The translations under genes and the position numbers were made by a program. The notes below the pieces were generated by a model. It had not been told where the DNA came from. It was given only the letters and a program-made list of their open reading frames with translations, and ran no database searches. A stretch of DNA of 64,000 nucleotides. It comes from Rhodopseudomonas palustris HaA2 (GTDB taxonomy: Bacteria > Pseudomonadota > Alphaproteobacteria > Rhizobiales > Xanthobacteraceae). The stretch covers positions 4,588,001 to 4,652,000 of the forward strand of contig NC_007778.1 in assembly GCF_000013365.1 (NCBI RefSeq). The letters are read 5' to 3'. Shown piece by piece: positions 1 through 64,000 of this stretch (positions within the stretch are counted from its first letter, which is position 1; each line of letters starts with the position of its first letter).

Positions 1-237
1 AACGCGCGGACGCGGCTGCAATTGCGGCTGCAGGCCACCGTCGAAGGCCTCTCCACCGCGGCGATCACCTACTACGTGGTCGGGCTGTTCGGTTATTTGG
101 TGAAGGGTCTGCACGATTCCGGCCAGATCACGGTCGAGCCGAGCCTCGTCACCGCGGGTTTCGTGCCGATCGCCGCGTTCTCGATCTGGTGGACGGTGCG
201 CAGCATCCGCAGGAAACACATCGCGAGCGAGGATTGA
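1..237 (+). CDS. DUF3422 family membrane protein, C-terminal end (partial)
   Basis: The reading frame is open from base 1 and ends at TGA 235-237, so only the last 78 residues are in the window. The text RLQATVEGLSTAAITYYVVG followed by a hydrophobic stretch and a basic tail (RSIRRKH) matches the C-terminal membrane region of DUF3422 proteins, which end in two transmembrane helices. The function of that family is unknown. The stop overlaps the start of the next gene by one base (TGATG), so the two are probably translationally coupled. Family recognition comes from a short segment and is fairly but not fully secure. Confidence 0.7.
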   Translation, partial: NARTRLQLRLQATVEGLSTAAITYYVVGLFGYLVKGLHDSGQITVEPSLVTAGFVPIAAFSIWWTVRSIRRKHIASED

Positions 238-1847
238 TGACCATCGCCGCCAGGTCGACACTCGCGCGGCTGCTCGTCGCCCTCGTCGCGGTGATCGCGA
301 TCGCCACCGCCTTGTGGCAATTGCATCGCGCCAGCGGCGACCTGATCGTCACCCATGCGCGCGTCGGCCAGACGCCGGTGTCGGTGTTCCGCGAGCCGAC
401 CACCACGCGCGCGCCGGTGGTGGTGATCGCGCACGGCTTCGCCGGCTCGCAACAACTCATGCAGCCGTTCGCCCAGACGCTGGCGCGCAACGGTTATATC
501 GCGGTGACGTTCGATTTCACCGGCCACGGCCGCAACCCCGTGACGATGGTCGGCGACGTCGACGAGCCGACAAAAATCACCGGCGTGCTGGTCGACGACC
601 TCGCCCGGGTCACCGACTACGCCCGCGCGCTGCCGCAAAGCGACGGCCGCGCCGCGGTGCTCGGGCATTCGATGGCGTCCGACATCGTCGTCGCCTATGC
701 GGTGGCGCATCCGGAGATCACCGCCACCGTCGCGGTGTCGGTGTTCACCCGCAAATCGACGCCGACCCTGCCGCACAATCTGCTGGTGATCGTCGGCGAC
801 TGGGAACCGCAGATGCTGAAGGACGAGGGCCTCCGCATCGTCGATCAAGTCGCCGGCGGCGGGGCGGTGGCCGGGCGGAGCTATGGCAGCTTCGCCGACG
901 GCACCGCGCGGCGCGTGGCGTTCTCGTCCGGAGTCGAACATATCGGCGTGCTGTACAGCCAGGACAGCATGCGCGAATCGCTGCAATGGATGAACGAATC
1001 GTTCGGCCGGCAAAGCGCGGGCTGGATCGATCGCCGCCCGGTCTGGCTGGCGCTGCTGTTCGGCGGATTGATCGCGATGGCCTGGCCGCTGTCGAAGCTG
1101 CTGCCGCAAGCGGCGCCGCTGCCGATGGGAGCCAGTCTGGCGTGGAAACCGTTGCTGATCGCCGCAATCGTCCCCGCCGTGCTGACGCCGCTGATCCTCT
1201 GGAAGGCGCCGACCGACTTCCTGACCATCCTGCTCGGCGACTATCTGACGTTGCACTTTCTGCTGTACGGCGCTTTGACCGCCGCGATCCTGCTGCTGAT
1301 CCGCCGGCGCGGCCGCAAGGCGCATTCTCAGGCCCATGCTTCCACGCATCACGCGCCCGGACTGGAGCGACTGGAGTCGCTGCCCGACCCCGCGCATCCG
1401 CGCGTCGCAATCACGGCGCTGGTGATCGCGTCGGTGGCGGCGATCGCCTACAACATCATCGGCTTCGGCGTGCCGCTCGACACTTACGCATTCTCGTTCA
1501 TGCCGATCGAACCGCGGCTGCATCTGATCGCCGCGGTCGCCTGCGGCACGGTTCCGTATTTTCTCACCGCGGAATGGATGGCGCATGGCACGGGCGCCAG
1601 ACGCGGTGCCTATGCGCTGGCGAAATTCTGCTTCCTCGCCTCGCTCGCCGCCGCCGTCGCGCTCAATCTGCAGAAGCTGTTCTTCCTGATCATCATCGTG
1701 CCGGCGATCCTGCTGTTGTTCATCGCCTTCGGCGTGATCAGCAACTGGACCTACAAGGCGACCAACCACCCCCTCCCCGGCGCGCTCGCCAATGCGATCC
1801 TGTTCGCCTGGGCGATCGCGGTGACGTTCCCGATGGTGATCCGCTGA
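237..1847 (+). CDS. Membrane-anchored alpha/beta hydrolase
   Basis: The protein has 536 residues from the ATG at 237; an upstream in-frame ATG at 189 lies inside the preceding gene and was not used. An N-terminal hydrophobic anchor is followed by an alpha/beta-hydrolase core: IAHGFAGSQQ is the oxyanion-hole loop and VLGHSMAS the nucleophile elbow with the presumed catalytic Ser. The C-terminal half (from about residue 275) holds several hydrophobic segments, so this is a hydrolase fused to a multi-helix membrane domain. The substrate is unknown; lipid or ester hydrolysis at the inner membrane is a guess. It overlaps both neighbours by one base and belongs to a compact + strand operon that runs towards bciB. 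Confidence 0.75.
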   Translation: MTIAARSTLARLLVALVAVIAIATALWQLHRASGDLIVTHARVGQTPVSVFREPTTTRAPVVVIAHGFAGSQQLMQPFAQTLARNGYIAVTFDFTGHGRNPVTMVGDVDEPTKITGVLVDDLARVTDYARALPQSDGRAAVLGHSMASDIVVAYAVAHPEITATVAVSVFTRKSTPTLPHNLLVIVGDWEPQMLKDEGLRIVDQVAGGGAVAGRSYGSFADGTARRVAFSSGVEHIGVLYSQDSMRESLQWMNESFGRQSAGWIDRRPVWLALLFGGLIAMAWPLSKLLPQAAPLPMGASLAWKPLLIAAIVPAVLTPLILWKAPTDFLTILLGDYLTLHFLLYGALTAAILLLIRRRGRKAHSQAHASTHHAPGLERLESLPDPAHPRVAITALVIASVAAIAYNIIGFGVPLDTYAFSFMPIEPRLHLIAAVACGTVPYFLTAEWMAHGTGARRGAYALAKFCFLASLAAAVALNLQKLFFLIIIVPAILLLFIAFGVISNWTYKATNHPLPGALANAILFAWAIAVTFPMVIR

Positions 1848-2335
1848 TGCAGATCGAGCTCTGGCCGGCAGGCGGCGAACGGCGCTGGCGCCTGGTCACC
1901 GACGCGGTGATGGGCGGGGTCTCGCGGGGCACGCTGCAGGCGACCGAGCTCCACGGCCGTCTTGCGGCGCGGATGCGCGGCGCGGTGTCGACCGAGAACA
2001 ACGGCGGCTTCATCCAGATCGCGATGGATCTGGCGCCGGACGGCGGCGCCTACGACGCCGGCGGCTTCACCGGCGTCGGCCTCGAGGTCGCGGGCAACGG
2101 CGAACGCTACGGCGTCCATCTGCGCACCACCGACATGCTCCGGCCGCAGCAATCCTACCGCGAAAGCTTCGTGACGTCGCCGGAACCGGCCGTGGTGCAG
2201 CTGCCGTTCGGGCAGTTTGTTCCGCATCGCATCGAGACCCCGTTGAACCTCGCGCGGTTGCGCCGCATCGGGCTGGTCGCAATCGGCCGCGCCTTTGATG
2301 CAGATCTATCCGTCATGCGGCTTTGGCTCTATTGA
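1847..2335 (+). CDS. CIA30-like protein (complex I intermediate-associated fold)
   Basis: The protein has 162 residues and starts at the ATG that overlaps the previous stop (CTGATGC). It contains the beta-rich CIA30 signature: WRLVTDAVMGGVSRG near the start, then STENNGGFIQI, and GVGLEVAGNGERYGVHLRT in the middle. Bacterial members of this family have no agreed role; the eukaryotic relative assists assembly of respiratory complex I. No signal peptide is visible. The one-base overlap with the hydrolase gene suggests coupling. Whether it assists a redox or pigment enzyme, as the nearby bciB might suggest, is only inference. Confidence 0.75.
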   Translation: MQIELWPAGGERRWRLVTDAVMGGVSRGTLQATELHGRLAARMRGAVSTENNGGFIQIAMDLAPDGGAYDAGGFTGVGLEVAGNGERYGVHLRTTDMLRPQQSYRESFVTSPEPAVVQLPFGQFVPHRIETPLNLARLRRIGLVAIGRAFDADLSVMRLWLY

Positions 2336-2419
2336 ATCGGGGCGAGCGTGCGCTCACGCGAGCGATCTGACTTATGGCGAATGGCGACGGTCGCCGCCGC
2401 CGAATAGAGAAACCGCACG

Positions 2420-2917
2420 ATGTTCGGACCCAGGCGCGACGTGCCCGCGAACGGCCAGGAATCGGTGTGGGACTATCCGCGCCCGCCACGGCTGGAGCCG
2501 GTTTCCGCGCGGCTGCGGGTGATATTCAACGGCGAAACGATCGCCGACAGCATTTCGGGGTTTCGCGTGCTCGAGACCAGTCACCCGCCGGTCTACTACA
2601 TTCCGCAGACCGATATCCGGATGGACCTGATGCGCAAGGCGTCGGGGTCGTCCTGGTGCGAGTTCAAGGGCGAAGCCCGCTACTGGTCGATCGAGGCCGG
2701 CGACCGCCGCTCCGACAACGCCGCCTGGAGCTATCCATCGCCCTCCCCCGCCTTCGCGCCGATCGCCGATCATCTCGCCTTCTACGCGTCGCGAGTCGAC
2801 GCCTGCTTCGTCAGCGACGAGCGCGTGCAGCCGCAACAAGGCGATTTCTACGGCGGCTGGATCACCTCGCTGGTGGTCGGCCCGTTCAAGGGTGGCGCAG
2901 GAACGCGCGGATGGTAG
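2420..2917 (+). CDS. DUF427 domain protein
   Basis: The protein has 165 residues and the DUF427 pattern: VIFNGETIADS, then VLETSHPPVYYIPQTDI, then SSWCEFKGEARYWS, and SDNAAWSYPSPSPAF. DUF427 proteins are small beta-fold proteins of unknown role, found singly or in tandem in many actinobacteria and proteobacteria. An 84-bp gap separates it from the CIA30-like gene, and its 3' end overlaps bciB by 7 bases, so translation of bciB is likely coupled to it. Its repeated occurrence next to a chlorophyll-pathway reductase would be worth testing; nothing in the sequence itself gives a function. Confidence 0.8.
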   Translation: MFGPRRDVPANGQESVWDYPRPPRLEPVSARLRVIFNGETIADSISGFRVLETSHPPVYYIPQTDIRMDLMRKASGSSWCEFKGEARYWSIEAGDRRSDNAAWSYPSPSPAFAPIADHLAFYASRVDACFVSDERVQPQQGDFYGGWITSLVVGPFKGGAGTRGW

Positions 2918-4143
2918 AGCAGAGCGGAACCACGGCGCCGGTGTGGTCGCCGGCGCTGAACGATCCCGCGCCGCGCGAGCTGTGCACCGATTGCGGCGTG
3001 TCGCGGATGAGCGATCCGAAGCAATGCGGACAGGCCTGCCAGTTCATCAAGCCGGACTATCCGGCGATGGAACTCCAGGTGCACGGACGCAACCGCGATC
3101 CGTCGAAGCCGGATGAGGCCTTCTTCGGCCCGCACCGGCGGATGCTGCAGGCTGCGATGAAGCAGCCGCGTGAGGGCGCGCAATGGACCGGGATCACCAC
3201 GCGGATCGCTGAACGCCTCCTCGAAACCGGCGCGGTCGATGCCGTGCTGACGATGGCGCCGGACCCGGCCGACAAATGGAAGCCGATGCCGGTGCTGGTG
3301 ACCAGCCCCGAGGGCATGGCGCAGTGCCGCGGGATGCGGATGGGCTATGCGCCGTCGCTGGCGCTGCTGGAGCCCGCGCGCGCCGCCGGCTACAAGCGGA
3401 TCGCGGTGATCGGCATTCCATGCCAGGTCTATGCGCTGCGCTCGCTGGAGCGGAAGCTCGGCTTCGAGCGGCTGTATGTGATCGGCACGCCGTGCTCGGA
3501 CAACACCACGACCGAAAATTTCCACGAGTTCCTCGATCTGTTGTCGGACCGACCCGAGACCATCACCTATCTGGAATTCCGCGCCGACTATCATGTCGAG
3601 CTTCGCTTCACCGACGGCCGGGTGCAGGCGATTCCGTTCCTGTTGTTGCCGATCTCGAAACTGAAGCCGGACTTCTTCCCGATCACCTGCCGCACCTGCG
3701 TCGACTACACCAATACGCTGGCCGACATCACCGTCGGCTACATGGCCGGCCGCGGCGAGCAATGGCTGCTGGTGCGCAACCAGCGCGGCGAGGAACTGCT
3801 CGACCTGCTCGGCGACGAAGTGCGGCTGAGCGAGCCGACCAGCGCGGGGAACCGCACCGCGCCGGTGAAAGGCTTCCTGAAGAACACCGAGCTCGCCGCC
3901 GGCGGCCTGCCGGTGCGCGGGATGCCGAACTGGCTGCGGCCGTTCATGGGCTGGCTGATGCCGAAGGTCGGCCCGCGCGGGCTCGAATTCGGCCGCGCCC
4001 GGGTCGAGATGAAGGCGGTCGAAACCGTGCTGCATCTGCGCCGAAACTACAAACAGAAGATCAAGAACATGGTACCGGCGCACGTCTGGGCGCTGGTCAA
4101 ACCCTACGGGCTCGAGCCCGACGACTCCGAGCGGCGCAACTAA
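2911..4143 (+). CDS. bciB: BciB-type 8-vinyl (divinyl) chlorophyllide reductase, F420-hydrogenase beta-subunit family
   Basis: The protein has 410 residues and starts at the ATG at 2911, inside the end of the DUF427 gene. Its order of motifs follows the cyanobacterial BciB enzyme: ELCTDCGVSR near the N terminus (iron-sulfur ligand cysteines), FFGPHRRMLQA, GAQWTGITTRIAERLL, KRIAVIGIPCQVYALRSLE, YVIGTPCSDN, CRTCVDYTNTLADITVGYM, and a C-terminal LRRNYKQKIKN. BciB is the ferredoxin-dependent flavo-iron-sulfur enzyme that reduces the 8-vinyl group during (bacterio)chlorophyll synthesis. This fits a phototroph with puc genes 10 kb away. A paralogous F420-type reductase acting on another substrate cannot be excluded, since the family also contains 7-hydroxymethyl chlorophyll a reductases. 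Confidence 0.75.
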   Translation: MVEQSGTTAPVWSPALNDPAPRELCTDCGVSRMSDPKQCGQACQFIKPDYPAMELQVHGRNRDPSKPDEAFFGPHRRMLQAAMKQPREGAQWTGITTRIAERLLETGAVDAVLTMAPDPADKWKPMPVLVTSPEGMAQCRGMRMGYAPSLALLEPARAAGYKRIAVIGIPCQVYALRSLERKLGFERLYVIGTPCSDNTTTENFHEFLDLLSDRPETITYLEFRADYHVELRFTDGRVQAIPFLLLPISKLKPDFFPITCRTCVDYTNTLADITVGYMAGRGEQWLLVRNQRGEELLDLLGDEVRLSEPTSAGNRTAPVKGFLKNTELAAGGLPVRGMPNWLRPFMGWLMPKVGPRGLEFGRARVEMKAVETVLHLRRNYKQKIKNMVPAHVWALVKPYGLEPDDSERRN

Positions 4144-4260
4144 CACCTCACCTGCGGCAGGTCCGCCACGGAACCGGTCTGTCAGAACCAAGTTAGCGCG
4201 CCGGGAGGCGGCGGGCCGATATTCCGTCGCGTGACTCCCGAACCCAGCAGGGAGGCTCAC

Positions 4261-4713
4261 TTGGACACCGACATTCTCGATCACCTGAAGACGCTGAATA
4301 CCAGCGCCATCGACGCCCGCAACGGCTACCAGGAAGCGCTGGAAGATGCCGAAGGCAAGGGCCTGACGTCGCTGTTCCGCGACATGATCGCGCTACATCA
4401 CGGCAACGCCGAGGAACTCGCTGGGATGCTGCTCAACGCCGGCGAAGAAGCCGACGACAGCGGTTCGTTCATGAGCGTGGTTCACAAGACCATCATGAGC
4501 GTGCGTTCGCTGTTCGACGGGCTCGACGGCAGCGTGCTGCCCGGCCTGATCGACGGCGAGAAGCGGAACCTCGCGAAATACGACGAGGCGGTGCAGGCCT
4601 CGGCCGGCGCGCCGGCGATCGTCGCGACGCTGACCGCGCAGCGCAACAAGATCCGCGAGAAGATCGAGCTGATGCAGCAGCAGAACGCCGCCTATGAGGC
4701 GGCCCAGACCTGA
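4261..4713 (+). CDS. DUF2383/PA2169-type four-helix protein
   Basis: The start is taken as TTG 4261, which sits six bases behind a clear GGAGG at 4251-4255; a GTG at 4231 in the same frame has no such site. The product has 150 residues and is almost entirely helical: LDHLKTLNTSAIDARNGYQEAL and FRDMIALHHGNAEELAGMLL match the PA2169 family (DUF2383), ferritin-like four-helix proteins of about 150 residues. The role is unknown; some relatives are linked with stress. It stands alone between the bciB operon and a bidirectional terminator. Confidence 0.75.
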   Translation: MDTDILDHLKTLNTSAIDARNGYQEALEDAEGKGLTSLFRDMIALHHGNAEELAGMLLNAGEEADDSGSFMSVVHKTIMSVRSLFDGLDGSVLPGLIDGEKRNLAKYDEAVQASAGAPAIVATLTAQRNKIREKIELMQQQNAAYEAAQT

Positions 4714-4753
4714 TCGCCGCTGCACGCCGGCACAAAAAGATCGGAAACACAAA

Positions 4754-4779
4754 AAATCGGGGGCTTTCGCCCCCGATTT
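4754..4779. terminator. Bidirectional rho-independent terminator
   Basis: An 11-bp perfect stem (AAATCGGGGGC / GCCCCCGATTT) with a TTTC loop lies 41 bases after the DUF2383 stop and 38 bases after the stop of the convergent minus-strand gene. Its A-rich left and T-rich right arms let it work in both directions. Confidence 0.85.
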
Positions 4780-4816
4780 CGTTTCAGTCGGATGTCAGTC
4801 CGAAAATGCCGTCCGG

Positions 4817-5293
4817 TTACTTGGTCAGCGTTCCGGTGTTGCCCGGCGAGTTGCCGACGCCAGCGTCGGAACCGGTCGGCGCGGTGCGCGGATCAGTGCC
4901 CGGATTGGCCGGCTGATAGCGCTTGGGCTGGTTCTGGATCCCCTCCGGCTGCGCCATGCCGGTCGTATTGCCCGATGAGCTGCCAGTGGTGGTCCCGGCC
5001 GCGTCGTTCGCCGCCGGCGGCGTCATCTGCGCGGTCTGGGTGTCGTTGCGCGCACTCACCCCGGTCGCCAGCAGCGCCATCGCGATCATGGCGAACACGG
5101 TGATGCCCACCAGTTCCGGTAGCGCGCCGTCCGGTGCCGCTCCGCGGCCGGAACCGTTGCCTTCGAGCGTGTCGGCGGCCACGGCACGATTGGACCGCGA
5201 CTTGATGAAGTTGAGAAATGCGAATCCGACGATCGCGAGGCCGGCCGCCAGGGTGAAAAACATCAGCCAGCTGATGGGTTGCTCTCCGTCCAT
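4817..5293 (-). CDS. Small membrane protein with Ser/Thr/Pro-rich tail, unknown function
   Basis: The start is taken as the ATG at 5293 because GGAGG stands seven bases upstream; a longer frame to 5359 lacks this. The 158-residue product has a transmembrane helix near residues 8-26 (ISWLMFFTLAAGLAIVGFAF), a basic loop (KSRSNR), a second helix around residues 60-78 (LVGITVFAMIAMALLATGV) and then a low-complexity tail rich in T, G, N, Q and P of about 75 residues. I do not recognise the family. The tail would be periplasmic if both termini lie outside. It is a single gene, convergent with the DUF2383 gene. Confidence 0.6.
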   Translation of the reverse strand: MDGEQPISWLMFFTLAAGLAIVGFAFLNFIKSRSNRAVAADTLEGNGSGRGAAPDGALPELVGITVFAMIAMALLATGVSARNDTQTAQMTPPAANDAAGTTTGSSSGNTTGMAQPEGIQNQPKRYQPANPGTDPRTAPTGSDAGVGNSPGNTGTLTK

Positions 5294-5483
5294 GAAATCC
5301 TCCGAGGTTGTGTGTCGACGCGTAGTGACGAGTAGTAATGACCGTCTGTCGACAACCAACGAGAGGTTTTCAGAAAGGTTCCTGCCGCCTCGCAGAATGA
5401 TGGACGCGGATCGCTATAGCGTTTTCGTGCGAAGTGGATGCCGGTGCGCGTGACGAAAACGCGTCAAATCAAGAATCTAGAGC

Positions 5484-5510
5484 TCCGGTTCTGATTTTAT
5501 CAGAACCGGA
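5484..5510 (-). terminator. Stem-loop after the RND pump operon
   Basis: A 12-bp perfect stem (TCCGGTTCTGAT / ATCAGAACCGGA, loop TTT) begins five bases beyond the stop codon of the RND transporter on the minus strand. No long T tract follows, so it may act in transcript stability as well as termination. Confidence 0.6.
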
Positions 5511-5514
5511 AAAG

Positions 5515-8500
5515 CTAGGCGGATTCTTTCGGCAGTTGCGGGTGCATCGGGACCTCGTGGGGCGCCCTGACCGGATCGTCGGACCGATCGCCGGCGAACA
5601 GCCGCTGCACCACGACGAAGAACACCGGAACCATCAGCAGCGCCAGCACCACCACCGCGATCATGCCGCCCATCACGCTGGTGCCGAGCGCCTGCTGGCT
5701 CTTGGCGCCGGCGCCCGTTGCAATCGCCATCGGTAGCACGCCGCTGCAGAAGGCGAGGCCGGTCATCACGATCGGGCGGAACCGCAGGTGGCAGGCTTCC
5801 AGCGTCGCTTCGCGCAGCGACTTGCCTTCCTTGCGCAGATCCTTGGCGAATTCGACGATCAGAATCGCGTCCTTGGCCGCGAGCCCGATGATCGTGATCA
5901 GGCCGACCGTGAAGTACACGTCGTTCGGCAGCGAGCGCGTCGTCGCCGCGACGACCGCCCCGATGATTCCGAGCGGCACCGTGAGCAGCACGGCGACCGG
6001 AATCGTCCAGCTCTCGTAAAGCGCGGCGAGCACGAGGAACACCACCAGCGCCGACAGCGCCAGCAGGAACGGCGCCTGCGAGCCCGACAGCTTCTCCTGC
6101 AGCGACTGGCCGGTCCAGTCGTAACCGAAACCGCGGGGCAATTGCGCGGCGAGCCGCTCCATCTCGGCGATCGCATCGCCCGAGGTGTAGCCGGCACGGG
6201 CCTGACCGCTCACGCGGATCGCCGGATAGTAGTTGAAGCCGACCACCTGGGTCGGCCCCTTCGACCACTCGATTGTCGCGAAGGACGACAGCGGCACGAG
6301 CTGGCCGCGGCTGTTCTTCACCGAATAGGTCAGGATGTCGTCGGCCTTCATCCGGTCGGGAATGTCGGCCTGCACGATCACGCGCTGCATCCGCCCGCGG
6401 TTCGGGAAGTCGTTGACATAGGCCGAGCCGAGATTGGTCGAGATCGTATTGTTGATGTCCTGGAAGGTGACGCCGAAGGCGCCGGCCTTCTCGCGGTCGA
6501 TCATCAGATTGATGACCGGCGCCGGCGGGAGGCCTTCGACATAGACGTTTTCGAGGATCGGGCTGGCATTGGCCGCCGCCACCAGTTGCTGACTGGCCTG
6601 GATCAACGCGGGGTAGCCCTTCTGGCCGCGGTCCTGCAGGCGGAAGCTGAACCCCGAGGAGTTGCCGAGATTGTCGATCGGCGGCGGCTGCTGCGCCGCG
6701 ATGCGCGCATCGCGCACCGACCCGAGCGCCTTGTTGGCGTCGTCGACGATCGCTGCCGCGGAGGATTTGCCGTCGCGCTCGGACCAGTCCTTGAGCGTGA
6801 CGAAGGCCTGCGCCGCGTTCATGCCCTGGCCGAGGAAGCTGAAGCCGGTGAGGAAGGTGACGTTGTCGACGCCGTCGCGCTTCAGCAGATAATCCTCGAC
6901 CTTCTTGATCACCTCGAAGGTCCGGTTGTAGGACGAATCCGACGGCGTCTGCAGGTCGACGGTGATGAAGCCCTGGTCGTCGATCGGCAGGAAGCCGCCC
7001 GGCATCCTGACCAGTCCCCAGCCGAGCACGCCGAGCAGCACGGCGTAGAGAATCATCAGCCGGCCCGTTCGCCCGAGATTCCACCGCACGATCCGCGAAT
7101 AGCGCTCGCGGGTGCCGTCGAGAATGCGGTTGAACCGGCCGAAGAAGCCGCGTTCGGCATGGGCGTGGCCCTTGACGACCGGCTTCAGCAGCGTGGCGCA
7201 CAGCGCCGGCGTCAGCGTCAACGCCATCAGCGCCGAGAACGCGATCGCCGACACCATGGTCACCGAGAACTGCCGATAGATGATGCCGACCGAGCCGGGG
7301 AAGAACGCCATCGGCACGAACACCGCGATCAGCACCAGCGTGATGCCGATGATGGCGCTGGTGATCTGCGTCATCGCCTTGCGGGTGGCCTCCTTCGGCG
7401 GCAGCCCCTCCTCGGCCATGATGCGTTCGACGTTTTCGACCACGACGATGGCGTCGTCGACCAGGATGCCGATCGCCAGCACCATGCCGAACATCGTCAG
7501 CATGTTGATCGAATAGCCGAACAGCAGCAGCGACACGCAGGTGCCGAGCAGCGCCACCGGCACCACGATGGTCGGAATGATGGTGTAGCGGATGTTCTGC
7601 AGGAACAGGAACATCACCACGAACACCAGCGCCACCGCCTCGAGCAGCGTGTGCACCACTTTGGTGATCGAGGCCTCGACCACCGGCGTGATGTTGTACG
7701 GGATCTGGTAGCTGATGTTCGCCGGGAAGAAGCGCGACAGCTCCTTCATCTTGGCTTCGACCGCGCTCGCGGTCGCCAGCGCGTTGCCGGTCGGCGACAT
7801 CAGCACCGAGAGGCCGGCGGTGGGCTTGCCGTTGAGGCGGGTGTTGAACTGGTAGCTGAAGCCGCCGATCTCGATCCGCGCGACGTCGCGCAGCCGAACG
7901 GTCGAACCATCGGGATTGGCGCGCAGCACCACCGCGCCGAACTCGTCGGCGGAGGAGAGCTGCCCCTTCACCAGCACCAGCACCGAGGTCTTCTGCCCCT
8001 TGGCGCTCGGCTCGGCGCCGACGGCGCCGGACGCGACCTGGGCGTTCTGCGCCTCGATCGCCTTGGTGACCTCGTCGGCGGTGAGATTGTAGCCGACCAG
8101 CTTGTCGGGATCGATCCAGATCCGCAGCGCGCGTTCGGTCGAATACAGCGTGGCGCGGCCGACGCCGGGAATGCGGCGGATTTCGCCGAGCACGTTGCGG
8201 ATCATGAAGTCGCCGAGGCCGACCTCGTCGAGCGAGCCGTCGGTCGAACTCAGCGTGATGATCTGCAGCACCGCGCTGGAGGCTTCCTCGACCAGGATGC
8301 CCTGCTGCAAAACGGCGCGCGGCAGCCGCGCCTCAATACGTTTGATCCGGTTCTGCACGTTGACCGACGCCATTTCGGTGTCGGTGCCGGGCTCGAAATT
8401 GGCGATGATTTCGACCTGACCGAGCGAGTCGGAGGTCGATTCGAAATTGAGAATGCCGTTGGCGCCGTTGAGCTCTTCCTCGATCAGCCGGGTGACGCTG

Positions 8501-8676
8501 TTGTACAAATTCTCCGGCGAGGCGCCGGGATATTGCGTCGACACCGAGATCGACGGCGGCGCGATGATCGGATATTGCGCGATCGGCAGAAACGGAATCG
8601 AGATCGCGCCGAGAAGGCAGATGAACAGCGCGACGACCCAGGCGAAAATCGGCCTGTCGATAAAAAATGCGGGCAT
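5515..8676 (-). CDS. RND multidrug efflux transporter, HAE1 family (AcrB/MexB-like)
   Basis: The protein has 1053 residues, the normal length for inner-membrane HAE1 proton antiporters. It begins MPAFFIDRPIFAWVVAL, has the duplicated layout of 12 membrane helices with two large periplasmic loops, and carries the proton-relay pair Asp407-Asp408 in GILVDDAIVVVENVERI. Family motifs such as FEPGTDTEMASVNVQNRI are intact. It would pump drugs, detergents or aromatic compounds from the periplasm or membrane through a TolC-type channel. The gene starts 6 bp after the adaptor gene and is followed by a stem-loop. No outer-membrane factor or regulator is adjacent, so it must borrow a TolC from elsewhere. 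Confidence 0.95.
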   Translation of the reverse strand: MPAFFIDRPIFAWVVALFICLLGAISIPFLPIAQYPIIAPPSISVSTQYPGASPENLYNSVTRLIEEELNGANGILNFESTSDSLGQVEIIANFEPGTDTEMASVNVQNRIKRIEARLPRAVLQQGILVEEASSAVLQIITLSSTDGSLDEVGLGDFMIRNVLGEIRRIPGVGRATLYSTERALRIWIDPDKLVGYNLTADEVTKAIEAQNAQVASGAVGAEPSAKGQKTSVLVLVKGQLSSADEFGAVVLRANPDGSTVRLRDVARIEIGGFSYQFNTRLNGKPTAGLSVLMSPTGNALATASAVEAKMKELSRFFPANISYQIPYNITPVVEASITKVVHTLLEAVALVFVVMFLFLQNIRYTIIPTIVVPVALLGTCVSLLLFGYSINMLTMFGMVLAIGILVDDAIVVVENVERIMAEEGLPPKEATRKAMTQITSAIIGITLVLIAVFVPMAFFPGSVGIIYRQFSVTMVSAIAFSALMALTLTPALCATLLKPVVKGHAHAERGFFGRFNRILDGTRERYSRIVRWNLGRTGRLMILYAVLLGVLGWGLVRMPGGFLPIDDQGFITVDLQTPSDSSYNRTFEVIKKVEDYLLKRDGVDNVTFLTGFSFLGQGMNAAQAFVTLKDWSERDGKSSAAAIVDDANKALGSVRDARIAAQQPPPIDNLGNSSGFSFRLQDRGQKGYPALIQASQQLVAAANASPILENVYVEGLPPAPVINLMIDREKAGAFGVTFQDINNTISTNLGSAYVNDFPNRGRMQRVIVQADIPDRMKADDILTYSVKNSRGQLVPLSSFATIEWSKGPTQVVGFNYYPAIRVSGQARAGYTSGDAIAEMERLAAQLPRGFGYDWTGQSLQEKLSGSQAPFLLALSALVVFLVLAALYESWTIPVAVLLTVPLGIIGAVVAATTRSLPNDVYFTVGLITIIGLAAKDAILIVEFAKDLRKEGKSLREATLEACHLRFRPIVMTGLAFCSGVLPMAIATGAGAKSQQALGTSVMGGMIAVVVLALLMVPVFFVVVQRLFAGDRSDDPVRAPHEVPMHPQLPKESA

Positions 8677-8682
8677 CGGCGC

Positions 8683-9882
8683 TTACTGCAGCTTCTGCGT
8701 GCTGCCCGTCGTCGGAGGGGCTGCGGTCGCGGACTTGGTTTCCTCGAGGCTCACCGGAACGACGGCGTCTCCAGCCGCGAATTTCTGGAAGCCCTCGACC
8801 ACGACGCGCGCGCCCGGCTTGAGGCCGTCGAGCACCAGCCACTGGCCGTCCTGCTGCGAGCCGACGCGGACCGGCTGCACCGCCACGCGATTGTCGTCCT
8901 TGACCACGAAGACCTCGCTGCCGCCGCCTCCGTTGCGCTGGACCGCCTCCTCCGGCACCGAGATCGCGTCGGCGTCGAAGCCCTGCTCGATCCGCACGCG
9001 GACATACATGCCGGGCAGCAATTCGCGGTTCGGATTGTCGAATTCGGCGCGCAGCGTCACCTGGCCGGTATAGGCGTCGACCTTCGACTCCGAGAACAGC
9101 AGCTTGCCGGGCAACGGGTAGACCGTGCCGTCGTCCAGCACCAGCCGGGCGCGCGCCGCGTCCGGCGCGATCTGGTCGAGTTCGCCGGATTCGAAAGCGC
9201 GACGCAGCCGGACCATTTCGGCGACCGGTTGGGTGAAGTCGGCATAGACGTGATCGAGCTGCTGAATCGTGGCGAGGCTGTTGGAGTCGTTCTGGACCAC
9301 CAGAGCGCCCTCGCTCACCAGCGCAGCGCCGATCCTGCCGCTGATCGGCGCCCGGACGGTGGCATATTCGAGGTTCAGCTTGGCGCGCGAGACTTCGGCC
9401 TCCCGGGCGGAGACCTCCGCATCGGCCTGCCGCGAATTACTGGCCGCGACTTCGTTCTGCGCCTTGGAGGCGGCCTGCTCCCTGGTCAGCATCGCCACAC
9501 GATTGGCCTGCTGCAACGCTTGCTCGCGCGCCGCATGCGCCTTGGCGAGCGCGGCCTCGGCGGCCTTCAATTCGACCTCGAACGGCCGCGGGTCGATGAC
9601 GTAGAGCGGATCGCCCGCCTTGACCTCGCTGCCCTGCTTGAACGGGCGGTGGACCACGATGCCGGAGACCCTGGGCCGCACGTCGGCGACGCGGATCGGC
9701 GCGATGCGGCCGGGCAGTTCGCGAACGATCGCACGGGCGTGAGGCTTCACCGTGATGATGCCGACTTCCGGCTTCTCGGGCGTCGCCGCATTCGCTGTCT
9801 TCGGGTCGTTACAGCCGGCCAACCCCGGCGCGAGACACGCAAGCGTCACCGCCGTCAAGGCAAACCTGATGGATCCCCGCAT
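8683..9882 (-). CDS. RND periplasmic adaptor lipoprotein (AcrA/MexA-like)
   Basis: The protein has 399 residues with a lipoprotein signal peptide ending at the lipobox LAGC (about residues 21-24), followed by the usual adaptor domains: a lipoyl-type half (VVHRPFKQGSEVKAGDPLYVID), an alpha-helical hairpin rich in A, E, K and Q (about residues 105-175), the second lipoyl half (YATVRAPISGRIGAALVSEG) and the beta-barrel region (LPGMYVRVRIEQG). It links the inner-membrane pump to an outer-membrane channel. It is the first gene of a two-gene operon with the transporter. The promoter should lie in 9883-10207. Confidence 0.95.
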   Translation of the reverse strand: MRGSIRFALTAVTLACLAPGLAGCNDPKTANAATPEKPEVGIITVKPHARAIVRELPGRIAPIRVADVRPRVSGIVVHRPFKQGSEVKAGDPLYVIDPRPFEVELKAAEAALAKAHAAREQALQQANRVAMLTREQAASKAQNEVAASNSRQADAEVSAREAEVSRAKLNLEYATVRAPISGRIGAALVSEGALVVQNDSNSLATIQQLDHVYADFTQPVAEMVRLRRAFESGELDQIAPDAARARLVLDDGTVYPLPGKLLFSESKVDAYTGQVTLRAEFDNPNRELLPGMYVRVRIEQGFDADAISVPEEAVQRNGGGGSEVFVVKDDNRVAVQPVRVGSQQDGQWLVLDGLKPGARVVVEGFQKFAAGDAVVPVSLEETKSATAAPPTTGSTQKLQ

Positions 9883-10207
9883 TCGAATGACCTCGTCAAA
9901 ATTTCGGCGCCGCTGCCGGCAGCACGCACACGCTCACGCTTCGCCGAGCGGCCCCGCCGCAGCGTATGAAGAACTGATGAACAGAAATTAAGGTTGAATT
10001 GGTGCATCACAACATTGCGGCGTGGCGGCGCAATGTCACACGCGACGGAACCGACTGACGCCGCAGCCTTTTTGCGGCGTCACGCTGTCGTGACCGGGCC
10101 TTGATCAGGTCTCGCACCGCCCTGGCAGGGCGCATTATTCCTGATCGTTAACATATAGTTAACAGGGGCAACCGAATCGCGCGGCGGTTCGGCGGCAGCT
10201 GCGCTCG
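9883..10207. other. Intergenic region upstream of the RND operon
   Basis: No gene is seen in these 325 bases. They contain a 10-bp inverted repeat around 10056-10082 (TGACGCCGCA / TGCGGCGTCA, loop of 7) without a T tract, and a paired GTTAAC motif at 10147-10163. The efflux operon promoter must lie here on the minus strand. Confidence 0.5.
10147..10163. promoter_or_regulatory. Paired GTTAAC motif, possible operator
   Basis: GTTAAC-ATATA-GTTAAC is a 17-base, AT-rich, symmetrical element in an otherwise GC-rich region, about 265 bases upstream of the efflux adaptor start. It could bind a dimeric regulator; no regulator gene is adjacent. Confidence 0.3.
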
Positions 10208-11734
10208 CTACCTGCCATAGACGAAAACGGGATCATCGAGGTCGATCTTCGGCAACTCGTCCTTCTCCGTCCAATAGTCCTGGCTGTGCTGCCACTCCGG
10301 CTTGGCGCCACGTTTCGGCAGCAGGCTCATGCCGCGCATCAGGTAACCCGGGTTGAAGTTCTCCGGGTCCATCCAGGGCAGCAGTTCCATCCCGGCGTCT
10401 TCCGGGCGCAGTGCCGGCACGACACTGCGGCAATTGTGCTGCTTCATATGACGCAGCAGACGGCAGACGAAATCCGCCACCAGATCGGCGCGCAGCGTCC
10501 AGCTCGCGCGGAAATAACCGAATACCCAAACCATGTTCGGCACACCGGTGAACATCATACCGCGATAGGTCACGGTATCGGCGAAATCGAGCGGCCTGCC
10601 GTCGATGCTGAAGGCGATGTCGCCGAGAACATTGAGGTTGAAGCCGGTCGCGGTGACGACGATGTCGGCCGCGACCGTTTCGCCGGACTTCAGCGCGATC
10701 CCCGTCTCGGTGAATCGCACGATCTCGTCGGTGACCACCGACGCCTTGCCCGACGCAATGCCTTTGAACAGATCGCCGTCCGGCACGAAGGCGATGCGCT
10801 GACGCCACGGCCGGTAGCTCGGCATGAAATGCGGATCGAGATCGTAGTCCGGACCGAGGTGGGCGCGAACGCCGGCCAGCAGTTCCTGCTTCACCACCTC
10901 CGGCTCGGTCATCGAGCGGCGGGTGAAGGTGGCCTGATCGAATAGGATCTTGCGCCGGACGATCTCGTGGATCCAGTCCTCGGAGATGCCGAGCTCGCGC
11001 AACGTGTCGGCGATCTCGATCTTGTTGCGCCCGGGGATGAAATAGGTCGGCGAGCGCTGCAGCACGGTGACGTGCTCGCAGTTCGGCGCAATCGCCGGCA
11101 CCAGCGTCGCGGCGGTCGCGCCGGAGCCGATGACAACGACCTTCTTGCCGGTCGTATCGAGATCGTCCGGCCAGGTCTGCGGATGGACGATGCGGCCCTT
11201 GAATGCCGCCATGCCCTCCCATTCGGGGGTGTAACCTTCGCTGTGGCGGTAATAGCCCTGGCACATCCAGAGGAAATCCGCGGTGACGCGGACCGCCTCG
11301 CCGGTGTCGGTTCGCTCCGCCAGAATGCTCCAGCGCTTGTCCGCGCTCGACCAGTCCGCCGACACGATGCGGTGGCGATAGTGAATGTGCCGGTCGAGGT
11401 CGTTATCGTCGATCACCTCGCCGAGATAGTCGCGGATTTCGGCCGCGGTCGCGATCGGCTTTCCGGTCCACGGCTTGAAGCGATAGCCGAACGTGTAGAG
11501 ATCACTGTCGGAGCGGATGCCGGGATAGCGATGGGTCAGCCAGGTCCCGCCGAAGCTGTCCTGCGTCTCGAGCACCGCGAAACTGGTGCCGGGACATTGC
11601 GTCGTCAGGTGATAGGCGCCGCCGATTCCGGAAATTCCGGCGCCGACGATCAGCACGTCGACATGGTCGGGGCAGGATCGGGCCGTGGCGGAGGGGTCGA
11701 CGCGCGGCGCGTCGGCTTCGGCAAGCTGGGTCAT
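10208..11734 (-). CDS. Flavin-containing monooxygenase, Baeyer-Villiger type (EthA-like)
   Basis: The protein has 508 residues from the ATG at 11734, chosen over a longer frame because GAGGAAAC precedes it. An FAD-binding motif GAGISGIGGAYHL lies near residue 30, FGGTWLTHRYPGIRSDSDLY follows, and a second nucleotide-binding motif GSGATAATLVPAI (NADPH) lies near residue 195. This pattern is typical of EthA-like Baeyer-Villiger monooxygenases, which insert oxygen into ketones or oxidise thioamides. The substrate cannot be told. It appears to be a single gene on the minus strand; the following intergenic region separates it from the efflux operon. Confidence 0.85.
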   Translation of the reverse strand: MTQLAEADAPRVDPSATARSCPDHVDVLIVGAGISGIGGAYHLTTQCPGTSFAVLETQDSFGGTWLTHRYPGIRSDSDLYTFGYRFKPWTGKPIATAAEIRDYLGEVIDDNDLDRHIHYRHRIVSADWSSADKRWSILAERTDTGEAVRVTADFLWMCQGYYRHSEGYTPEWEGMAAFKGRIVHPQTWPDDLDTTGKKVVVIGSGATAATLVPAIAPNCEHVTVLQRSPTYFIPGRNKIEIADTLRELGISEDWIHEIVRRKILFDQATFTRRSMTEPEVVKQELLAGVRAHLGPDYDLDPHFMPSYRPWRQRIAFVPDGDLFKGIASGKASVVTDEIVRFTETGIALKSGETVAADIVVTATGFNLNVLGDIAFSIDGRPLDFADTVTYRGMMFTGVPNMVWVFGYFRASWTLRADLVADFVCRLLRHMKQHNCRSVVPALRPEDAGMELLPWMDPENFNPGYLMRGMSLLPKRGAKPEWQHSQDYWTEKDELPKIDLDDPVFVYGR

Positions 11735-11911
11735 GTTTCCTCGACTTTTTTTCTGTCGTTGGAAACCAGATTGACGCCTGCGCGGTGTTTTGCCCAGCAT
11801 TTTCTTGGCCGCCCGCAGCGGCGGTTGTGAACGACACCGGACGCTGCCGATCGTCGCGCCGCCGGGCGCGCCTCGCCGACCGGGCGGCGAGGCACCGGGA
11901 CGCCGAAACGC

Positions 11912-11941
11912 AAAACGCCGCGGGCATTGCTGCCCGCGGCG
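11912..11941 (-). terminator. Rho-independent terminator of the puc-repeat operon
   Basis: An 11-bp perfect stem (CGCCGCGGGCA / TGCCCGCGGCG, loop TTGC) lies 27 bases downstream of the repeat-protein stop on the minus strand. On that strand it is followed by TTTTG, which fits rho-independent termination. Confidence 0.75.
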
Positions 11942-11968
11942 CTTCGTGGCCGATCGGCCGCGGCCGGC

Positions 11969-12259
11969 TCAGATGTTGAGCAGCAGCGGATAGCCAGAGA
12001 ACGACTTGTACTCGCCTTCCTGCTTCAGCAGCAGCGGCGTGCCGGAGAACGACTGGTATTCGCCCTCCTGCTTCAGCAGCAGCGGCGTGCCGGAGAAGCT
12101 CTGATACTCGCCCTTCTGTTCGAGGATCAGCGGCGTGCCGGAGAAGCTCTTGTACTCGCCTTCCTGCTTCAGCAGCAGCGGCGTGCCGGAATAGCTTTCG
12201 TACTCGCCCTTCTGCTCGAGAATCAGCGGAGTGCCGGAGTGTCCTTTGTATTCGCTCAT
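11969..12259 (-). CDS. Protein built only of six 16-residue repeats (GEYxSFSGTPLLLxQ), unknown function
   Basis: The protein has 96 residues, exactly six units of 16, and nothing else. The consensus is [KE]-G-E-Y-x-S-F-S-G-T-P-L-[LI]-L-x-Q. Units ending LILEQ and LLLKQ occur in mixed order, and units four and five differ by only one residue, which points to recent tandem duplication. There is no signal peptide. The ATG at 12259 is preceded by AAGGA at about 10 bases; a TTG at 12265 is an alternative. The regular Y/F-S-G-T-P-LLL rhythm suggests a beta-solenoid or amyloid-like stack, but this is inference. It lies 12 bases after a gene that carries the same repeat and is the last gene before a terminator, probably in one transcript with pucBAC. 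I know of no assigned function. Confidence 0.7.
   Translation of the reverse strand: MSEYKGHSGTPLILEQKGEYESYSGTPLLLKQEGEYKSFSGTPLILEQKGEYQSFSGTPLLLKQEGEYQSFSGTPLLLKQEGEYKSFSGYPLLLNI
11969..12259 (-). repeat. 48-bp coding tandem repeat, six units
   Basis: Six direct 48-bp units fill the whole reading frame apart from the stop codon. Sequence similarity between units is high at the DNA level (for example the run CAGCAGCAGCGGCGTGCCGG recurs), so copy number may vary between strains through slippage or recombination. Confidence 0.85.
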
Positions 12260-12271
12260 GGTCAAATTCCT

Positions 12272-12934
12272 TTACTTGGAGAGCACTGGCAGGCCCAGCC
12301 AGGAGGAGAAGATGGTCGGATTGTTGAGCAGCAGCGGCTCGCCCGAATAGGATTTGTACGGACCGCTGTCGTCCAGCAACAGAGGAGTCCCCGAGAAGGA
12401 CTTGTAGGGACCGCTGCTGTCGAGCAGCAGCGGCGTTCCGGAAAACGACTGGTATGGGCCCTTGCTGCTGATCACGAGCGGCGTTCCGGAGAACGTCTTG
12501 TCGCTGTCGACGAGCAGCCAGTCGCCGGAATAGGATTTGTACTTGCCCGACGTGTCGAGCAGCGTCTTGGCATGGATCATGTTGGAGAACGGCGTCGCTT
12601 CGCTCATCTCGACGGCGGACGACGACGACGACTGCAAGCTGATCTTGTTCGGGCCGTAGCTGTCGAGGATCGTCGTCGCCTTGGCGGCGAAGCCGAACTC
12701 GGCCTGGACCGCGACCACGACGGCGCCCTTCTTGACGTAGTCGGCATAGGTCCGGGCGTCGCCGCGCGACACGTAAGCCCGGCCCATCGCCGCGATGATG
12801 TCGTCCACCGAGCTCGACTTGCCGGCCTGAGTGCCGGTGACGACGGCATATTTGTAGTTGTTCTTCTTCAGGTCGGCTTCCAACGCAGCGAGCTTGCTGC
12901 TGGAATCGTACAACCGGGTGACAATCTGGGTCAT
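12272..12934 (-). CDS. YflT-like stress domain fused to 16-residue SFSGTPLLL repeats
   Basis: The protein has 220 residues. Residues 1-96 resemble the YflT/general-stress-protein-17M fold (MTQIVTRLYDSSSKLAALEA at the start, then SRGDARTYADYVKKGAVVVA and KATTILDSYGP). A serine-rich linker (about 100-110) leads to residues 130-205, which hold five imperfect copies of the repeat found in the next gene (GPYQSFSGTPLLLDSS, GPYKSFSGTPLLLDDS and others). The tail SSWLGLPVLSK looks like a degenerate unit. GGAG stands five bases before the ATG. It begins 43 bases after pucC and 12 bases before the pure-repeat gene, so it is likely cotranscribed with pucBAC. The function is unknown; a scaffold or membrane-organising role in light harvesting is a guess from position. 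Confidence 0.65.
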   Translation of the reverse strand: MTQIVTRLYDSSSKLAALEADLKKNNYKYAVVTGTQAGKSSSVDDIIAAMGRAYVSRGDARTYADYVKKGAVVVAVQAEFGFAAKATTILDSYGPNKISLQSSSSSAVEMSEATPFSNMIHAKTLLDTSGKYKSYSGDWLLVDSDKTFSGTPLVISSKGPYQSFSGTPLLLDSSGPYKSFSGTPLLLDDSGPYKSYSGEPLLLNNPTIFSSWLGLPVLSK

Positions 12935-12977
12935 AGTTACTCCGTTTCAGTCTCAGGGCGGAGAGAGCCGCCCTGCA

Positions 12978-14399
12978 TCAGTTCAGTTGTCCCTGCATCA
13001 ACAATGTGTCCCGTCGCTTGATCAGCGGGACCATCGTCGCCAGCGTCGCCAGCAACAGCAGCAGTTCGAGGCCGTAGACGGCGTTGTAACCCGCGGCCGG
13101 GCCGAACTGCGGAGCGAACGCCGTCACGAGATCCCGGATGATGCCGCCGAGCGCAATCGCCACGCCCGCCGCGGAGGCCTGCACCGCGCCCCAGGCGCCG
13201 AGCGCGAGGCCGGCCTGGTCCTTCGGCGCGGCGTTCATCGTCGCGGTCAGCGTGCCGTGGCCGAACAGGCCGGCGCCGAAGCCGATCAGCGCGGTACCGC
13301 AGCCGAATGTCAGCACCGACGCGGCGCCCTGCAGTTCGGCGGCGAAGATCACCGCGAGAAAGGCCGGAATGCCGACCAGCGAGCCGAAGCTCGCCATCCG
13401 GAACGGATCTGCGCCGCGGCTCAGCACGCGCGAGGCGAGGCCGAAGCCGAGCAGACCGCCGACCGCGAGCGCCGCGGTGAGCTTGGTGGTGTCGCCGACC
13501 GACATCGACAGGATCTGGCCGCCATAGGGTTCGAGCAGCACGTCCGCCATGCTGAACGCCATGGTGCCGAAGCCGACCGCGATCAGCCGGCGCATCGCGT
13601 CCTTGCCCTGGATGAAGACGTCCCAGGATTCGCGGAAGCTCGCGGAGGGCGCGCCGGGATGCGCGGTCGCCTGCGTCGCGCCGGAGGTGCGCCGCGCTTC
13701 CTGCTTCCAGACGGCGATGCCGTTGAGAACGATGGTGACGACGGCCGAGCCCTGGATCACCTGGATCAGCCGGCCGGGCGAAAAATCAGCGAGCAGCATG
13801 CCGAACACGATCGCCGCGGCGATCATGCCGAACATCAGCATGGTGTACATCAGGCCGACGACCTTCGGCCGCGATTCCGGCGAGGCGAGGTCGGTGGCGA
13901 GCGCAAGGCCCACGGTCTGGGTGGTGTGAACGCCGGCGCCGATCAGCAGGAACGCCAGCGCCGCGCCGAATTGTCCGATCCACACCGGGGCGTTGCCCGC
14001 ATCGCCGCTGCCGGACAGCACCAGGAGCGCGAACGGCAGGATCGCCAGGCCGCCAAATTGCACCAGCGTGCCCTTATAGAGGAAGGGAACGCGCCGCCAG
14101 CCGAGCACGGATTTGTGGACGTCGGATTTGAAACCGATCAGCGCGCGGAACGGCGCGAACAGCAAAGGCAGCGAGACCATCACGCCGACGATCGAGGCCG
14201 GCACGTTGAGTTCGACGATCATCACGCGGTTCAAAGTGCCGACCAGCAGCACCAGCGACATCCCGACCGCCACCTGAAACAGCGACAGGCGCAGCAACCG
14301 CGACAGCGGCAGATCCGGCGTCGCCGCATCCGCGAACGGCAGAAAGCGAGACCCCATAGAGGCCCAGACTCTCATCATTTTTTGGCTGACTGCGTTCAT
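12978..14399 (-). CDS. pucC: PucC, light-harvesting 2 assembly protein (BCD-family MFS)
   Basis: The protein has 473 residues with 12 predicted membrane helices and belongs to the bacteriochlorophyll delivery (BCD) branch of the major facilitator superfamily, with PucC and LhaA. Typical text is LLVGTLNRVMIVELNVPASI, LPLLFAPFRALIGFKSDVHK, LGWRRVPFLYKGTLVQFGG and DVLLEPYGGQILSMSVGDTT. PucC is needed for normal LH2 accumulation and is thought to shepherd pigment or LH subunits in the inner membrane. It follows pucA by 189 bases that contain stem-loops, the classic arrangement that lowers pucC expression relative to pucBA. The two repeat-protein genes follow it. Confidence 0.93.
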   Translation of the reverse strand: MNAVSQKMMRVWASMGSRFLPFADAATPDLPLSRLLRLSLFQVAVGMSLVLLVGTLNRVMIVELNVPASIVGVMVSLPLLFAPFRALIGFKSDVHKSVLGWRRVPFLYKGTLVQFGGLAILPFALLVLSGSGDAGNAPVWIGQFGAALAFLLIGAGVHTTQTVGLALATDLASPESRPKVVGLMYTMLMFGMIAAAIVFGMLLADFSPGRLIQVIQGSAVVTIVLNGIAVWKQEARRTSGATQATAHPGAPSASFRESWDVFIQGKDAMRRLIAVGFGTMAFSMADVLLEPYGGQILSMSVGDTTKLTAALAVGGLLGFGLASRVLSRGADPFRMASFGSLVGIPAFLAVIFAAELQGAASVLTFGCGTALIGFGAGLFGHGTLTATMNAAPKDQAGLALGAWGAVQASAAGVAIALGGIIRDLVTAFAPQFGPAAGYNAVYGLELLLLLATLATMVPLIKRRDTLLMQGQLN

Positions 14400-14535
14400 C
14401 GTCCAGCAAATCCAGCTTGCAAGGGGCCGGCGACGACGGTCACCGATAACCGAATGAACAGCACCACTTTGCGGCCAGAGATGATCTGCGGCAGATCAAA
14501 CCGCCACCGCGCCTCGACCAAGGTACAAAGCAAGC

Positions 14536-14585
14536 GACCGGGACCCATGGATCCCGGTCCAGCCACAACAGCTTCAACGAAGCTG
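14536..14585 (-). other. Stem-loops between pucA and pucC
   Basis: Two inverted repeats lie just after the pucA stop: CAGCTTC/GAAGCTG (14569-14585, loop AAC) and GACCGGGA/TCCCGGTC (14536-14559, with CCATGG in the loop). Hairpins here in other purple bacteria stabilise the short pucBA message and attenuate read-through into pucC; the same role is inferred. Confidence 0.6.
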
Positions 14586-14588
14586 CAA

Positions 14589-14768
14589 TCAGCCGATGGT
14601 GACCGAGCTCTCGATCGCCGCGGTCTTCCCGTTCCAGTACTTGGGGAACCAGGTGGTGTTCGACAGCACGGCGTAGTGAACGAGGATGGCGATCACGGTG
14701 ACGCTGCCCAGCAGAAGCGGCAGGCCAACGGTCGGCTTGACCACAGTCCAAATGCGACCTTGGTTCAT
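14589..14768 (-). CDS. pucA: LH2 alpha polypeptide
   Basis: The frame codes 59 residues starting [20 protein letters not shown], followed by a single membrane helix and ending [12 protein letters not shown]. It has the B850 ligand His31 (ILVHYAVLS) and the pair Tyr44-Trp45 in [10 protein letters not shown], which in LH2 hydrogen-bond the B850 acetyl groups and set the 850-nm band; low-light LH3/LH4 types change these residues. Met1, whose modified N terminus ligates B800, is followed by the usual NQGRIW. GGAGTATC precedes the ATG. It forms the antenna ring with PucB in the photosynthetic membrane. The frame is too short for usual ORF cut-offs. Confidence 0.95.
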
Positions 14769-14780
14769 TTTCGATACTCC

Positions 14781-14936
14781 TTATTTCAGCCAGGGCGAGT
14801 AAACGTACGCCAGGAAGTGCGCCACGATCGCGATCGCGCCGAAAATGCGCGTGCCGTCGATGACGTGCTTGTGGAGCTCTTCCGATTCCGCGATCGTCAG
14901 GCCAGTCGGCCAGACCTTGTTCGGATCGTCTGCCAT
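14781..14936 (-). CDS. pucB: LH2 beta polypeptide
   Basis: The frame codes 51 residues: an acidic N terminus ([14 protein letters not shown]), the conserved [16 protein letters not shown], one membrane helix and the end SPWLK. His40 (VAHFLAY) is the B850 ligand and His22 corresponds to the His near B800 in Rhodoblastus acidophilus LH2. A strong GAGGAGG site stands seven bases before the ATG. It is the first gene of the puc operon, 12 bases ahead of pucA. Expression is probably governed by the paired TGT-N12-ACA boxes about 230-275 bases upstream and by the neighbouring phytochrome system. Confidence 0.95.
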
Positions 14937-15166
14937 AGTAAAACCTCCTCAGAGACTTTCGATCATTCCGTGCTGAACCTGCACGTAGGTCGTTTTCGCT
15001 GCTACGCCGAACAAAGTTCGTTTGGTCTCAGCAACTTTCCTGTCCGTCTGATCATCCGTCCGCGCCATCGCCGCCAGAAGCTGGCTTCGGGACGCGGGAC
15101 CGATGCGGGTTCGTCCAGGCCCGGGTGCCGCCGAGGCTTTCGCCCTATCGATCACATCCGAGTGAT

Positions 15167-15184
15167 TGTAAGATGATCCTGACA
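15167..15184. promoter_or_regulatory. PpsR/CrtJ-type box 1 (TGT-N12-ACA)
   Basis: TGTAAGATGATCCTGACA fits the TGT-N12-ACA consensus bound by the photosynthesis repressor PpsR/CrtJ. It lies 8 bases from a second such box, the spacing known for cooperative CrtJ binding. Confidence 0.7.
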
Positions 15185-15192
15185 CACATCTT

Positions 15193-15210
15193 TGTCAATT
15201 TAACATGACA
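15193..15210. promoter_or_regulatory. PpsR/CrtJ-type box 2 (TGT-N12-ACA)
   Basis: TGTCAATTTAACATGACA fits TGT-N12-ACA and has added symmetry (TGTCA...TGACA). It overlaps a TTGACA -35-like hexamer reading towards pucB, so bound PpsR would block RNA polymerase. Confidence 0.75.
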
Positions 15211-15289
15211 CTGGGGGGTGTCCGTGTCATACCGGACATCCTCAAGCCGGTCCGCCGACTCCCGGACACGGAAAATTGAGTAAAACGTG

Positions 15290-17617
15290 ATGAACTCGGG
15301 CATTGACAATTCGGCCGAGTTGATAGTCGCAGAATTCGAGGCATTCGGCCAGTCCGGATGCGAGCGCGAAGCGATTCATCTGCCCGGTTCCATCCAGCCG
15401 CACGGCGCCCTGCTGGCGCTGGCGCCGGACGATCTGCGGATCGTCCACGCCAGCGGCGATACGACGTTGCTGCCGGGCGCGCCGGCCGGACCGCTGCCGG
15501 GCCGCCACGCCACCGAGATCCTGTCGTCCGACCAGATCGCGCGGTTGCGCGCCCTGCTCGGCCCGGATCGCAGGATCGAGCGGCCGCTGCACGCCTTCGC
15601 GTTGACCGCGCCCGACGCCACGCCGATCGATGTCGTGGTGCATCAGTCGTCGGGCCTGCTGGTTCTGGAATTCGATCCGCGCCGCGAGCCAGCGCCGGAG
15701 AATTCGCTGGCGCTGGTGCAGTCGATGATCCGGCACGTGCAGCGCGCCGGAACGGTGCAGGCGTTCTGCGAAGCGATCGTCGCGGAGCTCCGCGCGGTCA
15801 CCGGCTTCGAGCGGGTGATGATCTATCGCTTCAGCGCCGACGACAGCGGCGAAGTGATCGCGGAATCATGCGCAGCCGGCATCGAGAGTTTCCTAGGGCT
15901 GCGCTATCCGGAATCGGACATCCCGAAGCAGGCCCGCGCGCTGTATCTCACCAACTGGATCCGCGCGATTCCCGATGCGCGCTACGCGCCGGCGCCGATC
16001 ACGCCCGCCGTCAATCCGCGCACCGGCCTGCGGCTCGACCTCAGCCAGAGCGTGATCCGCAGCGTGTCGCCGGCGCACCGGGTGTATCTGGCGCATATGG
16101 GCGTGGTGGCGTCGATGTCGCTGTCGATGATCCAGCACGGCCGGTTGTGGGGGCTGATCGCCTGCCATCACAGCGCGCCGCGCTATCTGCCGTACCGGAT
16201 GCGCGAGGCGTGCGAGCTGTTCGCCGAGATGGCGTCGTCGCAGCTCGAGGCCAAGGTCGCCGCCGAACAGCTCGAGGCGCGGCTGCGCAGCACCCGGATC
16301 CACGAAGAGCTGGTGACGCGGATGAGCCAGGAATCCGACCTCGCCGAAGGTCTGATCCGGTTTCATCCCAATCTACTCGACTTCATCCCGGGGACCGGCG
16401 TCGCGCTGTGGATCGACGGTCAGTTCACCGGCCTCGGCCGCACCCCGGACGCCGCCCAGACCGAAGCGCTGATCGGCTGGTTGACGGCCAACTCGAACGA
16501 CGGCGTGTTCCACACCGACGGCCTGCCGCTGATCTATCCGCCGGCGAAGGCCTATGCCGATTGCGCCAGCGGCCTGATGGCGCTGTCGCTGTCGAAATCG
16601 CCGCGCGACTACGTGCTGTGGTTCCGGCCCGAAGTGGTGCGCACCGTCACCTGGGCCGGCAATCCGAACAAGCCGGTCGGCGTCGGCCCCGGCGGCGAAT
16701 TTCTGACGCCGCGCCGCAGCTTCGCCGCGTGGCAGGAATCGGTGCGACTCCATGCCGAGCCGTGGCGCGCCTCCGAGATCGAGGCCGCGCACCGACTGCG
16801 GCTGTCGCTGCTCGAAGTGGTGCTGCGGCGGATCGACGGCATCGCCCGCGAACGCCGATCCGCGCGGCTGCTGCAGGAACAATTGATGCGGCAGGTCGAA
16901 CTCGGGCTGCGCCGGTCGCACGACGTCGCCCAGACGCTCCAGGAAGAGACCCGGCGGCGAGTTTCGGTCGAGGCCGACCTGTCGCAGGTGCTGCGCCGCA
17001 CGGTCGAGGATCAGGAAGCCGAGCGGCTGCGGATCGCGCGCGAGCTGCACGATACGCTCGGCCAGTCGCTGACGTTGCTGCAACTCGGCTTCGAAAATCT
17101 CGGGCAGGTCGCGCCGGACAACGGCGAATTGCAGAACCGCATCGCCGGCATGAGGAGCCTCACCGCCGATATCGGCCAGCAGGTCAACCGGCTGGCGTGG
17201 GAGATCCGGCCCACCGCGCTCGACGATCTCGGCATCCAGACCGCGATCCAGCATCTGCTCGACGCCTGGAGCGAGAAGGCGCAGGTGCAGTTCGACCTGC
17301 ACATGACGCTCGGCGACCGCCGACTTCCGCCGGCGATCGAGACCACCCTGTATCGCGTGCTGCAGGAAGCGCTGACCAACATCGTCCGCCACGCCGCCGC
17401 GAGCCATGTCAGCGTCATCCTCCGATTGTCGGACCAGCAGGTGACGATGGTGGTCGAGGACGACGGCCGCGGCTTCGTCAATCCCGATGCCGGTCTCCCG
17501 CCGGAGCGGCTCGGCCTGCTCGGCATTCGCGAGCGGCTGACGCTGGTCCGCGGCTCGCTCGAAATCGAATCCGCGCCCGGCAAGGGCACCGCTCTATACG
17601 CACGAATTCCGTTGTAA
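15290..17617 (+). CDS. bphP: Bacteriophytochrome histidine kinase (BphP4-type)
   Basis: The protein has 775 residues from the ATG at 15290 (a GTG one codon upstream is possible). Domains in order are PAS (about 20-130), GAF (145-320), PHY (330-500), a coiled-coil HisKA_3 dimerisation helix and HATPase. The biliverdin-linking Cys24 is present in GCEREAIHLPGSIQPHG, with the pocket Asp210 in YPESDIP, His263 in SPAHRVYLAHMGV, and the PHY tongue motif PRRSF at 474-478. The phospho-acceptor is His587 in RELHDTLGQS, the NarL-partner type. The gene is followed after three bases by a LuxR-type regulator and is divergent from puc, as for R. palustris BphP4, which controls LH2 synthesis. It should be photoactive, unlike the CGA009 protein, which is reported to have lost its chromophore. 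Confidence 0.9.
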   Translation: MNSGIDNSAELIVAEFEAFGQSGCEREAIHLPGSIQPHGALLALAPDDLRIVHASGDTTLLPGAPAGPLPGRHATEILSSDQIARLRALLGPDRRIERPLHAFALTAPDATPIDVVVHQSSGLLVLEFDPRREPAPENSLALVQSMIRHVQRAGTVQAFCEAIVAELRAVTGFERVMIYRFSADDSGEVIAESCAAGIESFLGLRYPESDIPKQARALYLTNWIRAIPDARYAPAPITPAVNPRTGLRLDLSQSVIRSVSPAHRVYLAHMGVVASMSLSMIQHGRLWGLIACHHSAPRYLPYRMREACELFAEMASSQLEAKVAAEQLEARLRSTRIHEELVTRMSQESDLAEGLIRFHPNLLDFIPGTGVALWIDGQFTGLGRTPDAAQTEALIGWLTANSNDGVFHTDGLPLIYPPAKAYADCASGLMALSLSKSPRDYVLWFRPEVVRTVTWAGNPNKPVGVGPGGEFLTPRRSFAAWQESVRLHAEPWRASEIEAAHRLRLSLLEVVLRRIDGIARERRSARLLQEQLMRQVELGLRRSHDVAQTLQEETRRRVSVEADLSQVLRRTVEDQEAERLRIARELHDTLGQSLTLLQLGFENLGQVAPDNGELQNRIAGMRSLTADIGQQVNRLAWEIRPTALDDLGIQTAIQHLLDAWSEKAQVQFDLHMTLGDRRLPPAIETTLYRVLQEALTNIVRHAAASHVSVILRLSDQQVTMVVEDDGRGFVNPDAGLPPERLGLLGIRERLTLVRGSLEIESAPGKGTALYARIPL

Positions 17618-17620
17618 AGC

Positions 17621-18307
17621 ATGGAAGCACATCCGATGGACCAGCAGGCCCCCTCCCGATTGCGCGTCTTCCTCGCCGACGATCATCCGGTCGTGCTCAG
17701 CGGCATGAAGGCGCTCGTCGCCGGCGATCCCGCCCTCGAGGTCGTGGGCGAGGCGAGCGACGGACCGAACGCGCTGCGTCGCGCGACCGAATTGCGGCCC
17801 GACGTCGCGGTGCTCGATCTGTCGATGCCCGGCCTGAACGGCATCGAGGTAGCCCGGAAATTTCTCGCCGCTTGTCCCGAATGCCGGGTGCTGGTGCTGA
17901 CCGTGCACGAGGACGGCGCTTATCTGCGCCAGTTGCTCGATCTCGGCGTGTCCGGCTACGTGCTGAAGCGCTCCGCCACCGAGGAGTTGATCCGCGGCAT
18001 TCACGCGGTCGGCACCGGCGGCATCTATCTCGATCCGGCGATCGCCGGCCGCGCGATCGGCCGCAGCGCGCCGCATGTGCACAACAGCGAGGAGCACAGC
18101 GCGGTGTCCGAACTGTCGACCCGCGAGATCGAGGTGCTGCGGCTCGCCGCCGTCGGCCACAGCAACAAGACGATCGCCGCCAAGCTGCAGATCGGCGCCA
18201 AGAGCGTCGAGACCTACAAGGCCCGCGGCATGGCCAAGCTCGGCTTCCACAACCGCGTCGAAGTGGTGCGCTTCGCGCTCAGCATGGGCTGGCTGGCGGA
18301 CCCGTAG
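17621..18307 (+). CDS. LuxR/NarL-family response regulator, partner of the bacteriophytochrome
   Basis: The protein has 228 residues. The receiver domain (about 14-135) has the acidic pair in FLADDHP, the phospho-acceptor Asp66 in AVLDLSMPG, the Thr in VLVLTVHED and the Lys in YVLKRS. The C-terminal LuxR helix-turn-helix is STREIEVLRLAAVGHSNKTI...VETYKARGMAKLGFHNRVEV. The start at 17621 lies three bases after the kinase stop; an ATG at 17636 is an alternative. The HisKA_3 type of the kinase is the usual partner of NarL-type regulators. In R. palustris the homologous regulator acts on LH2 genes, so the adjacent puc promoter is the likely target here. Confidence 0.9.
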   Translation: MEAHPMDQQAPSRLRVFLADDHPVVLSGMKALVAGDPALEVVGEASDGPNALRRATELRPDVAVLDLSMPGLNGIEVARKFLAACPECRVLVLTVHEDGAYLRQLLDLGVSGYVLKRSATEELIRGIHAVGTGGIYLDPAIAGRAIGRSAPHVHNSEEHSAVSELSTREIEVLRLAAVGHSNKTIAAKLQIGAKSVETYKARGMAKLGFHNRVEVVRFALSMGWLADP

Positions 18308-18330
18308 CTAGACTTCGCTATTTGATCGAA

Positions 18331-18447
18331 CGTCATTCCGGGGCGCTCGCGCAGCGAGCGAACCCGGAATCCCGAGATGTTCTGCGCCCTCCTCCACCAG
18401 CTCGGGATTCCGGGTCTGCGCGCCTGTCGGCGCACATCCCGGAAGGA
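18331..18447. repeat. Palindromic intergenic repeat, family A (ATTCCGGG type)
   Basis: About 115 bases between convergent genes. It contains GCGCTCGCGCAGCGAGCG and two facing CGGAATCCCGAG / CTCGGGATTCCG arms, so the unit folds as a long hairpin with side arms. Elements like this are dispersed in Bradyrhizobium/Rhodopseudomonas genomes. Confidence 0.7.
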
Positions 18448-18480
18448 CCTGCTGAATTGCGAGGAGAAAGAAGACATCAG

Positions 18481-18732
18481 CTAAGCCGCCCGCCGCAGCT
18501 CCACGCGCCACACCTCCGGGCCCTGCTCCAGATAGTTCCACTGGCAGTCATCGCCGTGGACGGATTCGAAGAAGTAGCGCAACGGCCGCGGGTCGTGATC
18601 GACGATGATCTGCATCCCCTGCCCCGGCTGCAGATTGTCGAACAGCCGCGGAATGATCTCGTGGCGCTGCTGGGGCGGGATCTCGCGCACGTCGAGAACG
18701 CGTTCGGTGGCGGAGGCGAAGTCGGTCATCAT
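18481..18732 (-). CDS. DUF2249 domain protein
   Basis: The protein has 83 residues starting at one of two adjacent ATGs behind AGGAG. The text LDVREIPPQQRHEIIPRLFD and LQPGQGMQIIVDHDPRPLRY fits the DUF2249 (TusA/SirA-like) fold, whose members are small proteins often found near nitric oxide reductase, nitrite reductase and haem-copper genes. No catalytic Cys is present, unlike TusA. Forty-two bases separate it from the upstream NnrS gene, so the two are probably one operon. A role in the metabolism of nitrogen oxides is inferred from context. Confidence 0.8.
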   Translation of the reverse strand: MMTDFASATERVLDVREIPPQQRHEIIPRLFDNLQPGQGMQIIVDHDPRPLRYFFESVHGDDCQWNYLEQGPEVWRVELRRAA

Positions 18733-18774
18733 GGTTCTCCTGCGAGGTCAGTCGTCGAAGCGCGGCGGACACAG

Positions 18775-20001
18775 TCAATGCGGCTTGCTACGGGCCAGCA
18801 GCGTCGGGCCGTAGCTCAGCGCGAAGCCGAGGAAGGCGACCGACCAGCCCAGCACCGAGAGATGCAGCAACGGATCGCTCCACGACGGCAGCAGCGCCGC
18901 GCCGACGCGTGCCATCACGGCGACCAGGGCGGCGAGATAGACCGCCTGGGTCGGCAGCGACGCCCGCAATTCCTGCCCGGTATGGCCGAGCGAGGCGCGG
19001 GTCATCACCGCCAGCGTCATGATGCCGGCGCCGCCGACCATCCAGGCGTGCATGCCGGCGCTGGGCGGAACCAGCCCGAACGCCGCGCAGGCGGTGAGCA
19101 GGAAGCCGAGCGGCACGAACAGATAGCCGACATGCAACACCAGCAGCAGCCGATCCCGCAGCGTGCGATCGCCGGCCCAGCGCGCCAGCCGCACCAGATG
19201 CGCCACGCCCGCCAGCGCCAGCGCCGTGCCGGTCACCATGCTGATCGGCAACACGGTCCAGAGGATCAGCGTCGCGGCGCTGAAGGCGACGATCGCGATG
19301 TCGAGCTTGTTGAACGGAACCGGCAGCCGGCCGGGATTCTCGCGCACCAGCCAGTTGCGGGTGAAGCTCGGCGTGATCCGTCCGCCGATCAGCGAGATCA
19401 GCAGGATCACCACGCCGATGCCGGCGCGGATGCCGTAATCGGCGGTGCCGTTGACATGCGCCTCGAGATGAAAGGCGATGTTGCCGGCGAGCAGCAGCGT
19501 GAGCAGCGCGACGACGTTGAGGTTGCTCCAGTTCTTCCCGGCGGCGATTTCGCGCGCGGCAGCGAGCGCAACCAGCGCCATGAAGCTCGCATCGACCAGC
19601 ATCGCGGCCAGCCAGCCGGTATCGGCCGAGAACGTCACGCACAGCCGCCCGGCGAGCCAAGTCAGCACCAGCACCAGCAACGGCCTGCCCTGCAGCGGCA
19701 GCCGGCCGGTCCAGTTCGGGATCGCGGTGAGCAGGAAGCCGGTGATCACCGCGGGCAGATAGCCGTACAGCATCTCGTGGACGTGCCAGTCGCGCGGCGC
19801 GAACGCGGTCTGTAGCGTCAGGTCGCCGTAATACACCGGCAGCCACAGCAGCACGGCGACGGCCGCGAACACGGCGCCGAAGAAGAAGAACGGCCGGAAG
19901 CCGGCGGACAGCAGGGTCAAGCCGCCCTGCTCGCGATAGCGCGGCACCGGCTTGCGCTTGGCCGGGCCGGAAGCGGAAGGATCGATCGTCGTGCTGCTCA
20001 T
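18775..20001 (-). CDS. nnrS: NnrS family haem-copper membrane protein
   Basis: The protein has 408 residues from the ATG at 20001, preceded by GGTGGA; a GTG three codons upstream is possible. About 12 membrane helices are visible. Family motifs include LLSAGFRPFFFFGAVFA near the N terminus, WHVHEMLYGYLPAVITGFLL, IPNWTGRLPLQGRPLL, GRITPSFTRNWL and MHAWMVGGAGIMTLAVMTRASLGHTG with conserved His. NnrS proteins bind haem and copper and protect cells against nitric oxide or relieve its effects on metabolism. It is followed by a DUF2249 gene and preceded by an NnrU-like gene, a common denitrification-linked set. Confidence 0.9.
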   Translation of the reverse strand: MSSTTIDPSASGPAKRKPVPRYREQGGLTLLSAGFRPFFFFGAVFAAVAVLLWLPVYYGDLTLQTAFAPRDWHVHEMLYGYLPAVITGFLLTAIPNWTGRLPLQGRPLLVLVLTWLAGRLCVTFSADTGWLAAMLVDASFMALVALAAAREIAAGKNWSNLNVVALLTLLLAGNIAFHLEAHVNGTADYGIRAGIGVVILLISLIGGRITPSFTRNWLVRENPGRLPVPFNKLDIAIVAFSAATLILWTVLPISMVTGTALALAGVAHLVRLARWAGDRTLRDRLLLVLHVGYLFVPLGFLLTACAAFGLVPPSAGMHAWMVGGAGIMTLAVMTRASLGHTGQELRASLPTQAVYLAALVAVMARVGAALLPSWSDPLLHLSVLGWSVAFLGFALSYGPTLLARSKPH

Positions 20002-20128
20002 GGCGTCCACCGGATGTTCGCGGCGGTGCTCCGCCAGCGTCCAATGGATTTAGGAGCCGCAAGCCTCCGCAAGGTTGTGCCAGAGCAAACTCGCGAACGA
20101 TTTGCGACTGGCTCCGTTTGGAAGCGTT

Positions 20129-20821
20129 TCAGGGTAGCGGCGAAACCCCGATCACCAGTGGATGAAGCAGCAGCAGCACGAGCCAGGCGGCGAGGCCGAT
20201 CGCGAGCCGCGTGAGGCTGATCCGCCAGCTCCGCGGCCGGAACCGGCCGCTGACCAGCGCCGCGAACGGCCAGAACGAGGTGCGCGCGGCGAGCGCGTTC
20301 CATGCGTCGGCGCCCATCCGTCGCCGCTTGCGGCTATCGATGATCGCCATGCCGGCCAAGGCGATCAGCGCGAAGAAGCCGAACAGCAGGACGTGGGCGA
20401 GATCGCCGTTCGGCACCACATGCGCGGCGGCCCACAGCCCGATCGCCCACAGCAAGGGATGCCGGACGAGGCCGACGATGCCCGGCTGCTCCGGATCGAA
20501 GCGCTTGTTCGGATCGCCGCCGAACGACAGCGGATTGGCGGCGCCGACGCCGAAGGCGGCGAACTGGCAGGCCAGCGGCAGCGCCAGATTCGGCGCCCAC
20601 ATCTGCCAGGGCTCGAACGGCCATAATTCGACGAAGGGGGCGCGGCCGGTGGCGATGATCAGCCAGGTCAGCACGATCAGCGACTCGGCGCTGTAGGCGA
20701 TCAGGAAGCCGGTTTCGCCGAGCGCCTGCACCAGCTTGGCGCGAACCGCGGGCCGCGCCGGAATGGCGTGGCTGAGCAGGAACACGACGAACGCCGCGAC
20801 GAATTCGGTCCAGCCGATCAA
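20129..20821 (-). CDS. nnrU: NnrU family membrane protein
   Basis: The start is taken as TTG 20821, seven bases behind GAGG (GAGGTGACGAATTG); a longer frame to 20857 would overlap the palindromic repeat region. The 230-residue product has about six membrane helices and NnrU-type text: VVFLLSHAIPARPAVRAKLV, NPLSFGGDPNKRFDPEQPGI and GLVRHPLLWAIGLWAAAHVV. NnrU is required for nitrite and nitric oxide reductase expression or activity in Rhodobacter, in an unclear way. It lies about 130 bases upstream of nnrS on the same strand. No nir or nor genes are in the window. Confidence 0.85.
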   Translation of the reverse strand: MIGWTEFVAAFVVFLLSHAIPARPAVRAKLVQALGETGFLIAYSAESLIVLTWLIIATGRAPFVELWPFEPWQMWAPNLALPLACQFAAFGVGAANPLSFGGDPNKRFDPEQPGIVGLVRHPLLWAIGLWAAAHVVPNGDLAHVLLFGFFALIALAGMAIIDSRKRRRMGADAWNALAARTSFWPFAALVSGRFRPRSWRISLTRLAIGLAAWLVLLLLHPLVIGVSPLP

Positions 20822-20864
20822 TTCGTCACCTCGGCCTGCCCGCGGCCATGACCACACACGCCCA

Positions 20865-20986
20865 CGTCATCCTGAGGTGCTCGCGCAGCGAGCCTCGAAG
20901 TATGGGCCGCAAATACGTCGGACTCACCACCTGCGACGCGTCGTCCTTCGAGGCTCGCCGAAGACGGCGAGCACCTCAGGATGACG
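20865..20986. repeat. Palindromic intergenic repeat, family B (CGTCATCCTGAGGTGC type)
   Basis: 122 bases with terminal arms CGTCATCCTGAGGTGCTCGC / GCGAGCACCTCAGGATGACG and inner arms ending GAGCCTCGAAG / CTTCGAGGCTC. It lies between pgm and the nnrU gene. A second copy lies at 32271-32380. Confidence 0.85.
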
Positions 20987-21038
20987 CTCTCGAAAGCCGC
21001 ACCCCGGAAGCTCGGGAGGACGCTCTGCAACGCCGCAC

Positions 21039-22691
<1,653 letters not shown>

Positions 22692-22820
22692 TGTCGCACT
22701 CCATGCCGTGATCGAGAAACGCCCGGATCAGGACGCGATCCCTCGCCTGCCCTGCGGCAATCGTCAAGGCCGCGCGCCTGGACCGTTCGCATCGACGGGG
22801 CGTTGACGGCGCCGAGGGCG

Positions 22821-23654
22821 CTACGGCCCCATCGCGCTCGGGTCGGCATTCAGCCGCCTCGTGTCGACCGGGCCGATCCTGCTGTTGGCGTCCTCCGACA
22901 GGAACTGGTCGAGCGTCGACTGGATCCGCGCCTTGACGCTGTCCGGACCGCGATCGCTCATCTCGGTGTGCTGGGCGCCGGTGTCGACGATCTCGATGCC
23001 GGCCTGTTTGGCGACGTTCGGATCGGGCAGCACGCCGGGATCGGTCTTGAAGTGCGGGTCCTTGGAACGGAACGACAGAATCTTGGCGAAGCCGGACGTT
23101 ACGAACGGCACCCGCAGATTGTCCAGCGTCACCACCCGCCGCACCAATGCGGGGTGCTGCTGGGCGAAGAACATCGAAATATCGCCGCCGTTGGAATGCC
23201 CGACCAGCGTGAGATGCTCGTAATCGGCGCTGGGGACGATCTTCTTGAGCTGGTTGACGGCGAAGAAGATGTTCTTTTCGCCGCGCTCGTACACCGCCAG
23301 CCGCCCGACATAGAGCGAGCCCTGATGCGTCATCAGCGGCGCGTCGGTCGGCAGATCGTGCTGAATGCTCGCGACCAGATAGCCGCGCGCCGCGAGAACG
23401 TTGGCGAGGAACGAATATTCGGTGTTCTTGACGGTGTTGCCGTGGCTGACGATGGCGACCGGCAACGTCGACAGACCGGCCTCCGCCTTCATCTCGGCGT
23501 CGCGTCGCACCGCGAGGTAGACGGCGATCGGCCGCTTCCGCGCTTCGTCGTAGAAGCTCAGCGTCTCGTGCCGGATCGCCCAATGGCTGAACGTGAAATA
23601 CGCGACGGCAGCCACCGCGCTCAGCCCCAGAAACACTGTCAATGCTCGTTTCAT
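22821..23654 (-). CDS. Alpha/beta hydrolase, exported or membrane-anchored
   Basis: The protein has 277 residues with an N-terminal hydrophobic helix (KRALTVFLGLSAVAAVAYF), either an uncleaved anchor or a signal peptide. The hydrolase core has the oxyanion loop VAIVSHGNTVKN and the nucleophile elbow LVGHSNGGDISM, with likely Asp and His later (TGAQHTEM contains the likely His). The pattern resembles dienelactone hydrolase or platelet-activating-factor acetylhydrolase-like esterases. The substrate is unknown. It is a single gene upstream of the receiver protein gene in the opposite transcriptional sense of neither, both being on the minus strand with a 185-base gap. Confidence 0.75.
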   Translation of the reverse strand: MKRALTVFLGLSAVAAVAYFTFSHWAIRHETLSFYDEARKRPIAVYLAVRRDAEMKAEAGLSTLPVAIVSHGNTVKNTEYSFLANVLAARGYLVASIQHDLPTDAPLMTHQGSLYVGRLAVYERGEKNIFFAVNQLKKIVPSADYEHLTLVGHSNGGDISMFFAQQHPALVRRVVTLDNLRVPFVTSGFAKILSFRSKDPHFKTDPGVLPDPNVAKQAGIEIVDTGAQHTEMSDRGPDSVKARIQSTLDQFLSEDANSRIGPVDTRRLNADPSAMGP

Positions 23655-23839
23655 CGATGATCCGTTGCGGCCGTTACCTTCTTGGACTCTATATTTGGAC
23701 CGTCACACTAACTCGGAAAGACCATCGATTAGAACGGGATAGATTAAATTTTGGAAACCGCGACTTTCGCTGCAGCGCAAAACCCGAAACCGGGCCGGCC
23801 GCGGCATCCCATCAGGCTTCCGTCAGGCAGAAATTCCCC

Positions 23840-24214
23840 TCAGGCGGTGATTTCCGTGAGCAGGTTCGTCACATCGCGCGACGTATAAGGCTTCGCCAGA
23901 AACCGTCCGCCGTCCGGCAGGTCGGTGCTGGACACGTTGACCCGGCCCGAGGTGGCGATGATCTTGATCGGCGGCCAGCGGCCCCGCACCGCGCGGGCCA
24001 GCTTCAGCCCATCCATCGAACCCGGCATCTGGATGTCGGTGAACACGACCCGGATGTCGTCGCGGCCCTCGAGAATCGCGATCGCGTCGTCGGCATTGCT
24101 CGCCTCGAGCACCTCGAATCCGGCGTCCTCGATCATGTCGATCGCGTTCATGCGCAGTAGTGCTTCGTCTTCGACGACGAGGACGACCAATTTGGTGCTC
24201 ATCGATCGGTGCAT
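23840..24214 (-). CDS. Single-domain response regulator (CheY-like receiver)
   Basis: The protein has 124 residues and is only a receiver domain: acidic pocket VLVVEDEALLR, phospho-acceptor Asp60 in VFTDIQMPGSMDG, Ser in IIATSGR and Lys in FLAKPYT. It has no output domain. The pattern VEDEALLRMNAIDMIEDAGF is typical of receivers paired with HWE or HisKA_2 kinases in rhizobiales. The first ATG (24214) has GAGG six bases ahead, and another ATG four codons later gives MSTKLVV, which is equally plausible. No kinase is adjacent, so it is an orphan. Confidence 0.85.
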   Translation of the reverse strand: MHRSMSTKLVVLVVEDEALLRMNAIDMIEDAGFEVLEASNADDAIAILEGRDDIRVVFTDIQMPGSMDGLKLARAVRGRWPPIKIIATSGRVNVSSTDLPDGGRFLAKPYTSRDVTNLLTEITA

Positions 24215-24342
24215 CCTTCAACCTCGTGTGAGGTCAGTCAAAGGTTACAGCGCCCGATCGTTCCGGTTTCAGGCGACATTGGTAAATCCACCTGTGTACT
24301 TCCGACCGCCTCGGTTCGTTCCTGGCGATGCCGCGTCGGAAC

Positions 24343-25179
24343 TCACAGCAGCTTTCCGTCAGGACCGAAGAACGGATGCGGCCCGTCGTAATCGCCGATC
24401 GGGATAGAATGGGTGACGAGCTCGCCGAAGCCGTCGTCGGCATACCAGGCATGCAGATGCAAAGCCGGCGGTTCGATCCGGAACGAAGGTTCGAGGAGTT
24501 CGCCGAGATCGAGCGCGACGGCATGGTTCGGCGCCGGGCAGATCGTGGCGGGAACGCCGGCGAACTGAGTGAGCGTCGCGCGATGGACATGGCCCGCAGC
24601 CACCAGCTTGACCCAGGGATAGCGCTCCACGATCGTCGCGAACGCGGCGGCGTTGTGCAGGTTCTGCCGATCCATGTGCCAGATCCCGGTGCGGAACGGC
24701 GGGTGATGCAGGAACAGCAGCGCCGGCCGCCGGTCGGACGACGACAACACCACATCGAGCCATTGCAGCGTGTCGGCGTCGAGTTCGCCGTGCGGTTGGC
24801 CGGGCACGCTGGAATCCAGCAGCACGACGTCGATGTCGCCGACCGGCTGCACCTGATTGAGCGCGCCTTCCGCCGTGAACAGCGGCTGCGCGAAGGCGCT
24901 CCGCATCAGCTCGCGCGAATCGTGATTGCCCGGAACCGCGACGAACGGAATCTGCAGCGGCGCCAGCAGCCGCCCGAGATGCGCGTATTCCTCTTCGGTC
25001 GGCGTATCGGCGAGATCCCCGGAAATCACCACGAGGTCGGGCCGCGGCGCCAGCGCGTTGAGCGTGGCGACGCAGCGTTCCAGCGCCAGCGCGGTATCGA
25101 CCTTGCCGTAAGCGAGGCTGCCCGGCGCCTTGATATGCAGATCGGAAATCTGCGCGATCAGAATCGGCTTGTGCGCCAT
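24343..25179 (-). CDS. Metallophosphodiesterase (GpdQ/CpdA-like, class III)
   Basis: The protein has 278 residues from the ATG at 25179, preceded by GAGG; an earlier ATG at 25200 lacks a site. All metal-binding motifs of calcineurin-like class III phosphodiesterases are present: ISDLHI, VVISGDLAD, AVPGNHDSREL, LFLHHPPF and AAGHVHRA. Relatives hydrolyse cyclic nucleotides (CpdA) or glycerophosphodiesters (GpdQ). The gene begins 24 bases after an ABC importer operon on the same strand, which favours a catabolic phosphodiesterase acting on an imported phosphodiester over cAMP turnover. This substrate call is inference. Confidence 0.85.
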   Translation of the reverse strand: MAHKPILIAQISDLHIKAPGSLAYGKVDTALALERCVATLNALAPRPDLVVISGDLADTPTEEEYAHLGRLLAPLQIPFVAVPGNHDSRELMRSAFAQPLFTAEGALNQVQPVGDIDVVLLDSSVPGQPHGELDADTLQWLDVVLSSSDRRPALLFLHHPPFRTGIWHMDRQNLHNAAAFATIVERYPWVKLVAAGHVHRATLTQFAGVPATICPAPNHAVALDLGELLEPSFRIEPPALHLHAWYADDGFGELVTHSIPIGDYDGPHPFFGPDGKLL

Positions 25180-25203
25180 TGTCGTTCCTCTGTCAGTCAT
25201 CTT

Positions 25204-26265
25204 TCATGGAGCGTCCGGCAGCAGCCGGATCGCCTCCGGCGCCACCGCGAGCCCGATCCGGTCGCCGACCCGAATCGCCGCGGCATTCGATGCGTCGATC
25301 GACAACAGCCGCTCGGCCGCGCCCGAAACTACGATGCGCTGGCGATCGCCGACGAAGCTGACACTGTCGACGAGGCCGGTCAGCGACGCGGCGTCCGGCG
25401 GAACGATCGCGATCGTCTCCGGCCGGATCATCGCCACCACCCGCGGCCGCGAACTGCTGTCAGCCAGCGCCAGCCGCCCGCCCGGAAGCCGCAGCTGGCC
25501 GTCGACGATCGCGGCTTCGAGAATATTGGCGGCGCCGACGAACTCGGCGACGAAGCGGCTGGTCGGCCGGAAGTAAATCTCGCGCGGCGCGCCGATCTGC
25601 GCGATCGCGCCCTTGCTCATCACCACGATGCGGTCGCCGAGTTCCATCGCTTCGGACTGATCGTGGGTGACGTAGATCGTGGTGATGCCGAGCGAACGCA
25701 GCAGCCGGTTGAGTTCGCCGCGCAGCCGGTCCCGAAGTGCAGCGTCGAGCGCGGTCAGCGGTTCGTCGAGCAACAGGATGCCGGGACGGATCGCGACCGC
25801 GCGCGCCAGCGCGACGCGCTGGCGCTGGCCGCCGGAGAGCTGGTCGATCCGGCGATCTTCCAGTCCGGTGATGTTGGTCAGCCTCACCAGTTCCGCGACC
25901 CGCGCGGCGCGTTCCGCCTTGCCGATGCCGCGGATCTTCAGCCCGTAGCCGATATTGTCGGCCACGGTCATGTTCGGGAACAGCGCGTAGGACTGAAACA
26001 CCATGCCGACATTACGCTGCTCGATCGGCACGCGCGTCATGTCGGCGCCGTCGAACAGCACCCGACCTCCGGGATCGGGCTGTTCGAGGCCGGCGATGAT
26101 CCGCAGCATGGTGGTCTTGCCGCAGCCGGATGGCCCGAGCAGCACCAGCGTCTCGCCGCGCGCGATATCCAGCGTCGCGGGCGCCAGCGCCTGGGTGCCG
26201 TCGGCGAAGGTCTTGCCGCAGGTTTCGATCCGCACCGCCACGCCGTGTCCGGCATCCGCCTTCAT
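25204..26265 (-). CDS. ABC importer ATPase (PotA/UgpC/FbpC type)
   Basis: The protein has 353 residues from the ATG at 26265, which overlaps the permease stop by four bases. Walker A is GPSGCGKTT (about 45), the Q-loop is VFQSYALFP, the signature is QLSGGQRQRVALARA, Walker B is ILLLDEPLTALD, and the H-loop is YVTHDQSEAM. A C-terminal TOBE-like regulatory region (about 250-353) is present, as in importers of spermidine, iron, phosphonate or glycerol phosphate. It powers the two permeases encoded just upstream and is followed by the phosphodiesterase. Confidence 0.92.
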   Translation of the reverse strand: MKADAGHGVAVRIETCGKTFADGTQALAPATLDIARGETLVLLGPSGCGKTTMLRIIAGLEQPDPGGRVLFDGADMTRVPIEQRNVGMVFQSYALFPNMTVADNIGYGLKIRGIGKAERAARVAELVRLTNITGLEDRRIDQLSGGQRQRVALARAVAIRPGILLLDEPLTALDAALRDRLRGELNRLLRSLGITTIYVTHDQSEAMELGDRIVVMSKGAIAQIGAPREIYFRPTSRFVAEFVGAANILEAAIVDGQLRLPGGRLALADSSSRPRVVAMIRPETIAIVPPDAASLTGLVDSVSFVGDRQRIVVSGAAERLLSIDASNAAAIRVGDRIGLAVAPEAIRLLPDAP

Positions 26266-27047
26266 GATTTCGGCTCCCGTTCGGCCAACAATTGCATCGC
26301 CACCAGCAGCGGGACGATCATGATGAAGAAGATCAGCGTGTAGGCCGAGGCCACTTCGAGCCGCATCGAGGCGTAGGCGTCGGCCAATCCGACCGGCAGC
26401 GTCTTGGTCAGCGGGGTGTGCAGCATCCAGGTCAGGTTGAATTCGCCGAGCGACAGCGTCACCACCATCAGCGCGCCGGCGAGAATGCCGGGCCGCGCAT
26501 TCGGCACGATAACGTCGACGAACCGTCGCCATGGCGAGGCGCCGAGCGAGGCCGCGCCTTCGTCGAGCGTGCGGATGTCGATGGTGGCGAACACCGCCAT
26601 CACCGAGCGCACCATGAACGGCATCGTGAACACCACATGGCCGGCGAGAATGAACAGCCATGATCGCCGGAACGTCCCGAAGCCGCCATAGGTCAGTAGC
26701 AGCGCCAGCGCGATGGCGAGGCCCGGAATCGCCAGCGGCAGCGTGATGATCTCCTCGATCAGCCGCGACAGCCGGCCGCCGCGGACATGCAGCGCATAGG
26801 CGGCCGGCACGCCGACGAGCAGCGTGAGCGTCAGCGTCGCGAAGGCGATCACGAACGACAACAGGATGGAGTCGGCATAGAGCTCCCAGACCTGCACGAC
26901 CCATTGCAGCGTCACGCCCGACGAGATGCCGCGGAAGTAATTCTCGGTGACGCCGGCCATGATCGACAGCAGGGCCGGCACGACGAGAAACGCCGCGACC
27001 AGTAGCGTGAACAGCAATTGTCCGGCGAAGATCAGGCGGTCGCGCAT
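26262..27047 (-). CDS. ABC importer permease 2
   Basis: The protein has 261 residues with six membrane helices. The EAA cytoplasmic coupling motif is EGAASLGASPWRRFVDVIVP. It belongs to the PotC/PhnV-like binding-protein-dependent permeases. The stop overlaps the ATPase start (ATGA), and it starts 4 bases after the first permease, so the four transport genes are one operon. Substrate specificity is not set by this subunit. Confidence 0.9.
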   Translation of the reverse strand: MRDRLIFAGQLLFTLLVAAFLVVPALLSIMAGVTENYFRGISSGVTLQWVVQVWELYADSILLSFVIAFATLTLTLLVGVPAAYALHVRGGRLSRLIEEIITLPLAIPGLAIALALLLTYGGFGTFRRSWLFILAGHVVFTMPFMVRSVMAVFATIDIRTLDEGAASLGASPWRRFVDVIVPNARPGILAGALMVVTLSLGEFNLTWMLHTPLTKTLPVGLADAYASMRLEVASAYTLIFFIMIVPLLVAMQLLAEREPKS

Positions 27048-27051
27048 GATG

Positions 27052-27870
27052 CTAACCGGTCGCCGCGACCGTGCCGCCCGAGAGCGAGCGCGCCAGCGCC
27101 AGCATCGCCCAGGAGATCAGCCCGAGACCGACCGACAGCGACGCGGCGGTGGCGAAGTTCGCCGCCAGCGTGAACTCGGTGTAGATCAGCATCGGCAACA
27201 CGTCGATATTGGTGGCCAGCGTGAAGGCGGTGCCGAACGCCCCCATCGCGGTCGCGAACGCGATCGCGCCCGAGGCGACGAAGGCCGGTCCGAGCGCCGG
27301 CAGCACGACGTCGCGTTGCACCGCCCAAGGGCTCGCACCGAGCGAGCGGGCGGCCTCCTCGAGGCCGGGATCGAGCTTCTGCACCGCCGCCATGATGGTG
27401 AGGATGACGCGCGGAATCGAGAAATACAGATAGCCCAGGAACAGCCCCCAGATCGAATAGGCGAACACCACCTTGCCGCCGCCGAGCAGCCGCGTGACGT
27501 CGCCGATCAGCCCCTGCCGCCCGGCGAGCAGGATGATCAGGAAGCCGATCACCACGCCCGGAAACGCCAGCGGAAAGGTCAGCATCGCGACCAGGACCGC
27601 GCGCCCGGGGAAACGATGGCGCTGCAGGAAGATCGCCGCGATGGCGGCGATCACCAGCGTCGCGAGCGTGGTCGCGCTCGCCAGCAATACGGTATTGATC
27701 AGCGTGGCGCGGTAGCGCGGCTCGAGCAAGATGGCGAGATAGCCGGCGACGCCCTGCGGCCCCCCGGCGCCGACGACCACGAGCCGAGCCATCGGCAAAA
27801 CGAAGAATGCCGCCGTCAGCACCACAAGCGGCGTCAGGCAGGCGAGTGAGAACGATCTTTGTGACATCAC
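27052..27870 (-). CDS. ABC importer permease 1
   Basis: The protein has 272 residues and six membrane helices, with the coupling motif EAARSLGASPWAVQRDVVLP. It belongs to the PotB/PhnU-like permeases and pairs with the next gene. It starts 69 bases after the binding-protein gene and lies 4 bases before permease 2. The N terminus MMSQRSFSLACL may instead begin at the second Met. Confidence 0.9.
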   Translation of the reverse strand: MMSQRSFSLACLTPLVVLTAAFFVLPMARLVVVGAGGPQGVAGYLAILLEPRYRATLINTVLLASATTLATLVIAAIAAIFLQRHRFPGRAVLVAMLTFPLAFPGVVIGFLIILLAGRQGLIGDVTRLLGGGKVVFAYSIWGLFLGYLYFSIPRVILTIMAAVQKLDPGLEEAARSLGASPWAVQRDVVLPALGPAFVASGAIAFATAMGAFGTAFTLATNIDVLPMLIYTEFTLAANFATAASLSVGLGLISWAMLALARSLSGGTVAATG

Positions 27871-27939
27871 GGGTCCGCACCCGGCCGCGCTGCGGCCGGA
27901 TGCATCATGGCATTGTTGAACGTTCGAGCGAACCGGCGC

Positions 27940-28947
27940 TCAGCGAACCTCAGCAAGATAGCGATCAGTGAACGCCTTCTGGCCCGCTTCCATCTTGGCC
28001 CAGTCGACACTCTTGGCGCGGGCGTAGTCGGCGTCCGGCAGGAATTTCGACTTCACCGCCTCGGGCAGTTCGATCGGTCGCGCCGGCCGCAGATAGGCGT
28101 TGGTCCAGATCGCCTGGCCCTTGTCGGACAACAGATAGTCGATCACCTTCTTCGCCTTCTCGGCGTTCGGCGCGCCCTTGGTCAGGCTGACCACATAGGG
28201 AAACACCACCGACCCCTCGCACGGGATGACGAAGGCGAATTTGCCCTTCTCGGTGTACTTGGCCCGGTAGGCGTTGAAATCATAGTCGAACAGGATCGGG
28301 ATCTCGCCCGACACGACGCGTGCGTAGGACGTCTGCTTCGGCACGATGGCGTCGTTGCCGTGCAGCGCCTTGAAGAATCCGATCGCCGGCGAGAAGTCGG
28401 CGTCGCTGCCGCCGAGCGCGAGATTGACCGCGACCGCGCCGACATAACCGACCGCTGCCGAAGGCGGATCGAGGTAGCCGACCATGCCCTTGTAGTCCGG
28501 CTTCAGCAGATCCTTCCAGCACGCAGGCACCGGCTTGCCGCCGAGCGCGTCGACATTGACGAACAGGCCGAGCGTCCCGGAATGGATCGCGGTCCATTCG
28601 CCATCGGCGTCCTTGAGACCGGCCGGCACCTCGTTCCAGTGCTGCGGCTTGTAGGGCTGGGTGACGCCCTGCGCCTTGGCCTTCATGCCGAAATTGACGC
28701 CGAAATAACCGATATCCGCAACCGGATTACTCTTCTCGGCCAGCAATTGCGACAGCGCCTGGCCGGAGTTCTTGTTGTCGAACGGGATGTCGTAGCCGAG
28801 GTCCGTCTTGATCGCCTTGAGCATCGACGCCCAGTCGGCCCATTGCGGCGGACAATTGTAGCAGATCACATCCGCGGCCTTTGCAGCCGGCGCGGCGGCG
28901 AACAGCGACAGCGCGATCAGCGCCGCAGCGAAACGAGCAATCGTCAT
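27940..28947 (-). CDS. ABC importer substrate-binding protein (family 1; phosphonate/iron/phosphodiester-like)
   Basis: The protein has 335 residues from the ATG at 28947, preceded by GGGAG; the frame extends upstream without support. A Sec signal peptide (MTIARFAAALIALSLF...AKA) precedes the mature protein. The fold is that of family-1 binding proteins (AfuA, PhnS, PotD): NSGQALSQLLAEKSNPVADIG near the N terminus, and DPPSAAVGYVGAVAVNLALGG in the middle. The mature start DVICYNCPPQW has two nearby cysteines. It is the first gene of the transport operon. With the phosphodiesterase at the operon end, an organic phosphodiester is a reasonable substrate guess. Confidence 0.85.
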   Translation of the reverse strand: MTIARFAAALIALSLFAAAPAAKAADVICYNCPPQWADWASMLKAIKTDLGYDIPFDNKNSGQALSQLLAEKSNPVADIGYFGVNFGMKAKAQGVTQPYKPQHWNEVPAGLKDADGEWTAIHSGTLGLFVNVDALGGKPVPACWKDLLKPDYKGMVGYLDPPSAAVGYVGAVAVNLALGGSDADFSPAIGFFKALHGNDAIVPKQTSYARVVSGEIPILFDYDFNAYRAKYTEKGKFAFVIPCEGSVVFPYVVSLTKGAPNAEKAKKVIDYLLSDKGQAIWTNAYLRPARPIELPEAVKSKFLPDADYARAKSVDWAKMEAGQKAFTDRYLAEVR

Positions 28948-29273
28948 GATATCTCCCGATGAGCCGGCAACGCGAAGCCGGAGTACCTCCGCAGTGCACC
29001 GCGCTTCACCTACCGGCGGCAGGTGACAGGTTTGCGACAGACGTTTGACCCGCCAGCAGTGGTCCCGCTGCGTGCATCGGTCGCAACACCTCGCGGAAAG
29101 GGAACTTTCGTTGCCCGCAAAGATTGAGGCGCAGGACTTCGGGAGTCCGGGAGGCGGTGTGCTTCCGGGAGCGTACAACGTTTCGGAGGCCGGCCCGCAT
29201 TCGTCGCGCGCCGACTGTTCCCCTCCCGGTTCAGAACTGACCCATTTCGACTGAGAGCAAGGGACAGCTGTCG
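28948..29273. other. Divergent intergenic region
   Basis: These 326 bases separate the binding-protein gene from a small + strand gene. There is a small inverted repeat CACCT-ACCGGCGGC-AGGTG around 29008. I see no gene, no known riboswitch and no clear -35/-10 pair. Confidence 0.4.
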
Positions 29274-29555
29274 ATGCCGATATCAACGAAGAGCAATGCC
29301 TGTCGACCTTGGGATGACGAGCAGGTTCAGCGTCTCAAGGAACTGATTGCGAGCGGAGCGTCCGCCGTGCGGGCCGCAGCCGCGCTGAAGCGGGCGCGAT
29401 CATCCGTGCAGGTGAAGGCCCGGAAGATCGGGATGCCGTTCATGGCGAGCCGCGATGCGAAGCGGCTGCGCGACGCCAAGATTGCAGAGGCGGAGAGCCG
29501 GCCGATGCGCGCGCGGGCCGCGCCCGTGAACCTCGAGCCGACACAGCGAAGCTGA
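29274..29555 (+). CDS. Small basic SANT/Myb-like protein, unknown function
   Basis: The protein has 93 residues. The part from 10 to 55 (RPWDDEQVQRLKELIASGAS, then RAAAALKRARSSVQVKARKIG) reads like a SANT/Myb or GcrA-type helix-turn-helix: W plus acidic run, then 'A-S-A-V-R-A-A-A-A-L-K-R' and a recognition-like helix with V-K-A-R-K-I-G. The tail is basic and disordered. Proteins of this look are common in Bradyrhizobiaceae, without assigned roles. It may bind DNA. It stands alone between the ABC operon and a small membrane protein. Confidence 0.6.
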   Translation: MPISTKSNACRPWDDEQVQRLKELIASGASAVRAAAALKRARSSVQVKARKIGMPFMASRDAKRLRDAKIAEAESRPMRARAAPVNLEPTQRS

Positions 29556-29798
29556 TCGGCAGTGGAACAGAGACTCGGAGCGATGCGGCCGTATCGCGAC
29601 AGGTCGCCGCACCCCGCGTGCTGATAGCTGAAATTCCCCCATCCAGTTACCTTTAGCGAAAGTGCTAGGCACGCCAACGATTACCAGTCAATATTTTTGC
29701 GGTGTATTCACAGAAATCGGCACATACTCGGCTCGGCTCATGCCGCCCAACGAATCAAATTGGAAAGGCACCCGCAAAGCGGGTGATAGGGTAACCCG

Positions 29799-30266
29799 AT
29801 GCAATACTGGATCATTGCATTCACCGCCGCTCTCATCGTGGTAATCGGCTATGCGGCCGGGCCCGTCGGCGCTGTGATTTCGCTGCTCGCGTTTGCGGGC
29901 TCGTTGTACCTGATGTGGGCTCGCAAGCTCGGCTTCCGCGGTGCCTGGACGCGGTTCGGCCTCGATCGCTTCACCGCGCCGTTCTGGAAGGGCGAGAACT
30001 GGGAGCGCTTCAACGCGATGTTCACCGACAGCGAGAGCGTCGTGAAGGCCGGCACCATCGCCGTGGCCCTGATCGCGCTGTCGCTGATCCTGCCGGCGGG
30101 TCAGGTCGGTCTGATCGCGCTCGTCGTCGCCGCCTGGTACGCGTTCGAGGTCTATCGCAGCCATCGCCCACTGGTGCGCCCGACGGTGGCGATCGAGTCC
30201 AATCCGGTCGGCGACAAGGTCATCTACGCGACGGCGCCGCGCAGCGAGCCCGCCACGATGAACTGA
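29799..30266 (+). CDS. Small inner-membrane protein, unknown function
   Basis: The protein has 155 residues and four hydrophobic segments: about 3-22 and 24-42 near the N terminus, then 88-102 and 104-120, separated by a soluble loop with W residues (ARKLGFRGAWTRFGLDRFTA, WKGENWERFNAMF). The soluble C-terminal tail is about 35 residues. I do not recognise the family. A strong terminator follows the stop, so it is a single-gene unit. The 243 bases ahead of it show no gene. Confidence 0.6.
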   Translation: MQYWIIAFTAALIVVIGYAAGPVGAVISLLAFAGSLYLMWARKLGFRGAWTRFGLDRFTAPFWKGENWERFNAMFTDSESVVKAGTIAVALIALSLILPAGQVGLIALVVAAWYAFEVYRSHRPLVRPTVAIESNPVGDKVIYATAPRSEPATMN

Positions 30267-30325
30267 CCCGCTGTTGGCCAGCGGCGGGTTGCCAGCACGC
30301 GGGGCCACAGACGCAAGCCACTCTG

Positions 30326-30354
30326 ACGGCGGCAGGGAGCCTCCCTGCCGCCGT
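30326..30354 (+). terminator. Rho-independent terminator
   Basis: A 13-bp perfect stem (ACGGCGGCAGGGA / TCCCTGCCGCCGT, loop GCC) is followed by TTGCGTTTTTG. It closes the small membrane protein gene. Confidence 0.85.
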
Positions 30355-30437
30355 TTGCGTTTTTGAGGCCGGCCCGGTGCCCGGAACCCTGAGACCCGCC
30401 ACTTTGGCATCCACAGCGCATTTCAGCTTAATTTTTG

Positions 30438-30462
30438 TGCATAAAAGGGCCCTTTGTATGCA
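30438..30462. promoter_or_regulatory. Imperfect palindrome upstream of the ureide operon
   Basis: TGCATA and TATGCA flank AAAGGGCCCTTT with one base of asymmetry, about 160 bases before the first gene of the transport and amidase operon. FCD-type GntR regulators often bind short GT/AC palindromes, so this may be the site of the GntR protein encoded at 38574. It is a suggestion from position only. Confidence 0.3.
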
Positions 30463-30619
30463 ATGCGGGCGCCGACCCGGAACGCTCGCACGCACCGTCT
30501 CCGGGTCATTATCGCACGTCTTTTCAAGAGCTTGAGCTGATCCTAGGGCGCTGCTCCGCGACTGGCATGAAGTTTGCGATCCAGGTTCCGAGTCGACCCC
30601 TCGTGCCCTGGAGCGTTGT

Positions 30620-32239
30620 ATGAAACGTCGCGACTTCCTGAAATCTGCCACCGCCCTCGCTGCCGGAGCGATGGTGCCGGCGCCCGCGATCTGGTCCGCT
30701 GCGAAGGCGGACGCACGGTCGGAATCCCTGCTGGTGGTGTCCGAAAGCGGCCCCAACAACCTCGACATCCACGGCATCGGCACCAATGTGCCGGGCTACG
30801 AGGTGTCGTGGAATTGCTACGACCGGCTGATCACCCACGAGATGAAGGAAGGCCCCGGCGGGGTTCCCTATTACGACAAGGACAAGTTCAGGGGCGAACT
30901 CGCCGAGGACATGGTGGTCGGCGACATGTCGGCGACCTTCAAGCTGAAGAAGAACGCCACCTTCCAGGACGGCACCCCGGTCACCGCCAAGGACGTCAAA
31001 TGGTCGCTCGATCGCTCGGTCAGCGTCGGCGGCTTCCCGACCTTCCAGATGAGCGCCGGCTCGCTGACCAAGCCCGAGCAGTTCGTCGTCGTCGACGACC
31101 ACACCGTGCGGGTCGACTTTCTCCGCAAGGACAAGCTGACGATCCCGGATCTCGCGGTGATCGTGCCCTGCGTCGTCAATTCCGAACTGGTGAAGAAGAA
31201 CGCCACCGAGAAGGATCCGTGGGGCCTCGAATACACCAAGCAGAACACCGCCGGCTCCGGCGCCTACCGCGTGGTCAAGTGGACCGCCGGCACCGAAGTG
31301 ATCATGGAGCGCAACGACAAATGGGTCGGCGGCCCGCTGCCGAAGATCAAGCGCGTGATCTGGCGCATGGTGCCGCAGGCCGGCAACCGCCGCGCCCTGC
31401 TGGAGCGCGGCGACGCCGACATCTCCTATGAGTTGCCGAACCAGGACTTCGCCGAGATGAAGCGCGACGGCAAGATCAACGTGGTGTCGCTGCCGATCTC
31501 GAACGGCATCCAGTATCTCGGCATGAACGTCACCCAGCCGCCGTTCAACAATCCCAAGGTGCGCGAGGCGGTGGCCTATGCGGTGCCGTATCAGAAGATC
31601 ATCGACGCGGTGATGTTCGGCCTCGCCAATCCGATGTTCGGGGCGGCCGCCGACAAGGCGACCGAAGTGAAGTGGCCGCAGCCGACCAAGTACAATACCG
31701 ACATCGCCAAGGCCAAGGCGCTGATGGCGGAAGCCGGCTACGCCGGCGGCTTCGACACCACGCTGTCGTTCGACCTCGGCTTCGCCGGCGTCAACGAGCC
31801 GATGTGCATCCTGATCCAGGAGAGTCTCGCGCAGATCGGCATCCGCTGCACGATCAACAAGATCCCCGGCGCCAACTGGCGCACCGAGTTGAACAAGAAG
31901 GTGCTGCCGCTCTACGTCAACATCTTTTCGGGATGGCTCGATTACCCGGAATACTTCTTCTACTGGTGCTACCGCTCCGGCAATTCGATCTTCAACACCA
32001 TGAACTACAACTCGCCCGATATGGACAAGCTGATCGAAGGCGCCCGCGTCGCCGCGGCGGCCGGCGACATGCCGACCTACGACACCGACGTCAAGGGCTT
32101 CGTCGATCTGGCCTTCAAGGACATCCCGCGCGTGCCTTTGTATCAGCCCTATCTCAACGTCGCGATGCAGAAGAACATCTCCGGCTTCGCCTACTGGTTC
32201 CACCGCCGGCTGGACTACCGGACGATGGTGAAGGGCTGA
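30620..32239 (+). CDS. Peptide/nickel-type ABC binding protein (family 5), Tat-exported
   Basis: The protein has 539 residues. The N terminus MKRRDFLKSATALAAGAMVP is a twin-arginine signal with the motif RRDFLK. The family-5 binding fold is shown by FKLKKNATFQDGTPVTAKDV, YRVVKWTAGTEVIMERNDKW and the C-terminal RVPLYQPYLNVAMQKN. GGAG stands six bases before the ATG. Family-5 proteins bind peptides, opines, glutathione or other medium-sized solutes. It starts a long operon of two permeases, a dual ATPase and the AtzG/AtzE/AtzF-type enzymes, so a ureide or amide-rich nitrogen compound is the likely ligand. Confidence 0.92.
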   Translation: MKRRDFLKSATALAAGAMVPAPAIWSAAKADARSESLLVVSESGPNNLDIHGIGTNVPGYEVSWNCYDRLITHEMKEGPGGVPYYDKDKFRGELAEDMVVGDMSATFKLKKNATFQDGTPVTAKDVKWSLDRSVSVGGFPTFQMSAGSLTKPEQFVVVDDHTVRVDFLRKDKLTIPDLAVIVPCVVNSELVKKNATEKDPWGLEYTKQNTAGSGAYRVVKWTAGTEVIMERNDKWVGGPLPKIKRVIWRMVPQAGNRRALLERGDADISYELPNQDFAEMKRDGKINVVSLPISNGIQYLGMNVTQPPFNNPKVREAVAYAVPYQKIIDAVMFGLANPMFGAAADKATEVKWPQPTKYNTDIAKAKALMAEAGYAGGFDTTLSFDLGFAGVNEPMCILIQESLAQIGIRCTINKIPGANWRTELNKKVLPLYVNIFSGWLDYPEYFFYWCYRSGNSIFNTMNYNSPDMDKLIEGARVAAAAGDMPTYDTDVKGFVDLAFKDIPRVPLYQPYLNVAMQKNISGFAYWFHRRLDYRTMVKG

Positions 32240-32270
32240 GCATGTCGGTGCCGACCGCCCTGCACAGCGC

Positions 32271-32380
32271 CGTCATCCTGAGGTGCGCGCCCTTGCGCGC
32301 CTCGAAGGATGCGGCGTCAAGCAGTGCCTCTGAACCATCCTTCGAGGCGCGCCGCGAAGGCGGCGCGCACCTCGATGACG
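32271..32380. repeat. Palindromic intergenic repeat, family B copy 2
   Basis: 110 bases with arms CGTCATCCTGAGGTGCGCGC / GCGCGCACCTCGATGACG and inner CCTTCGAGGCGCGC arms. It is the same family as 20865-20986 but has lost three bases (CAG) near its right end. It sits inside the transport operon between binding protein and permease. Confidence 0.85.
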
Positions 32381-32408
32381 TCCTGCATGTGGCTGGGAGC
32401 CTGAAGCG

Positions 32409-33422
32409 ATGCTCACCATGATCGGCAAGCGTCTGATGTTCGCGATTCCGAGCCTGATCGGCGTCGTGATCGTCACCTTTCTGCTGACCCGGGCGCTGCC
32501 CGGCGATCCGGCCGCTTACTTCGCCGGGCCCGCTGCCAGCAAGGAGGCGATCGAGCAGATCCGGCAGAAGCTCGGCCTCGACAAGACGCTGGCCGAGCAA
32601 TTCGTGCGCTACACCACCGAACTCGCCCAGGGCGATCTCGGCCAGTCGCTGACCACCGGACAGCCGGTCGCCACCGAGATCCGCAACCGGCTGCCGGCCT
32701 CCGCCGAGCTCACCTTGCTCGGCCTGATGCTGGCGATCGTGATCGCGATCCCGCTCGGCATCATGGCGGCGACGCGACCGGGCTCGTGGATCGATCACAT
32801 CTGCCGCGTCACCACCACGGCCGGCGTCTCGCTGCCGGTGTTCTTCACCGGGCTGCTGCTGGTCTATGTGTTTTACTTCAAGCTCGGCTGGTCGCCGGCG
32901 CCGCTCGGCCGGCTCGACGTGTTCTACTCGGCGCCGCCGAACGTCACCGGCTTCTATCTGATCGACAGCCTGATCGCGCGCGAATTCGAGACCTTCCGAT
33001 CGGCGTTGAGCCAATTGCTGCTTCCGGCATTGACGCTGGCGATCTTCTCGCTGGCGCCGATCGCGCGCATGACGCGGGCCTCGATGCTGGCGATCCTGTC
33101 GTCCGATTTCGTCCGCACCGCGCGCGCCTCCGGCCTGTCGCCCGGCAAGGTGACGATGACCTACGCCTTCCGCAACGCGATGCTGCCGGTGATCACCACG
33201 CTCAGCATGGTGTTCTCGTTCCTGCTCGGCGCCAATGTGCTGGTCGAGAAGGTGTTCGCCTGGCCGGGCATCGGCTCCTACGCGGTCGAGGCGCTGATCT
33301 CGTCGGACTTCGCCCCGGTGCAGGGCTTCGTGCTCACCATGGCGATCATGTATGTGCTGCTGAACCTGGTGATCGACATCCTCTACGGCGTCATCGATCC
33401 GCGCGTGCGGCTGGAAGGATAG
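32409..33422 (+). CDS. Peptide-type ABC permease (DppB-like)
   Basis: The protein has 337 residues. It starts MLTMIGKRLMFAIPSLIGVV and shows the DppB pattern: LTRALPGDPAAYFAGP, IRQKLGLDKTLAEQFVRYTT, GDLGQSLTTGQPV, and the coupling segment VRTARASGLSPGKVTMTYAFRNAMLP, then VEKVFAWPGIGSYAVEALIS. Six membrane helices are expected. It pairs with the next gene. A palindromic repeat separates it from the binding-protein gene. Confidence 0.93.
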   Translation: MLTMIGKRLMFAIPSLIGVVIVTFLLTRALPGDPAAYFAGPAASKEAIEQIRQKLGLDKTLAEQFVRYTTELAQGDLGQSLTTGQPVATEIRNRLPASAELTLLGLMLAIVIAIPLGIMAATRPGSWIDHICRVTTTAGVSLPVFFTGLLLVYVFYFKLGWSPAPLGRLDVFYSAPPNVTGFYLIDSLIAREFETFRSALSQLLLPALTLAIFSLAPIARMTRASMLAILSSDFVRTARASGLSPGKVTMTYAFRNAMLPVITTLSMVFSFLLGANVLVEKVFAWPGIGSYAVEALISSDFAPVQGFVLTMAIMYVLLNLVIDILYGVIDPRVRLEG

Positions 33423-33427
33423 TGGAC

Positions 33428-34348
33428 ATGAGCAGCGTCGCGCCCCCGATCACCGAGCCCGCCAAGCCCTCAACGGCCGCAAAGCCCGTGCGGCGCTCCG
33501 GCCTGGTCGAAATGATCGCGCACACCCGCTACGTCCTCGGCGACAACCGCGTCACCGCCTTCGCCTTCGGGCTGCTGGTGGTGATCGTTTTCGCCGCATT
33601 GTTCGGCCCGTATATCGTTCCCTACGACCCGCTCGCCAGCAATACCGCGCAGGCGCTGAAGCCGCCGTCCGCCGCCAACTGGTTCGGCACCGACCAGCTC
33701 GGCCGCGATATCTTCAGCCGCGTCGTCGTCGCCACCCGGCTCGATCTGTTCATCGCCGTCGCCTCGGTGGTGCTGGTGTTCCTGATGGGCGGCCTCGCCG
33801 GCATCGCAGCCGGTTATTTCGGCGGATGGACCGACCGCATCGTCGGCCGCATCGCCGACACCATCATGGCGTTTCCGCTGTTCGTGCTGGCGATGGGCAT
33901 CGTCGCGGCGCTCGGCAACACCGTGCAGAACATCATCATCGCCACCGCGATCGTCAACTTCCCGCTTTACGCCCGGGTCGCCCGCGCCGAGGCCAATGTC
34001 CGGCGCGAGGCCGGCTTCGTCATGGCAGCAAGGCTTTCGGGCAACAGCGAGATGCGCATCCTGCTGGTGCACATCCTGCCGAACATCATGCCGATCATGA
34101 TCGTGCAGATGTCGCTGACGATGGGCTACGCCATCCTCAACGCCGCCGGGCTGTCGTTCATCGGCCTCGGCGTCCGCCCGCCCACCGCCGAATGGGGCAT
34201 CATGGTCGCCGAGGGCGCCTCGTTCATGGTCTCGGGCGAGTGGTGGATCGCGCTGTTCCCCGGCCTCGCGCTGATGACCGCCGTGTTCTGCTTCAACCTG
34301 CTCGGCGACGGCCTGCGCGACATCTTCGACCCGCAGCGGAGGACGTGA
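33428..34348 (+). CDS. Peptide-type ABC permease (DppC-like)
   Basis: The protein has 306 residues from the ATG at 33428, five bases after the first permease. DppC features are the cytoplasmic N terminus, WFGTDQLGRDIFSRVVVATR, the membrane domain and the coupling loop ARVARAEANVRREAGFVMAA, followed by LSFIGLGVRPPTAEWGIMVA. Together with the first permease it forms the membrane channel of the importer. Confidence 0.93.
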   Translation: MSSVAPPITEPAKPSTAAKPVRRSGLVEMIAHTRYVLGDNRVTAFAFGLLVVIVFAALFGPYIVPYDPLASNTAQALKPPSAANWFGTDQLGRDIFSRVVVATRLDLFIAVASVVLVFLMGGLAGIAAGYFGGWTDRIVGRIADTIMAFPLFVLAMGIVAALGNTVQNIIIATAIVNFPLYARVARAEANVRREAGFVMAARLSGNSEMRILLVHILPNIMPIMIVQMSLTMGYAILNAAGLSFIGLGVRPPTAEWGIMVAEGASFMVSGEWWIALFPGLALMTAVFCFNLLGDGLRDIFDPQRRT

Positions 34349-34388
34349 GGATGGTCTTGTTAGCTGCTTCCCTCGCCCCACACGCCTC

Positions 34389-34480
34389 CGTCATGGCCGG
34401 GCTTGCCCCGGCCATCCATCCCGCTTCGCAAAGGCGCCTTTCGAAGGCGATGGACCGCCGGGTCAAGCCCGGCGGTGACG
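34389..34480. repeat. Palindromic repeat, family C (CGTCATGGCCGGGC type), intergenic copy
   Basis: 92 bases with arms ATGGCCGGGC...GCCCGGCCAT and CCGCCGGG...CCCGGCGG. It lies between the permease and the ATPase gene. The copy at 35372-35463 has the same length and lies inside a coding sequence. Confidence 0.85.
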
Positions 34481-34502
34481 AATGGAATGTGGAGATGTCG
34501 TC

Positions 34503-36341
34503 ATGACCACCCCACCGCTCCTCGACATCCGCGACCTCACCGTCGAATTCGCCACCCGCCGCGGCATCGTCAAGGCGGTGCAGCATTTCGATATTTCGGT
34601 CGGCAAGGGCGAGACGCTGGCGATCGTCGGCGAATCCGGCTCGGGCAAATCGGTGACGTCGTTCGCGGTGATGCGCATCCTTGATCGCGCCGGCCGGATC
34701 GCCGAGGGCTCGGTGATGTTCGGCGGCATCGATATCAAGGCCGCGACCGAGCAGCAGATGCGCGACCTGCGCGGCCGCGAGATCTCGATGATCTTCCAGA
34801 ACCCGCGTGCCGCGCTCAATCCGATCCGCAAGGTCGGCGACCAGATCGAGGACGTGCTGCGCCAGCACGTTCAATCCACCTCGTCCGACCGCGGCGAGAA
34901 GGCGATCGCGGCTCTCGAGGCGGTGAAGATCGCGCGGCCGCGCGAGCGCTATCACGCCTATCCGTTCCAACTCTCCGGCGGCATGTGCCAGCGCGTGGTG
35001 ATCGCGCTGGCGCTGGCCTGCAATCCGCAATTGCTGATCGCCGACGAGCCGACCACCGGCCTCGACGTCACCACCCAGAAGGCGGTGATGGACCTGATCG
35101 TCGAACTCACGCGTAGTCGTGGCCTGTCGACCATCCTGATCACCCACGACCTCGGCCTCGCCGCCGCCTATTGCGACCGCGTCGTGGTGATGGAGAAGGG
35201 CCGCGTGGTCGAGACCGCGCTGGCCGCCGACATCTTCGCCAACCCGCAGCACCCCTACACGAAGAAGTTGATGCGCGCGACGCCGCGGCTGGGCGTGAGT
35301 TTGCGCGAGTTGCTCTCCGACGAAGAACGCGGGACGATGGCGGTCGCGATGCCGGCGCAATCAACCAAGCCCGTCATGGCCGGGCTTGACCCGGCCATCC
35401 ATCCCGCTTCGCAAGACGCTTCTTCGAAGGCGATGGACCCCCGGGTCAAGCCCGGGGGTGACGACCAGGCAGGCGGGGAGCGCGAAGCGACTCTGCAGGC
35501 ACCGCGGCCCCTCCTCGTCGTCGACAAGCTCGTCAAGGAATATCCCCGCCAGGGCGCGACCGCCGTGCTCGGCAAACTGTTTTCGCGCGGTCCCACGGTC
35601 GAGCCCGATGTCTTCCGCGCCGTCGACGGCATCAGCTTTACGGTCGGCCATGGCGAGAGCGTCGGGCTTGTCGGCGAATCCGGCTGCGGCAAGTCGACGA
35701 CCTCGATGATGGTGATGCGGCTGCTCGATCAGACCTCGGGGCGGATCAGTTTCGACGGCGAGGAGATCGGCGCTATTCTTCCGGGACGTTTCGCGCGGCT
35801 GCCGCAGCGCAAGGCGATCCAGATGGTGTTCCAGGACCCGACCGACAGCCTCAACCCGCGCTTCACCGCCGCACGCGCCATCGCCGATCCAATCATGCAG
35901 CTCGGCGACATCAAGGGCCGCGACGCGCTGCGCGCACGCTGCGAGGAATTGGCCGAACAGGTCGGCCTGCCGCTCGATCTGCTCGACCGCTTTCCGCATC
36001 AGCTCTCCGGCGGCCAGAAAGCCCGGGTCGGCATCGCCCGCGCCATCGCGCTGCAGCCGAAGCTGATCATTCTCGACGAACCCACCGCCGCGCTCGACGT
36101 CTCCGTGCAGGCCGTGGTGCTGAATTTGCTGCAGGACCTGAAACAGTCGATGGGGATGAGCTACCTGTTCGTGTCGCACGATCTCAACGTGGTGCGGCTC
36201 TTGTGCGACCGCGTGATCGTGATGCGCGCCGGCCGGATCGTCGAACAGGGAACATCCGAGCAGGTGCTCGGCGCGCCGCAGGACGCCTACACCCGCGAAC
36301 TGTTGACGGCGATCCCGCATCCGCCGCTGCCGGTGACGTGA
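34503..36341 (+). CDS. Dual ABC ATPase (DppD-DppF fusion) carrying an in-frame palindromic repeat
   Basis: The protein has 612 residues from the ATG at 34503, eight bases behind GGAG. Two complete ATPase domains are fused. Domain 1 (about 6-265) has Walker A GESGSGKS at 43-50 and the signature LSGGMCQRV, with Cys where Arg or Gln is usual. Domain 2 (about 339-600) has GESGCGKST, LSGGQKARVGIARA and LIILDEPTAALD. Residues about 290-320 (VMAGLDPAIHPASQ...DPRVKPGGDD) are not ABC sequence: they are the translation of a family-C palindromic repeat inserted in frame in the linker. The gene energises the two permeases upstream. Fusions of DppD and DppF are common in rhizobiales and keep equal dosage. 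Confidence 0.92.
   Translation: MTTPPLLDIRDLTVEFATRRGIVKAVQHFDISVGKGETLAIVGESGSGKSVTSFAVMRILDRAGRIAEGSVMFGGIDIKAATEQQMRDLRGREISMIFQNPRAALNPIRKVGDQIEDVLRQHVQSTSSDRGEKAIAALEAVKIARPRERYHAYPFQLSGGMCQRVVIALALACNPQLLIADEPTTGLDVTTQKAVMDLIVELTRSRGLSTILITHDLGLAAAYCDRVVVMEKGRVVETALAADIFANPQHPYTKKLMRATPRLGVSLRELLSDEERGTMAVAMPAQSTKPVMAGLDPAIHPASQDASSKAMDPRVKPGGDDQAGGEREATLQAPRPLLVVDKLVKEYPRQGATAVLGKLFSRGPTVEPDVFRAVDGISFTVGHGESVGLVGESGCGKSTTSMMVMRLLDQTSGRISFDGEEIGAILPGRFARLPQRKAIQMVFQDPTDSLNPRFTAARAIADPIMQLGDIKGRDALRARCEELAEQVGLPLDLLDRFPHQLSGGQKARVGIARAIALQPKLIILDEPTAALDVSVQAVVLNLLQDLKQSMGMSYLFVSHDLNVVRLLCDRVIVMRAGRIVEQGTSEQVLGAPQDAYTRELLTAIPHPPLPVT
35372..35463 (+). repeat. Family C palindromic repeat inside the dual ATPase gene
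   Basis: 92 bases, the same length as the intergenic copy about 1 kb upstream. Most differences lie in the loop. In the second stem a G-to-C change in one arm is matched by C-to-G in the other (CCGCCGGG/CCCGGCGG against CCCCCGGG/CCCGGGGG), so pairing is kept. It is read in frame without stops between the two ATPase domains. Confidence 0.88.
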
Positions 36342-36381
36342 TGATACTTGCTCAAAACACAGAGCCCCGCGCAGGGCCCAA

Positions 36382-36538
36382 CCTCTCCCCGCTCTGCGCG
36401 GGGAGAGGTCGACCGGCGCAGCGAAGCGAAGCCGGTCGGGTGAGGGGCCGGGCACCGCGCACAACTCAACATCAACACTCGCCGGGCCGCAGCAGCCCCT
36501 CACCCCAACCCTCTCCCCGCAAGAGCGGGGCGAGGGAG
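36382..36538. repeat. Palindromic intergenic repeat, family D (CCTCTCCCCGC type)
   Basis: About 157 bases. It holds a local hairpin CCTCTCCCCGC...GCGGGGAGAGG and then a distant arm GGTGAGGGG...CCCCTCACC, ending CTCTCCCCGCAAGAGCGGGG. It lies between the ATPase gene and atzG. Confidence 0.75.
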
Positions 36539-36578
36539 CAGGCCGTGCCTTCTTCCGACGCTTCCGATGGAGCTGATT

Positions 36579-36764
36579 ATGAGTTCTCCCAATCCCCTCG
36601 ACTCCTACATCGACTCCGTCGGCTCCGCCCTCGGGCTCACCATCGACCCGGCCTGGAAGCCGGCCGTGCGCGCCAATCTCGAAGTGTCACTGAGGCTGGC
36701 GCGGCAGGTCGACGAGTGTCCGCTTCCCGACGAGACCGAACCCGCGAGTGTCTTCAGTGCCTGA
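36579..36764 (+). CDS. atzG: AtzG/HpxX-like small subunit of AtzE-type amidase (DUF4089)
   Basis: The protein has 61 residues from the ATG at 36579, preceded by GGAG; an ATG four codons earlier is weaker. The text LDSYIDSVGSALGLTIDPAW and PAVRANLEVSLRLARQVDE matches DUF4089 proteins, GatC-derived small subunits that hold and stabilise the AtzE amidase (HpxX with HpxY in oxalurate gene clusters). Its stop is one base ahead of the atzE ATG. Such a small subunit is almost always beside its amidase, and this supports both calls. Confidence 0.85.
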   Translation: MSSPNPLDSYIDSVGSALGLTIDPAWKPAVRANLEVSLRLARQVDECPLPDETEPASVFSA

Positions 36765-36765
36765 G

Positions 36766-38169
36766 ATGAAGTCCGAAACATCCTCCGGCTGGATGACCGC
36801 CGCCGAGATCGCGGCGGCCGTCGCCAACCGGACGATGACCGCCCTCGACGCCACCGAAGCGGCGCTGGCGCGGATCGCGCAGCGCGACGCGACCCTGAAT
36901 GCCTTCACCGACATCGTCGCCGAGCGCGCCCGCAATCGCGCCCGCGCGATCGATGCAGCGATCGCGCGCGGCGAACAGGTCGGCCCGCTCGCCGGCGTGC
37001 CGTTCGCGGTGAAGAACCTGTTCAATGTCGCGGGCCTGACGACCCGCGCCGGCTCCAAGATCAATCGCGACCTTGCCCCCGCGAAACGCGATGCCACGCT
37101 GATCGAGCGGCTGGAAGCCGCCGGCGCGGTGCTGATCGGCGCGCTCAACATGGGCGAATACGCCTACGACTTCACCGGCGAGAATTTTCACGACGGCCCG
37201 TCGCGCAATCCGCACGACCCGACGCGGATGACCGGCGGCTCGTCCGGCGGTTCGGGTGCCGCGGTCGGCGGCGGCGAGGTGCCGCTGGCGCTCGGCTCGG
37301 ATACCAATGGCTCGATCCGGGTGCCGTCGTCGTTTTGCGGCATCTTCGGGCTGAAGCCGACCTATGGCCGGCTGCCGCGCTCGCGCTCGTTTCCGTTCGT
37401 CGCGAGCTTCGATCACCTCGGCCCGTTCGCGCGCAACGTCGCAGATCTCGCGCTCGCCTATGACGTGATGCAGGGGCCGGATTCCGACGACGCCGCCTGC
37501 TCGACGCGTTCGATCGAGCCGGTTCACGCCGCGCTGGCGCAAGGCCTCGACGGCCTGCGCATCGCGCGGGCCGGTGGGTACTTCGCGGCCAATCTGTTTC
37601 CCGAAGCCCGTGAAGCCGTCGATCGCGTGGCGAAGGCGCTCAGTATCACCATCACCGTGGAACTGCCCGAAGCCGCGCGCGCCCGCGCCGCGGCCTTCGT
37701 CATCACCACTGTCGAGGGCGCGTCGCTGCATCTCGATCGTCTGCGCCAGCGGCCGAATGATTTCGACCCCGCGGTGCGCGACCGGCTGATTGCAGGGGCG
37801 ATGATCCCGGCGCCGCTGGTCGACCGCGCGCAGAAATTTCGCCGCTGGTATCGCGCGCGCGTGCTCGAGTTGTTCAGGGACGTGGATGTCATCATCGCGC
37901 CGGCGACCCCCTGCGTCGCGCCGAAGCTCGGGCAGCAGAGCTTCATGCTCGACGGCGTGGAGCTGCCGGTGCGCGCCAATATCGGCATCCACACCCAGCC
38001 GATCTCGTTCATCGGCCTCCCGGTCGTGGCCGTGCCGATCCCGCTCGAGCCGATGCCGATCGGCATCCAGATCATCGCCGCGCCGTGGCGCGAGGACCTC
38101 GCGCTGCGCGTCGCGCATGCGCTCGAAACAGCCGGCGTCGCCTGCGCGCCGCGCCCGCAAACCTTTTGA
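36766..38169 (+). CDS. atzE: AtzE-family amidase (1-carboxybiuret hydrolase / HpxY-like)
   Basis: The protein has 467 residues from the ATG one base after the atzG stop; an upstream GTG at 36748 is in frame. The amidase-signature triad is intact: Lys83 in PFAVKNLF, cis-Ser159 in TGGSSGGSG and nucleophile Ser183 in DTNGSIRVPSS, with the spacing found in fatty acid amide hydrolase. Close relatives are AtzE, which with AtzG converts 1-carboxybiuret to 1,3-dicarboxyurea in cyanuric acid breakdown, and HpxY of purine-ureide (oxalurate) use. The downstream allophanate hydrolase would finish the route to ammonia and CO2. Which ureide is natural here cannot be told from sequence. Confidence 0.88.
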   Translation: MKSETSSGWMTAAEIAAAVANRTMTALDATEAALARIAQRDATLNAFTDIVAERARNRARAIDAAIARGEQVGPLAGVPFAVKNLFNVAGLTTRAGSKINRDLAPAKRDATLIERLEAAGAVLIGALNMGEYAYDFTGENFHDGPSRNPHDPTRMTGGSSGGSGAAVGGGEVPLALGSDTNGSIRVPSSFCGIFGLKPTYGRLPRSRSFPFVASFDHLGPFARNVADLALAYDVMQGPDSDDAACSTRSIEPVHAALAQGLDGLRIARAGGYFAANLFPEAREAVDRVAKALSITITVELPEAARARAAAFVITTVEGASLHLDRLRQRPNDFDPAVRDRLIAGAMIPAPLVDRAQKFRRWYRARVLELFRDVDVIIAPATPCVAPKLGQQSFMLDGVELPVRANIGIHTQPISFIGLPVVAVPIPLEPMPIGIQIIAAPWREDLALRVAHALETAGVACAPRPQTF

Positions 38170-38181
38170 TTGGATTCTGAC

Positions 38182-38577
38182 ATGGAACTCGACCTGCCCG
38201 ACGTGCTCGCAGAAGTCGGCGACGCTTTCGCCCGCTACGAGGCGGCGCTGATCAGCAACGACGTCGCCACGCTCGGCGAACTGTTCCGCAATGACCCGCG
38301 CACGATCCGCTACGGCATCGGCGAAAATCTCTACGGCTACGACGAGATCCAGGGCTTTCGCGCGGCGCGTTCGCCGGTCGGGCTGATGCGCAAGACGATG
38401 CGCACGGTGATCACCGCCTATGGCCGCGACATGGCGGTCGCCTCGACGCTGTTCACGCGCGACAGCGCGCCGGGCAAGATCGGCCGCCAGATGCAGACCT
38501 GGGTGCGCTTTGCGGAAGGCTGGCGGATCGTCGCCGCCCATGTCAGCGTCATCGATGAACCGCGGACCGGGGCATGA
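38182..38577 (+). CDS. hpxZ: HpxZ/AtzH-like protein (DUF3225, NTF2 fold)
   Basis: The protein has 131 residues from the ATG at 38182 (a TTG four codons earlier is in frame). The text LFRNDPRTIRYGIGENLYGY, RAARSPVG and WVRFAEGWRIVAAHVSVID is that of DUF3225 proteins named HpxZ in oxalurate clusters and AtzH in triazine clusters. They have an NTF2-like cone fold and are suspected enzymes or helpers acting between AtzE and AtzF. It follows atzE by 12 bases, and its stop overlaps the GntR gene start (ATGA). Confidence 0.82.
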   Translation: MELDLPDVLAEVGDAFARYEAALISNDVATLGELFRNDPRTIRYGIGENLYGYDEIQGFRAARSPVGLMRKTMRTVITAYGRDMAVASTLFTRDSAPGKIGRQMQTWVRFAEGWRIVAAHVSVIDEPRTGA

Positions 38578-39308
38578 CCATCGATCCGCTCGCGCTCGAC
38601 CGCGGCGCCGGCGCCCGCAAAGCCGGTGCGATCGCAGCCGCGCCGGGACAGCCCGCCGTGACCATCGGCAAGACCACCCGCGCCGAGGAATTGCGCCGCC
38701 TGCTCGCCGACGAGATCGTGCGCGGCGCGCTGCCGCCCGGCGCGCCGCTCGACGAAACCGAACTCGCCCACCGCTTCAAGGTGTCGCGCACGCCGGTCCG
38801 CGAGGCGCTGCGCCAATTGGTGACGAGCGGGCTCGTCGAGTCGCGGCCGCATCACGGCGCGGTGGTGGCCAAGCCGTCGTTCGAGCGACTGAGCGGCATG
38901 TTCGAAGCGATGGCCGAGCTGGAGGCGATGTGCGCCGGCTTCGCCGCCGAGCGAATGACGCCGCTGGAGCGCCGCGATCTCGAAGCGATCCACGACGAAC
39001 TGCGGATGCTCAGTCACCACGGCAATCCGGAACGCTTCCACGACGTCAACGAACGCTTCCACAACGCGATCTATGCCGGCGCGCACAACGACTACATCGC
39101 CGAGATCACGCTGGCGACGCGGGTGCGGGTGCAGCCGTTCCGGCGCGCGCAGTTTCGCAATCTCGGACGCCTCGCCAAATCGCAGGCCGAACACGACCGC
39201 GTCGTGGTGGCGATCATGCGCGGCGACCGCAATGCCGCTGCGGCCGCGATGCGCGGCCATATCGCGCTGGTGCGCGACGAATATGAAATCTACGCCGTCT
39301 CGGTGTGA
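38574..39308 (+). CDS. GntR-family regulator with FCD domain
   Basis: The protein has 244 residues. After a 30-residue N-terminal extension, the winged helix-turn-helix is at about 33-100 (EELRRLLADEIVRGALPPGA, then ETELAHRFKVSRTPVREALRQL). The rest is an FCD ligand-binding domain with the metal-binding pattern HDELRMLS...DVNERFHNAIY...AEHDRVVVAIM...MRGHI. It is encoded inside the operon, between hpxZ and atzF, and most likely represses the whole transport and amidase operon until a ureide intermediate binds. The likely operator lies ahead of 30620. Confidence 0.9.
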   Translation: MTIDPLALDRGAGARKAGAIAAAPGQPAVTIGKTTRAEELRRLLADEIVRGALPPGAPLDETELAHRFKVSRTPVREALRQLVTSGLVESRPHHGAVVAKPSFERLSGMFEAMAELEAMCAGFAAERMTPLERRDLEAIHDELRMLSHHGNPERFHDVNERFHNAIYAGAHNDYIAEITLATRVRVQPFRRAQFRNLGRLAKSQAEHDRVVVAIMRGDRNAAAAAMRGHIALVRDEYEIYAVSV

Positions 39309-39320
39309 CTGGAGCTTTTC

Positions 39321-41120
39321 GTGACTGAAACCATCGCCGACATTCTCGCCGCGCATCGCGCCGGCACCACGACGCCCGCGCAGACCATCGCGCGCTGCTA
39401 TCAGCGCATCCGCGCTCATGCCGATCCCGCGCTGTTCATCACGCTGCGCGACGAGGCGGACGCCGTGGCCGAAGCCGTGGCGCTCGCCGCCCGTGACCCG
39501 TCGCTGCCGCTCTACGGCGTGCCGGTCGCCGTCAAGGACAATATCGACGTCGCCGGCCTGCCGACCACCGCGGCCTGTCCGGCTTTCGCGTATCAGCCGG
39601 CGCAGGATTCCACCGCGGTTGCGAAGCTGCGCGCCGCAGGCGCGATCATCATCGGCAAGACCAATCTCGATCAGTTCGCCACCGGCCTGGTCGGCGTGCG
39701 CTCGCCCTACGGCATTCCGCGCAACGCGATGCGCGCCGATCTGGTGCCGGGCGGCTCGAGTTCGGGTTCGGCGGTCGCGGTCGGCGCCGGCCTGGTGCCG
39801 CTGTCCCTCGGCACCGACACCGCCGGCTCCGGCCGCGTCCCGGCGATGCTCAACAACATCGTCGGGCTGAAGCCGAGCCTCGGCCTGATCTCGACCACCG
39901 GCCTGGTGCCGGCGTGCCGCACGCTGGATTGCATCTCGGTGTTCGCGCTGACCGTGGACGACGCGATGATCGCGCTGCGGGTGATGGGCACCCCCGACGC
40001 CACCGATCCGTATTCGCGCGCTCGGCCGATCGCGCCGATGTCGGCGATGCCCGACAGGCCACGGCTCGGCGTACCGCGGCCCGATCAGTTGCAGTTTTTC
40101 GGCGATCAGCAATCCGAACAGGCCTATGCCGACGCGCTGCAACGCTGGACGTCGCTCGGCGCCGAACTGATCGAGATCGATGTCGCGCCCTTATACGAGA
40201 CCGCGCGGCTGCTCTATGACGGCCCGTGGGTCGCCGAGCGCTATCTCGCGATCCGCGAGCTGATCGACGCGACCCCCGACGCGCTGCATCCGGTGACGCG
40301 GCAGATCACGCTCGGCGGCAAGGCGATCAGCGCCGCCGACACATTCGCAGCGCTGTATCGACTGCAGGCGTTGCGCAAGCTCGCGGAGCCCGCCTTCGCG
40401 GCGATCGACGCGCTGGTGCTGCCGACGGCGCCGACCGCCTACACGGTCGAACAGGTGCTGGCCGATCCGGTCACGCTCAACAGCCGGCTCGGCACCTACA
40501 CCAATTTCGTCAATCTGCTCGACCTTTGCGGGCTCGCGATCCCGGCGTCGATCCGCGCCGACGGCATCCCGTTCGGCGTCACGCTGCTGGCGCCGGGCGG
40601 CCGCGATGCCGAGCTCGCCAGCCTCGGCCGCATGTTCCACGCCGACACCGCGCTGCCGATGGGCGCGACGGGCGTCGCCCTGCCGCCGCTGGCGGCGCTG
40701 GATGCGGACGCCGGCACGGACCACATTCAGATCGCGGTGGTCGGCGCGCATCTGTCCGGCATGGCGCTGAACGGCGAGCTGACGTCGCTGGACGGCCGAC
40801 TGTTGCGCGCGACCGCGACGGCGCCGGACTACAAGCTCTATGCGCTGAACGGCACGGTGCCGCCGAAGCCCGGCATGCTGCGCGTCGCAGCAGGCGCAGG
40901 CGCGGCGATCGCGCTGGAAATCTGGTCGCTGTCGCCGGCCGCGTTCGGCCGCTTCGTCGCTGCGATCCCGCAGCCCTTGTCGATCGGCACCCTGAAGCTG
41001 GCGGACGGCGCGCTGGTCAAAGGCTTCCTGGTCGAGCCCGCCGCGCTCGAGGTCGCCCGCGACATCACCCATTTCGGCGGCTGGCGGGCCTATATGGCGG
41101 AGCTGGCGAAAGCGGGGTGA
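39321..41120 (+). CDS. atzF: Allophanate hydrolase (AtzF)
   Basis: The protein has 599 residues with GTG as start, six bases behind GGAG. The N-terminal amidase domain has the triad Lys72 (VAVKDNIDVAG), Ser146 (PGGSSSGSA) and Ser170 (GTDTAGSGRVPA). The C-terminal domain (about 450-599; IAVVGAHLSGMALNGELTSL at its start) is the second AtzF domain, which decarboxylates the intermediate. Full length agrees with AtzF/DUR2-like allophanate hydrolases. It splits allophanate (or 1,3-dicarboxyurea-derived products) to ammonia and CO2. No urea carboxylase subunit is nearby, so the substrate comes from AtzE-type action and not from urea. Confidence 0.93.
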   Translation: MTETIADILAAHRAGTTTPAQTIARCYQRIRAHADPALFITLRDEADAVAEAVALAARDPSLPLYGVPVAVKDNIDVAGLPTTAACPAFAYQPAQDSTAVAKLRAAGAIIIGKTNLDQFATGLVGVRSPYGIPRNAMRADLVPGGSSSGSAVAVGAGLVPLSLGTDTAGSGRVPAMLNNIVGLKPSLGLISTTGLVPACRTLDCISVFALTVDDAMIALRVMGTPDATDPYSRARPIAPMSAMPDRPRLGVPRPDQLQFFGDQQSEQAYADALQRWTSLGAELIEIDVAPLYETARLLYDGPWVAERYLAIRELIDATPDALHPVTRQITLGGKAISAADTFAALYRLQALRKLAEPAFAAIDALVLPTAPTAYTVEQVLADPVTLNSRLGTYTNFVNLLDLCGLAIPASIRADGIPFGVTLLAPGGRDAELASLGRMFHADTALPMGATGVALPPLAALDADAGTDHIQIAVVGAHLSGMALNGELTSLDGRLLRATATAPDYKLYALNGTVPPKPGMLRVAAGAGAAIALEIWSLSPAAFGRFVAAIPQPLSIGTLKLADGALVKGFLVEPAALEVARDITHFGGWRAYMAELAKAG

Positions 41121-41157
41121 GGGCTGGCAAACCGAGCAGCGCGCAGCAACACCCAGC

Positions 41158-41266
41158 CGTCATCCCCGCGCAGGCGGGGATCCAGTATCCCGGAGCGCCG
41201 GCGTTCAGCACGGTGCTAACAACTCGCGCGCTCTGCAATACTGGGTTGCCCGGTCAAGCCGGCGGG
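41158..41266. repeat. Intergenic repeat, family E (CGTCATCCCCGCGCAGGCGGGG type)
   Basis: About 109 bases. CCCCGCGCAGGCGGGG is a compact hairpin, followed by ATCCAGTAT, which faces AATACTGGGTTG near the other end, then CCCGGTCAAGCCGGCGGG. It lies between convergent genes, where it may also help termination. Confidence 0.75.
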
Positions 41267-41317
41267 AGTACATGATGCGCGCGCCGAATCAAACTCAGGC
41301 GCGCGCCGGCCTTCTTC

Positions 41318-42307
41318 TCACCCGATCGCCTTCAGATACAGGCTCGGGTCGAAATACTTGTCCGCCGGGGTGAATTCCTTGATGTTGGCAGCGCCCATGA
41401 AGAAGTCGGTCGACTGCTGCAGCCATTTGGTCACGCTGCCGTCGGCATACATCCGCACCCAGTCTTTCGACGAGAACATCTTCTGCGCCTTGAACTGCTC
41501 CTTGATGTCGGACAGCGGCGTCTGGCTGTAGTGGTTCTTCTGGATCGCCTCCAAGGCGTCCTCGCTGTTGGCGACGATGTAGTCATTGGCTTCGCCCCAG
41601 CCCTTGATCAGGTTGGTCAGCGTCTCCTTGTTGGCGTCGTAGTAATCGTTCGCCGCCGCCCAGCCGCCGATGATCGCGGCCTGCGGATAGAACGCCGAGG
41701 CGTCGGTGAGCTTGACCGCGTCCTTGACCTTGTCGCGCACGGTGACGTTGAACGGCACCCACAGCGCCACCGCAGGCACCGCCCCGGAGATGAACGACGT
41801 CACCGCCGCCGGCATGGACTGGTTCAGGATCTCGACCTCCTTCGGGTCGATCTTGTTGGCGCGCAGCGCCCGGTCGAGGAAGACGTGCGCGGTGGTGCCG
41901 ACCGCGGTGGCGATGCGTTTGCCCTTGAGGTCGGCGAAGCTGTTGATGCCCATGTCGCGATGCACCCAGAGCTGCGCCGTCGCCACTTCGATATTGTTGA
42001 CCAGGAACACCTTGCCCTGGCCGCGCGCCGGGAAATTCGACAGCACCGCGCCGGTGGACAGCACGTCGAGGCTGCCGCCGATCAGCGCCTGGAAGATCTC
42101 CAGGCCGGTGTTGAACTGGCGCAGTTCGAGCTCGAGCCCGTGCTTGGCGAACAGGCCGCGATCGACGCCGGTCCAGATCTGGCCGTCGACGGCAAGCGTA
42201 TGCAGATAGCCGACGCGGATCTTGGTCTTGCTCTGCGCGATCGCCGGCGCGGCGAGCCCGCTCAATGCGACGCCTGCGGCGGAAGCCAGGAACGTTCTGC
42301 GGTCCAT
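41318..42307 (-). CDS. Taurine/sulfonate/nitrate-type ABC binding protein (NMT1/SsuA-like)
   Basis: The protein has 329 residues from the ATG at 42307, with GGGAGG upstream. MDRRTFLASAAGVALSGLAA is a twin-arginine type signal peptide. The mature protein has the NMT1/THI5-like binding fold: IRVGYLHTLAVDGQIWTGVD, FAKHGLELELRQFNTG, LIGGSLDVLSTGAV, LKGKRIATAVGTTAHVFLDR. Relatives bind taurine, alkanesulfonates, nitrate or aromatic acids. It heads nothing: it is the last gene of the three-gene operon permease-ATPase-binding protein read from 43955. Confidence 0.88.
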   Translation of the reverse strand: MDRRTFLASAAGVALSGLAAPAIAQSKTKIRVGYLHTLAVDGQIWTGVDRGLFAKHGLELELRQFNTGLEIFQALIGGSLDVLSTGAVLSNFPARGQGKVFLVNNIEVATAQLWVHRDMGINSFADLKGKRIATAVGTTAHVFLDRALRANKIDPKEVEILNQSMPAAVTSFISGAVPAVALWVPFNVTVRDKVKDAVKLTDASAFYPQAAIIGGWAAANDYYDANKETLTNLIKGWGEANDYIVANSEDALEAIQKNHYSQTPLSDIKEQFKAQKMFSSKDWVRMYADGSVTKWLQQSTDFFMGAANIKEFTPADKYFDPSLYLKAIG

Positions 42308-42357
42308 TTCGATCCTCCCTCTGTTGGCCTTGGTCGGCTTGTTGTTATCCCGATTCT

Positions 42358-43188
42358 CTAGTCTGAAAACGACACCGGCCGCGCCTGGGCCTGCTGGTTG
42401 CGATATTCGCTCATCACCAGCTCGCGGATCACGCTGCGCAATTCGCCGAACTCCTTGCGTTCCTGAATGCTCTCGTCGCGCGGGTAAGGAAACGGCACCT
42501 CGATGATCTGCTTGATCCGCGACGGCCGCGCGGTGACCACGATGATCTTCGAGGCGAGATAGATCGCCTCTTCGACCGAATGGGTGATCAGCATCACCGT
42601 TTTGTTTTCCGTCGCCAGCACCTGCAGCAGCAGATTCTGCATGCTGGAGCGGGTCTGCGCGTCGAGCGCGCCGAACGGCTCGTCCATCAACAGGAATTGC
42701 GGCTTCACCGCATAGGCGCGCGCGATCGCGAGCCGCTGCCGCATTCCGCCGGACAGGTGTTTCGGATAGGCGTTGGCGAAATCGGCCAGTCCCATCAGCG
42801 CGAGGTAGTGATCGCAGATCGCGTCGCGCTCGGCCGGCGGCACGCGGTTGGCGTCGAGCCCGAGCCCGAAGGCGATGTTCTGGCGTACCGTGAGCCACGG
42901 GAACACGCCGTATTCCTGAAAGATCACGCCGCGTTCGGGGCCCGGCCCTTTCACCGGCGCGCCGTCGAACAGCACGCGGCCGCCGGTCGGCTTCACGAAG
43001 CCGGCCAGCATGCTCATCATCGTGGTCTTGCCGCAGCCGGACGGACCGATCACCGCGACGAAATCGCCGTCGTCGATCGCATAGGAAACATCCTCGACCA
43101 CCTGCAGCTTGCCCTTCGCGGTGTCGAAGGCGAGCGAGACGTGGTCGAACTGTGCGCGGTGCGGCCGCAGAGGCGTCGATCCATTCAT
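42358..43188 (-). CDS. ABC importer ATPase (TauB/SsuB-like)
   Basis: The protein has 276 residues from the ATG at 43188, overlapping the permease stop by four bases. Walker A is GPSGCGKTT, the Q-loop is IFQEYGVFPWLTV, the signature is HLSGGMRQRLAIARA, Walker B is FLLMDEPFGALD and the H-loop is LITHSVEEAIYLA. This is the taurine/sulfonate/nitrate branch. It energises the adjoining permease. Confidence 0.93.
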   Translation of the reverse strand: MNGSTPLRPHRAQFDHVSLAFDTAKGKLQVVEDVSYAIDDGDFVAVIGPSGCGKTTMMSMLAGFVKPTGGRVLFDGAPVKGPGPERGVIFQEYGVFPWLTVRQNIAFGLGLDANRVPPAERDAICDHYLALMGLADFANAYPKHLSGGMRQRLAIARAYAVKPQFLLMDEPFGALDAQTRSSMQNLLLQVLATENKTVMLITHSVEEAIYLASKIIVVTARPSRIKQIIEVPFPYPRDESIQERKEFGELRSVIRELVMSEYRNQQAQARPVSFSD

Positions 43189-43955
43189 GCCGACGCCCTC
43201 TCCTGCCACACCAGCAGCCGGGCGCTGATCCGGCGCAGGATCAGGTCCATGATGAGCGCGATGCAGCCGATGCAAATGATGCCGACATAGATCACGTCGA
43301 GCAGGAAATAGGTCGAGGCGTTCTGGATCATCGCGCCGAGCCCGCGCTGCGCGGCGATCAGTTCGGACGCCACCAGCGTCGCCCAGGCGACGCCGAGCGC
43401 CACCCGCAGCGCGGTGAGGATGTGCGGTACCGTCAGCGGAATGATCACCTTGCGAAAGATCTCGAATTCGCTGGCGCCGAGCGTGTGCGCGACGCGGATG
43501 TAGAGCGGCGTGATCTGCGACACGCCTTCATACATCACGATGACGCCGGCGAAGAACGAAGCGTAGAACAGGATCACCAGCTTCGCCACTTCATCGACGC
43601 CGAAATACACGATCACCAGCGGGATCAGCGCGATCGGCGGCAATGCGCGAAAGAAGTTGATCATCGGATCGGCGAAGGTGCGCGCGCCGCGATACCAGCC
43701 GAGCACGAAGCCGACCGGCACCGCCACTGCGATGCCCGCAATCACGCCGAGCAGCACCCGCCGCGTCGAGGCCCAGATGTCGAGCAGCAGATGTTCTTGG
43801 AACAGCAGCTCGACGAATTTCGCCGCGACGTTGTGCGGCGCAGGAATCAGCGACGGATTGACGAAGCCGCTCCAGCGCACCGCGTACCACAGTAGCACCG
43901 CGCCGACCCATGGCGTGAGCCCGAGTATCACGCGCCTCGCGACGTTTCCGTTCAT
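43185..43955 (-). CDS. ABC importer permease (TauC/SsuC-like)
   Basis: The protein has 256 residues with about six membrane helices. The coupling motif is AHTLGASEFEIFRKVIIPLT, followed by GVAWATLVASELIAAQRGLG, typical for SsuC/TauC. It is the first gene of the operon, divergent from the racemase-family gene, with a 22-bp palindrome in between. Confidence 0.92.
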   Translation of the reverse strand: MNGNVARRVILGLTPWVGAVLLWYAVRWSGFVNPSLIPAPHNVAAKFVELLFQEHLLLDIWASTRRVLLGVIAGIAVAVPVGFVLGWYRGARTFADPMINFFRALPPIALIPLVIVYFGVDEVAKLVILFYASFFAGVIVMYEGVSQITPLYIRVAHTLGASEFEIFRKVIIPLTVPHILTALRVALGVAWATLVASELIAAQRGLGAMIQNASTYFLLDVIYVGIICIGCIALIMDLILRRISARLLVWQERASA

Positions 43956-43997
43956 CCCGTGCGTTGTCCGTCATCTTTGCGTTGATCGGTTGGCGAA

Positions 43998-44019
43998 GTC
44001 ATACTATAAATAGGATGAC
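43998..44019. promoter_or_regulatory. 22-bp palindromic operator candidate
   Basis: Half-sites GTCATACTAT and ATAGGATGAC flank a two-base centre, matching in nine of ten positions. It lies midway between two divergent operons and contains the only AT-rich (-10-like TATAAA) stretch. The GntR/UTRA regulator encoded at 46791 is the obvious candidate to bind it. Confidence 0.65.
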
Positions 44020-44058
44020 CATACAAGAGGCGGCGGATGCGCCGCGGAACGGGACGCG

Positions 44059-45186
44059 ATGACCGCGCAGGATTTCACCATCCGCAGCATCGAGGCGATG
44101 TGTTTCCGCTATCCGTTGTCGCTGCCGGTTGTGACCTCATTCGGGCGGATGACGACCCGCCCCGCGGTTTTCATCCGTGTCACGGATGAAGACGGCATCA
44201 GCGGCTGGGGCGAGGCGTGGGCGAACTTTCCCGCCACCGGAGCCGAGCATCGCGCCCGAACCATCAACGAGGTGCTGGCGCCGCTCGCGGCGGGCGCCCG
44301 CATCGCGCATCCGTCCGAATTCTTCGAGGCGCTGACGCAGCGCACGGCTGTGCTGGCGCTGCAATCCGGCGAGCAAGGGCCGTTCGCGCAGGCGATCGCC
44401 GGCATCGATCTGGCGCTGTGGGATCTGTTCGCGCGACGCCGCGCCACGCCGCTGTGGCGGCTGCTCGGCGGCGCGAATGCCACGATCAAGGTCTATGCCA
44501 GCGGCATCAATCCCACCGGCACGCGGGAGATGGCCGAAACCGCGCTGGCGCGCGGCCATCGCGCGCTCAAGCTGAAGATCGGCTTCGGCGCCGAGATCGA
44601 TCACCCCAATCTCGCCGCGCTGCGCGCGCTGGCCGGCGACGGCACGCTGGCCGCCGACGCCAATCAGGCCTGGACGCTGCAGCAGGCATGCGAGGCGGCA
44701 CCGCATTTGCGCGACTACAATCTCGCCTGGCTGGAGGAGCCGATCCGCGCCGATCGTCCGTGGCCGGAATGGCAGGCGCTGCGCCGCGCCGCCACGATGC
44801 CGCTCGCCGCCGGCGAGAATTTCGCGAGCCGCGAGAGCTTTCAGCAAGCGCTGTCCGACGACACGCTCGGCGTCATCCAGCCCGATATCGCCAAATGGGG
44901 CGGGCTGTCGGCCTGCGCGCCGATCGCCCGCGACATCGTGGCCGCCGGCAAGCGGTTCTGCCCGCATTATCTCGGCGGCGGCATCGGTCTGCTGGCATCG
45001 GCGCATCTGCTCGCCGGCATCGGCGGTGACGGCCTGCTGGAGGTCGACGCCAACGACAATCCGCTGCGCGAAGCGTTCTGTGGCCCCGTCGCCGCGATCA
45101 GCGACGGCGCCATCACGCTCGGCGATGCGCCCGGCCTCGGAGTCGAGCCGGACCTCGTCGGCATCGCGCAGTATCGAACCGTATAG
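44059..45186 (+). CDS. Mandelate racemase / muconate lactonizing enzyme family protein
   Basis: The protein has 375 residues of the enolase superfamily. The catalytic set follows mandelate racemase: Lys171 and Lys173 (LKLKIG), metal ligands Asp200 (DANQAW), Glu226 (WLEEPI) and Glu253 (AGENF), and the Asp276-His303 dyad (QPDIAKWGG, CPHYLGGG) with the racemase spacing of 27. So it should abstract a proton alpha to a carboxylate: racemase or acid-sugar dehydratase. The substrate is unknown. It begins an operon with a GMC oxidoreductase and a GntR regulator, opposite the importer. Confidence 0.9.
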   Translation: MTAQDFTIRSIEAMCFRYPLSLPVVTSFGRMTTRPAVFIRVTDEDGISGWGEAWANFPATGAEHRARTINEVLAPLAAGARIAHPSEFFEALTQRTAVLALQSGEQGPFAQAIAGIDLALWDLFARRRATPLWRLLGGANATIKVYASGINPTGTREMAETALARGHRALKLKIGFGAEIDHPNLAALRALAGDGTLAADANQAWTLQQACEAAPHLRDYNLAWLEEPIRADRPWPEWQALRRAATMPLAAGENFASRESFQQALSDDTLGVIQPDIAKWGGLSACAPIARDIVAAGKRFCPHYLGGGIGLLASAHLLAGIGGDGLLEVDANDNPLREAFCGPVAAISDGAITLGDAPGLGVEPDLVGIAQYRTV

Positions 45187-45198
45187 GACGCCGCATCG

Positions 45199-46794
45199 AT
45201 GGCCGCGCAGGGTTGGGACTACATCATCGTCGGCGCCGGCTCCGCGGGCTGCATCGTCGCCAACCGGCTGTCGGCCGATCCGGCCTGCCGCGTGCTGCTG
45301 CTCGAGGCCGGCGGCTCGGATCGCAACATCTGGCTGAAGCTGCCGGTCGGCTATTATCGCTCGATCTACGACGACCGCTTCTCGCGCAAATTCATCACCG
45401 AGCCGAGCGACGTCACCGGCGGCCGCGCCATCGTCTGGCCGCGCGGCCGCGTGCTCGGGGGCTCGTCGTCGATCAACGGGCTGATCTTCATCCGCGGCGA
45501 GCCGGCCGGCTTCGACGATTGGGAGCGGCTCGGCGCCAAAGGCTGGAGCTATCAGGAGCTGCTGCCGTATTTCCGGCGCTACGAGCGCTATCGCGGCGGC
45601 GACAGCCAGTATCACGGCGGTTTCGGCGAGTTCGAAGTCTCCGATCTGCGCACCGGCAGCGAGGCCGCCGCCGCATGGGTGCAGGCCGGCATCGAATTCG
45701 GCCTGCCGCGCAATCCGGACTTCAACGCGGAGACGACTTACGGCGTCGGCGCCTATCAGCTCGGCATCGGCCGGCGCTGGCGCTCGAGCTCGGCTTCCGC
45801 TTTTCTGCATCCGGTCATGCACCGCACGAATCTGACGGTGATCACCCGGGCACACGCGAGCCGCGTGCTGTTCGACGGCACCACCGCCACCGGCGTCGAA
45901 TGGATCAGGGACGGGCAACGGATCCAGGCGCGCGCCGAACGTGAAGTAATCCTCTCGGCCGGCGCGCTGCAGTCGCCGCAATTGCTACAGCTCTCCGGTA
46001 TCGGCCCTGCGGCGCTGCTGCGCGGCCTCGGCATCGAAATCGTGGCCGATGCGCCCGAGGTCGGGCGCAACCTGCAGGATCATTATCAGGCGCGGATGAT
46101 CGTGCGGCTGAAGCAGAAGCACTCGCTCAACGATCAGGTGCGCAGCCCGGTCGGGCTCGCGAAGATGGGCCTGCAATGGCTGCTCGCCGGCAACGGGCCG
46201 CTCACCGCCGGCGCCGGCCAGGTCGGCGGCGCCGCCTGCACGCGCTATGCGAAGAACGGCCGCCCCGACGTGCAGTTCAACGTCATGCCGCTGTCGGTCG
46301 ACAAGCCCGGCGAGCCGCTGCACAGCTACTCGGGCTTCACCGCTTCGGTGTGGCAGTGCCACGCCGAATCGCGGGGCCATCTGGCGATCCGTTCGACCGA
46401 CCCGTTCGAGCAGCCGACCATCGTACCGAACTATTTCGAGCGCGAGATCGATCGTAACACCATCGTCGCCGGGCTCGAGATCCTGCGCGAGATCTATCGG
46501 CAGCCGTCGTTCCGCGAGCGCTGGGACCTCGACGTGGTGCCGGGCGAGAACATCAACGACCCTGCCGGGCTGTGGGAGTTCGCCCGCACCACCGGCGGCA
46601 CGGTGTTCCATGCCTGCGGCACCTGCCGGATGGGTTCCGACGACGGCGCGGTGGTCGATCCGCGCCTGCGCGTGCGCGGCGTCGAGCGGCTGCGCGTGGT
46701 CGACGCCTCGGTGATGCCACTGATCACCTCGGCCAATACCAACGCCGCCAGCCTGATGATCGGCGAGAAGGGCGCCGCCCTGATCGCCTCATGA
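45199..46794 (+). CDS. GMC-family FAD oxidoreductase (choline dehydrogenase-like)
   Basis: The protein has 531 residues. The N-terminal FAD motif is YIIVGAGSAGCIVANRLS, followed by LLLEAGG, the GMC signature 1 region GRVLGGSSSINGLIFIRG, and signature 2 GALQSPQLLQLSGIGP. The catalytic His is in HACGTCRMG and the matching Asn in ITSANTNAASLMIGE. It oxidises an alcohol, possibly the hydroxy acid or polyol handled by the racemase-family partner. It starts 12 bases after that gene, and its stop overlaps the GntR gene (ATGA). Confidence 0.92.
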   Translation: MAAQGWDYIIVGAGSAGCIVANRLSADPACRVLLLEAGGSDRNIWLKLPVGYYRSIYDDRFSRKFITEPSDVTGGRAIVWPRGRVLGGSSSINGLIFIRGEPAGFDDWERLGAKGWSYQELLPYFRRYERYRGGDSQYHGGFGEFEVSDLRTGSEAAAAWVQAGIEFGLPRNPDFNAETTYGVGAYQLGIGRRWRSSSASAFLHPVMHRTNLTVITRAHASRVLFDGTTATGVEWIRDGQRIQARAEREVILSAGALQSPQLLQLSGIGPAALLRGLGIEIVADAPEVGRNLQDHYQARMIVRLKQKHSLNDQVRSPVGLAKMGLQWLLAGNGPLTAGAGQVGGAACTRYAKNGRPDVQFNVMPLSVDKPGEPLHSYSGFTASVWQCHAESRGHLAIRSTDPFEQPTIVPNYFEREIDRNTIVAGLEILREIYRQPSFRERWDLDVVPGENINDPAGLWEFARTTGGTVFHACGTCRMGSDDGAVVDPRLRVRGVERLRVVDASVMPLITSANTNAASLMIGEKGAALIAS

Positions 46795-47561
46795 GGAAGA
46801 TCAACGCCAGTTCCGACGCGGATCGTCATGCTCACGGTATGGACCTGAGCATCGACAGCCACGTGCCCAAATACGCGCAGATCGCCGACATCTTCCGGCA
46901 GCGGATCGCGCGCGGGAGCTGGTCGCGCGGCATGCGGCTGCCGGCCAACGAGGCGCTGGCCGAAGAATTCGGCGTCTCGCGCGTCACCATCCGGCAGGCG
47001 GTCGAGCTGCTCGCGCGCGACGGCATCCTCGAAGCGCAACAGGGCCGCGGCACCTTCATCACCGGCCAGGTCAAGCAGGACCGCTGGCTGAAGGTCGAGA
47101 CCTCGCTGTCCGATCTCGCCGAAGTCTATCAGGACACCTCGCCCGAGATCATCAACATCGCCGAAAGTATCAGCAAGGCTCCCCTGATCGAGGCCGACGG
47201 CAAGGCCGCGGCACGCTACGTCTTCATGCGGCGGGTGCATTCGCGCGGCGGCCAGCCTTATTGCGTGATCTCGATCTATCTCGACGAGACGATCTTCCGC
47301 CGCTCGCCGGCCAAATTCCGCAAGCAGACCGTGATTCCGATCCTGAAAGATCTCAAGAACCCGGCGATCGCCAGCGCGCGGCAGACGCTGACCATCGGCA
47401 CCGCCGACCTCGAAGTCGCGCGGCTGCTGCGCGTGCCGCTGAACTCGCCGGTCGCCGAAGTGCGCCGCGTCTTCACCGCCGCCGACCGCACCGTGATCTA
47501 TCTCGGCGAAGTGACTTACCGCGGCGACTTCGTCCGGATCGACATGGACCTTCGCCCCTGA
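46791..47561 (+). CDS. GntR-family regulator with UTRA domain (HutC type)
   Basis: The protein has 256 residues from the ATG at 46791; an internal Met 16 codons later (MDLSIDSH) could be the true start. The winged helix is KYAQIADIFRQRIARGSWSR, NEALAEEFGVSRVTIRQAVELL, and GILEAQQGRGTFI. The C-terminal UTRA domain (about 105-256) binds an effector. It likely controls its own operon and the divergent importer through the palindrome at 43998-44019. Confidence 0.9.
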   Translation: MRKINASSDADRHAHGMDLSIDSHVPKYAQIADIFRQRIARGSWSRGMRLPANEALAEEFGVSRVTIRQAVELLARDGILEAQQGRGTFITGQVKQDRWLKVETSLSDLAEVYQDTSPEIINIAESISKAPLIEADGKAAARYVFMRRVHSRGGQPYCVISIYLDETIFRRSPAKFRKQTVIPILKDLKNPAIASARQTLTIGTADLEVARLLRVPLNSPVAEVRRVFTAADRTVIYLGEVTYRGDFVRIDMDLRP

Positions 47562-47571
47562 GCCGAGCCGA

Positions 47572-49380
47572 TCAGCGAAAGAACACTTCCTGATTGCGCC
47601 GCTCGAGCTCGGTGGCGAAAGTGCGCAGCACATGCGCCTCGCTGACGAGGCCGATCGTCACCCGCTCCTCGGCATTGTTCACCACCACCAGCACGTCGGC
47701 TTCGCTGCGGTCGAACGCCGTCACGATGTCGCGCACGGTGATGTCCGGCAGCAGGAACTCGTCGCGCTGATGCGCCAGCGTGTCGAGCGTCTCGTCCTCG
47801 GCATGGACATGCCCGTGCAGTTCGGGCGCTTCCACGATGCCGCCATAGGAGCCGTCGGTTTTCCTCAGCACGATCTGCTTGATGCGCCCCGGCGGAAACA
47901 GCGTCTGCGCCTCGGCGATCGACAGGCCGGCCTGCGCGGTTTCGAAATCCGACCGCATCAACGTCGCCGCGCTGATCTGCCTGACCCAGCCGACGTCCTG
48001 CGGCCCGCGAATGGCTTCGCCGCGCAAATGAAAGCGCCAGGTGGCGAAGCTGTAGCCGAACAATTCGCGCACGATCATCGCGCTGATCGACGCCGCGACA
48101 ACCGCGCCCGCCGTGATCGAAAAGTCGCCGGTGAGTTCGAGCGCGAGGCACACCATGCTGAACGGAGCGCCGAGCACGCCGGTGCCGAGCGCGACCATCC
48201 CGGCGACGGCCGCCGTTCCCGGCTGCAGCGCCAGTTCCGGAAACGGCCCGCTCAGCACCGTGCTGTAGAGCTGGCCGATCATCGAACCCAGCATCAGCGA
48301 AGCGAAGAACAGGCCGCCGCGAAAGCCGGCGCCGAGCGAGATCGCCGACGCGGCGGTCTTGAGCAGGATCGTGGTCGCCAGCATCAGCCAGGTCGGATTG
48401 CTCACCAGCAGGATCTGCATCGCGCCGTGGCCGGAGCCGAGCACGGTCGGCGTCAGCAGCCCGAGACAGCCGAGCATGGCCGCCCCGATGACGAAGCGCA
48501 GCCCGCCGCGCAGCCAGGTGACCCGCTGCAAGGTCCGCTCGGCGAACGCCACCGCCAGCATCACCAGGATGCTGAAGAATGCACATAGAATCCCGACAGC
48601 CATGACCTGGCCGATCATCTCCACCGACACCGGCGTCGGCACGCCCGGCACCATCAGGAACTGCTGATGCGCCAGATGGCGCGTCACCAGCCACGCCGCC
48701 ACCGCGCTGGCGATCACCGGCACCAGGGCCGCGGACGTATAGGCGCCGAGCACGACCTCGAAGGCGAAGAAGGCGCCCGCCAGCGGCGCCGAGAACGCGG
48801 CGCTGATCGCCCCCGCGGCGCCGCACGCCACCAGGAGACGCAAGTCGGCGCGCCGCGCCGCGAGCCGCTGCCCGATTTGCGAGCTGAAGGCCGCGCAGAT
48901 CTGGGTATAGCCGGCCTCGAGCCCGACCGAAGCGCCGAAGCCGTTCGACAGCAGGGTCTGAATCGAGATCAGCAGGCTGCCGCGCATCGAGACACGGCCG
49001 CCATACAGCGCATTGGCCTCGATCGCGTCCGCCAATTGCCCCTTGAAACGGCCCGCATAGAAGATGGCGATCAGCGCCAGAATGACCGCGCCGGCGATCG
49101 GCACCAGCAGCGTCCGCTGCCATGAAATCACGCCGGACGCGCTCAGCTTGGTGTCGAATGGAATATCGAACAGGATGGCGTGCGCGAGCTCGCTCAGCAT
49201 CGAGATCGTCGCAACCAACAGCCCCGACAGCAGCCCGATCACCATCGCCACGATCACCAGGCCGATTTCGCGATTGCGGACGAAGTTGCGCAAGCCAGCC
49301 GGGAACAACCAACGGCCCGACGCCGACGAAGACCCCGCCGACGCGGCCGCCCTTGGATCGGGCCGTGATGCAGCGCTCAC
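47572..49380 (-). CDS. ClC-type chloride channel/antiporter with CBS domains and altered filter
   Basis: The protein has 602 residues with a GTG start. A ClC membrane domain (about 30-445) is followed by two CBS-type segments (about 470-595; VRDIVTAFDRSEADVLVVVN). The gating glutamate seems kept in GFGASVGLEAGYTQ, but the classical GREGP motif reads GLEAG, the GSGIP loop is not recognisable (LADAIEANALYGG stands there) and GIFAP reads GLFFAS. So the anion-coordinating Ser is missing. This is a divergent branch whose ion may not be chloride. Its stop lies 10 bases from the convergent GntR gene. Confidence 0.82.
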   Translation of the reverse strand: MSAASRPDPRAAASAGSSSASGRWLFPAGLRNFVRNREIGLVIVAMVIGLLSGLLVATISMLSELAHAILFDIPFDTKLSASGVISWQRTLLVPIAGAVILALIAIFYAGRFKGQLADAIEANALYGGRVSMRGSLLISIQTLLSNGFGASVGLEAGYTQICAAFSSQIGQRLAARRADLRLLVACGAAGAISAAFSAPLAGAFFAFEVVLGAYTSAALVPVIASAVAAWLVTRHLAHQQFLMVPGVPTPVSVEMIGQVMAVGILCAFFSILVMLAVAFAERTLQRVTWLRGGLRFVIGAAMLGCLGLLTPTVLGSGHGAMQILLVSNPTWLMLATTILLKTAASAISLGAGFRGGLFFASLMLGSMIGQLYSTVLSGPFPELALQPGTAAVAGMVALGTGVLGAPFSMVCLALELTGDFSITAGAVVAASISAMIVRELFGYSFATWRFHLRGEAIRGPQDVGWVRQISAATLMRSDFETAQAGLSIAEAQTLFPPGRIKQIVLRKTDGSYGGIVEAPELHGHVHAEDETLDTLAHQRDEFLLPDITVRDIVTAFDRSEADVLVVVNNAEERVTIGLVSEAHVLRTFATELERRNQEVFFR

Positions 49381-49620
49381 CGGCCGATCCGGGGTGAATT
49401 GACCTTGCCAACGGCGACGGCCGCACCGACCAGTTGGGGCGAGGCCCCGCGCAGTCGAGAAAGCCCTCGCGGCGTCACTGTTTTCATGGCCTTCGACCGC
49501 TTGGTTGGATGGTCCGAGCCTGCGCCCGCGCAGAGCTGTCAGTCAAATCGGGATGATTCCTCACACTCGATTTTTCTCCTTTTGGATGTATGGTCCGAGG
49601 GAATGTCAAGGAGCAATCGA

Positions 49621-50424
49621 ATGGCGCGCAGAGCGGTCGTCGGCGTGATCGGCAACGCCCATCTCGTCGAAAATCGCTTTGCCGTCCAGCACGTCGGCGA
49701 ACGCAACCTGCGCGCGGTGTCCGAGGTCGCCAACGCGCTGCCGCTGATGTTCGCGGCATGCCCCGAGATCACCGATCTCGAAGAGTTGCTCGACATCGTC
49801 GACGGCATCCTGCTCACCGGCGGACGCGCCAACGTGCATCCGACGCATTTCAACGCCGAGCCTCACCCGCGCCACGAGCCCTATGACGAAGCCCGCGACG
49901 CGCTGGCACTGCGGCTGGTGCGCACCTGCGTCGAGCGCGGCATCCCGCTGCTCGGCATCTGCCGCGGCCTGCAGGAGATGAACGTCGCCTATGGCGGCTC
50001 GCTGCATCCGGAAATCCGCGAACTGCCGGGCCGCATCAACCATCGCATGCCGCGACTGGAGACCGGCGAGATTCATCCCGACGCCACCGTGGTGTTCGCC
50101 GATCGTCACGACGTCCAGCTCAAGCCTGAGGGCGTATTCGCAAAGCTGCTCGGCCGCGACCTGATCCGGGTCAACTCGCTGCACGGCCAGGGCATCCTCG
50201 AACCCGGCGGGCGCATCGTGATCGAAGGCATCGCCGAGGACGGCACGATCGAAGCGATCCGCATCGACGGCGCGCCGGGCTTCGCGCTCGGCGTGCAGTG
50301 GCACGCGGAATACGACCCGCAGCACAATCCGATCAATCGCGAGATCTTTCTCGCCTTCGGCGAAGCCCTGCGGGCGTATCAAATCCGCCGCCGTCAGCCG
50401 ACAGGGCTGCGGAAATCGGGTTAG
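49621..50424 (+). CDS. Class-I glutamine amidotransferase-like hydrolase (PuuD type)
   Basis: The protein has 267 residues from the ATG at 49621, six bases behind AGGAG; an earlier ATG at 49603 is weaker. The triad is Cys114 (LGICRGLQEMN), His228 and Glu230 (VQWHAEYDP). The text DGILLTGGRANVHPTHF is typical of gamma-glutamyl-gamma-aminobutyrate hydrolases. PuuD frees GABA from its glutamyl form during putrescine use. No other puu gene is beside it, so the exact gamma-glutamyl substrate is open. The 240 bases upstream hold a nearly repeated motif (GGATGGTCCGAG and ATGGTCCGAG). Confidence 0.87.
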   Translation: MARRAVVGVIGNAHLVENRFAVQHVGERNLRAVSEVANALPLMFAACPEITDLEELLDIVDGILLTGGRANVHPTHFNAEPHPRHEPYDEARDALALRLVRTCVERGIPLLGICRGLQEMNVAYGGSLHPEIRELPGRINHRMPRLETGEIHPDATVVFADRHDVQLKPEGVFAKLLGRDLIRVNSLHGQGILEPGGRIVIEGIAEDGTIEAIRIDGAPGFALGVQWHAEYDPQHNPINREIFLAFGEALRAYQIRRRQPTGLRKSG

Positions 50425-50580
50425 CGGTCAGCTCGATGGACCGATGATTTGGTCGGCGCGATGGCGCCGAGGCCATGGTGAACCTGCGGCTCTGCTCAAA
50501 ACGAAACGAGCGCCATCGCGGCGCTCGTTCTGTATGGTCGGCGTCGGCGGGCCGAGAGTCACGGCCGCTCGAGGTGCTTG

Positions 50581-52440
50581 CTACTTTCCTTTGCCGAGCC
50601 TGCGGTTGACGTCGCGCACCGCGCCGTTCGCAGCGCTGGTGGTCAGCATGGCATAGGCCTGCAGCGCGGCCGAGACCTTGCGCTTGCGGTCTTTCGGCTG
50701 CCAGGCCTTGTCGCCCTTCGCCTCTTCCTCCTCGGCGCGCCGCGACAGCTCGTCAGCGGCGACGTCAAGGGTGATGCCGCGATTGGGAATGTCGATCGAA
50801 ATCCGGTCGCCGTTCCGCACCAGTCCGATCAGGCCGCCTTCCGCAGCCTCGGGCGAGACGTGACCGATCGACAGGCCCGAGGTGCCGCCGGAGAAGCGGC
50901 CGTCGGTGATCAGCGCGCAGGCTTTGCCGAGGCCCTTCGACTTCAGATAGCTGGTCGGATACAGCATCTCCTGCATGCCCGGCCCGCCACGTGGCCCTTC
51001 GTAGCGGATCACGATGACGTCGCCAGCGACGATCTTGTTGCCGAGGATCGCCGACACCGCGTCGTCCTGGCTCTCGAACACTTTCGCCGGGCCGGAGAAG
51101 GTCAGGATCGAGGCGTCGACGCCGGCGGTCTTCACGATGCAGCCGTCGAGCGCAATATTGCCGTACAGCACCGCGAGGCCGCCGTCCTTGCTGAAGGCGT
51201 GCTCGGCGTCGCGGATCACGCCCTTCTGCCGGTCGAGGTCGAGCTCGTCGTAGCGGCGGTCCTGGCTGAACGCAACCTGGGTCGGCACGCCGCCCGGCGC
51301 GGCGCGGTAGAAGGTGCGGACCGCTTCGCTGTTGCTCTGGCGGATGTCCCAGCGCGCCAGCGCGGCACCGAGCGTCTCCGAATGCACAGTCGGGCATGAG
51401 TTGTGGATCAGTCCGGCGCGATCGAGCTCGCCGAGGATCGCCATGATGCCGCCGGCGCGATGCACGTCCTCCATGTGGACGTCGGACACCGACGGGGCGA
51501 TCTTGCTCAGGCACGGCACCTTGCGCGACAGCCGGTCGATGTCCTTCATCGAGAAGTCGAGTTCGGCCTCGCGCGCCGCGGCGAGCAGATGCAGCACCGT
51601 GTTGGTCGAGCCGCCCATCGCGATGTCGAGCGTCATCGCGTTCTCGAACGCCTCGAAGCTCGCGACCTTGCGCGGCAGCACGGATTCGTCGTCGCCTTCG
51701 TAGTAGCGCCGCGCCAGATCGACGATGGTGTGACCGGCCTCGACGAACAGCCGCTTGCGATCGGCATGGGTGGCGAGCACCGAGCCGTTGCCGGGCAGCG
51801 CCAGACCCAGCGCCTCGGCGAGACAGTTCATCGAATTGGCGGTGAACATGCCGGAGCAGGAGCCGCAGGTCGGGCACGCCGAGCGCTCCATCGTCTGCAC
51901 GTCTTCGTCGCTCATGCTGCTGTCGGCGGCCGCGACCATCGCGTCGATCAGGTCGACGGCGTGGGTCTTGCCCTTCAACACCACTTTGCCCGCTTCCATC
52001 GGCCCGCCGGAGACGAACACCGCTGGGATGTTGAGCCGCATCGCGGCCATCAGCATGCCGGGGGTGATCTTGTCGCAGTTCGAGATGCAGACCATCGCGT
52101 CGGCGCAGTGCGCGTTGACCATGTATTCGACGCTGTCGGCGATCAGTTCGCGCGACGGCAGGCTGTACAGCATGCCGTCATGGCCCATCGCGATGCCGTC
52201 GTCGACCGCGATGGTGTTGAATTCCTTGGCGACGCCGCCGGCGGCCTCGATCTCCCGGGCGACGAGCTGGCCGAGATCCTTCAGATGCACGTGCCCCGGC
52301 ACGAACTGCGTGAAGGAGTTGACGACGGCGATGATCGGCTTGCCGAAGTCGGAATCCTTCATCCCGGTGGCGCGCCAGAGGCCGCGCGCGCCGGCCATGT
52401 TGCGGCCGTGAGTGGTCGTTCGGGATCGATATGCAGGCAT
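50581..52440 (-). CDS. ilvD: Dihydroxy-acid dehydratase
   Basis: The protein has 619 residues from the ATG at 52440. It catalyses the dehydration of 2,3-dihydroxy acids in valine, leucine and isoleucine synthesis. Iron-sulfur ligands are Cys122 in SNCDKITPG and Cys195 in [11 protein letters not shown]; Asp80-Asp81 and the carbamylated-Lys region are also present. The text [20 protein letters not shown] and [20 protein letters not shown] is standard for IlvD, and full length agrees. A longer frame to 52539 has no start support. It is a single gene, divergent from the zinc-regulated GTPase. Confidence 0.97.
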
Positions 52441-52747
52441 GACTGTGTCCGTGAGAATTGTCCGTTGCGTGGGCGGGCGCGCAGCCAGAACCGCATTCAA
52501 CGCCCGACGCGACGAACCGTTACATCGTCGTCTGGCCACAAGCCTTACTTGAGAACGCCCGGCCCCTCAATGGATGGTGACGCCTTGCCGCATGCAGGTT
52601 GCGCGTGTTTACGTTGCAGCGCGTGAGCTGGACGGCGCGCCCGCTGGGTATTCGCCCCACCCTCTTCGCTCCGCTCGGGGTCACCTTGAATCCCTGTTTG
52701 TAATGTTATAACATTACAAACATGTCCCCTTTCAGCGGATCCACGAC
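52441..52747. other. Divergent intergenic region with Zur-type palindrome
   Basis: These 307 bases separate ilvD from the COG0523 GTPase. Apart from the palindrome at 52695-52722 I see no gene or RNA element. The region is GC-rich except at the palindrome. Confidence 0.5.
52695..52722. promoter_or_regulatory. Zur box (28-bp perfect palindrome)
   Basis: The core GTAATGTTATAACATTAC is flanked by TGTTT and AAACA to make a perfect 28-bp inverted repeat, ending 25 bases before the GTPase start. The core matches alphaproteobacterial Zur boxes built around ATGTTATAACAT. A COG0523 protein downstream agrees with zinc control. Confidence 0.88.
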
Positions 52748-53959
52748 ATGCTTGAATCCCGACTTCCGGTCACGGTGCTGTCCGGCTTTCTCGGCGCCGG
52801 AAAGACCACCTTGCTCAACCGCATGCTGACCAATCGCGAGGGCCGGCGTATCGCGGTGATCGTCAATGACATGAGCGAGGTGAACATCGACGCCGAACTG
52901 GTGCGACAGGACGGCGGGCTGACGCGATCGGAAGAATCGCTGGTGGAAATGACCAATGGCTGCATCTGCTGCACGTTGCGCGAAGATCTCCTGATCGAGG
53001 TCCGCAAGCTCGCCGAAAGCGGCCGGTTCGACGCCCTGGTGATCGAATCGACGGGCATCGCCGAGCCGCTGCCGATCGCCACCACCTTCGAGTTCCGTGA
53101 CGAAGAAGGCGCCAGCCTGTCCGACATCGCCCGGCTCGACACCATGGTGACCGTCGTTGACGCCGCGAGCCTGCTCTCCAACTATTCGAGCCAGGAGTTC
53201 CTGCGCGACCGTGGCGAGGTTGCCGGCGAGCAGGACGATCGCACTTTGGTCGACCTGCTGGTCGAACAGATCGAGTTCGCCGACGTCATCGTGCTCAACA
53301 AGGTCTCGGCCACCTCGCCGGCCCGACTCGAAGCGGCGCGGGCGATCGTCCGCTCGCTGAATTCGGACGCCCGGATCATCGAGACGGATTTCGGCGACGT
53401 TCCGCTGCAGTCGGTGCTGCACACCGGGCTGTTCGATTTCGAGCGGGCGCATCAGCACCCGCTGTGGTTCAAAGAGTTGAACGGCTTCAAGGATCACGTA
53501 CCCGAAACCGACGAATACGGCATCAGCTCGTTCGTGTATCGCGCCCGGAGACCATTTCATCCGGCACGGTTTCAGGGGTTCTGCAACTGCAGCTGGCCGG
53601 GCGTGATCCGCGCCAAGGGGTTCTTCTGGCTCGCAACCCGGCCGCATTACGTGGGCGAATTGGCCCAGGCCGGCGCCGTGGTGCGCACCTCGAAGCGTGG
53701 CCTGTGGTGGTCGGCGGTGCCCAAGGCGCGATGGCCCGATCAGGAGTCCTGGCGCGAAGCGATGCAGCCCTATTTCGACCCGGTGTGGGGCGACCGGCGC
53801 CAGGAAATCGTCTTCATCGGCACCGGCGAGATGGACGAGACCGCCTTGCGCCGGCAGCTCGACGCCTGTCTGGTCGGCGACCCTGCACAGTTCACGCCGG
53901 ACGCCTGGCGAGCACTGCCGGATCCGTTCCCGAATTGGGCTCCGGCCGAGGTCTCATAG
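52748..53959 (+). CDS. COG0523 metal-chaperone GTPase (ZigA/YciC-like), zinc-starvation type
   Basis: The protein has 403 residues. The P-loop GFLGAGKT lies at 13-20, the metal-binding motif CICC at 72-75 (NGCICCTLRED), the family ESTG at about 95 and the guanine motif NKVS. The C-terminal CobW domain includes RRPFHPARF and SAVPKARWP. COG0523 GTPases bind and pass metals; those under Zur help target proteins during zinc shortage. The Zur-type palindrome just upstream supports zinc and not cobalamin. The gene is convergent with the Crp/Fnr regulator, stop to stop at 8 bases. Confidence 0.92.
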   Translation: MLESRLPVTVLSGFLGAGKTTLLNRMLTNREGRRIAVIVNDMSEVNIDAELVRQDGGLTRSEESLVEMTNGCICCTLREDLLIEVRKLAESGRFDALVIESTGIAEPLPIATTFEFRDEEGASLSDIARLDTMVTVVDAASLLSNYSSQEFLRDRGEVAGEQDDRTLVDLLVEQIEFADVIVLNKVSATSPARLEAARAIVRSLNSDARIIETDFGDVPLQSVLHTGLFDFERAHQHPLWFKELNGFKDHVPETDEYGISSFVYRARRPFHPARFQGFCNCSWPGVIRAKGFFWLATRPHYVGELAQAGAVVRTSKRGLWWSAVPKARWPDQESWREAMQPYFDPVWGDRRQEIVFIGTGEMDETALRRQLDACLVGDPAQFTPDAWRALPDPFPNWAPAEVS

Positions 53960-53967
53960 CGCACCGC

Positions 53968-54711
53968 CTATTCGTCGGATGCGACGAGGGAGGCCTTTCT
54001 GAGATGCAGATAGCTCGGGTCGAACTGGCCGATCTCGGCCAAGCGCGACCAGTCCAGCATCTCGAGTTCGCCGCCGCGGAATTCGATCGTCTGTGCGGAG
54101 CGCAGCTCGGACAGCGTGCGATTGACGGTCGCGATCGCCATGCCCAGCGTCTCGCCGAGTTGCGCCAGGCCGATCGGCAGCGTCAGGATCCTGCCGCGGG
54201 TCAGCCGCGACGCTTCGGCGCGATAGAACAACTCGCAGAACAGATGCGCCATCCGCGCGGTCATGTCACGTGCGCTGTTGTTGGTGATCGCTTCCCGAAA
54301 AATCGCCGCATCGATCAGCGTTTCGCGCCAGATGGCGAACCCGAGCTGCGGACGCTGCTCGAAGGTGCGCGTCAGTTGCTTGTGCGGGATCGACGCGACC
54401 AGCGCCGTGCCGATCGCGCAGACCGCGTGGTCCATCCGGTCGAGAAACAACGTCTGCGAATCCGGCATGTCGCCCGCCATGTGAAACGACAAATATTGCC
54501 GCCGGCCGTTCGGCAGCAGATGATAGCGTCCGACCATGCCATCGATCACGAGTGCCGAGACCTTCGGGGTGTCGCCCTGGCGGATGAAGTCCTCGTTCCG
54601 CCTGAGTTCGCGCACCGTGAAACTGAGCGCCTTTATGGCGGCCAAATCCTCGTGGCCGATCCGCGAATGCTCCTTGAGCTTGTCGATCAAGATCCGGTGA
54701 ACTCTCTCCAC
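53968..54711 (-). CDS. Crp/Fnr-family transcriptional regulator
   Basis: The protein has 247 residues with GTG start behind GGGAG. A cyclic-nucleotide-like sensor domain (about 30-150; IRQGDTPKVSALVIDGMVGR) is followed by a dimer helix and a Crp-type winged helix (LPIGLAQLGETLGMAIATVNRTLSELRSA). It has no N-terminal cysteine cluster, so it is not an oxygen-sensing FNR; it resembles the rhizobial Crp/Fnr regulators that lack a known ligand. The next upstream gene is divergent, and its targets are unknown. Confidence 0.88.
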   Translation of the reverse strand: MERVHRILIDKLKEHSRIGHEDLAAIKALSFTVRELRRNEDFIRQGDTPKVSALVIDGMVGRYHLLPNGRRQYLSFHMAGDMPDSQTLFLDRMDHAVCAIGTALVASIPHKQLTRTFEQRPQLGFAIWRETLIDAAIFREAITNNSARDMTARMAHLFCELFYRAEASRLTRGRILTLPIGLAQLGETLGMAIATVNRTLSELRSAQTIEFRGGELEMLDWSRLAEIGQFDPSYLHLRKASLVASDE

Positions 54712-54900
54712 AGGGACTCCCTTCGGACGTCTCGTATCAATTGATACGTCGAACCTCTCCTGAGACGATTAACTCCTGGACGGTGAGCGGGTTTCACCGA
54801 GTCGAATGCGGTTCCGACGAAATGCCGGCCGCACGCCTTCTTCCGATTTCGGTCGAGTCCTGCACGGCGGTGCTCGCGAGCACGAACGGGGGACGACTCA

Positions 54901-55134
54901 TTGCCTTATAGGGAATTCCTGGCGCGCATTCGCCGATTCTTCGACGGGCCGAGCGAGCATCTCGATCTGATCGCCGACGCCTTGGCGAAGGGGCAGCTCC
55001 AAAAGCCGGTGAAGCCGATGTCGGACTACGAACTCGCGCAGGCCATCCGCGAATTTCGCAACACACCCGCTTCTCCGACGGCGATCGACAAATTGCGGTC
55101 CAAGCTGACCGACAAGGACCGAGACGGCAGGTGA
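54901..55134 (+). CDS. Small protein, unknown function
   Basis: The protein has 77 residues with TTG start, nine bases behind GGGGG. It is mainly helical and charged: FLARIRRFFDGPSEHLDLIA, ADALAKGQLQKPVKPMSDYE, then AIDKLRSKLTDKDRDGR. I do not recognise a family. There is no signal peptide, metal motif or membrane helix. Codon use looks like that of neighbours. It could be a chance frame, but the bias and start site favour a real gene. Confidence 0.45.
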   Translation: MPYREFLARIRRFFDGPSEHLDLIADALAKGQLQKPVKPMSDYELAQAIREFRNTPASPTAIDKLRSKLTDKDRDGR

Positions 55135-55202
55135 CGCAGCCGGAGCATGTGACATGGCAGGCGCAGGTGACGCAGCCGGCCCGCGTGTATCGCGCTGTCG
55201 GC

Positions 55203-55667
55203 TCAGGGCCGTGACACGGCACCCTTGACGGCGATATTCCCGGACGACATCCGATCGTCGTGGGACCGCGTCCTTCCCCCATGGATCAGCGTCAATTGCG
55301 GCTTCGGCTGCGAAATCGCGTCGGGAATCGGGGCGGGCTGGTTCGCGTCATGTCCGGCCTGATCCGGCTCAGCCGGTGCGGCGGCAGCGATATCGCAACG
55401 ATCAACGTCGCGGCGCCCCTCCAGCAGGTCGAGGACAGCTCGACCGGCGGCGGTGAGCTGCCAGCCCCGCGAATCGCGCAAGACGAGTTTCTGACTGAAG
55501 ATATCGATATGCGGAAGCCGCGCTGCGAGCTTCCGCATGCGCAGCGTCCAATCCTGACTGCCGGACAGAATCGCCAAATCGGCATTCAAGGCGGCAGGTC
55601 CGGCGACGCCGTCGGGATAACTCGACAACACCTTCAGGATCGCCACATGCACCGACACAACCAACAC
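55203..55667 (-). CDS. Hypothetical protein with winged-helix-like N terminus
   Basis: The protein has 154 residues. Residues 1-70 look like a winged helix (VAILKVLSSYPDGVAGPAAL, RMRKLAARLPHIDIFSQKLV, GWQLTAAGRAVLDLLEG), as in PadR- or Mrr-N-like domains; the rest is proline-rich and likely unstructured, ending VKGAVSRP. The exact start is uncertain because several GTG codons lie together (55667, 55658). I cannot assign a function. It may bind DNA. Confidence 0.5.
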   Translation of the reverse strand: MLVVSVHVAILKVLSSYPDGVAGPAALNADLAILSGSQDWTLRMRKLAARLPHIDIFSQKLVLRDSRGWQLTAAGRAVLDLLEGRRDVDRCDIAAAAPAEPDQAGHDANQPAPIPDAISQPKPQLTLIHGGRTRSHDDRMSSGNIAVKGAVSRP

Positions 55668-56033
55668 TCCGACTCAGGACTCGAATCTATCTGCCTCTCC
55701 AATACAAATGCCAGCGACTACGTACTTATCCACAATACGATGTTTAGTCTGCCGGCTGCGCGCGTACGTCGTTACCCGCAGACGATACCGAACGGATGAT
55801 CCGACGCCGAATAGAACTTGCCTTCCTTCGGCATCGCTCGCCGTCACCGACGGTTCGATCGCCCGCGGCTTGCGCGGAGCCGCTGCGATGAGGTTTGCGC
55901 CGCCGTGCAGCGCACACCATCGACGCTGCACCGCACAAGTCGGCGTGATTGACTTATCGCCCTGCGCCGATTTCACTCGAACAACGCCCAGCCGGCCAGA
56001 AGAGCCGGCGGATATCGCGGGGAGGACACAAAA
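55668..56033. other. Intergenic region ahead of the fatty-acid gene set
   Basis: In these 366 bases I see no convincing gene, repeat or RNA. It is locally AT-richer around 55680-55745 (ACTTATCCACAATACG), which may hold promoters for both flanking genes. Confidence 0.4.
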
Positions 56034-57560
56034 ATGAGCTTCGCCTATTTCGACTGGATCACCCATCACGCCGAAGTTCGTCCCGACCGGATCGCGTTGA
56101 TCGATCTCGCCACGCAACGCCGGCTGACCTATCGCGCGCTCGATGATCGGATCGATCGCCTGGCGTCGCACCTCGCGTCGCTCGGCGTCGGCCGTGGCGA
56201 TCGCGTCGCGGTGCTGGCCGCCAACACCACCGACACGCTGGAGGTGCAATTCGCCTGCTTCCGGCTCGGCGCGATCTTCGTGCCGCTGAATGTGCGGCTG
56301 ACCGTGCACGAATTGTCGTTCATCGTCGGCGACGCCGCACCGCTTGTGCTGGCGCATGATTCCGATTTCGCCGCGATGGCCGGCGATCTTCAGAGCAAAT
56401 GCGGCATCGCGCATCTCCTGCAGTTCGGCGCGCCCTACGAGGCCGCGCTGTCGGCTGCGCCGCGGCTCGCCCGCGCCGAGGCGGTGACGCTCGATGACGT
56501 CTCGACCATCATGTACACCTCGGGGACGACGGGAAAACCGAAGGGCGCGATGATCACGCACCTGATGACCTTCATCAACGCGGTCAATCTCGGCATCCCG
56601 GCCTTCATCACCCAGCGCACCGTGTTTCTCTGCGTGATGCCGCTGTTCCACACCGGCGGGCTGAATTGCTACACCAACCCGGTGCTGCACGCCGGCGGCA
56701 CGGTGATCCTGATGCGCGCCTTCGATCCCGGCGAAACGCTGCGGCTGATCGGCGACGCTGGCATCGGCCTGACGCATTTCTTCGGCGTGCCGTCGATCTA
56801 TCAGTTCATGTGCCAGCATCCCGCCTTCGCAGACACCGATCTGTCGCGGCTGCAGATGGCGGGCGTCGGCGGGGCGCCGATGCCGGTGCCGCTGCTCAGG
56901 ATCTGGCAGGAGCGCGGCTGCACCCTGGTGCAAGGCTACGGCATGACGGAAACCAGCCCCGCGGTGATGATGCTGGATTCCGACGACGCCGCGCGCAAGG
57001 CGGGCTCGGCCGGCAAGCCGGTGCTGCACGCCGATCTGAAGATCGTCGGCCCCGATGGCGAGCCGGTCGCGCCCGGCGAGATGGGCGAGCTCTGGGTGAA
57101 AGGCCCCAACATCACCCCCGGCTACTGGAACCGGCCGGAGGCCAACCGCACCTCGTTCACCGACGGCTGGCTGCACACCGGCGATGCCGCACGCGTCGAC
57201 GGCGAAGGCTTCTACTACATCGTCGACCGCACCAAGGACATGTACATCTCCGGCGGCGAGAACGTCTATCCGGCCGAAGTCGAGGACGTGCTGTATCAGC
57301 TGCCGGAGATCGCCGAGGCCGCCGTGATCGGCGCACCCGATCCGCAATGGGGCGAGACCGGCGTGGCGATCATCGCGGTCAAGACCGGCCACGACCTTCC
57401 GGAAGCGAAGCTGCACACCCATTGCCGCGAGCGACTGGCCCGGTTCAAATGCCCGCAGCGGGTGGTCTTCGTCGAGGCGCTGCCACGCAACGCCACCGGC
57501 AAGGTGCACAAGCCGACCCTGCGCGAGCGCTTCCTGGTGCGGGAGACGATGGACGCGTAA
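56034..57560 (+). CDS. Acyl-CoA synthetase (AMP-forming, FadD-like)
   Basis: The protein has 508 residues with a GGGGAGG site. The AMP-binding P-loop is TIMYTSGTTGKPKG, followed by YGMTETSP, the GWLHTGDAARVD motif, the hinge DRTKDMYISGGENVYPAEVE and the catalytic Lys in RNATGKVHKP near the C terminus. It activates a carboxylic acid to its CoA thioester at the expense of ATP. It is convergent with the minus-strand crotonase gene 6 bases away and is one of two such ligases in this gene set; the substrate is not known. Confidence 0.92.
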   Translation: MSFAYFDWITHHAEVRPDRIALIDLATQRRLTYRALDDRIDRLASHLASLGVGRGDRVAVLAANTTDTLEVQFACFRLGAIFVPLNVRLTVHELSFIVGDAAPLVLAHDSDFAAMAGDLQSKCGIAHLLQFGAPYEAALSAAPRLARAEAVTLDDVSTIMYTSGTTGKPKGAMITHLMTFINAVNLGIPAFITQRTVFLCVMPLFHTGGLNCYTNPVLHAGGTVILMRAFDPGETLRLIGDAGIGLTHFFGVPSIYQFMCQHPAFADTDLSRLQMAGVGGAPMPVPLLRIWQERGCTLVQGYGMTETSPAVMMLDSDDAARKAGSAGKPVLHADLKIVGPDGEPVAPGEMGELWVKGPNITPGYWNRPEANRTSFTDGWLHTGDAARVDGEGFYYIVDRTKDMYISGGENVYPAEVEDVLYQLPEIAEAAVIGAPDPQWGETGVAIIAVKTGHDLPEAKLHTHCRERLARFKCPQRVVFVEALPRNATGKVHKPTLRERFLVRETMDA

Positions 57561-57566
57561 GCGCGT

Positions 57567-58343
57567 CTATCGTCCGGTGAACCGCGCCGGGCGCTTTTCG
57601 ACGAAGGCGGCGGCGCCTTCGCGCAGATCGGCGGTGACGAACGCCTGGCCCTGACGTTCGGCTTCGTCGTCGAGCGTCGCGGCAAGCGGTGCGCTCCAGG
57701 CGGCCTCGATCTGGCGCTTGATAAGCCCGATGCTGACCGGCGGTCCGTTCGCGAGTTGCTCGGCGATCACCATCGCCTCGGTCATGAGTTGGGCATCATC
57801 GACGACCTGATAGATCAGGCCCCATTGCGCCGCGTGTTCGGCGCCGAGCGGCCGGCCGAGCAGCGCGAGCGCCCGCGCCCGCGCCACCCCGATCGAGCGC
57901 TGCAGGAACAGCGAGGTGCCGGCATCGAGCGCGGCGCCGAGCTTGACGAAGCTCAGCACGAACTTCGCCGAGCGAGCCGCCAGCACGATATCGCCGGCGA
58001 GCGCAAGACCGACACCGGCGCCTGCCGCCGGGCCGTTCACCGCCACCACGATCGGCTTCTCCGCGTCACGCATCATTTCGAGCAACGGACTGAGTTCGGC
58101 GCGCATCCACGGCGCGACATTCGCGCCGGCGTCGAACGTGGCGCCGCCCAGTTCGGCGCCGGCGCAGAATCCCTTGCCGGCGCCGGTGAGCAGGATCGCG
58201 CGCACCGAACGATCGGCGAGGGCCGCGCTCAGTGCGGCGTGCAGGTCGCCGAGCAGACCGCGGCGCATCGCGTTGTACTGCTCGGGATTGTTCAGCGTCA
58301 GCACGGTGACCGCACCGCGCTGCTCCGACATCACCCACGTCAT
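57567..58343 (-). CDS. Enoyl-CoA hydratase/isomerase, PaaG-like
   Basis: The protein has 258 residues from the ATG at 58343, behind GGGAG; a longer frame is not supported. Crotonase-fold features are AILLTGAGKGFCAGAELGG (oxyanion loop) and NGPAAGAGVGLALAGDIVLA. In place of the two hydratase glutamates it has FVKLGAALDAGTSLFLQR, the PaaG-type pattern with a single Asp in the active site. So it is more likely a double-bond or ring isomerase than a hydratase. It is the last gene of the minus-strand set that begins at 62456. Confidence 0.85.
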   Translation of the reverse strand: MTWVMSEQRGAVTVLTLNNPEQYNAMRRGLLGDLHAALSAALADRSVRAILLTGAGKGFCAGAELGGATFDAGANVAPWMRAELSPLLEMMRDAEKPIVVAVNGPAAGAGVGLALAGDIVLAARSAKFVLSFVKLGAALDAGTSLFLQRSIGVARARALALLGRPLGAEHAAQWGLIYQVVDDAQLMTEAMVIAEQLANGPPVSIGLIKRQIEAAWSAPLAATLDDEAERQGQAFVTADLREGAAAFVEKRPARFTGR

Positions 58344-58390
58344 GCCACGCTCCCTTGCCCGTTGCAGGGCTGCTTCGCCAGTCGCGGTCG

Positions 58391-59536
58391 CTACAGCGAG
58401 CGCGCGATCAGCAGCTTCATCACCTCGTTGGTGCCGCCGTAGATCTTCTGGATCCGCGCATCGACGAACATCCGGCCGATCGGATATTCCTGCATGTAAC
58501 CGTAGCCACCGTGCAGTTGCAGGCACTCGTCGACGGTCTCGACCTGCTTCTGCGTGGTCCACCATTTCGCCATCGACGCCGTGACGGCGTCGAGATCGCC
58601 GGCGATCAGCCGCTCGATGCAGAAATCGACGAACACGCGGGCGATGAACGCCTCGGTCTTGCGCTCGGCGAGCGTGAAGGCGGTGTTCTGGAAGTCGAGG
58701 ATCGGCTGGCCGAACGCCTTGCGCTCGCGGGTATAGTCGGTGGTCAACTTGACGGCGCGCTCCATCGCCGCCACCGCGCCGACCGCGATGATCAGCCGCT
58801 CCTGCGGCAATTGCTGCATCAGCTGGGCGAAACCCTTGCCCTCTTCGCCGCCCAGCACATTCTCTTTCGGCGCCGTCGCGTTGTCGAAGAACAATTCGGA
58901 GGTGTCGGAGGCGTGCAGGCCGATCTTGTCGAGGTTGCGGCCGCGCTTGAAGCCGGGATTGTCTTTGGTCTCCATCGCGATCAGCGACAGCCCCTTGGCG
59001 CCCGGCCCGCCGGTGCGCGCCACCACGATGATCAGATCGGCGTTCTGGCCATTGGTGATGAAGGTCTTCTGGCCGTTGATGACGTAGGTGTCGCCCTCGA
59101 GCTTGGCCGTGGTGCGCACGCTCTGCAGATCAGAGCCGGTGCCAGGCTCGGTCATCGCGATGCCGCCGATCAGCTCACCGCGCGCCATCGCCGGCAGCCA
59201 GCGCTGCTTCTGCTCTTCCGAGCCGTAGTTCAGGATGTAGTGCGCGACGATGCCGCTCGACACGGTGACGCCGGACAATGCGTCCGGCACGATCGACTCC
59301 ATGTCCTCGTAGATCGCGGCATCATAGGCGAAGCTGGCGCCGAGGCCGCCATAGGCCTCCGGCACGCTCGGCACCAGCGCGCCCATCTCGCCGAGCTTGA
59401 GCCAGGCGGAGCGATCGACCATCTTCTGCTTGCGCCATTTTTCGGCGTGCGGCGCAAGGTCCTTCTCCAAGAACTTGCGAAACTGGTCACGGAACGTGTC
59501 CAGTTCCTCGGTCATCCAGGGCGATCGATACTGCAT
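58391..59536 (-). CDS. Acyl-CoA dehydrogenase (LCAD/IVD type)
   Basis: The protein has 381 residues behind GAGG. Flavin and substrate motifs are IAMTEPGTGSDLQ, NGQKTFITNGQNADL and YTRERKAFGQPILDFQN. The C-terminal IYGGTNEVMKLLIAR has Gly where medium-chain enzymes carry the base, and Glu259 (AVAAMERAV) lies where long-chain and isovaleryl dehydrogenases have theirs. It oxidises an acyl-CoA to its enoyl form with electrons passed to ETF. Within this operon it provides the first beta-oxidation step. Confidence 0.93.
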   Translation of the reverse strand: MQYRSPWMTEELDTFRDQFRKFLEKDLAPHAEKWRKQKMVDRSAWLKLGEMGALVPSVPEAYGGLGASFAYDAAIYEDMESIVPDALSGVTVSSGIVAHYILNYGSEEQKQRWLPAMARGELIGGIAMTEPGTGSDLQSVRTTAKLEGDTYVINGQKTFITNGQNADLIIVVARTGGPGAKGLSLIAMETKDNPGFKRGRNLDKIGLHASDTSELFFDNATAPKENVLGGEEGKGFAQLMQQLPQERLIIAVGAVAAMERAVKLTTDYTRERKAFGQPILDFQNTAFTLAERKTEAFIARVFVDFCIERLIAGDLDAVTASMAKWWTTQKQVETVDECLQLHGGYGYMQEYPIGRMFVDARIQKIYGGTNEVMKLLIARSL

Positions 59537-59545
59537 TTTTCCTCG

Positions 59546-60373
59546 CTACAGAATAAGTCCGCCGCCGCAGACGACGACCTGACCACTGATGTAGTTCGAT
59601 TCCGGGCTGCAGAACAGATACACCGCGTCGGCCGCCTCCTCCGGCGTGCCGCCACGCCCGAGCGGGATCATCCGCGCCATGGCGTCGAGCATCTGCGGCT
59701 GGACGCCGACCTTGATGTCGCGGCCGGCGACGTCGATGGTGGTCTGCTGCGCCTCGATCGGTTGCGTCAGACGCGTGTTGATCAGGCCGAAGGCGACGCA
59801 ATTGACGTTGACCTTGTAGCGCCCCCATTCCTTGCACAGCGTCCGCGTCAATCCGACCAGCGATGCCTTGGCGGAGGAATAACTCGCCTGGCCGGCATTG
59901 CCGTAGAGCCCCGCGATCGACGAGATGTTGACCACCTTGCGGAACACCTCGCGCCCGGCTTCGGCCTCCTTCTTGGCGAAGATGCGGATCGGCTCGGCGG
60001 CCGCGCGCAGGATGCGGAACGGCGCCACCAGATGCACGTCGAGCATCGCCTGGAACTGCTCGTCGGTCATCTTCTGGATCGTCGAATCCCAAGTGTAGCC
60101 GGCGTTGTTGACGATGATGTCGAGGCCGCCGAATTTGTCGACCGCGGCGCCGACGAAGCGATCGGCGAAGCCCGGTTCGGACACACTGCCGTTGATCGCG
60201 ATCGCCTCGCCGCCGGCCGCGATGATCTCGGCCGCGACCGCGTCGCCCGGCGCGTCGTCGAGGTCGTTGACCACGACCCGCGCCCCTTCGGAGGCGAGCT
60301 TCAACGCAATGGCGCGGCCGATGCCGCGTCCCGATCCGGTGACGAGCGCCACCTTGCCTTGCAGTTTGGCCAT
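59546..60373 (-). CDS. Short-chain dehydrogenase/reductase (FabG-like)
   Basis: The protein has 275 residues. The NAD(P) motif is VTGSGRGIGRAIA, then NNAG, and the catalytic Ser-Tyr-Lys lies in NISSIAGLYG and ASYSSAKASLVG. An insertion after the active site (TRLTQPIEAQQTTIDVAGRD) is longer than in FabG itself and resembles hydroxyacyl-CoA dehydrogenases of the HSD17B type. It probably oxidises the 3-hydroxyacyl-CoA made by the MaoC proteins. It is 22 bases downstream of the MaoC gene. Confidence 0.9.
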   Translation of the reverse strand: MAKLQGKVALVTGSGRGIGRAIALKLASEGARVVVNDLDDAPGDAVAAEIIAAGGEAIAINGSVSEPGFADRFVGAAVDKFGGLDIIVNNAGYTWDSTIQKMTDEQFQAMLDVHLVAPFRILRAAAEPIRIFAKKEAEAGREVFRKVVNISSIAGLYGNAGQASYSSAKASLVGLTRTLCKEWGRYKVNVNCVAFGLINTRLTQPIEAQQTTIDVAGRDIKVGVQPQMLDAMARMIPLGRGGTPEEAADAVYLFCSPESNYISGQVVVCGGGLIL

Positions 60374-60395
60374 GAGATGTCCTTGAACGGAGTTG

Positions 60396-60809
60396 TTATG
60401 AGAGAGCGACCACGGCCTCGCCGGCGAGTTTGGTCTCGCCGTGCTGGTCCTTGGTGGTGAGTGTCAGCCTGGCGCGGCGTTCGCCGCCGGCTTCGAACAG
60501 TTCGGCGATGGTGCCCTCGCAGGTCAGCTCGGCGCCGACCTGCGTGATCGCCGAAAAGCGCGTCGAGAACGCACGAATTCGATCGGGCGGAAACGCGTCG
60601 CTGAGCGCCTGGCCGAGATAGCCCATCACCAGCATGCCGTGGCTGAACACGTCGGGGAATCCCGACGCCTTGGCGAAGTCGATATCGACGTGGATCGGAT
60701 TATGATCGCCGGAAGCACCGCAATACAGCGCCAGCCGATGCCGGCTGATCGCCGGAAACTGCTTGTGCACGACGCGGTCGCCGACCGCTGCTGTTGTCGT
60801 CTCGGTCAT
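60396..60809 (-). CDS. MaoC-like (R)-specific enoyl-CoA hydratase subunit
   Basis: The protein has 137 residues from the ATG at 60809; a GTG at 60818 overlapping the previous stop is an alternative. It holds the hydratase-2 active-site motif in ASGDHNPIHVDIDFAKASGF, with FSHGMLVMGYLG after it: the catalytic Asp and His are present. It should pair with the next upstream protein, which has the same hot-dog fold but a degenerate motif, as in heterodimeric MaoC hydratases of steroid side-chain breakdown. Confidence 0.87.
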   Translation of the reverse strand: MTETTTAAVGDRVVHKQFPAISRHRLALYCGASGDHNPIHVDIDFAKASGFPDVFSHGMLVMGYLGQALSDAFPPDRIRAFSTRFSAITQVGAELTCEGTIAELFEAGGERRARLTLTTKDQHGETKLAGEAVVALS

Positions 60810-60814
60810 GGAGT

Positions 60815-61261
60815 TCACCCGTTGCGGACGACGATCGTCCGGGCCGTATCGGCCACATGGACGCCGTCCTGATTGGTCACCGCGGTCTCGACCACGATCA
60901 GCGTCATCGCACCGCCCTTCTTGTCCGTAACGCTGGCGACGCGCGGGCTGAAGGTCAGCGTGTCACCGACGACGACCGGAGCGTGATAAACGAAGCTCTG
61001 CTCGCCGTGCAGCACGCGACCGAGATCGATATCGAGCGCGGTGAGAAATTCGAACGACTTTTCGTTGTCGAGCATCTCCAGACAGAACAGATAGGTCGGC
61101 GGGATCGGAATCCCCCTGTAGCAGGCGGCTGTGGCCGCCGCGGCGTCGCGATACACGGGATTGGACTCGCCGAGCGTCTCGAAAAAATAGCGCAGACGGC
61201 CCGGCTCGACTTGGGCCGTCACCGGCGTGAACCGGCGACCGACCGCGGATTGATCAACCAT
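60815..61261 (-). CDS. MaoC-like hydratase partner (FAS1-like N-terminal domain)
   Basis: The protein has 148 residues, a hot-dog domain of the FAS1-like dehydratase (MaoC_dehydrat_N) family: VEPGRLRYFFETLGESNPVY, CYRGIPIPPTYLFC, LHGEQSFVYHAPVVVGDTLT. The Asp-His hydratase motif is replaced (GESNPVYRD), so it is probably the substrate-binding, non-catalytic half of a heteromer with the adjoining MaoC protein. GAGGCGA lies before the ATG. It begins 10 bases after the thiolase gene. Confidence 0.87.
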   Translation of the reverse strand: MVDQSAVGRRFTPVTAQVEPGRLRYFFETLGESNPVYRDAAAATAACYRGIPIPPTYLFCLEMLDNEKSFEFLTALDIDLGRVLHGEQSFVYHAPVVVGDTLTFSPRVASVTDKKGGAMTLIVVETAVTNQDGVHVADTARTIVVRNG

Positions 61262-61271
61262 GAGCGTCGCC

Positions 61272-62456
61272 TCAGGCGCGTTCGTAAAGGGTGACGACGC
61301 AAGCCCCGCCGAGGCCGAGATTGTGCTGCAGCGCGCGCTTCGCGCCGTCCACCTGCGTCGCCTCCGCGGAGCCGCGCAACTGCCGGGTCAGTTCGTAGCA
61401 CTGCGCGAGCCCGGTGGCGCCGAGCGGATGGCCTTTCGACAGCAACCCGCCGGACGGATTGGTGACGAATTGGCCGCCATAGGTGTTGTCGCCGTCGTCG
61501 ATGAACTTCTCGGCGCCGCCTTCGGGGCACAGGCCGAGCGCCTCGTAGGTGATCAACTCGTTGTGGGCGAAGCAGTCGTGCAGCTCGACGACGTCGATGT
61601 CCTTCGGGCCCACGCCGGCCTGCTCGTAGACCTTGTCGGCCGCGGCACGCGCCATGTCGTAGCCGACCACCCGCATCATGTCGCCCGCGTCGAATGTCGA
61701 GGGCGTGTCGGTTGTCATTGCTTGCGCAGCGATGCGGACGTTGATGTTGAGGCCGTGCTTCTTGGCGAAGGCTTCCGACACCAGCACAGCCGCGGCACCG
61801 CCGCAGGTCGGCGGGCACGCCATCAGCCGCGTCATCACGCCGGGCCAGATCACCTGGTCGTTCAGCACGTCCTCCGCGGTGACTTCCTTGCGGAACAACG
61901 CCAGCGGATTTTTCGCGGCGTGGCGGCTCGCTTTGGCGCGGACCTTGGCGAAGGACGACAGCGGCGTGCCGTGCTTCTGCATGTGGCTGAGGCCGGCGCC
62001 GCCGAAATAGCGCAGCGCCAGCGGAATGCCGGGCGCATCGATCAACTTGTCGGCGGCGGCATCGAAATCCTCGAACGCGCTGGGGCGATCGACGAACACC
62101 GAGCCGAGCGCACCGGGCTTCATCTGCTCGAAGCCGAGCGCCAGCACGCAATCGGCCGCACCCGAGGCGATCGCCTGCCGCGCCAGAAACAGCGCGGTCG
62201 AGCCGGTCGAGCAGTTGTTGTTGACGTTGACGATCGGCACGCCGGTCATGCCGACCTGATACAGCGCGCGCTGCCCGCAGGTGGAGTCGCCGTAAACGTA
62301 GCCGACGAAGGCCTGCTGGATGGCGTCGTAGCCGACACCCGCGTCGCTGAGCGCGCGCCGCGCCGCTTCGGCGCCCATCAGGTGATAGGGCTCGTTGGCG
62401 CCCGGCTTGACGAAAGGAATCATGCCGACACCGGCGACGTAGACGGATGACGCCAT
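61272..62456 (-). CDS. Thiolase / lipid-transfer protein (SCP-x type)
   Basis: The protein has 394 residues behind GGGAG. The acyl-accepting Cys82 is in NVNNNCSTGSTALF, the His in GHPLGATGLAQ, and another in VVELHDCFAHNEL. There is a C-terminal NLGLGGACVVTLYER. The absence of the usual second thiolase cysteine motif CxG is typical of the SCP-x/lipid-transfer branch, some of which act as aldolases instead of thiolases. It is the first gene of the operon under the palindrome at 62491-62508. Confidence 0.9.
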   Translation of the reverse strand: MASSVYVAGVGMIPFVKPGANEPYHLMGAEAARRALSDAGVGYDAIQQAFVGYVYGDSTCGQRALYQVGMTGVPIVNVNNNCSTGSTALFLARQAIASGAADCVLALGFEQMKPGALGSVFVDRPSAFEDFDAAADKLIDAPGIPLALRYFGGAGLSHMQKHGTPLSSFAKVRAKASRHAAKNPLALFRKEVTAEDVLNDQVIWPGVMTRLMACPPTCGGAAAVLVSEAFAKKHGLNINVRIAAQAMTTDTPSTFDAGDMMRVVGYDMARAAADKVYEQAGVGPKDIDVVELHDCFAHNELITYEALGLCPEGGAEKFIDDGDNTYGGQFVTNPSGGLLSKGHPLGATGLAQCYELTRQLRGSAEATQVDGAKRALQHNLGLGGACVVTLYERA

Positions 62457-62490
62457 TTGTTTCTCTCCCTAACTTACCCGTTGGACTTTT

Positions 62491-62508
62491 TATTACCCAT
62501 GAGTAATA
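62491..62508. promoter_or_regulatory. TetR-type operator palindrome
   Basis: TATTACCCATGAGTAATA is an 18-base inverted repeat with one mismatched pair. It lies 34 bases upstream of the thiolase ATG and 44 bases upstream of the TetR gene, the right place for repression in both directions. Confidence 0.75.
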
Positions 62509-62552
62509 TAAGCCACCGTCGCTGGAGTCAATCGGCGACGCTTCACGGATGC

Positions 62553-63233
62553 ATGATGGACGGACGCCCCGCCAACGACCAATCGCCCTGGATGCCGTTC
62601 GAGAGCCGCCGCCGCGCCCGCGACGAGAAGCGCGAGGCGGTGCTGCGCACGGCGGTGCAGCTGTTTCTCGAGCAGGGCTATCACCGCGCCACCCTGAACG
62701 AGGTGGCCGAGCGGCTGAACATCACCAAGCCGGCGCTGTACAACTACTTCCGCAGCAAGGACGAGATCCTGTTCGAGTGCTGGGCGCTGGGGCAGGAGCA
62801 AGTCGACGAGTTCATCGCCGTGATCAACCGCAGCGGCCAGAACGGCCTCGGCAAGCTGCGGGCACTGGTGCGCGCCTATGCCGGGACGATGGCGACCGAT
62901 TTCGGCGCCAGCCTGGTGCGGTTCGATCCGCGCGACCTGAAGCCGCACAATGCGCAGACGGTGCGCGACGCCAAGCGCAGTATCGACCGGACGTTTCGGC
63001 GCTACATCGCGGAGGGCATCGCCGACAAATCGATCAAGCCGTGCGATCCGAAGCTGGCCGCATTCGCGATCGCCGGCTCGCTGAATTGGATCGGCCATTG
63101 GTACCAGCGCGGCGGCCCGCTGACGCCGGATGCGATCGCCGATGAATTCGCTGTCCGTCTCACGGAAGGGCTCGCCGCGCCATCGATCAAGAAGAGCGTC
63201 GTCAAGGCGCCGACTGCAACAAAGAAGAAGTAA
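62553..63233 (+). CDS. TetR-family regulator
   Basis: The protein has 226 residues from the ATG at 62553 (a second ATG follows directly). A longer frame to 62457 would start within or before the operator and is unlikely. The helix-turn-helix is AVQLFLEQGYHRATLNEVAE and RLNITKPALYNYFRSKDEIL. The C-terminal ligand domain has IGHWYQRGGPLTPDAIADEF as in regulators of fatty acid breakdown. The basic tail (KKSVVKAPTATKKK) is unusual. It likely represses the divergent beta-oxidation genes until an acyl-CoA binds. Confidence 0.9.
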   Translation: MMDGRPANDQSPWMPFESRRRARDEKREAVLRTAVQLFLEQGYHRATLNEVAERLNITKPALYNYFRSKDEILFECWALGQEQVDEFIAVINRSGQNGLGKLRALVRAYAGTMATDFGASLVRFDPRDLKPHNAQTVRDAKRSIDRTFRRYIAEGIADKSIKPCDPKLAAFAIAGSLNWIGHWYQRGGPLTPDAIADEFAVRLTEGLAAPSIKKSVVKAPTATKKK

Positions 63234-63250
63234 CCCCAGGGAGGACACTC

Positions 63251-64000
63251 ATGAATATCACCCACGGCCTGCGGCGCGCGCTGCAGATCAACGCCGACGG
63301 CCTCGCCACCGTGTTCAACGGCCGCCGCCGCAGCTGGCGCGACGTCGGCGAGCGCGTCGCCCGCCTCGCCGCCGGCCTGCGTGCGCTCGGCGTCGGCGAA
63401 GGCGAGCGCGTCGCCGTGCTGTCGATGAATTCCGACCGCTATCTGGAGCTGTATCTGGCCGCCGGCTGGTGCGGCGGCGTGATCGTGCCGCTCAACATCC
63501 GCTGGAGCGCACTGGAGAACGAGGACGCGCTGCGCGACTGCCGTGCGGTGGCTCTGGTCGTCGACAAGGCGTTCGCCGCGACAGGCGCGACGCTGGCGCA
63601 AGCGATTCCAGGTCTGGCAATGGTCTTTGCCGACGATGGCGATGTGCCGGCAGGCATGAAGAGCTACGAAGACGTCATCGCGACCAACGCGCCGATCCCC
63701 GACGCGATGCGCAAGGCCGAGGACCTCGCCGGTATTTTCTATACCGGCGGCACCACCGGGCGTTCCAAGGGCGTGATGCTGAGCCACGGCAACCTGATGG
63801 CCAACGCGCTCAATGCTTTGGGCGAAGGTCTGTTTCCCAGCACCTCGGTGTATCTGCACGCGGCGCCGATGTTCCATCTCGCCAACGGGGCGGCGATGTA
63901 TTCGCTGCTGCTGTCCGGCGGCTCCAATGTCATGGTGCCGTCGTTCACGCCGGAAGGCGTGATGGCGGCGATGCAGAACGACCGCGTCACCGATGTGCTG
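63251..64000 (+). CDS. Acyl-CoA synthetase (AMP-forming), N-terminal part (runs off the window)
   Basis: The frame is open from the ATG at 63251, behind GGGAGG, to the end of the window: 250 residues. The P-loop is GIFYTGGTTGRSKGVM, with Gly for the usual Ser in the TSGTTG motif. MFHLANGAAM and IVPLNIRWSALENED are typical of fatty acid or aromatic acid CoA ligases. It begins 17 bases after the TetR stop and is likely in one transcript with it. The C-terminal domain is missing from the window. Confidence 0.9.
   Translation, partial: MNITHGLRRALQINADGLATVFNGRRRSWRDVGERVARLAAGLRALGVGEGERVAVLSMNSDRYLELYLAAGWCGGVIVPLNIRWSALENEDALRDCRAVALVVDKAFAATGATLAQAIPGLAMVFADDGDVPAGMKSYEDVIATNAPIPDAMRKAEDLAGIFYTGGTTGRSKGVMLSHGNLMANALNALGEGLFPSTSVYLHAAPMFHLANGAAMYSLLLSGGSNVMVPSFTPEGVMAAMQNDRVTDVL

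Follow-up and report, generated by a model that had tools for sequence, protein, structure and literature searches.

A protein family of the puc locus with the repeat period of LH2-gamma, and a possible place for it in light-harvesting complex 2 assembly

The puc operon in the window

The window analysed here is a 64,000-nucleotide stretch of the Rhodopseudomonas palustris HaA2 genome. On its minus strand lies a puc operon. It begins with pucB (14781..14936), encoding the LH2 beta polypeptide (51 aa), whose homologues in other loci match LH2 beta chains of the PDB. Then comes pucA (14589..14768), encoding the LH2 alpha polypeptide (59 aa), assigned by its likeness to LH2 alpha of Rbl. acidophilus (75% identity over 48 residues at G000:C1:4602625-4602768). 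The third gene, pucC (12978..14399), encodes the LH2 assembly factor (473 aa), which belongs to the major facilitator superfamily; in 10 other genomes, all from the class sample, relatives with 61-69% identity lie in a single stretch together with pucBA. Two further genes follow. The first (12272..12934) encodes a 220-aa protein that we call FUS. The second (11969..12259) starts with an ATG at 12259 and consists of 96 codons plus a stop. An intrinsic terminator (11912..11945) marks the end of the operon (folded stretch 11900-11960, -42 kcal/mol, z -4.76).

Much of this agrees with a first-pass annotation, which described pucB-pucA-pucC followed on the same strand by two genes with a shared 16-residue repeat, gaps of 43 and 12 bases, and one product made of exactly six repeats (96 aa). 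The terminator that it placed at 11912-11941 is real, with the stem at 11945-11912, but a strong hairpin comes earlier downstream of pucBA, between pucA and pucC (14536..14559, minus strand). This one has a 10-pair stem and -31.8 kcal/mol for the folded stretch (z -4.03), and is possibly a partial terminator or an mRNA stabiliser.

A scan of the window in six frames for the motif SG.PL[LIV] gave 10 occurrences, each of them inside the FUS gene or its neighbour; mononucleotide shuffles (n=20) contain 0 to 3. Both proteins have a period of 16 residues, with z 21.2 and 10.8.

The six-repeat protein is LH2-gamma

Its sequence identifies the 96-residue protein as LH2-gamma, a subunit whose structure has been solved in Rps. 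palustris (7ZCU/7ZDI/7ZE3/7ZE8). It matches 7zcu_S along residues 2-96 (phmmer E 3.5e-49), and each of its six 16-residue repeats has a serine before a glycine. According to the accessible part of the structural report (PMC9618040), gamma (RPA1495) forms an extended ribbon that wraps six of the nine alpha-beta pairs, on the outer face of the LH2 ring at its cytoplasmic side, with one repeat per pair, and the serine of each repeat ligates an extra B800 bacteriochlorophyll, six per ring. The earlier statement that the repeat proteins have no described function is thus incorrect for the six-repeat protein and apparently holds for the 220-aa protein. The suggestion that the repeats organise LH2 came close, since gamma wraps around the ring and supplies additional pigment. 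The picture of a solenoid or filament is wrong because gamma is an extended ribbon.

That same part of the report describes gamma from Rhodopseudomonas only, leaves the coverage of six of nine positions unexplained, and gives the Rbl. acidophilus LH2 structure as one without gamma (PMC9618040). Among the matches of our profile A1 in the family and order samples, free gamma was not found outside Rhodopseudomonas. Here G020 and G060 are counted as Rhodopseudomonas, their coordinates matching records so named, despite another GTDB genus number; G064 has the same GTDB genus as G020.

FUS in Rhodopseudomonas

FUS combines a YflT-like N-terminal domain (residues 1-97) with a ribbon tail (residues 112-220) that is homologous to gamma (E 2.6e-28). 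Its tail had been read as about five copies of the repeat. Five gamma-type units are indeed present, each carrying the Ser-Gly ligand motif, but the tail is best read as seven 16-residue units, the five being flanked by two of another type, all in one register with one 3-residue deletion. The gamma-type serines S136, S149, S165, S181 and S197 are invariant in all 17 aligned FUS sequences, and the tail has a dN/dS of 0.08-0.20 (8 pairs).

Full-length FUS is encoded in 15 of 16 Rhodopseudomonas genomes, with gamma adjoining in each; in the sixteenth (G012) it is broken by contig ends. The order pucB-pucA-pucC-FUS-gamma is kept in 15 loci. FUS begins 18-43 bases after pucC in 12 of these and overlaps it by four bases (ATGA) in three, and the gap between FUS and gamma is 9-16 bases throughout. 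Repeat genes lying mostly away from puc loci, which would have spoken against a link with LH2, are not what we see: six paralogues outside puc loci have no tandem gamma-type array and 0 to 2 single SG.PL motifs each.

In the predicted structure the N-terminal domain folds, and the tail alone is unstructured (block pLDDT 28-36). For one relative, 78 of 192 residues reach pLDDT 90. Foldseek searches with both predicted models gave no PDB match at E 0.001; the weak matches were nucleoside diphosphate kinases, GlnK/PII-type proteins and one chain of alternative complex III.

Since FUS has the unit of gamma and its ligand serine, one could suppose that it is itself a true LH2 subunit, sub-stoichiometric or easily lost, which replaces gamma in some rings (seven units for nine positions) and contributes pigment or charge at the surface, for instance in low light. 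A FUS paralogue of 38% identity lies directly beside pucBA in a locus that also contains LuxR and bacteriophytochrome genes, as in the described LH4 locus order (L063, L060). Gene order suggests that this paralogue corresponds to rpa3011, a hypothetical gene beside pucBAd which, in the accessible part of PMC6879726, rises at low light together with pucBAd in at least 14 of the 17 strains. Against this, the LH4-type paralogue was seen in only 2 of the 16 Rhodopseudomonas genomes (G006 and G014) and not in G004, the genome whose gamma is identical to the solved chain. In addition, the part of PMC9618040 at hand reports gamma, by gel and mass spectrometry, in wild-type LH2 from both high and low light, and does not mention FUS there. 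The same part describes a single extra band of about 10 kDa in purified Rps. palustris LH2, which is gamma, again with FUS unmentioned, and this disfavours FUS as a stoichiometric subunit. We consider a subunit role rather unlikely.

The N-terminal domain and YflT

By sequence comparison, the tie between the N-terminal domain and YflT is a distant relation only, below the reach of Pfam. Scans of single proteins against Pfam and NCBIfam gave nothing useful, and FUS of the window has no YflT match (PF11181) even at E 1. A FUS profile does match a canonical YflT protein (from G054, E 4.5e-6, query residues 33-117 only), which itself clears the Pfam cut-off (28.6 versus 26.2 bits). Among the weak profile matches whose proteins were read, the canonical YflT proteins L075, L092 and L232 were rejected as FUS; they have a glycine-rich hairpin that FUS does not. 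Also rejected were L228-L231, by eye YflT-like fusions without the ribbon tail.

In Pfam, YflT is annotated as the domain of a heat-induced stress protein. Taken with the profile match, this allows the suggestion that FUS serves in stress response or quality control, its N-terminal domain sensing or signalling stress and its ribbon only directing the protein to LH2, for repair, quenching or degradation. We regard this as improbable: none of 20 FUS members scanned singly matches PF11181 at E 0.1, the YflT hairpin is missing, and the gene order indicates LH2 synthesis.

A protein family in puc loci across the class

FUS was proposed in the first-pass annotation as an undescribed system linked to LH2, and the case is stronger than was stated there. 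To judge from sequence and gene neighbourhood, FUS represents a puc-locus family across the Alphaproteobacteria that is apparently undescribed; of these proteins, the open portions of the literature searched describe just gamma and rpa3011, the latter without a name. Family members occupy the puc locus in 20 of the 24 LH2-alpha-positive genomes of an order sample of 397, and the remaining 373 genomes of that sample gave no strong match to profile A1. A class sample of 385 genomes includes 11 in which pucBA and pucC share a stretch, and 10 of these have a member. At the thresholds used, puc genes occur without FUS in G800 and in four LH2-positive genomes that belong to one genus (G325, G367, G431, G480). 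Weak matches that cover only part of the model were set aside; they make up 34 of the 54 matching genomes for the family sample, 9 of 25 for the order sample and 8 of 19 for the class sample. Plasmids searched with a single family member gave no match.

What is common to gamma and the wider family is only the 16-residue period and a G-x-P-L-L register. In 26 tails from outside Rhodopseudomonas the identity z-scores are 18.8 at lag 16, 17.7 at lag 32 and 7.5 at lag 48, and the N-terminal domains show no periodicity at these lags; lag 16 is missing from the three best lags in 4 of the 26 tails. The register test is modest, with 51 of 2000 permutations equally good. One member, from a genome of another bacterial family (f64, G1090), overlaps pucC by four bases; its tail unit looks different but keeps the period (z 10.0). 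In the wider family, most units have Leu or Phe at position 9, where gamma has its Mg-ligating serine, and SG.PL[LIV] occurs in 0 of the 26 members; pigment binding through gamma's ligand is therefore not predicted for them.

These observations bear on a further suggestion, that FUS works as a cytoplasmic carrier, supplying gamma with bacteriochlorophyll but playing no part at the ring itself. The adjoining genes in Rhodopseudomonas and the pigment-ligand motif common to both proteins would suit such a carrier. Outside that genus, however, the family lacks the ligand motif, and in the annotated stretches no gamma gene was noticed beside it. This makes a carrier very improbable.

A possible role for FUS and the origin of gamma

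Alongside the observed gene order, period and homology of FUS, the best explanation, in our estimate slightly better than an even bet, is that FUS acts in LH2 assembly beside PucC and that gamma is a freed FUS tail. The N-terminal domain would stay in the cytoplasm, and the tail would follow the LH2 ring in the manner of gamma, with each 16-residue unit matched to one alpha-beta pair. FUS may bind nascent or partial rings next to PucC and hold or guide their subunits; in Rhodopseudomonas its five Ser-Gly units would probably carry bacteriochlorophyll in this role. Once the ring is complete, FUS would be released or replaced. If correct, FUS would be the ancestral LH2 belt, and gamma a stand-alone copy of its tail that arose in Rhodopseudomonas and was kept in the finished complex as an extra antenna. 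A counterpoint is that Rps. palustris LH2 made in Rba. sphaeroides without the gamma gene still assembled, as stated in the accessible part of PMC9618040; the part played by gamma is thus not strictly needed there.

A broader and more tentative idea, to which we give somewhat less than even chances, is that there is a class-wide family of LH2 belts. The 16-residue unit would fit the alpha-beta spacing, so that the tail could serve as a tape on the ring. The sequence of the unit would have changed repeatedly (PLSSLLGLPLL, KSFSGTPLL, YKPVIPMPLL) with its length fixed at 16, gamma would be a freed tail turned into a pigment-bearing antenna, and a nine-unit form in the genome of the window could close a nonamer.

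A protein family in puc loci with the repeat period of gamma across the Alphaproteobacteria offers a likely origin for gamma. It also suggests that a ribbon protein, unseen in purified rings, comes into contact with many LH2 complexes, and it provides, beside PucC, a concrete candidate for assembly of the LH2 ring.

Comparison with known systems

Several known proteins can be compared with FUS. The FUS tail is like LH2-gamma in its 16-residue unit and ligand serine. FUS differs in adding a folded N-terminal domain, which makes it a protein of 220 aa instead of a ribbon of about 10 kDa; in having seven units where gamma has six, with end units of another type; and in having relatives outside Rhodopseudomonas. 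When FUS is compared by eye with YflT / general stress protein 17M (PF11181), the domains agree at the start and over the last third, and between these parts YflT alone has a glycine-rich hydrophobic hairpin.

PucE is the gamma subunit of Rba. capsulatus LH2 and is encoded after pucC. The pucBACDE cluster of that species is named in the accessible part of PMC9231093. The likeness of PucE to FUS lies in its place after pucC and in its association with LH2.

LH2 assembly is directed by PucC, as described in the part of PMC4949548 at hand. PucC and LhaA are assembly factors of a bacteriochlorophyll delivery family. They are twelve-helix membrane proteins, unlike FUS and, as far as seen, unrelated to it in sequence; what connects PucC with FUS is a shared operon.

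The puc operon and gamma

The first-pass annotation saw two repeat proteins of no described function behind pucC. This no longer holds for the 96-residue one, which is, judged by its sequence, the already known gamma subunit of LH2. Its six repeats match the gamma chain of Rps. palustris LH2 (7ZCU, 7ZDI, 7ZE3, 7ZE8) from end to end (phmmer against PDB, E 3.5e-49), and the 95 residues of 7zcu_S are letter for letter those of gamma in another genome (G004, locus L020). In print, gamma is the product of RPA1495; stretched out as a ribbon close to the cytoplasmic side, it runs around six of the nine alpha-beta pairs, and the serine of each repeat ligates one extra bacteriochlorophyll (PMC9618040). 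That paper calls the reason for the partial coverage unclear and, by BLASTp, found gamma only in Rhodopseudomonas; its abstract and the main-text parts covered make no mention of the neighbouring gene, here termed FUS.

In the window the minus strand carries pucB (14936-14781), pucA (14768-14589), pucC (14399-12978), FUS (220 codons, 12934-12272) and the gamma gene (96 codons, 12259-11969). The motif SG.PL[LIV] occurs 10 times in six frames of the window, 10/10 within FUS and gamma, as against 0 to 3 times per shuffle (20 mononucleotide shuffles). The terminator proposed after gamma does coincide with a strong hairpin on the minus strand (stem 11945-11912, by folding); a second strong hairpin, detected between pucA and pucC at 14559-14536 by stem search and folding, had gone unlisted. 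Because of it, read-through from pucBA into pucC is not free. Possible effects are weaker read-through into the genes behind it (pucC, FUS and gamma) or stabilisation of the pucBA mRNA; despite this upstream hairpin, the three genes follow one another closely. Upstream and divergent lie putative genes, named by eye, for a bacteriophytochrome and a LuxR-type regulator. Beyond the gamma terminator there is a flavin monooxygenase-like gene (by eye, 10208-11800), with a relative in 12 of 18 annotated gamma-bearing loci (two of these loci belong to one genome).

FUS within Rhodopseudomonas

A FUS match is present in 16/16 genomes of the genus. Full-length FUS followed by gamma is found in 15 of them, the locus of the other (G012) being cut by contig ends. 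Across the 15 loci pucC and FUS are separated by 18-43 bases in 12 and overlap by four bases (ATGA) in 3; FUS and the gamma ATG are 9-16 bases apart, or 5-16 if upstream start codons are taken in four loci.

The repeats of FUS match gamma with E 2.6e-28. Its tail had been described as about five copies, which is right for the gamma-type units; there are seven units in all (starts 112, 128, 141, 157, 173, 189 and 205), since the five are flanked by two of the type seen in FUS homologues outside the genus. All seven share one 16-residue register, bar one 3-residue shortening. In 17 aligned FUS sequences, serines 136, 149, 165, 181 and 197 never vary. Purifying selection acts on the tail: over eight pairs dN/dS is 0.08-0.20 for the tail, 0.16-0.36 for the N-domain and 0.11-1.38 for the linker.

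A second puc copy in the HaA2 genome (L008) encodes a FUS 97% identical to the first, a four-repeat gamma and a protein of 145 residues (L008:8073-8510). The last is built of nine units spaced exactly 16 residues apart: eight are gamma-type and the final one is of the wider type. It has relatives in G010, G012 and G020. A protein of nine units could in principle go all the way round the LH2 of Rps. palustris, a nonamer of alpha-beta pairs (PMC9618040), although this is a count that says nothing of binding. The gamma gene of this copy (L008:8566-8772) has four repeats where its G010 counterpart has six; recombination between near-identical repeats has therefore probably removed two units. Several gamma units of R. 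rhenobacensis, R. faecalis and strain JSC-3b (L056, L057, L058) measure about 13 residues rather than 16 (FSGTPLLLDSNK), and ring spacing may therefore differ there.

In 2/16 genus genomes (G006 and G014; loci L063 and L060) a diverged FUS paralogue of 38% identity adjoins pucBA, LuxR and bacteriophytochrome genes; the genus search revealed none of this type in G004. This gene order fits the LH4 locus as set out in the parts of PMC6879726 covered. There, at least 14 of 17 strains respond to low light with a rise of both pucBAd and its neighbour, the hypothetical gene rpa3011. From gene order, we infer that rpa3011 is this paralogue. Six more FUS relatives are encoded at a distance from any puc gene (L064-L067, L074, L129); each has 0 to 2 single SG.PL motifs, and a tandem gamma-type array was seen in none. 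These non-puc proteins, from Rhodopseudomonas (L129:6566-7078 in the HaA2 genome itself) and G064, bear PLSxxLGLPVL-like motifs, and in L066 and L067 the gene is near an alpha-amylase family-like gene (by eye).

FUS beyond Rhodopseudomonas

With the FUS profile (A1, E 1e-5), 25 of the 397 genomes of the order sample were matched: HaA2 itself, 15 strongly (E 4.1e-11 or better) and 9 weakly, with part of the N-domain covered only. The fetched stretch of 15/15 strong genomes contained pucC or a piece of it. An LH2 alpha search in an order draw of equal size, with the same genome handles where listed, gave 24 LH2-positive genomes from 13 genera, among them 16/16 FUS-positive genomes. The wider profile (A3) added a puc-linked FUS in four of the remaining eight (G319, G354, G390, G548), which brings FUS to 20/24 genomes and 12/13 genera; the other four, all of one genus (G325, G367, G431, G480), gave only partial N-domain matches. 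Only A1 was run against the 373 LH2-negative genomes.

In the class sample (385 genomes) A3 at E 1e-6 matched 19: HaA2, 10 strongly and 8 weakly, with pucBA in the fetched stretch of 10/10 strong ones. PucC was matched at E 1e-100 in 27 genomes of this sample, 22 of which were examined. In 11 of them one stretch held both pucBA and pucC (with about 3 kb between them in G738), and FUS was present in 10/11, G800 having the pair without it. Another 10 showed no pucBA beside the PucC match, and in G771 pucBA and FUS are on a different contig from that match. In the family to which G685 belongs, 84 genomes gave six matches, one of them a puc-linked FUS (G1090, pucB-pucA-pucC-FUS with ATGA overlap); the other five were rejected, the proteins read from them being YflT-like with no ribbon tail by eye. 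The order pucB-pucA-pucC-FUS recurs in G150 (L068), a genome of the family sample outside Rhodopseudomonas. Among the loci listed, the place of FUS varies: it follows pucC, separates pucA from pucC, or diverges from pucBA. Two loci, L134 and L137, have a pucBA pair on each side of the FUS gene.

A shared period of sixteen residues

We examined 26 tails from outside Rhodopseudomonas, each taken from residue 96 onwards; the order sample supplied 15 and the class sample 10, L068 being the last (L201-L204 left out). Identity at lag 16 was 0.178, compared with 0.082 for shuffled sequences (z 18.8); z was 17.7 at lag 32 and 7.5 at lag 48, and the next strongest lag was 8 (z 4.9). The first 95 residues of the same members gave no signal at lags 15-17, 32 or 48. 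A subset of 17 tails from different genera gave z 15.4 at both 16 and 32, and among lags 8-39, lag 16 ranked in the top three for 22/26 tails, the exceptions being L087, L134, L138 and L139. In the tail of G1090 the repeated sequence is a different one, and its period is 16 as well (z 10.0).

A unit model was built from these tails (117 units), the starting consensus being written by eye; in rough form it is NPAPLSSLLGLPLLSK. Gamma's unit fits its register with G, P, L and L at positions 10, 12, 13 and 14, a score equalled or bettered by column-permuted gamma in 51 of 2000 trials. Position 9, the ligand serine of gamma, is Leu or Phe in 77% of wider-family units, which have a strongly kept serine of their own at position 6 (81%); SG.PL[LIV] occurs in 0/26 of these proteins. 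A geometry common to gamma and these tails is thus well supported; pigment binding in the wider family is a possibility, but not one that gamma's ligand would predict. For a common origin of the tails, the chimeric FUS of Rhodopseudomonas is the main support.

What FUS might do

Gamma has been shown to lie on the ring with one unit per alpha-beta pair and one pigment per unit (PMC9618040). FUS carries gamma's units, and its family keeps the period and sits in puc loci. We suggest that the FUS tail would lie along the LH2 ring as gamma does, with the N-domain in the cytoplasm, and would act during assembly next to PucC, which in Rba. sphaeroides is a specific factor for LH2 assembly without being indispensable (PMC4949548). 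Gamma would then be a FUS tail that stays on the ring. Several facts speak against this picture: gamma is reported as the one extra band of purified LH2, Rps. palustris LH2 was formed in Rba. sphaeroides without the gamma gene (both PMC9618040), and at the thresholds used five sampled LH2-positive genomes are without FUS. As the chief alternative, FUS may be an LH2 subunit, sub-stoichiometric or easily lost. Gamma is already known; FUS and its family are apparently new, and the open-access literature searched yielded no description of either.

The N-domain and YflT

AlphaFold2 predicts residues 1-97 of FUS as folded (block pLDDT 62-86) and the tail as unstructured (28-36), which is how a partner-dependent ribbon should look, low confidence alone being no proof. 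With a FUS relative as query, most of the N-domain reached about 90 or more. Foldseek with predicted models gave no confident match. The label YflT-like survives as a distant relation: the FUS profile matches canonical YflT proteins of other genomes, e.g. one in G054 (E 4.5e-6) that is above the Pfam YflT cut-off. It goes too far as a family assignment, for the Pfam model matched none of the FUS members scanned. The glycine-rich hairpin of the YflT proteins is also missing from FUS.
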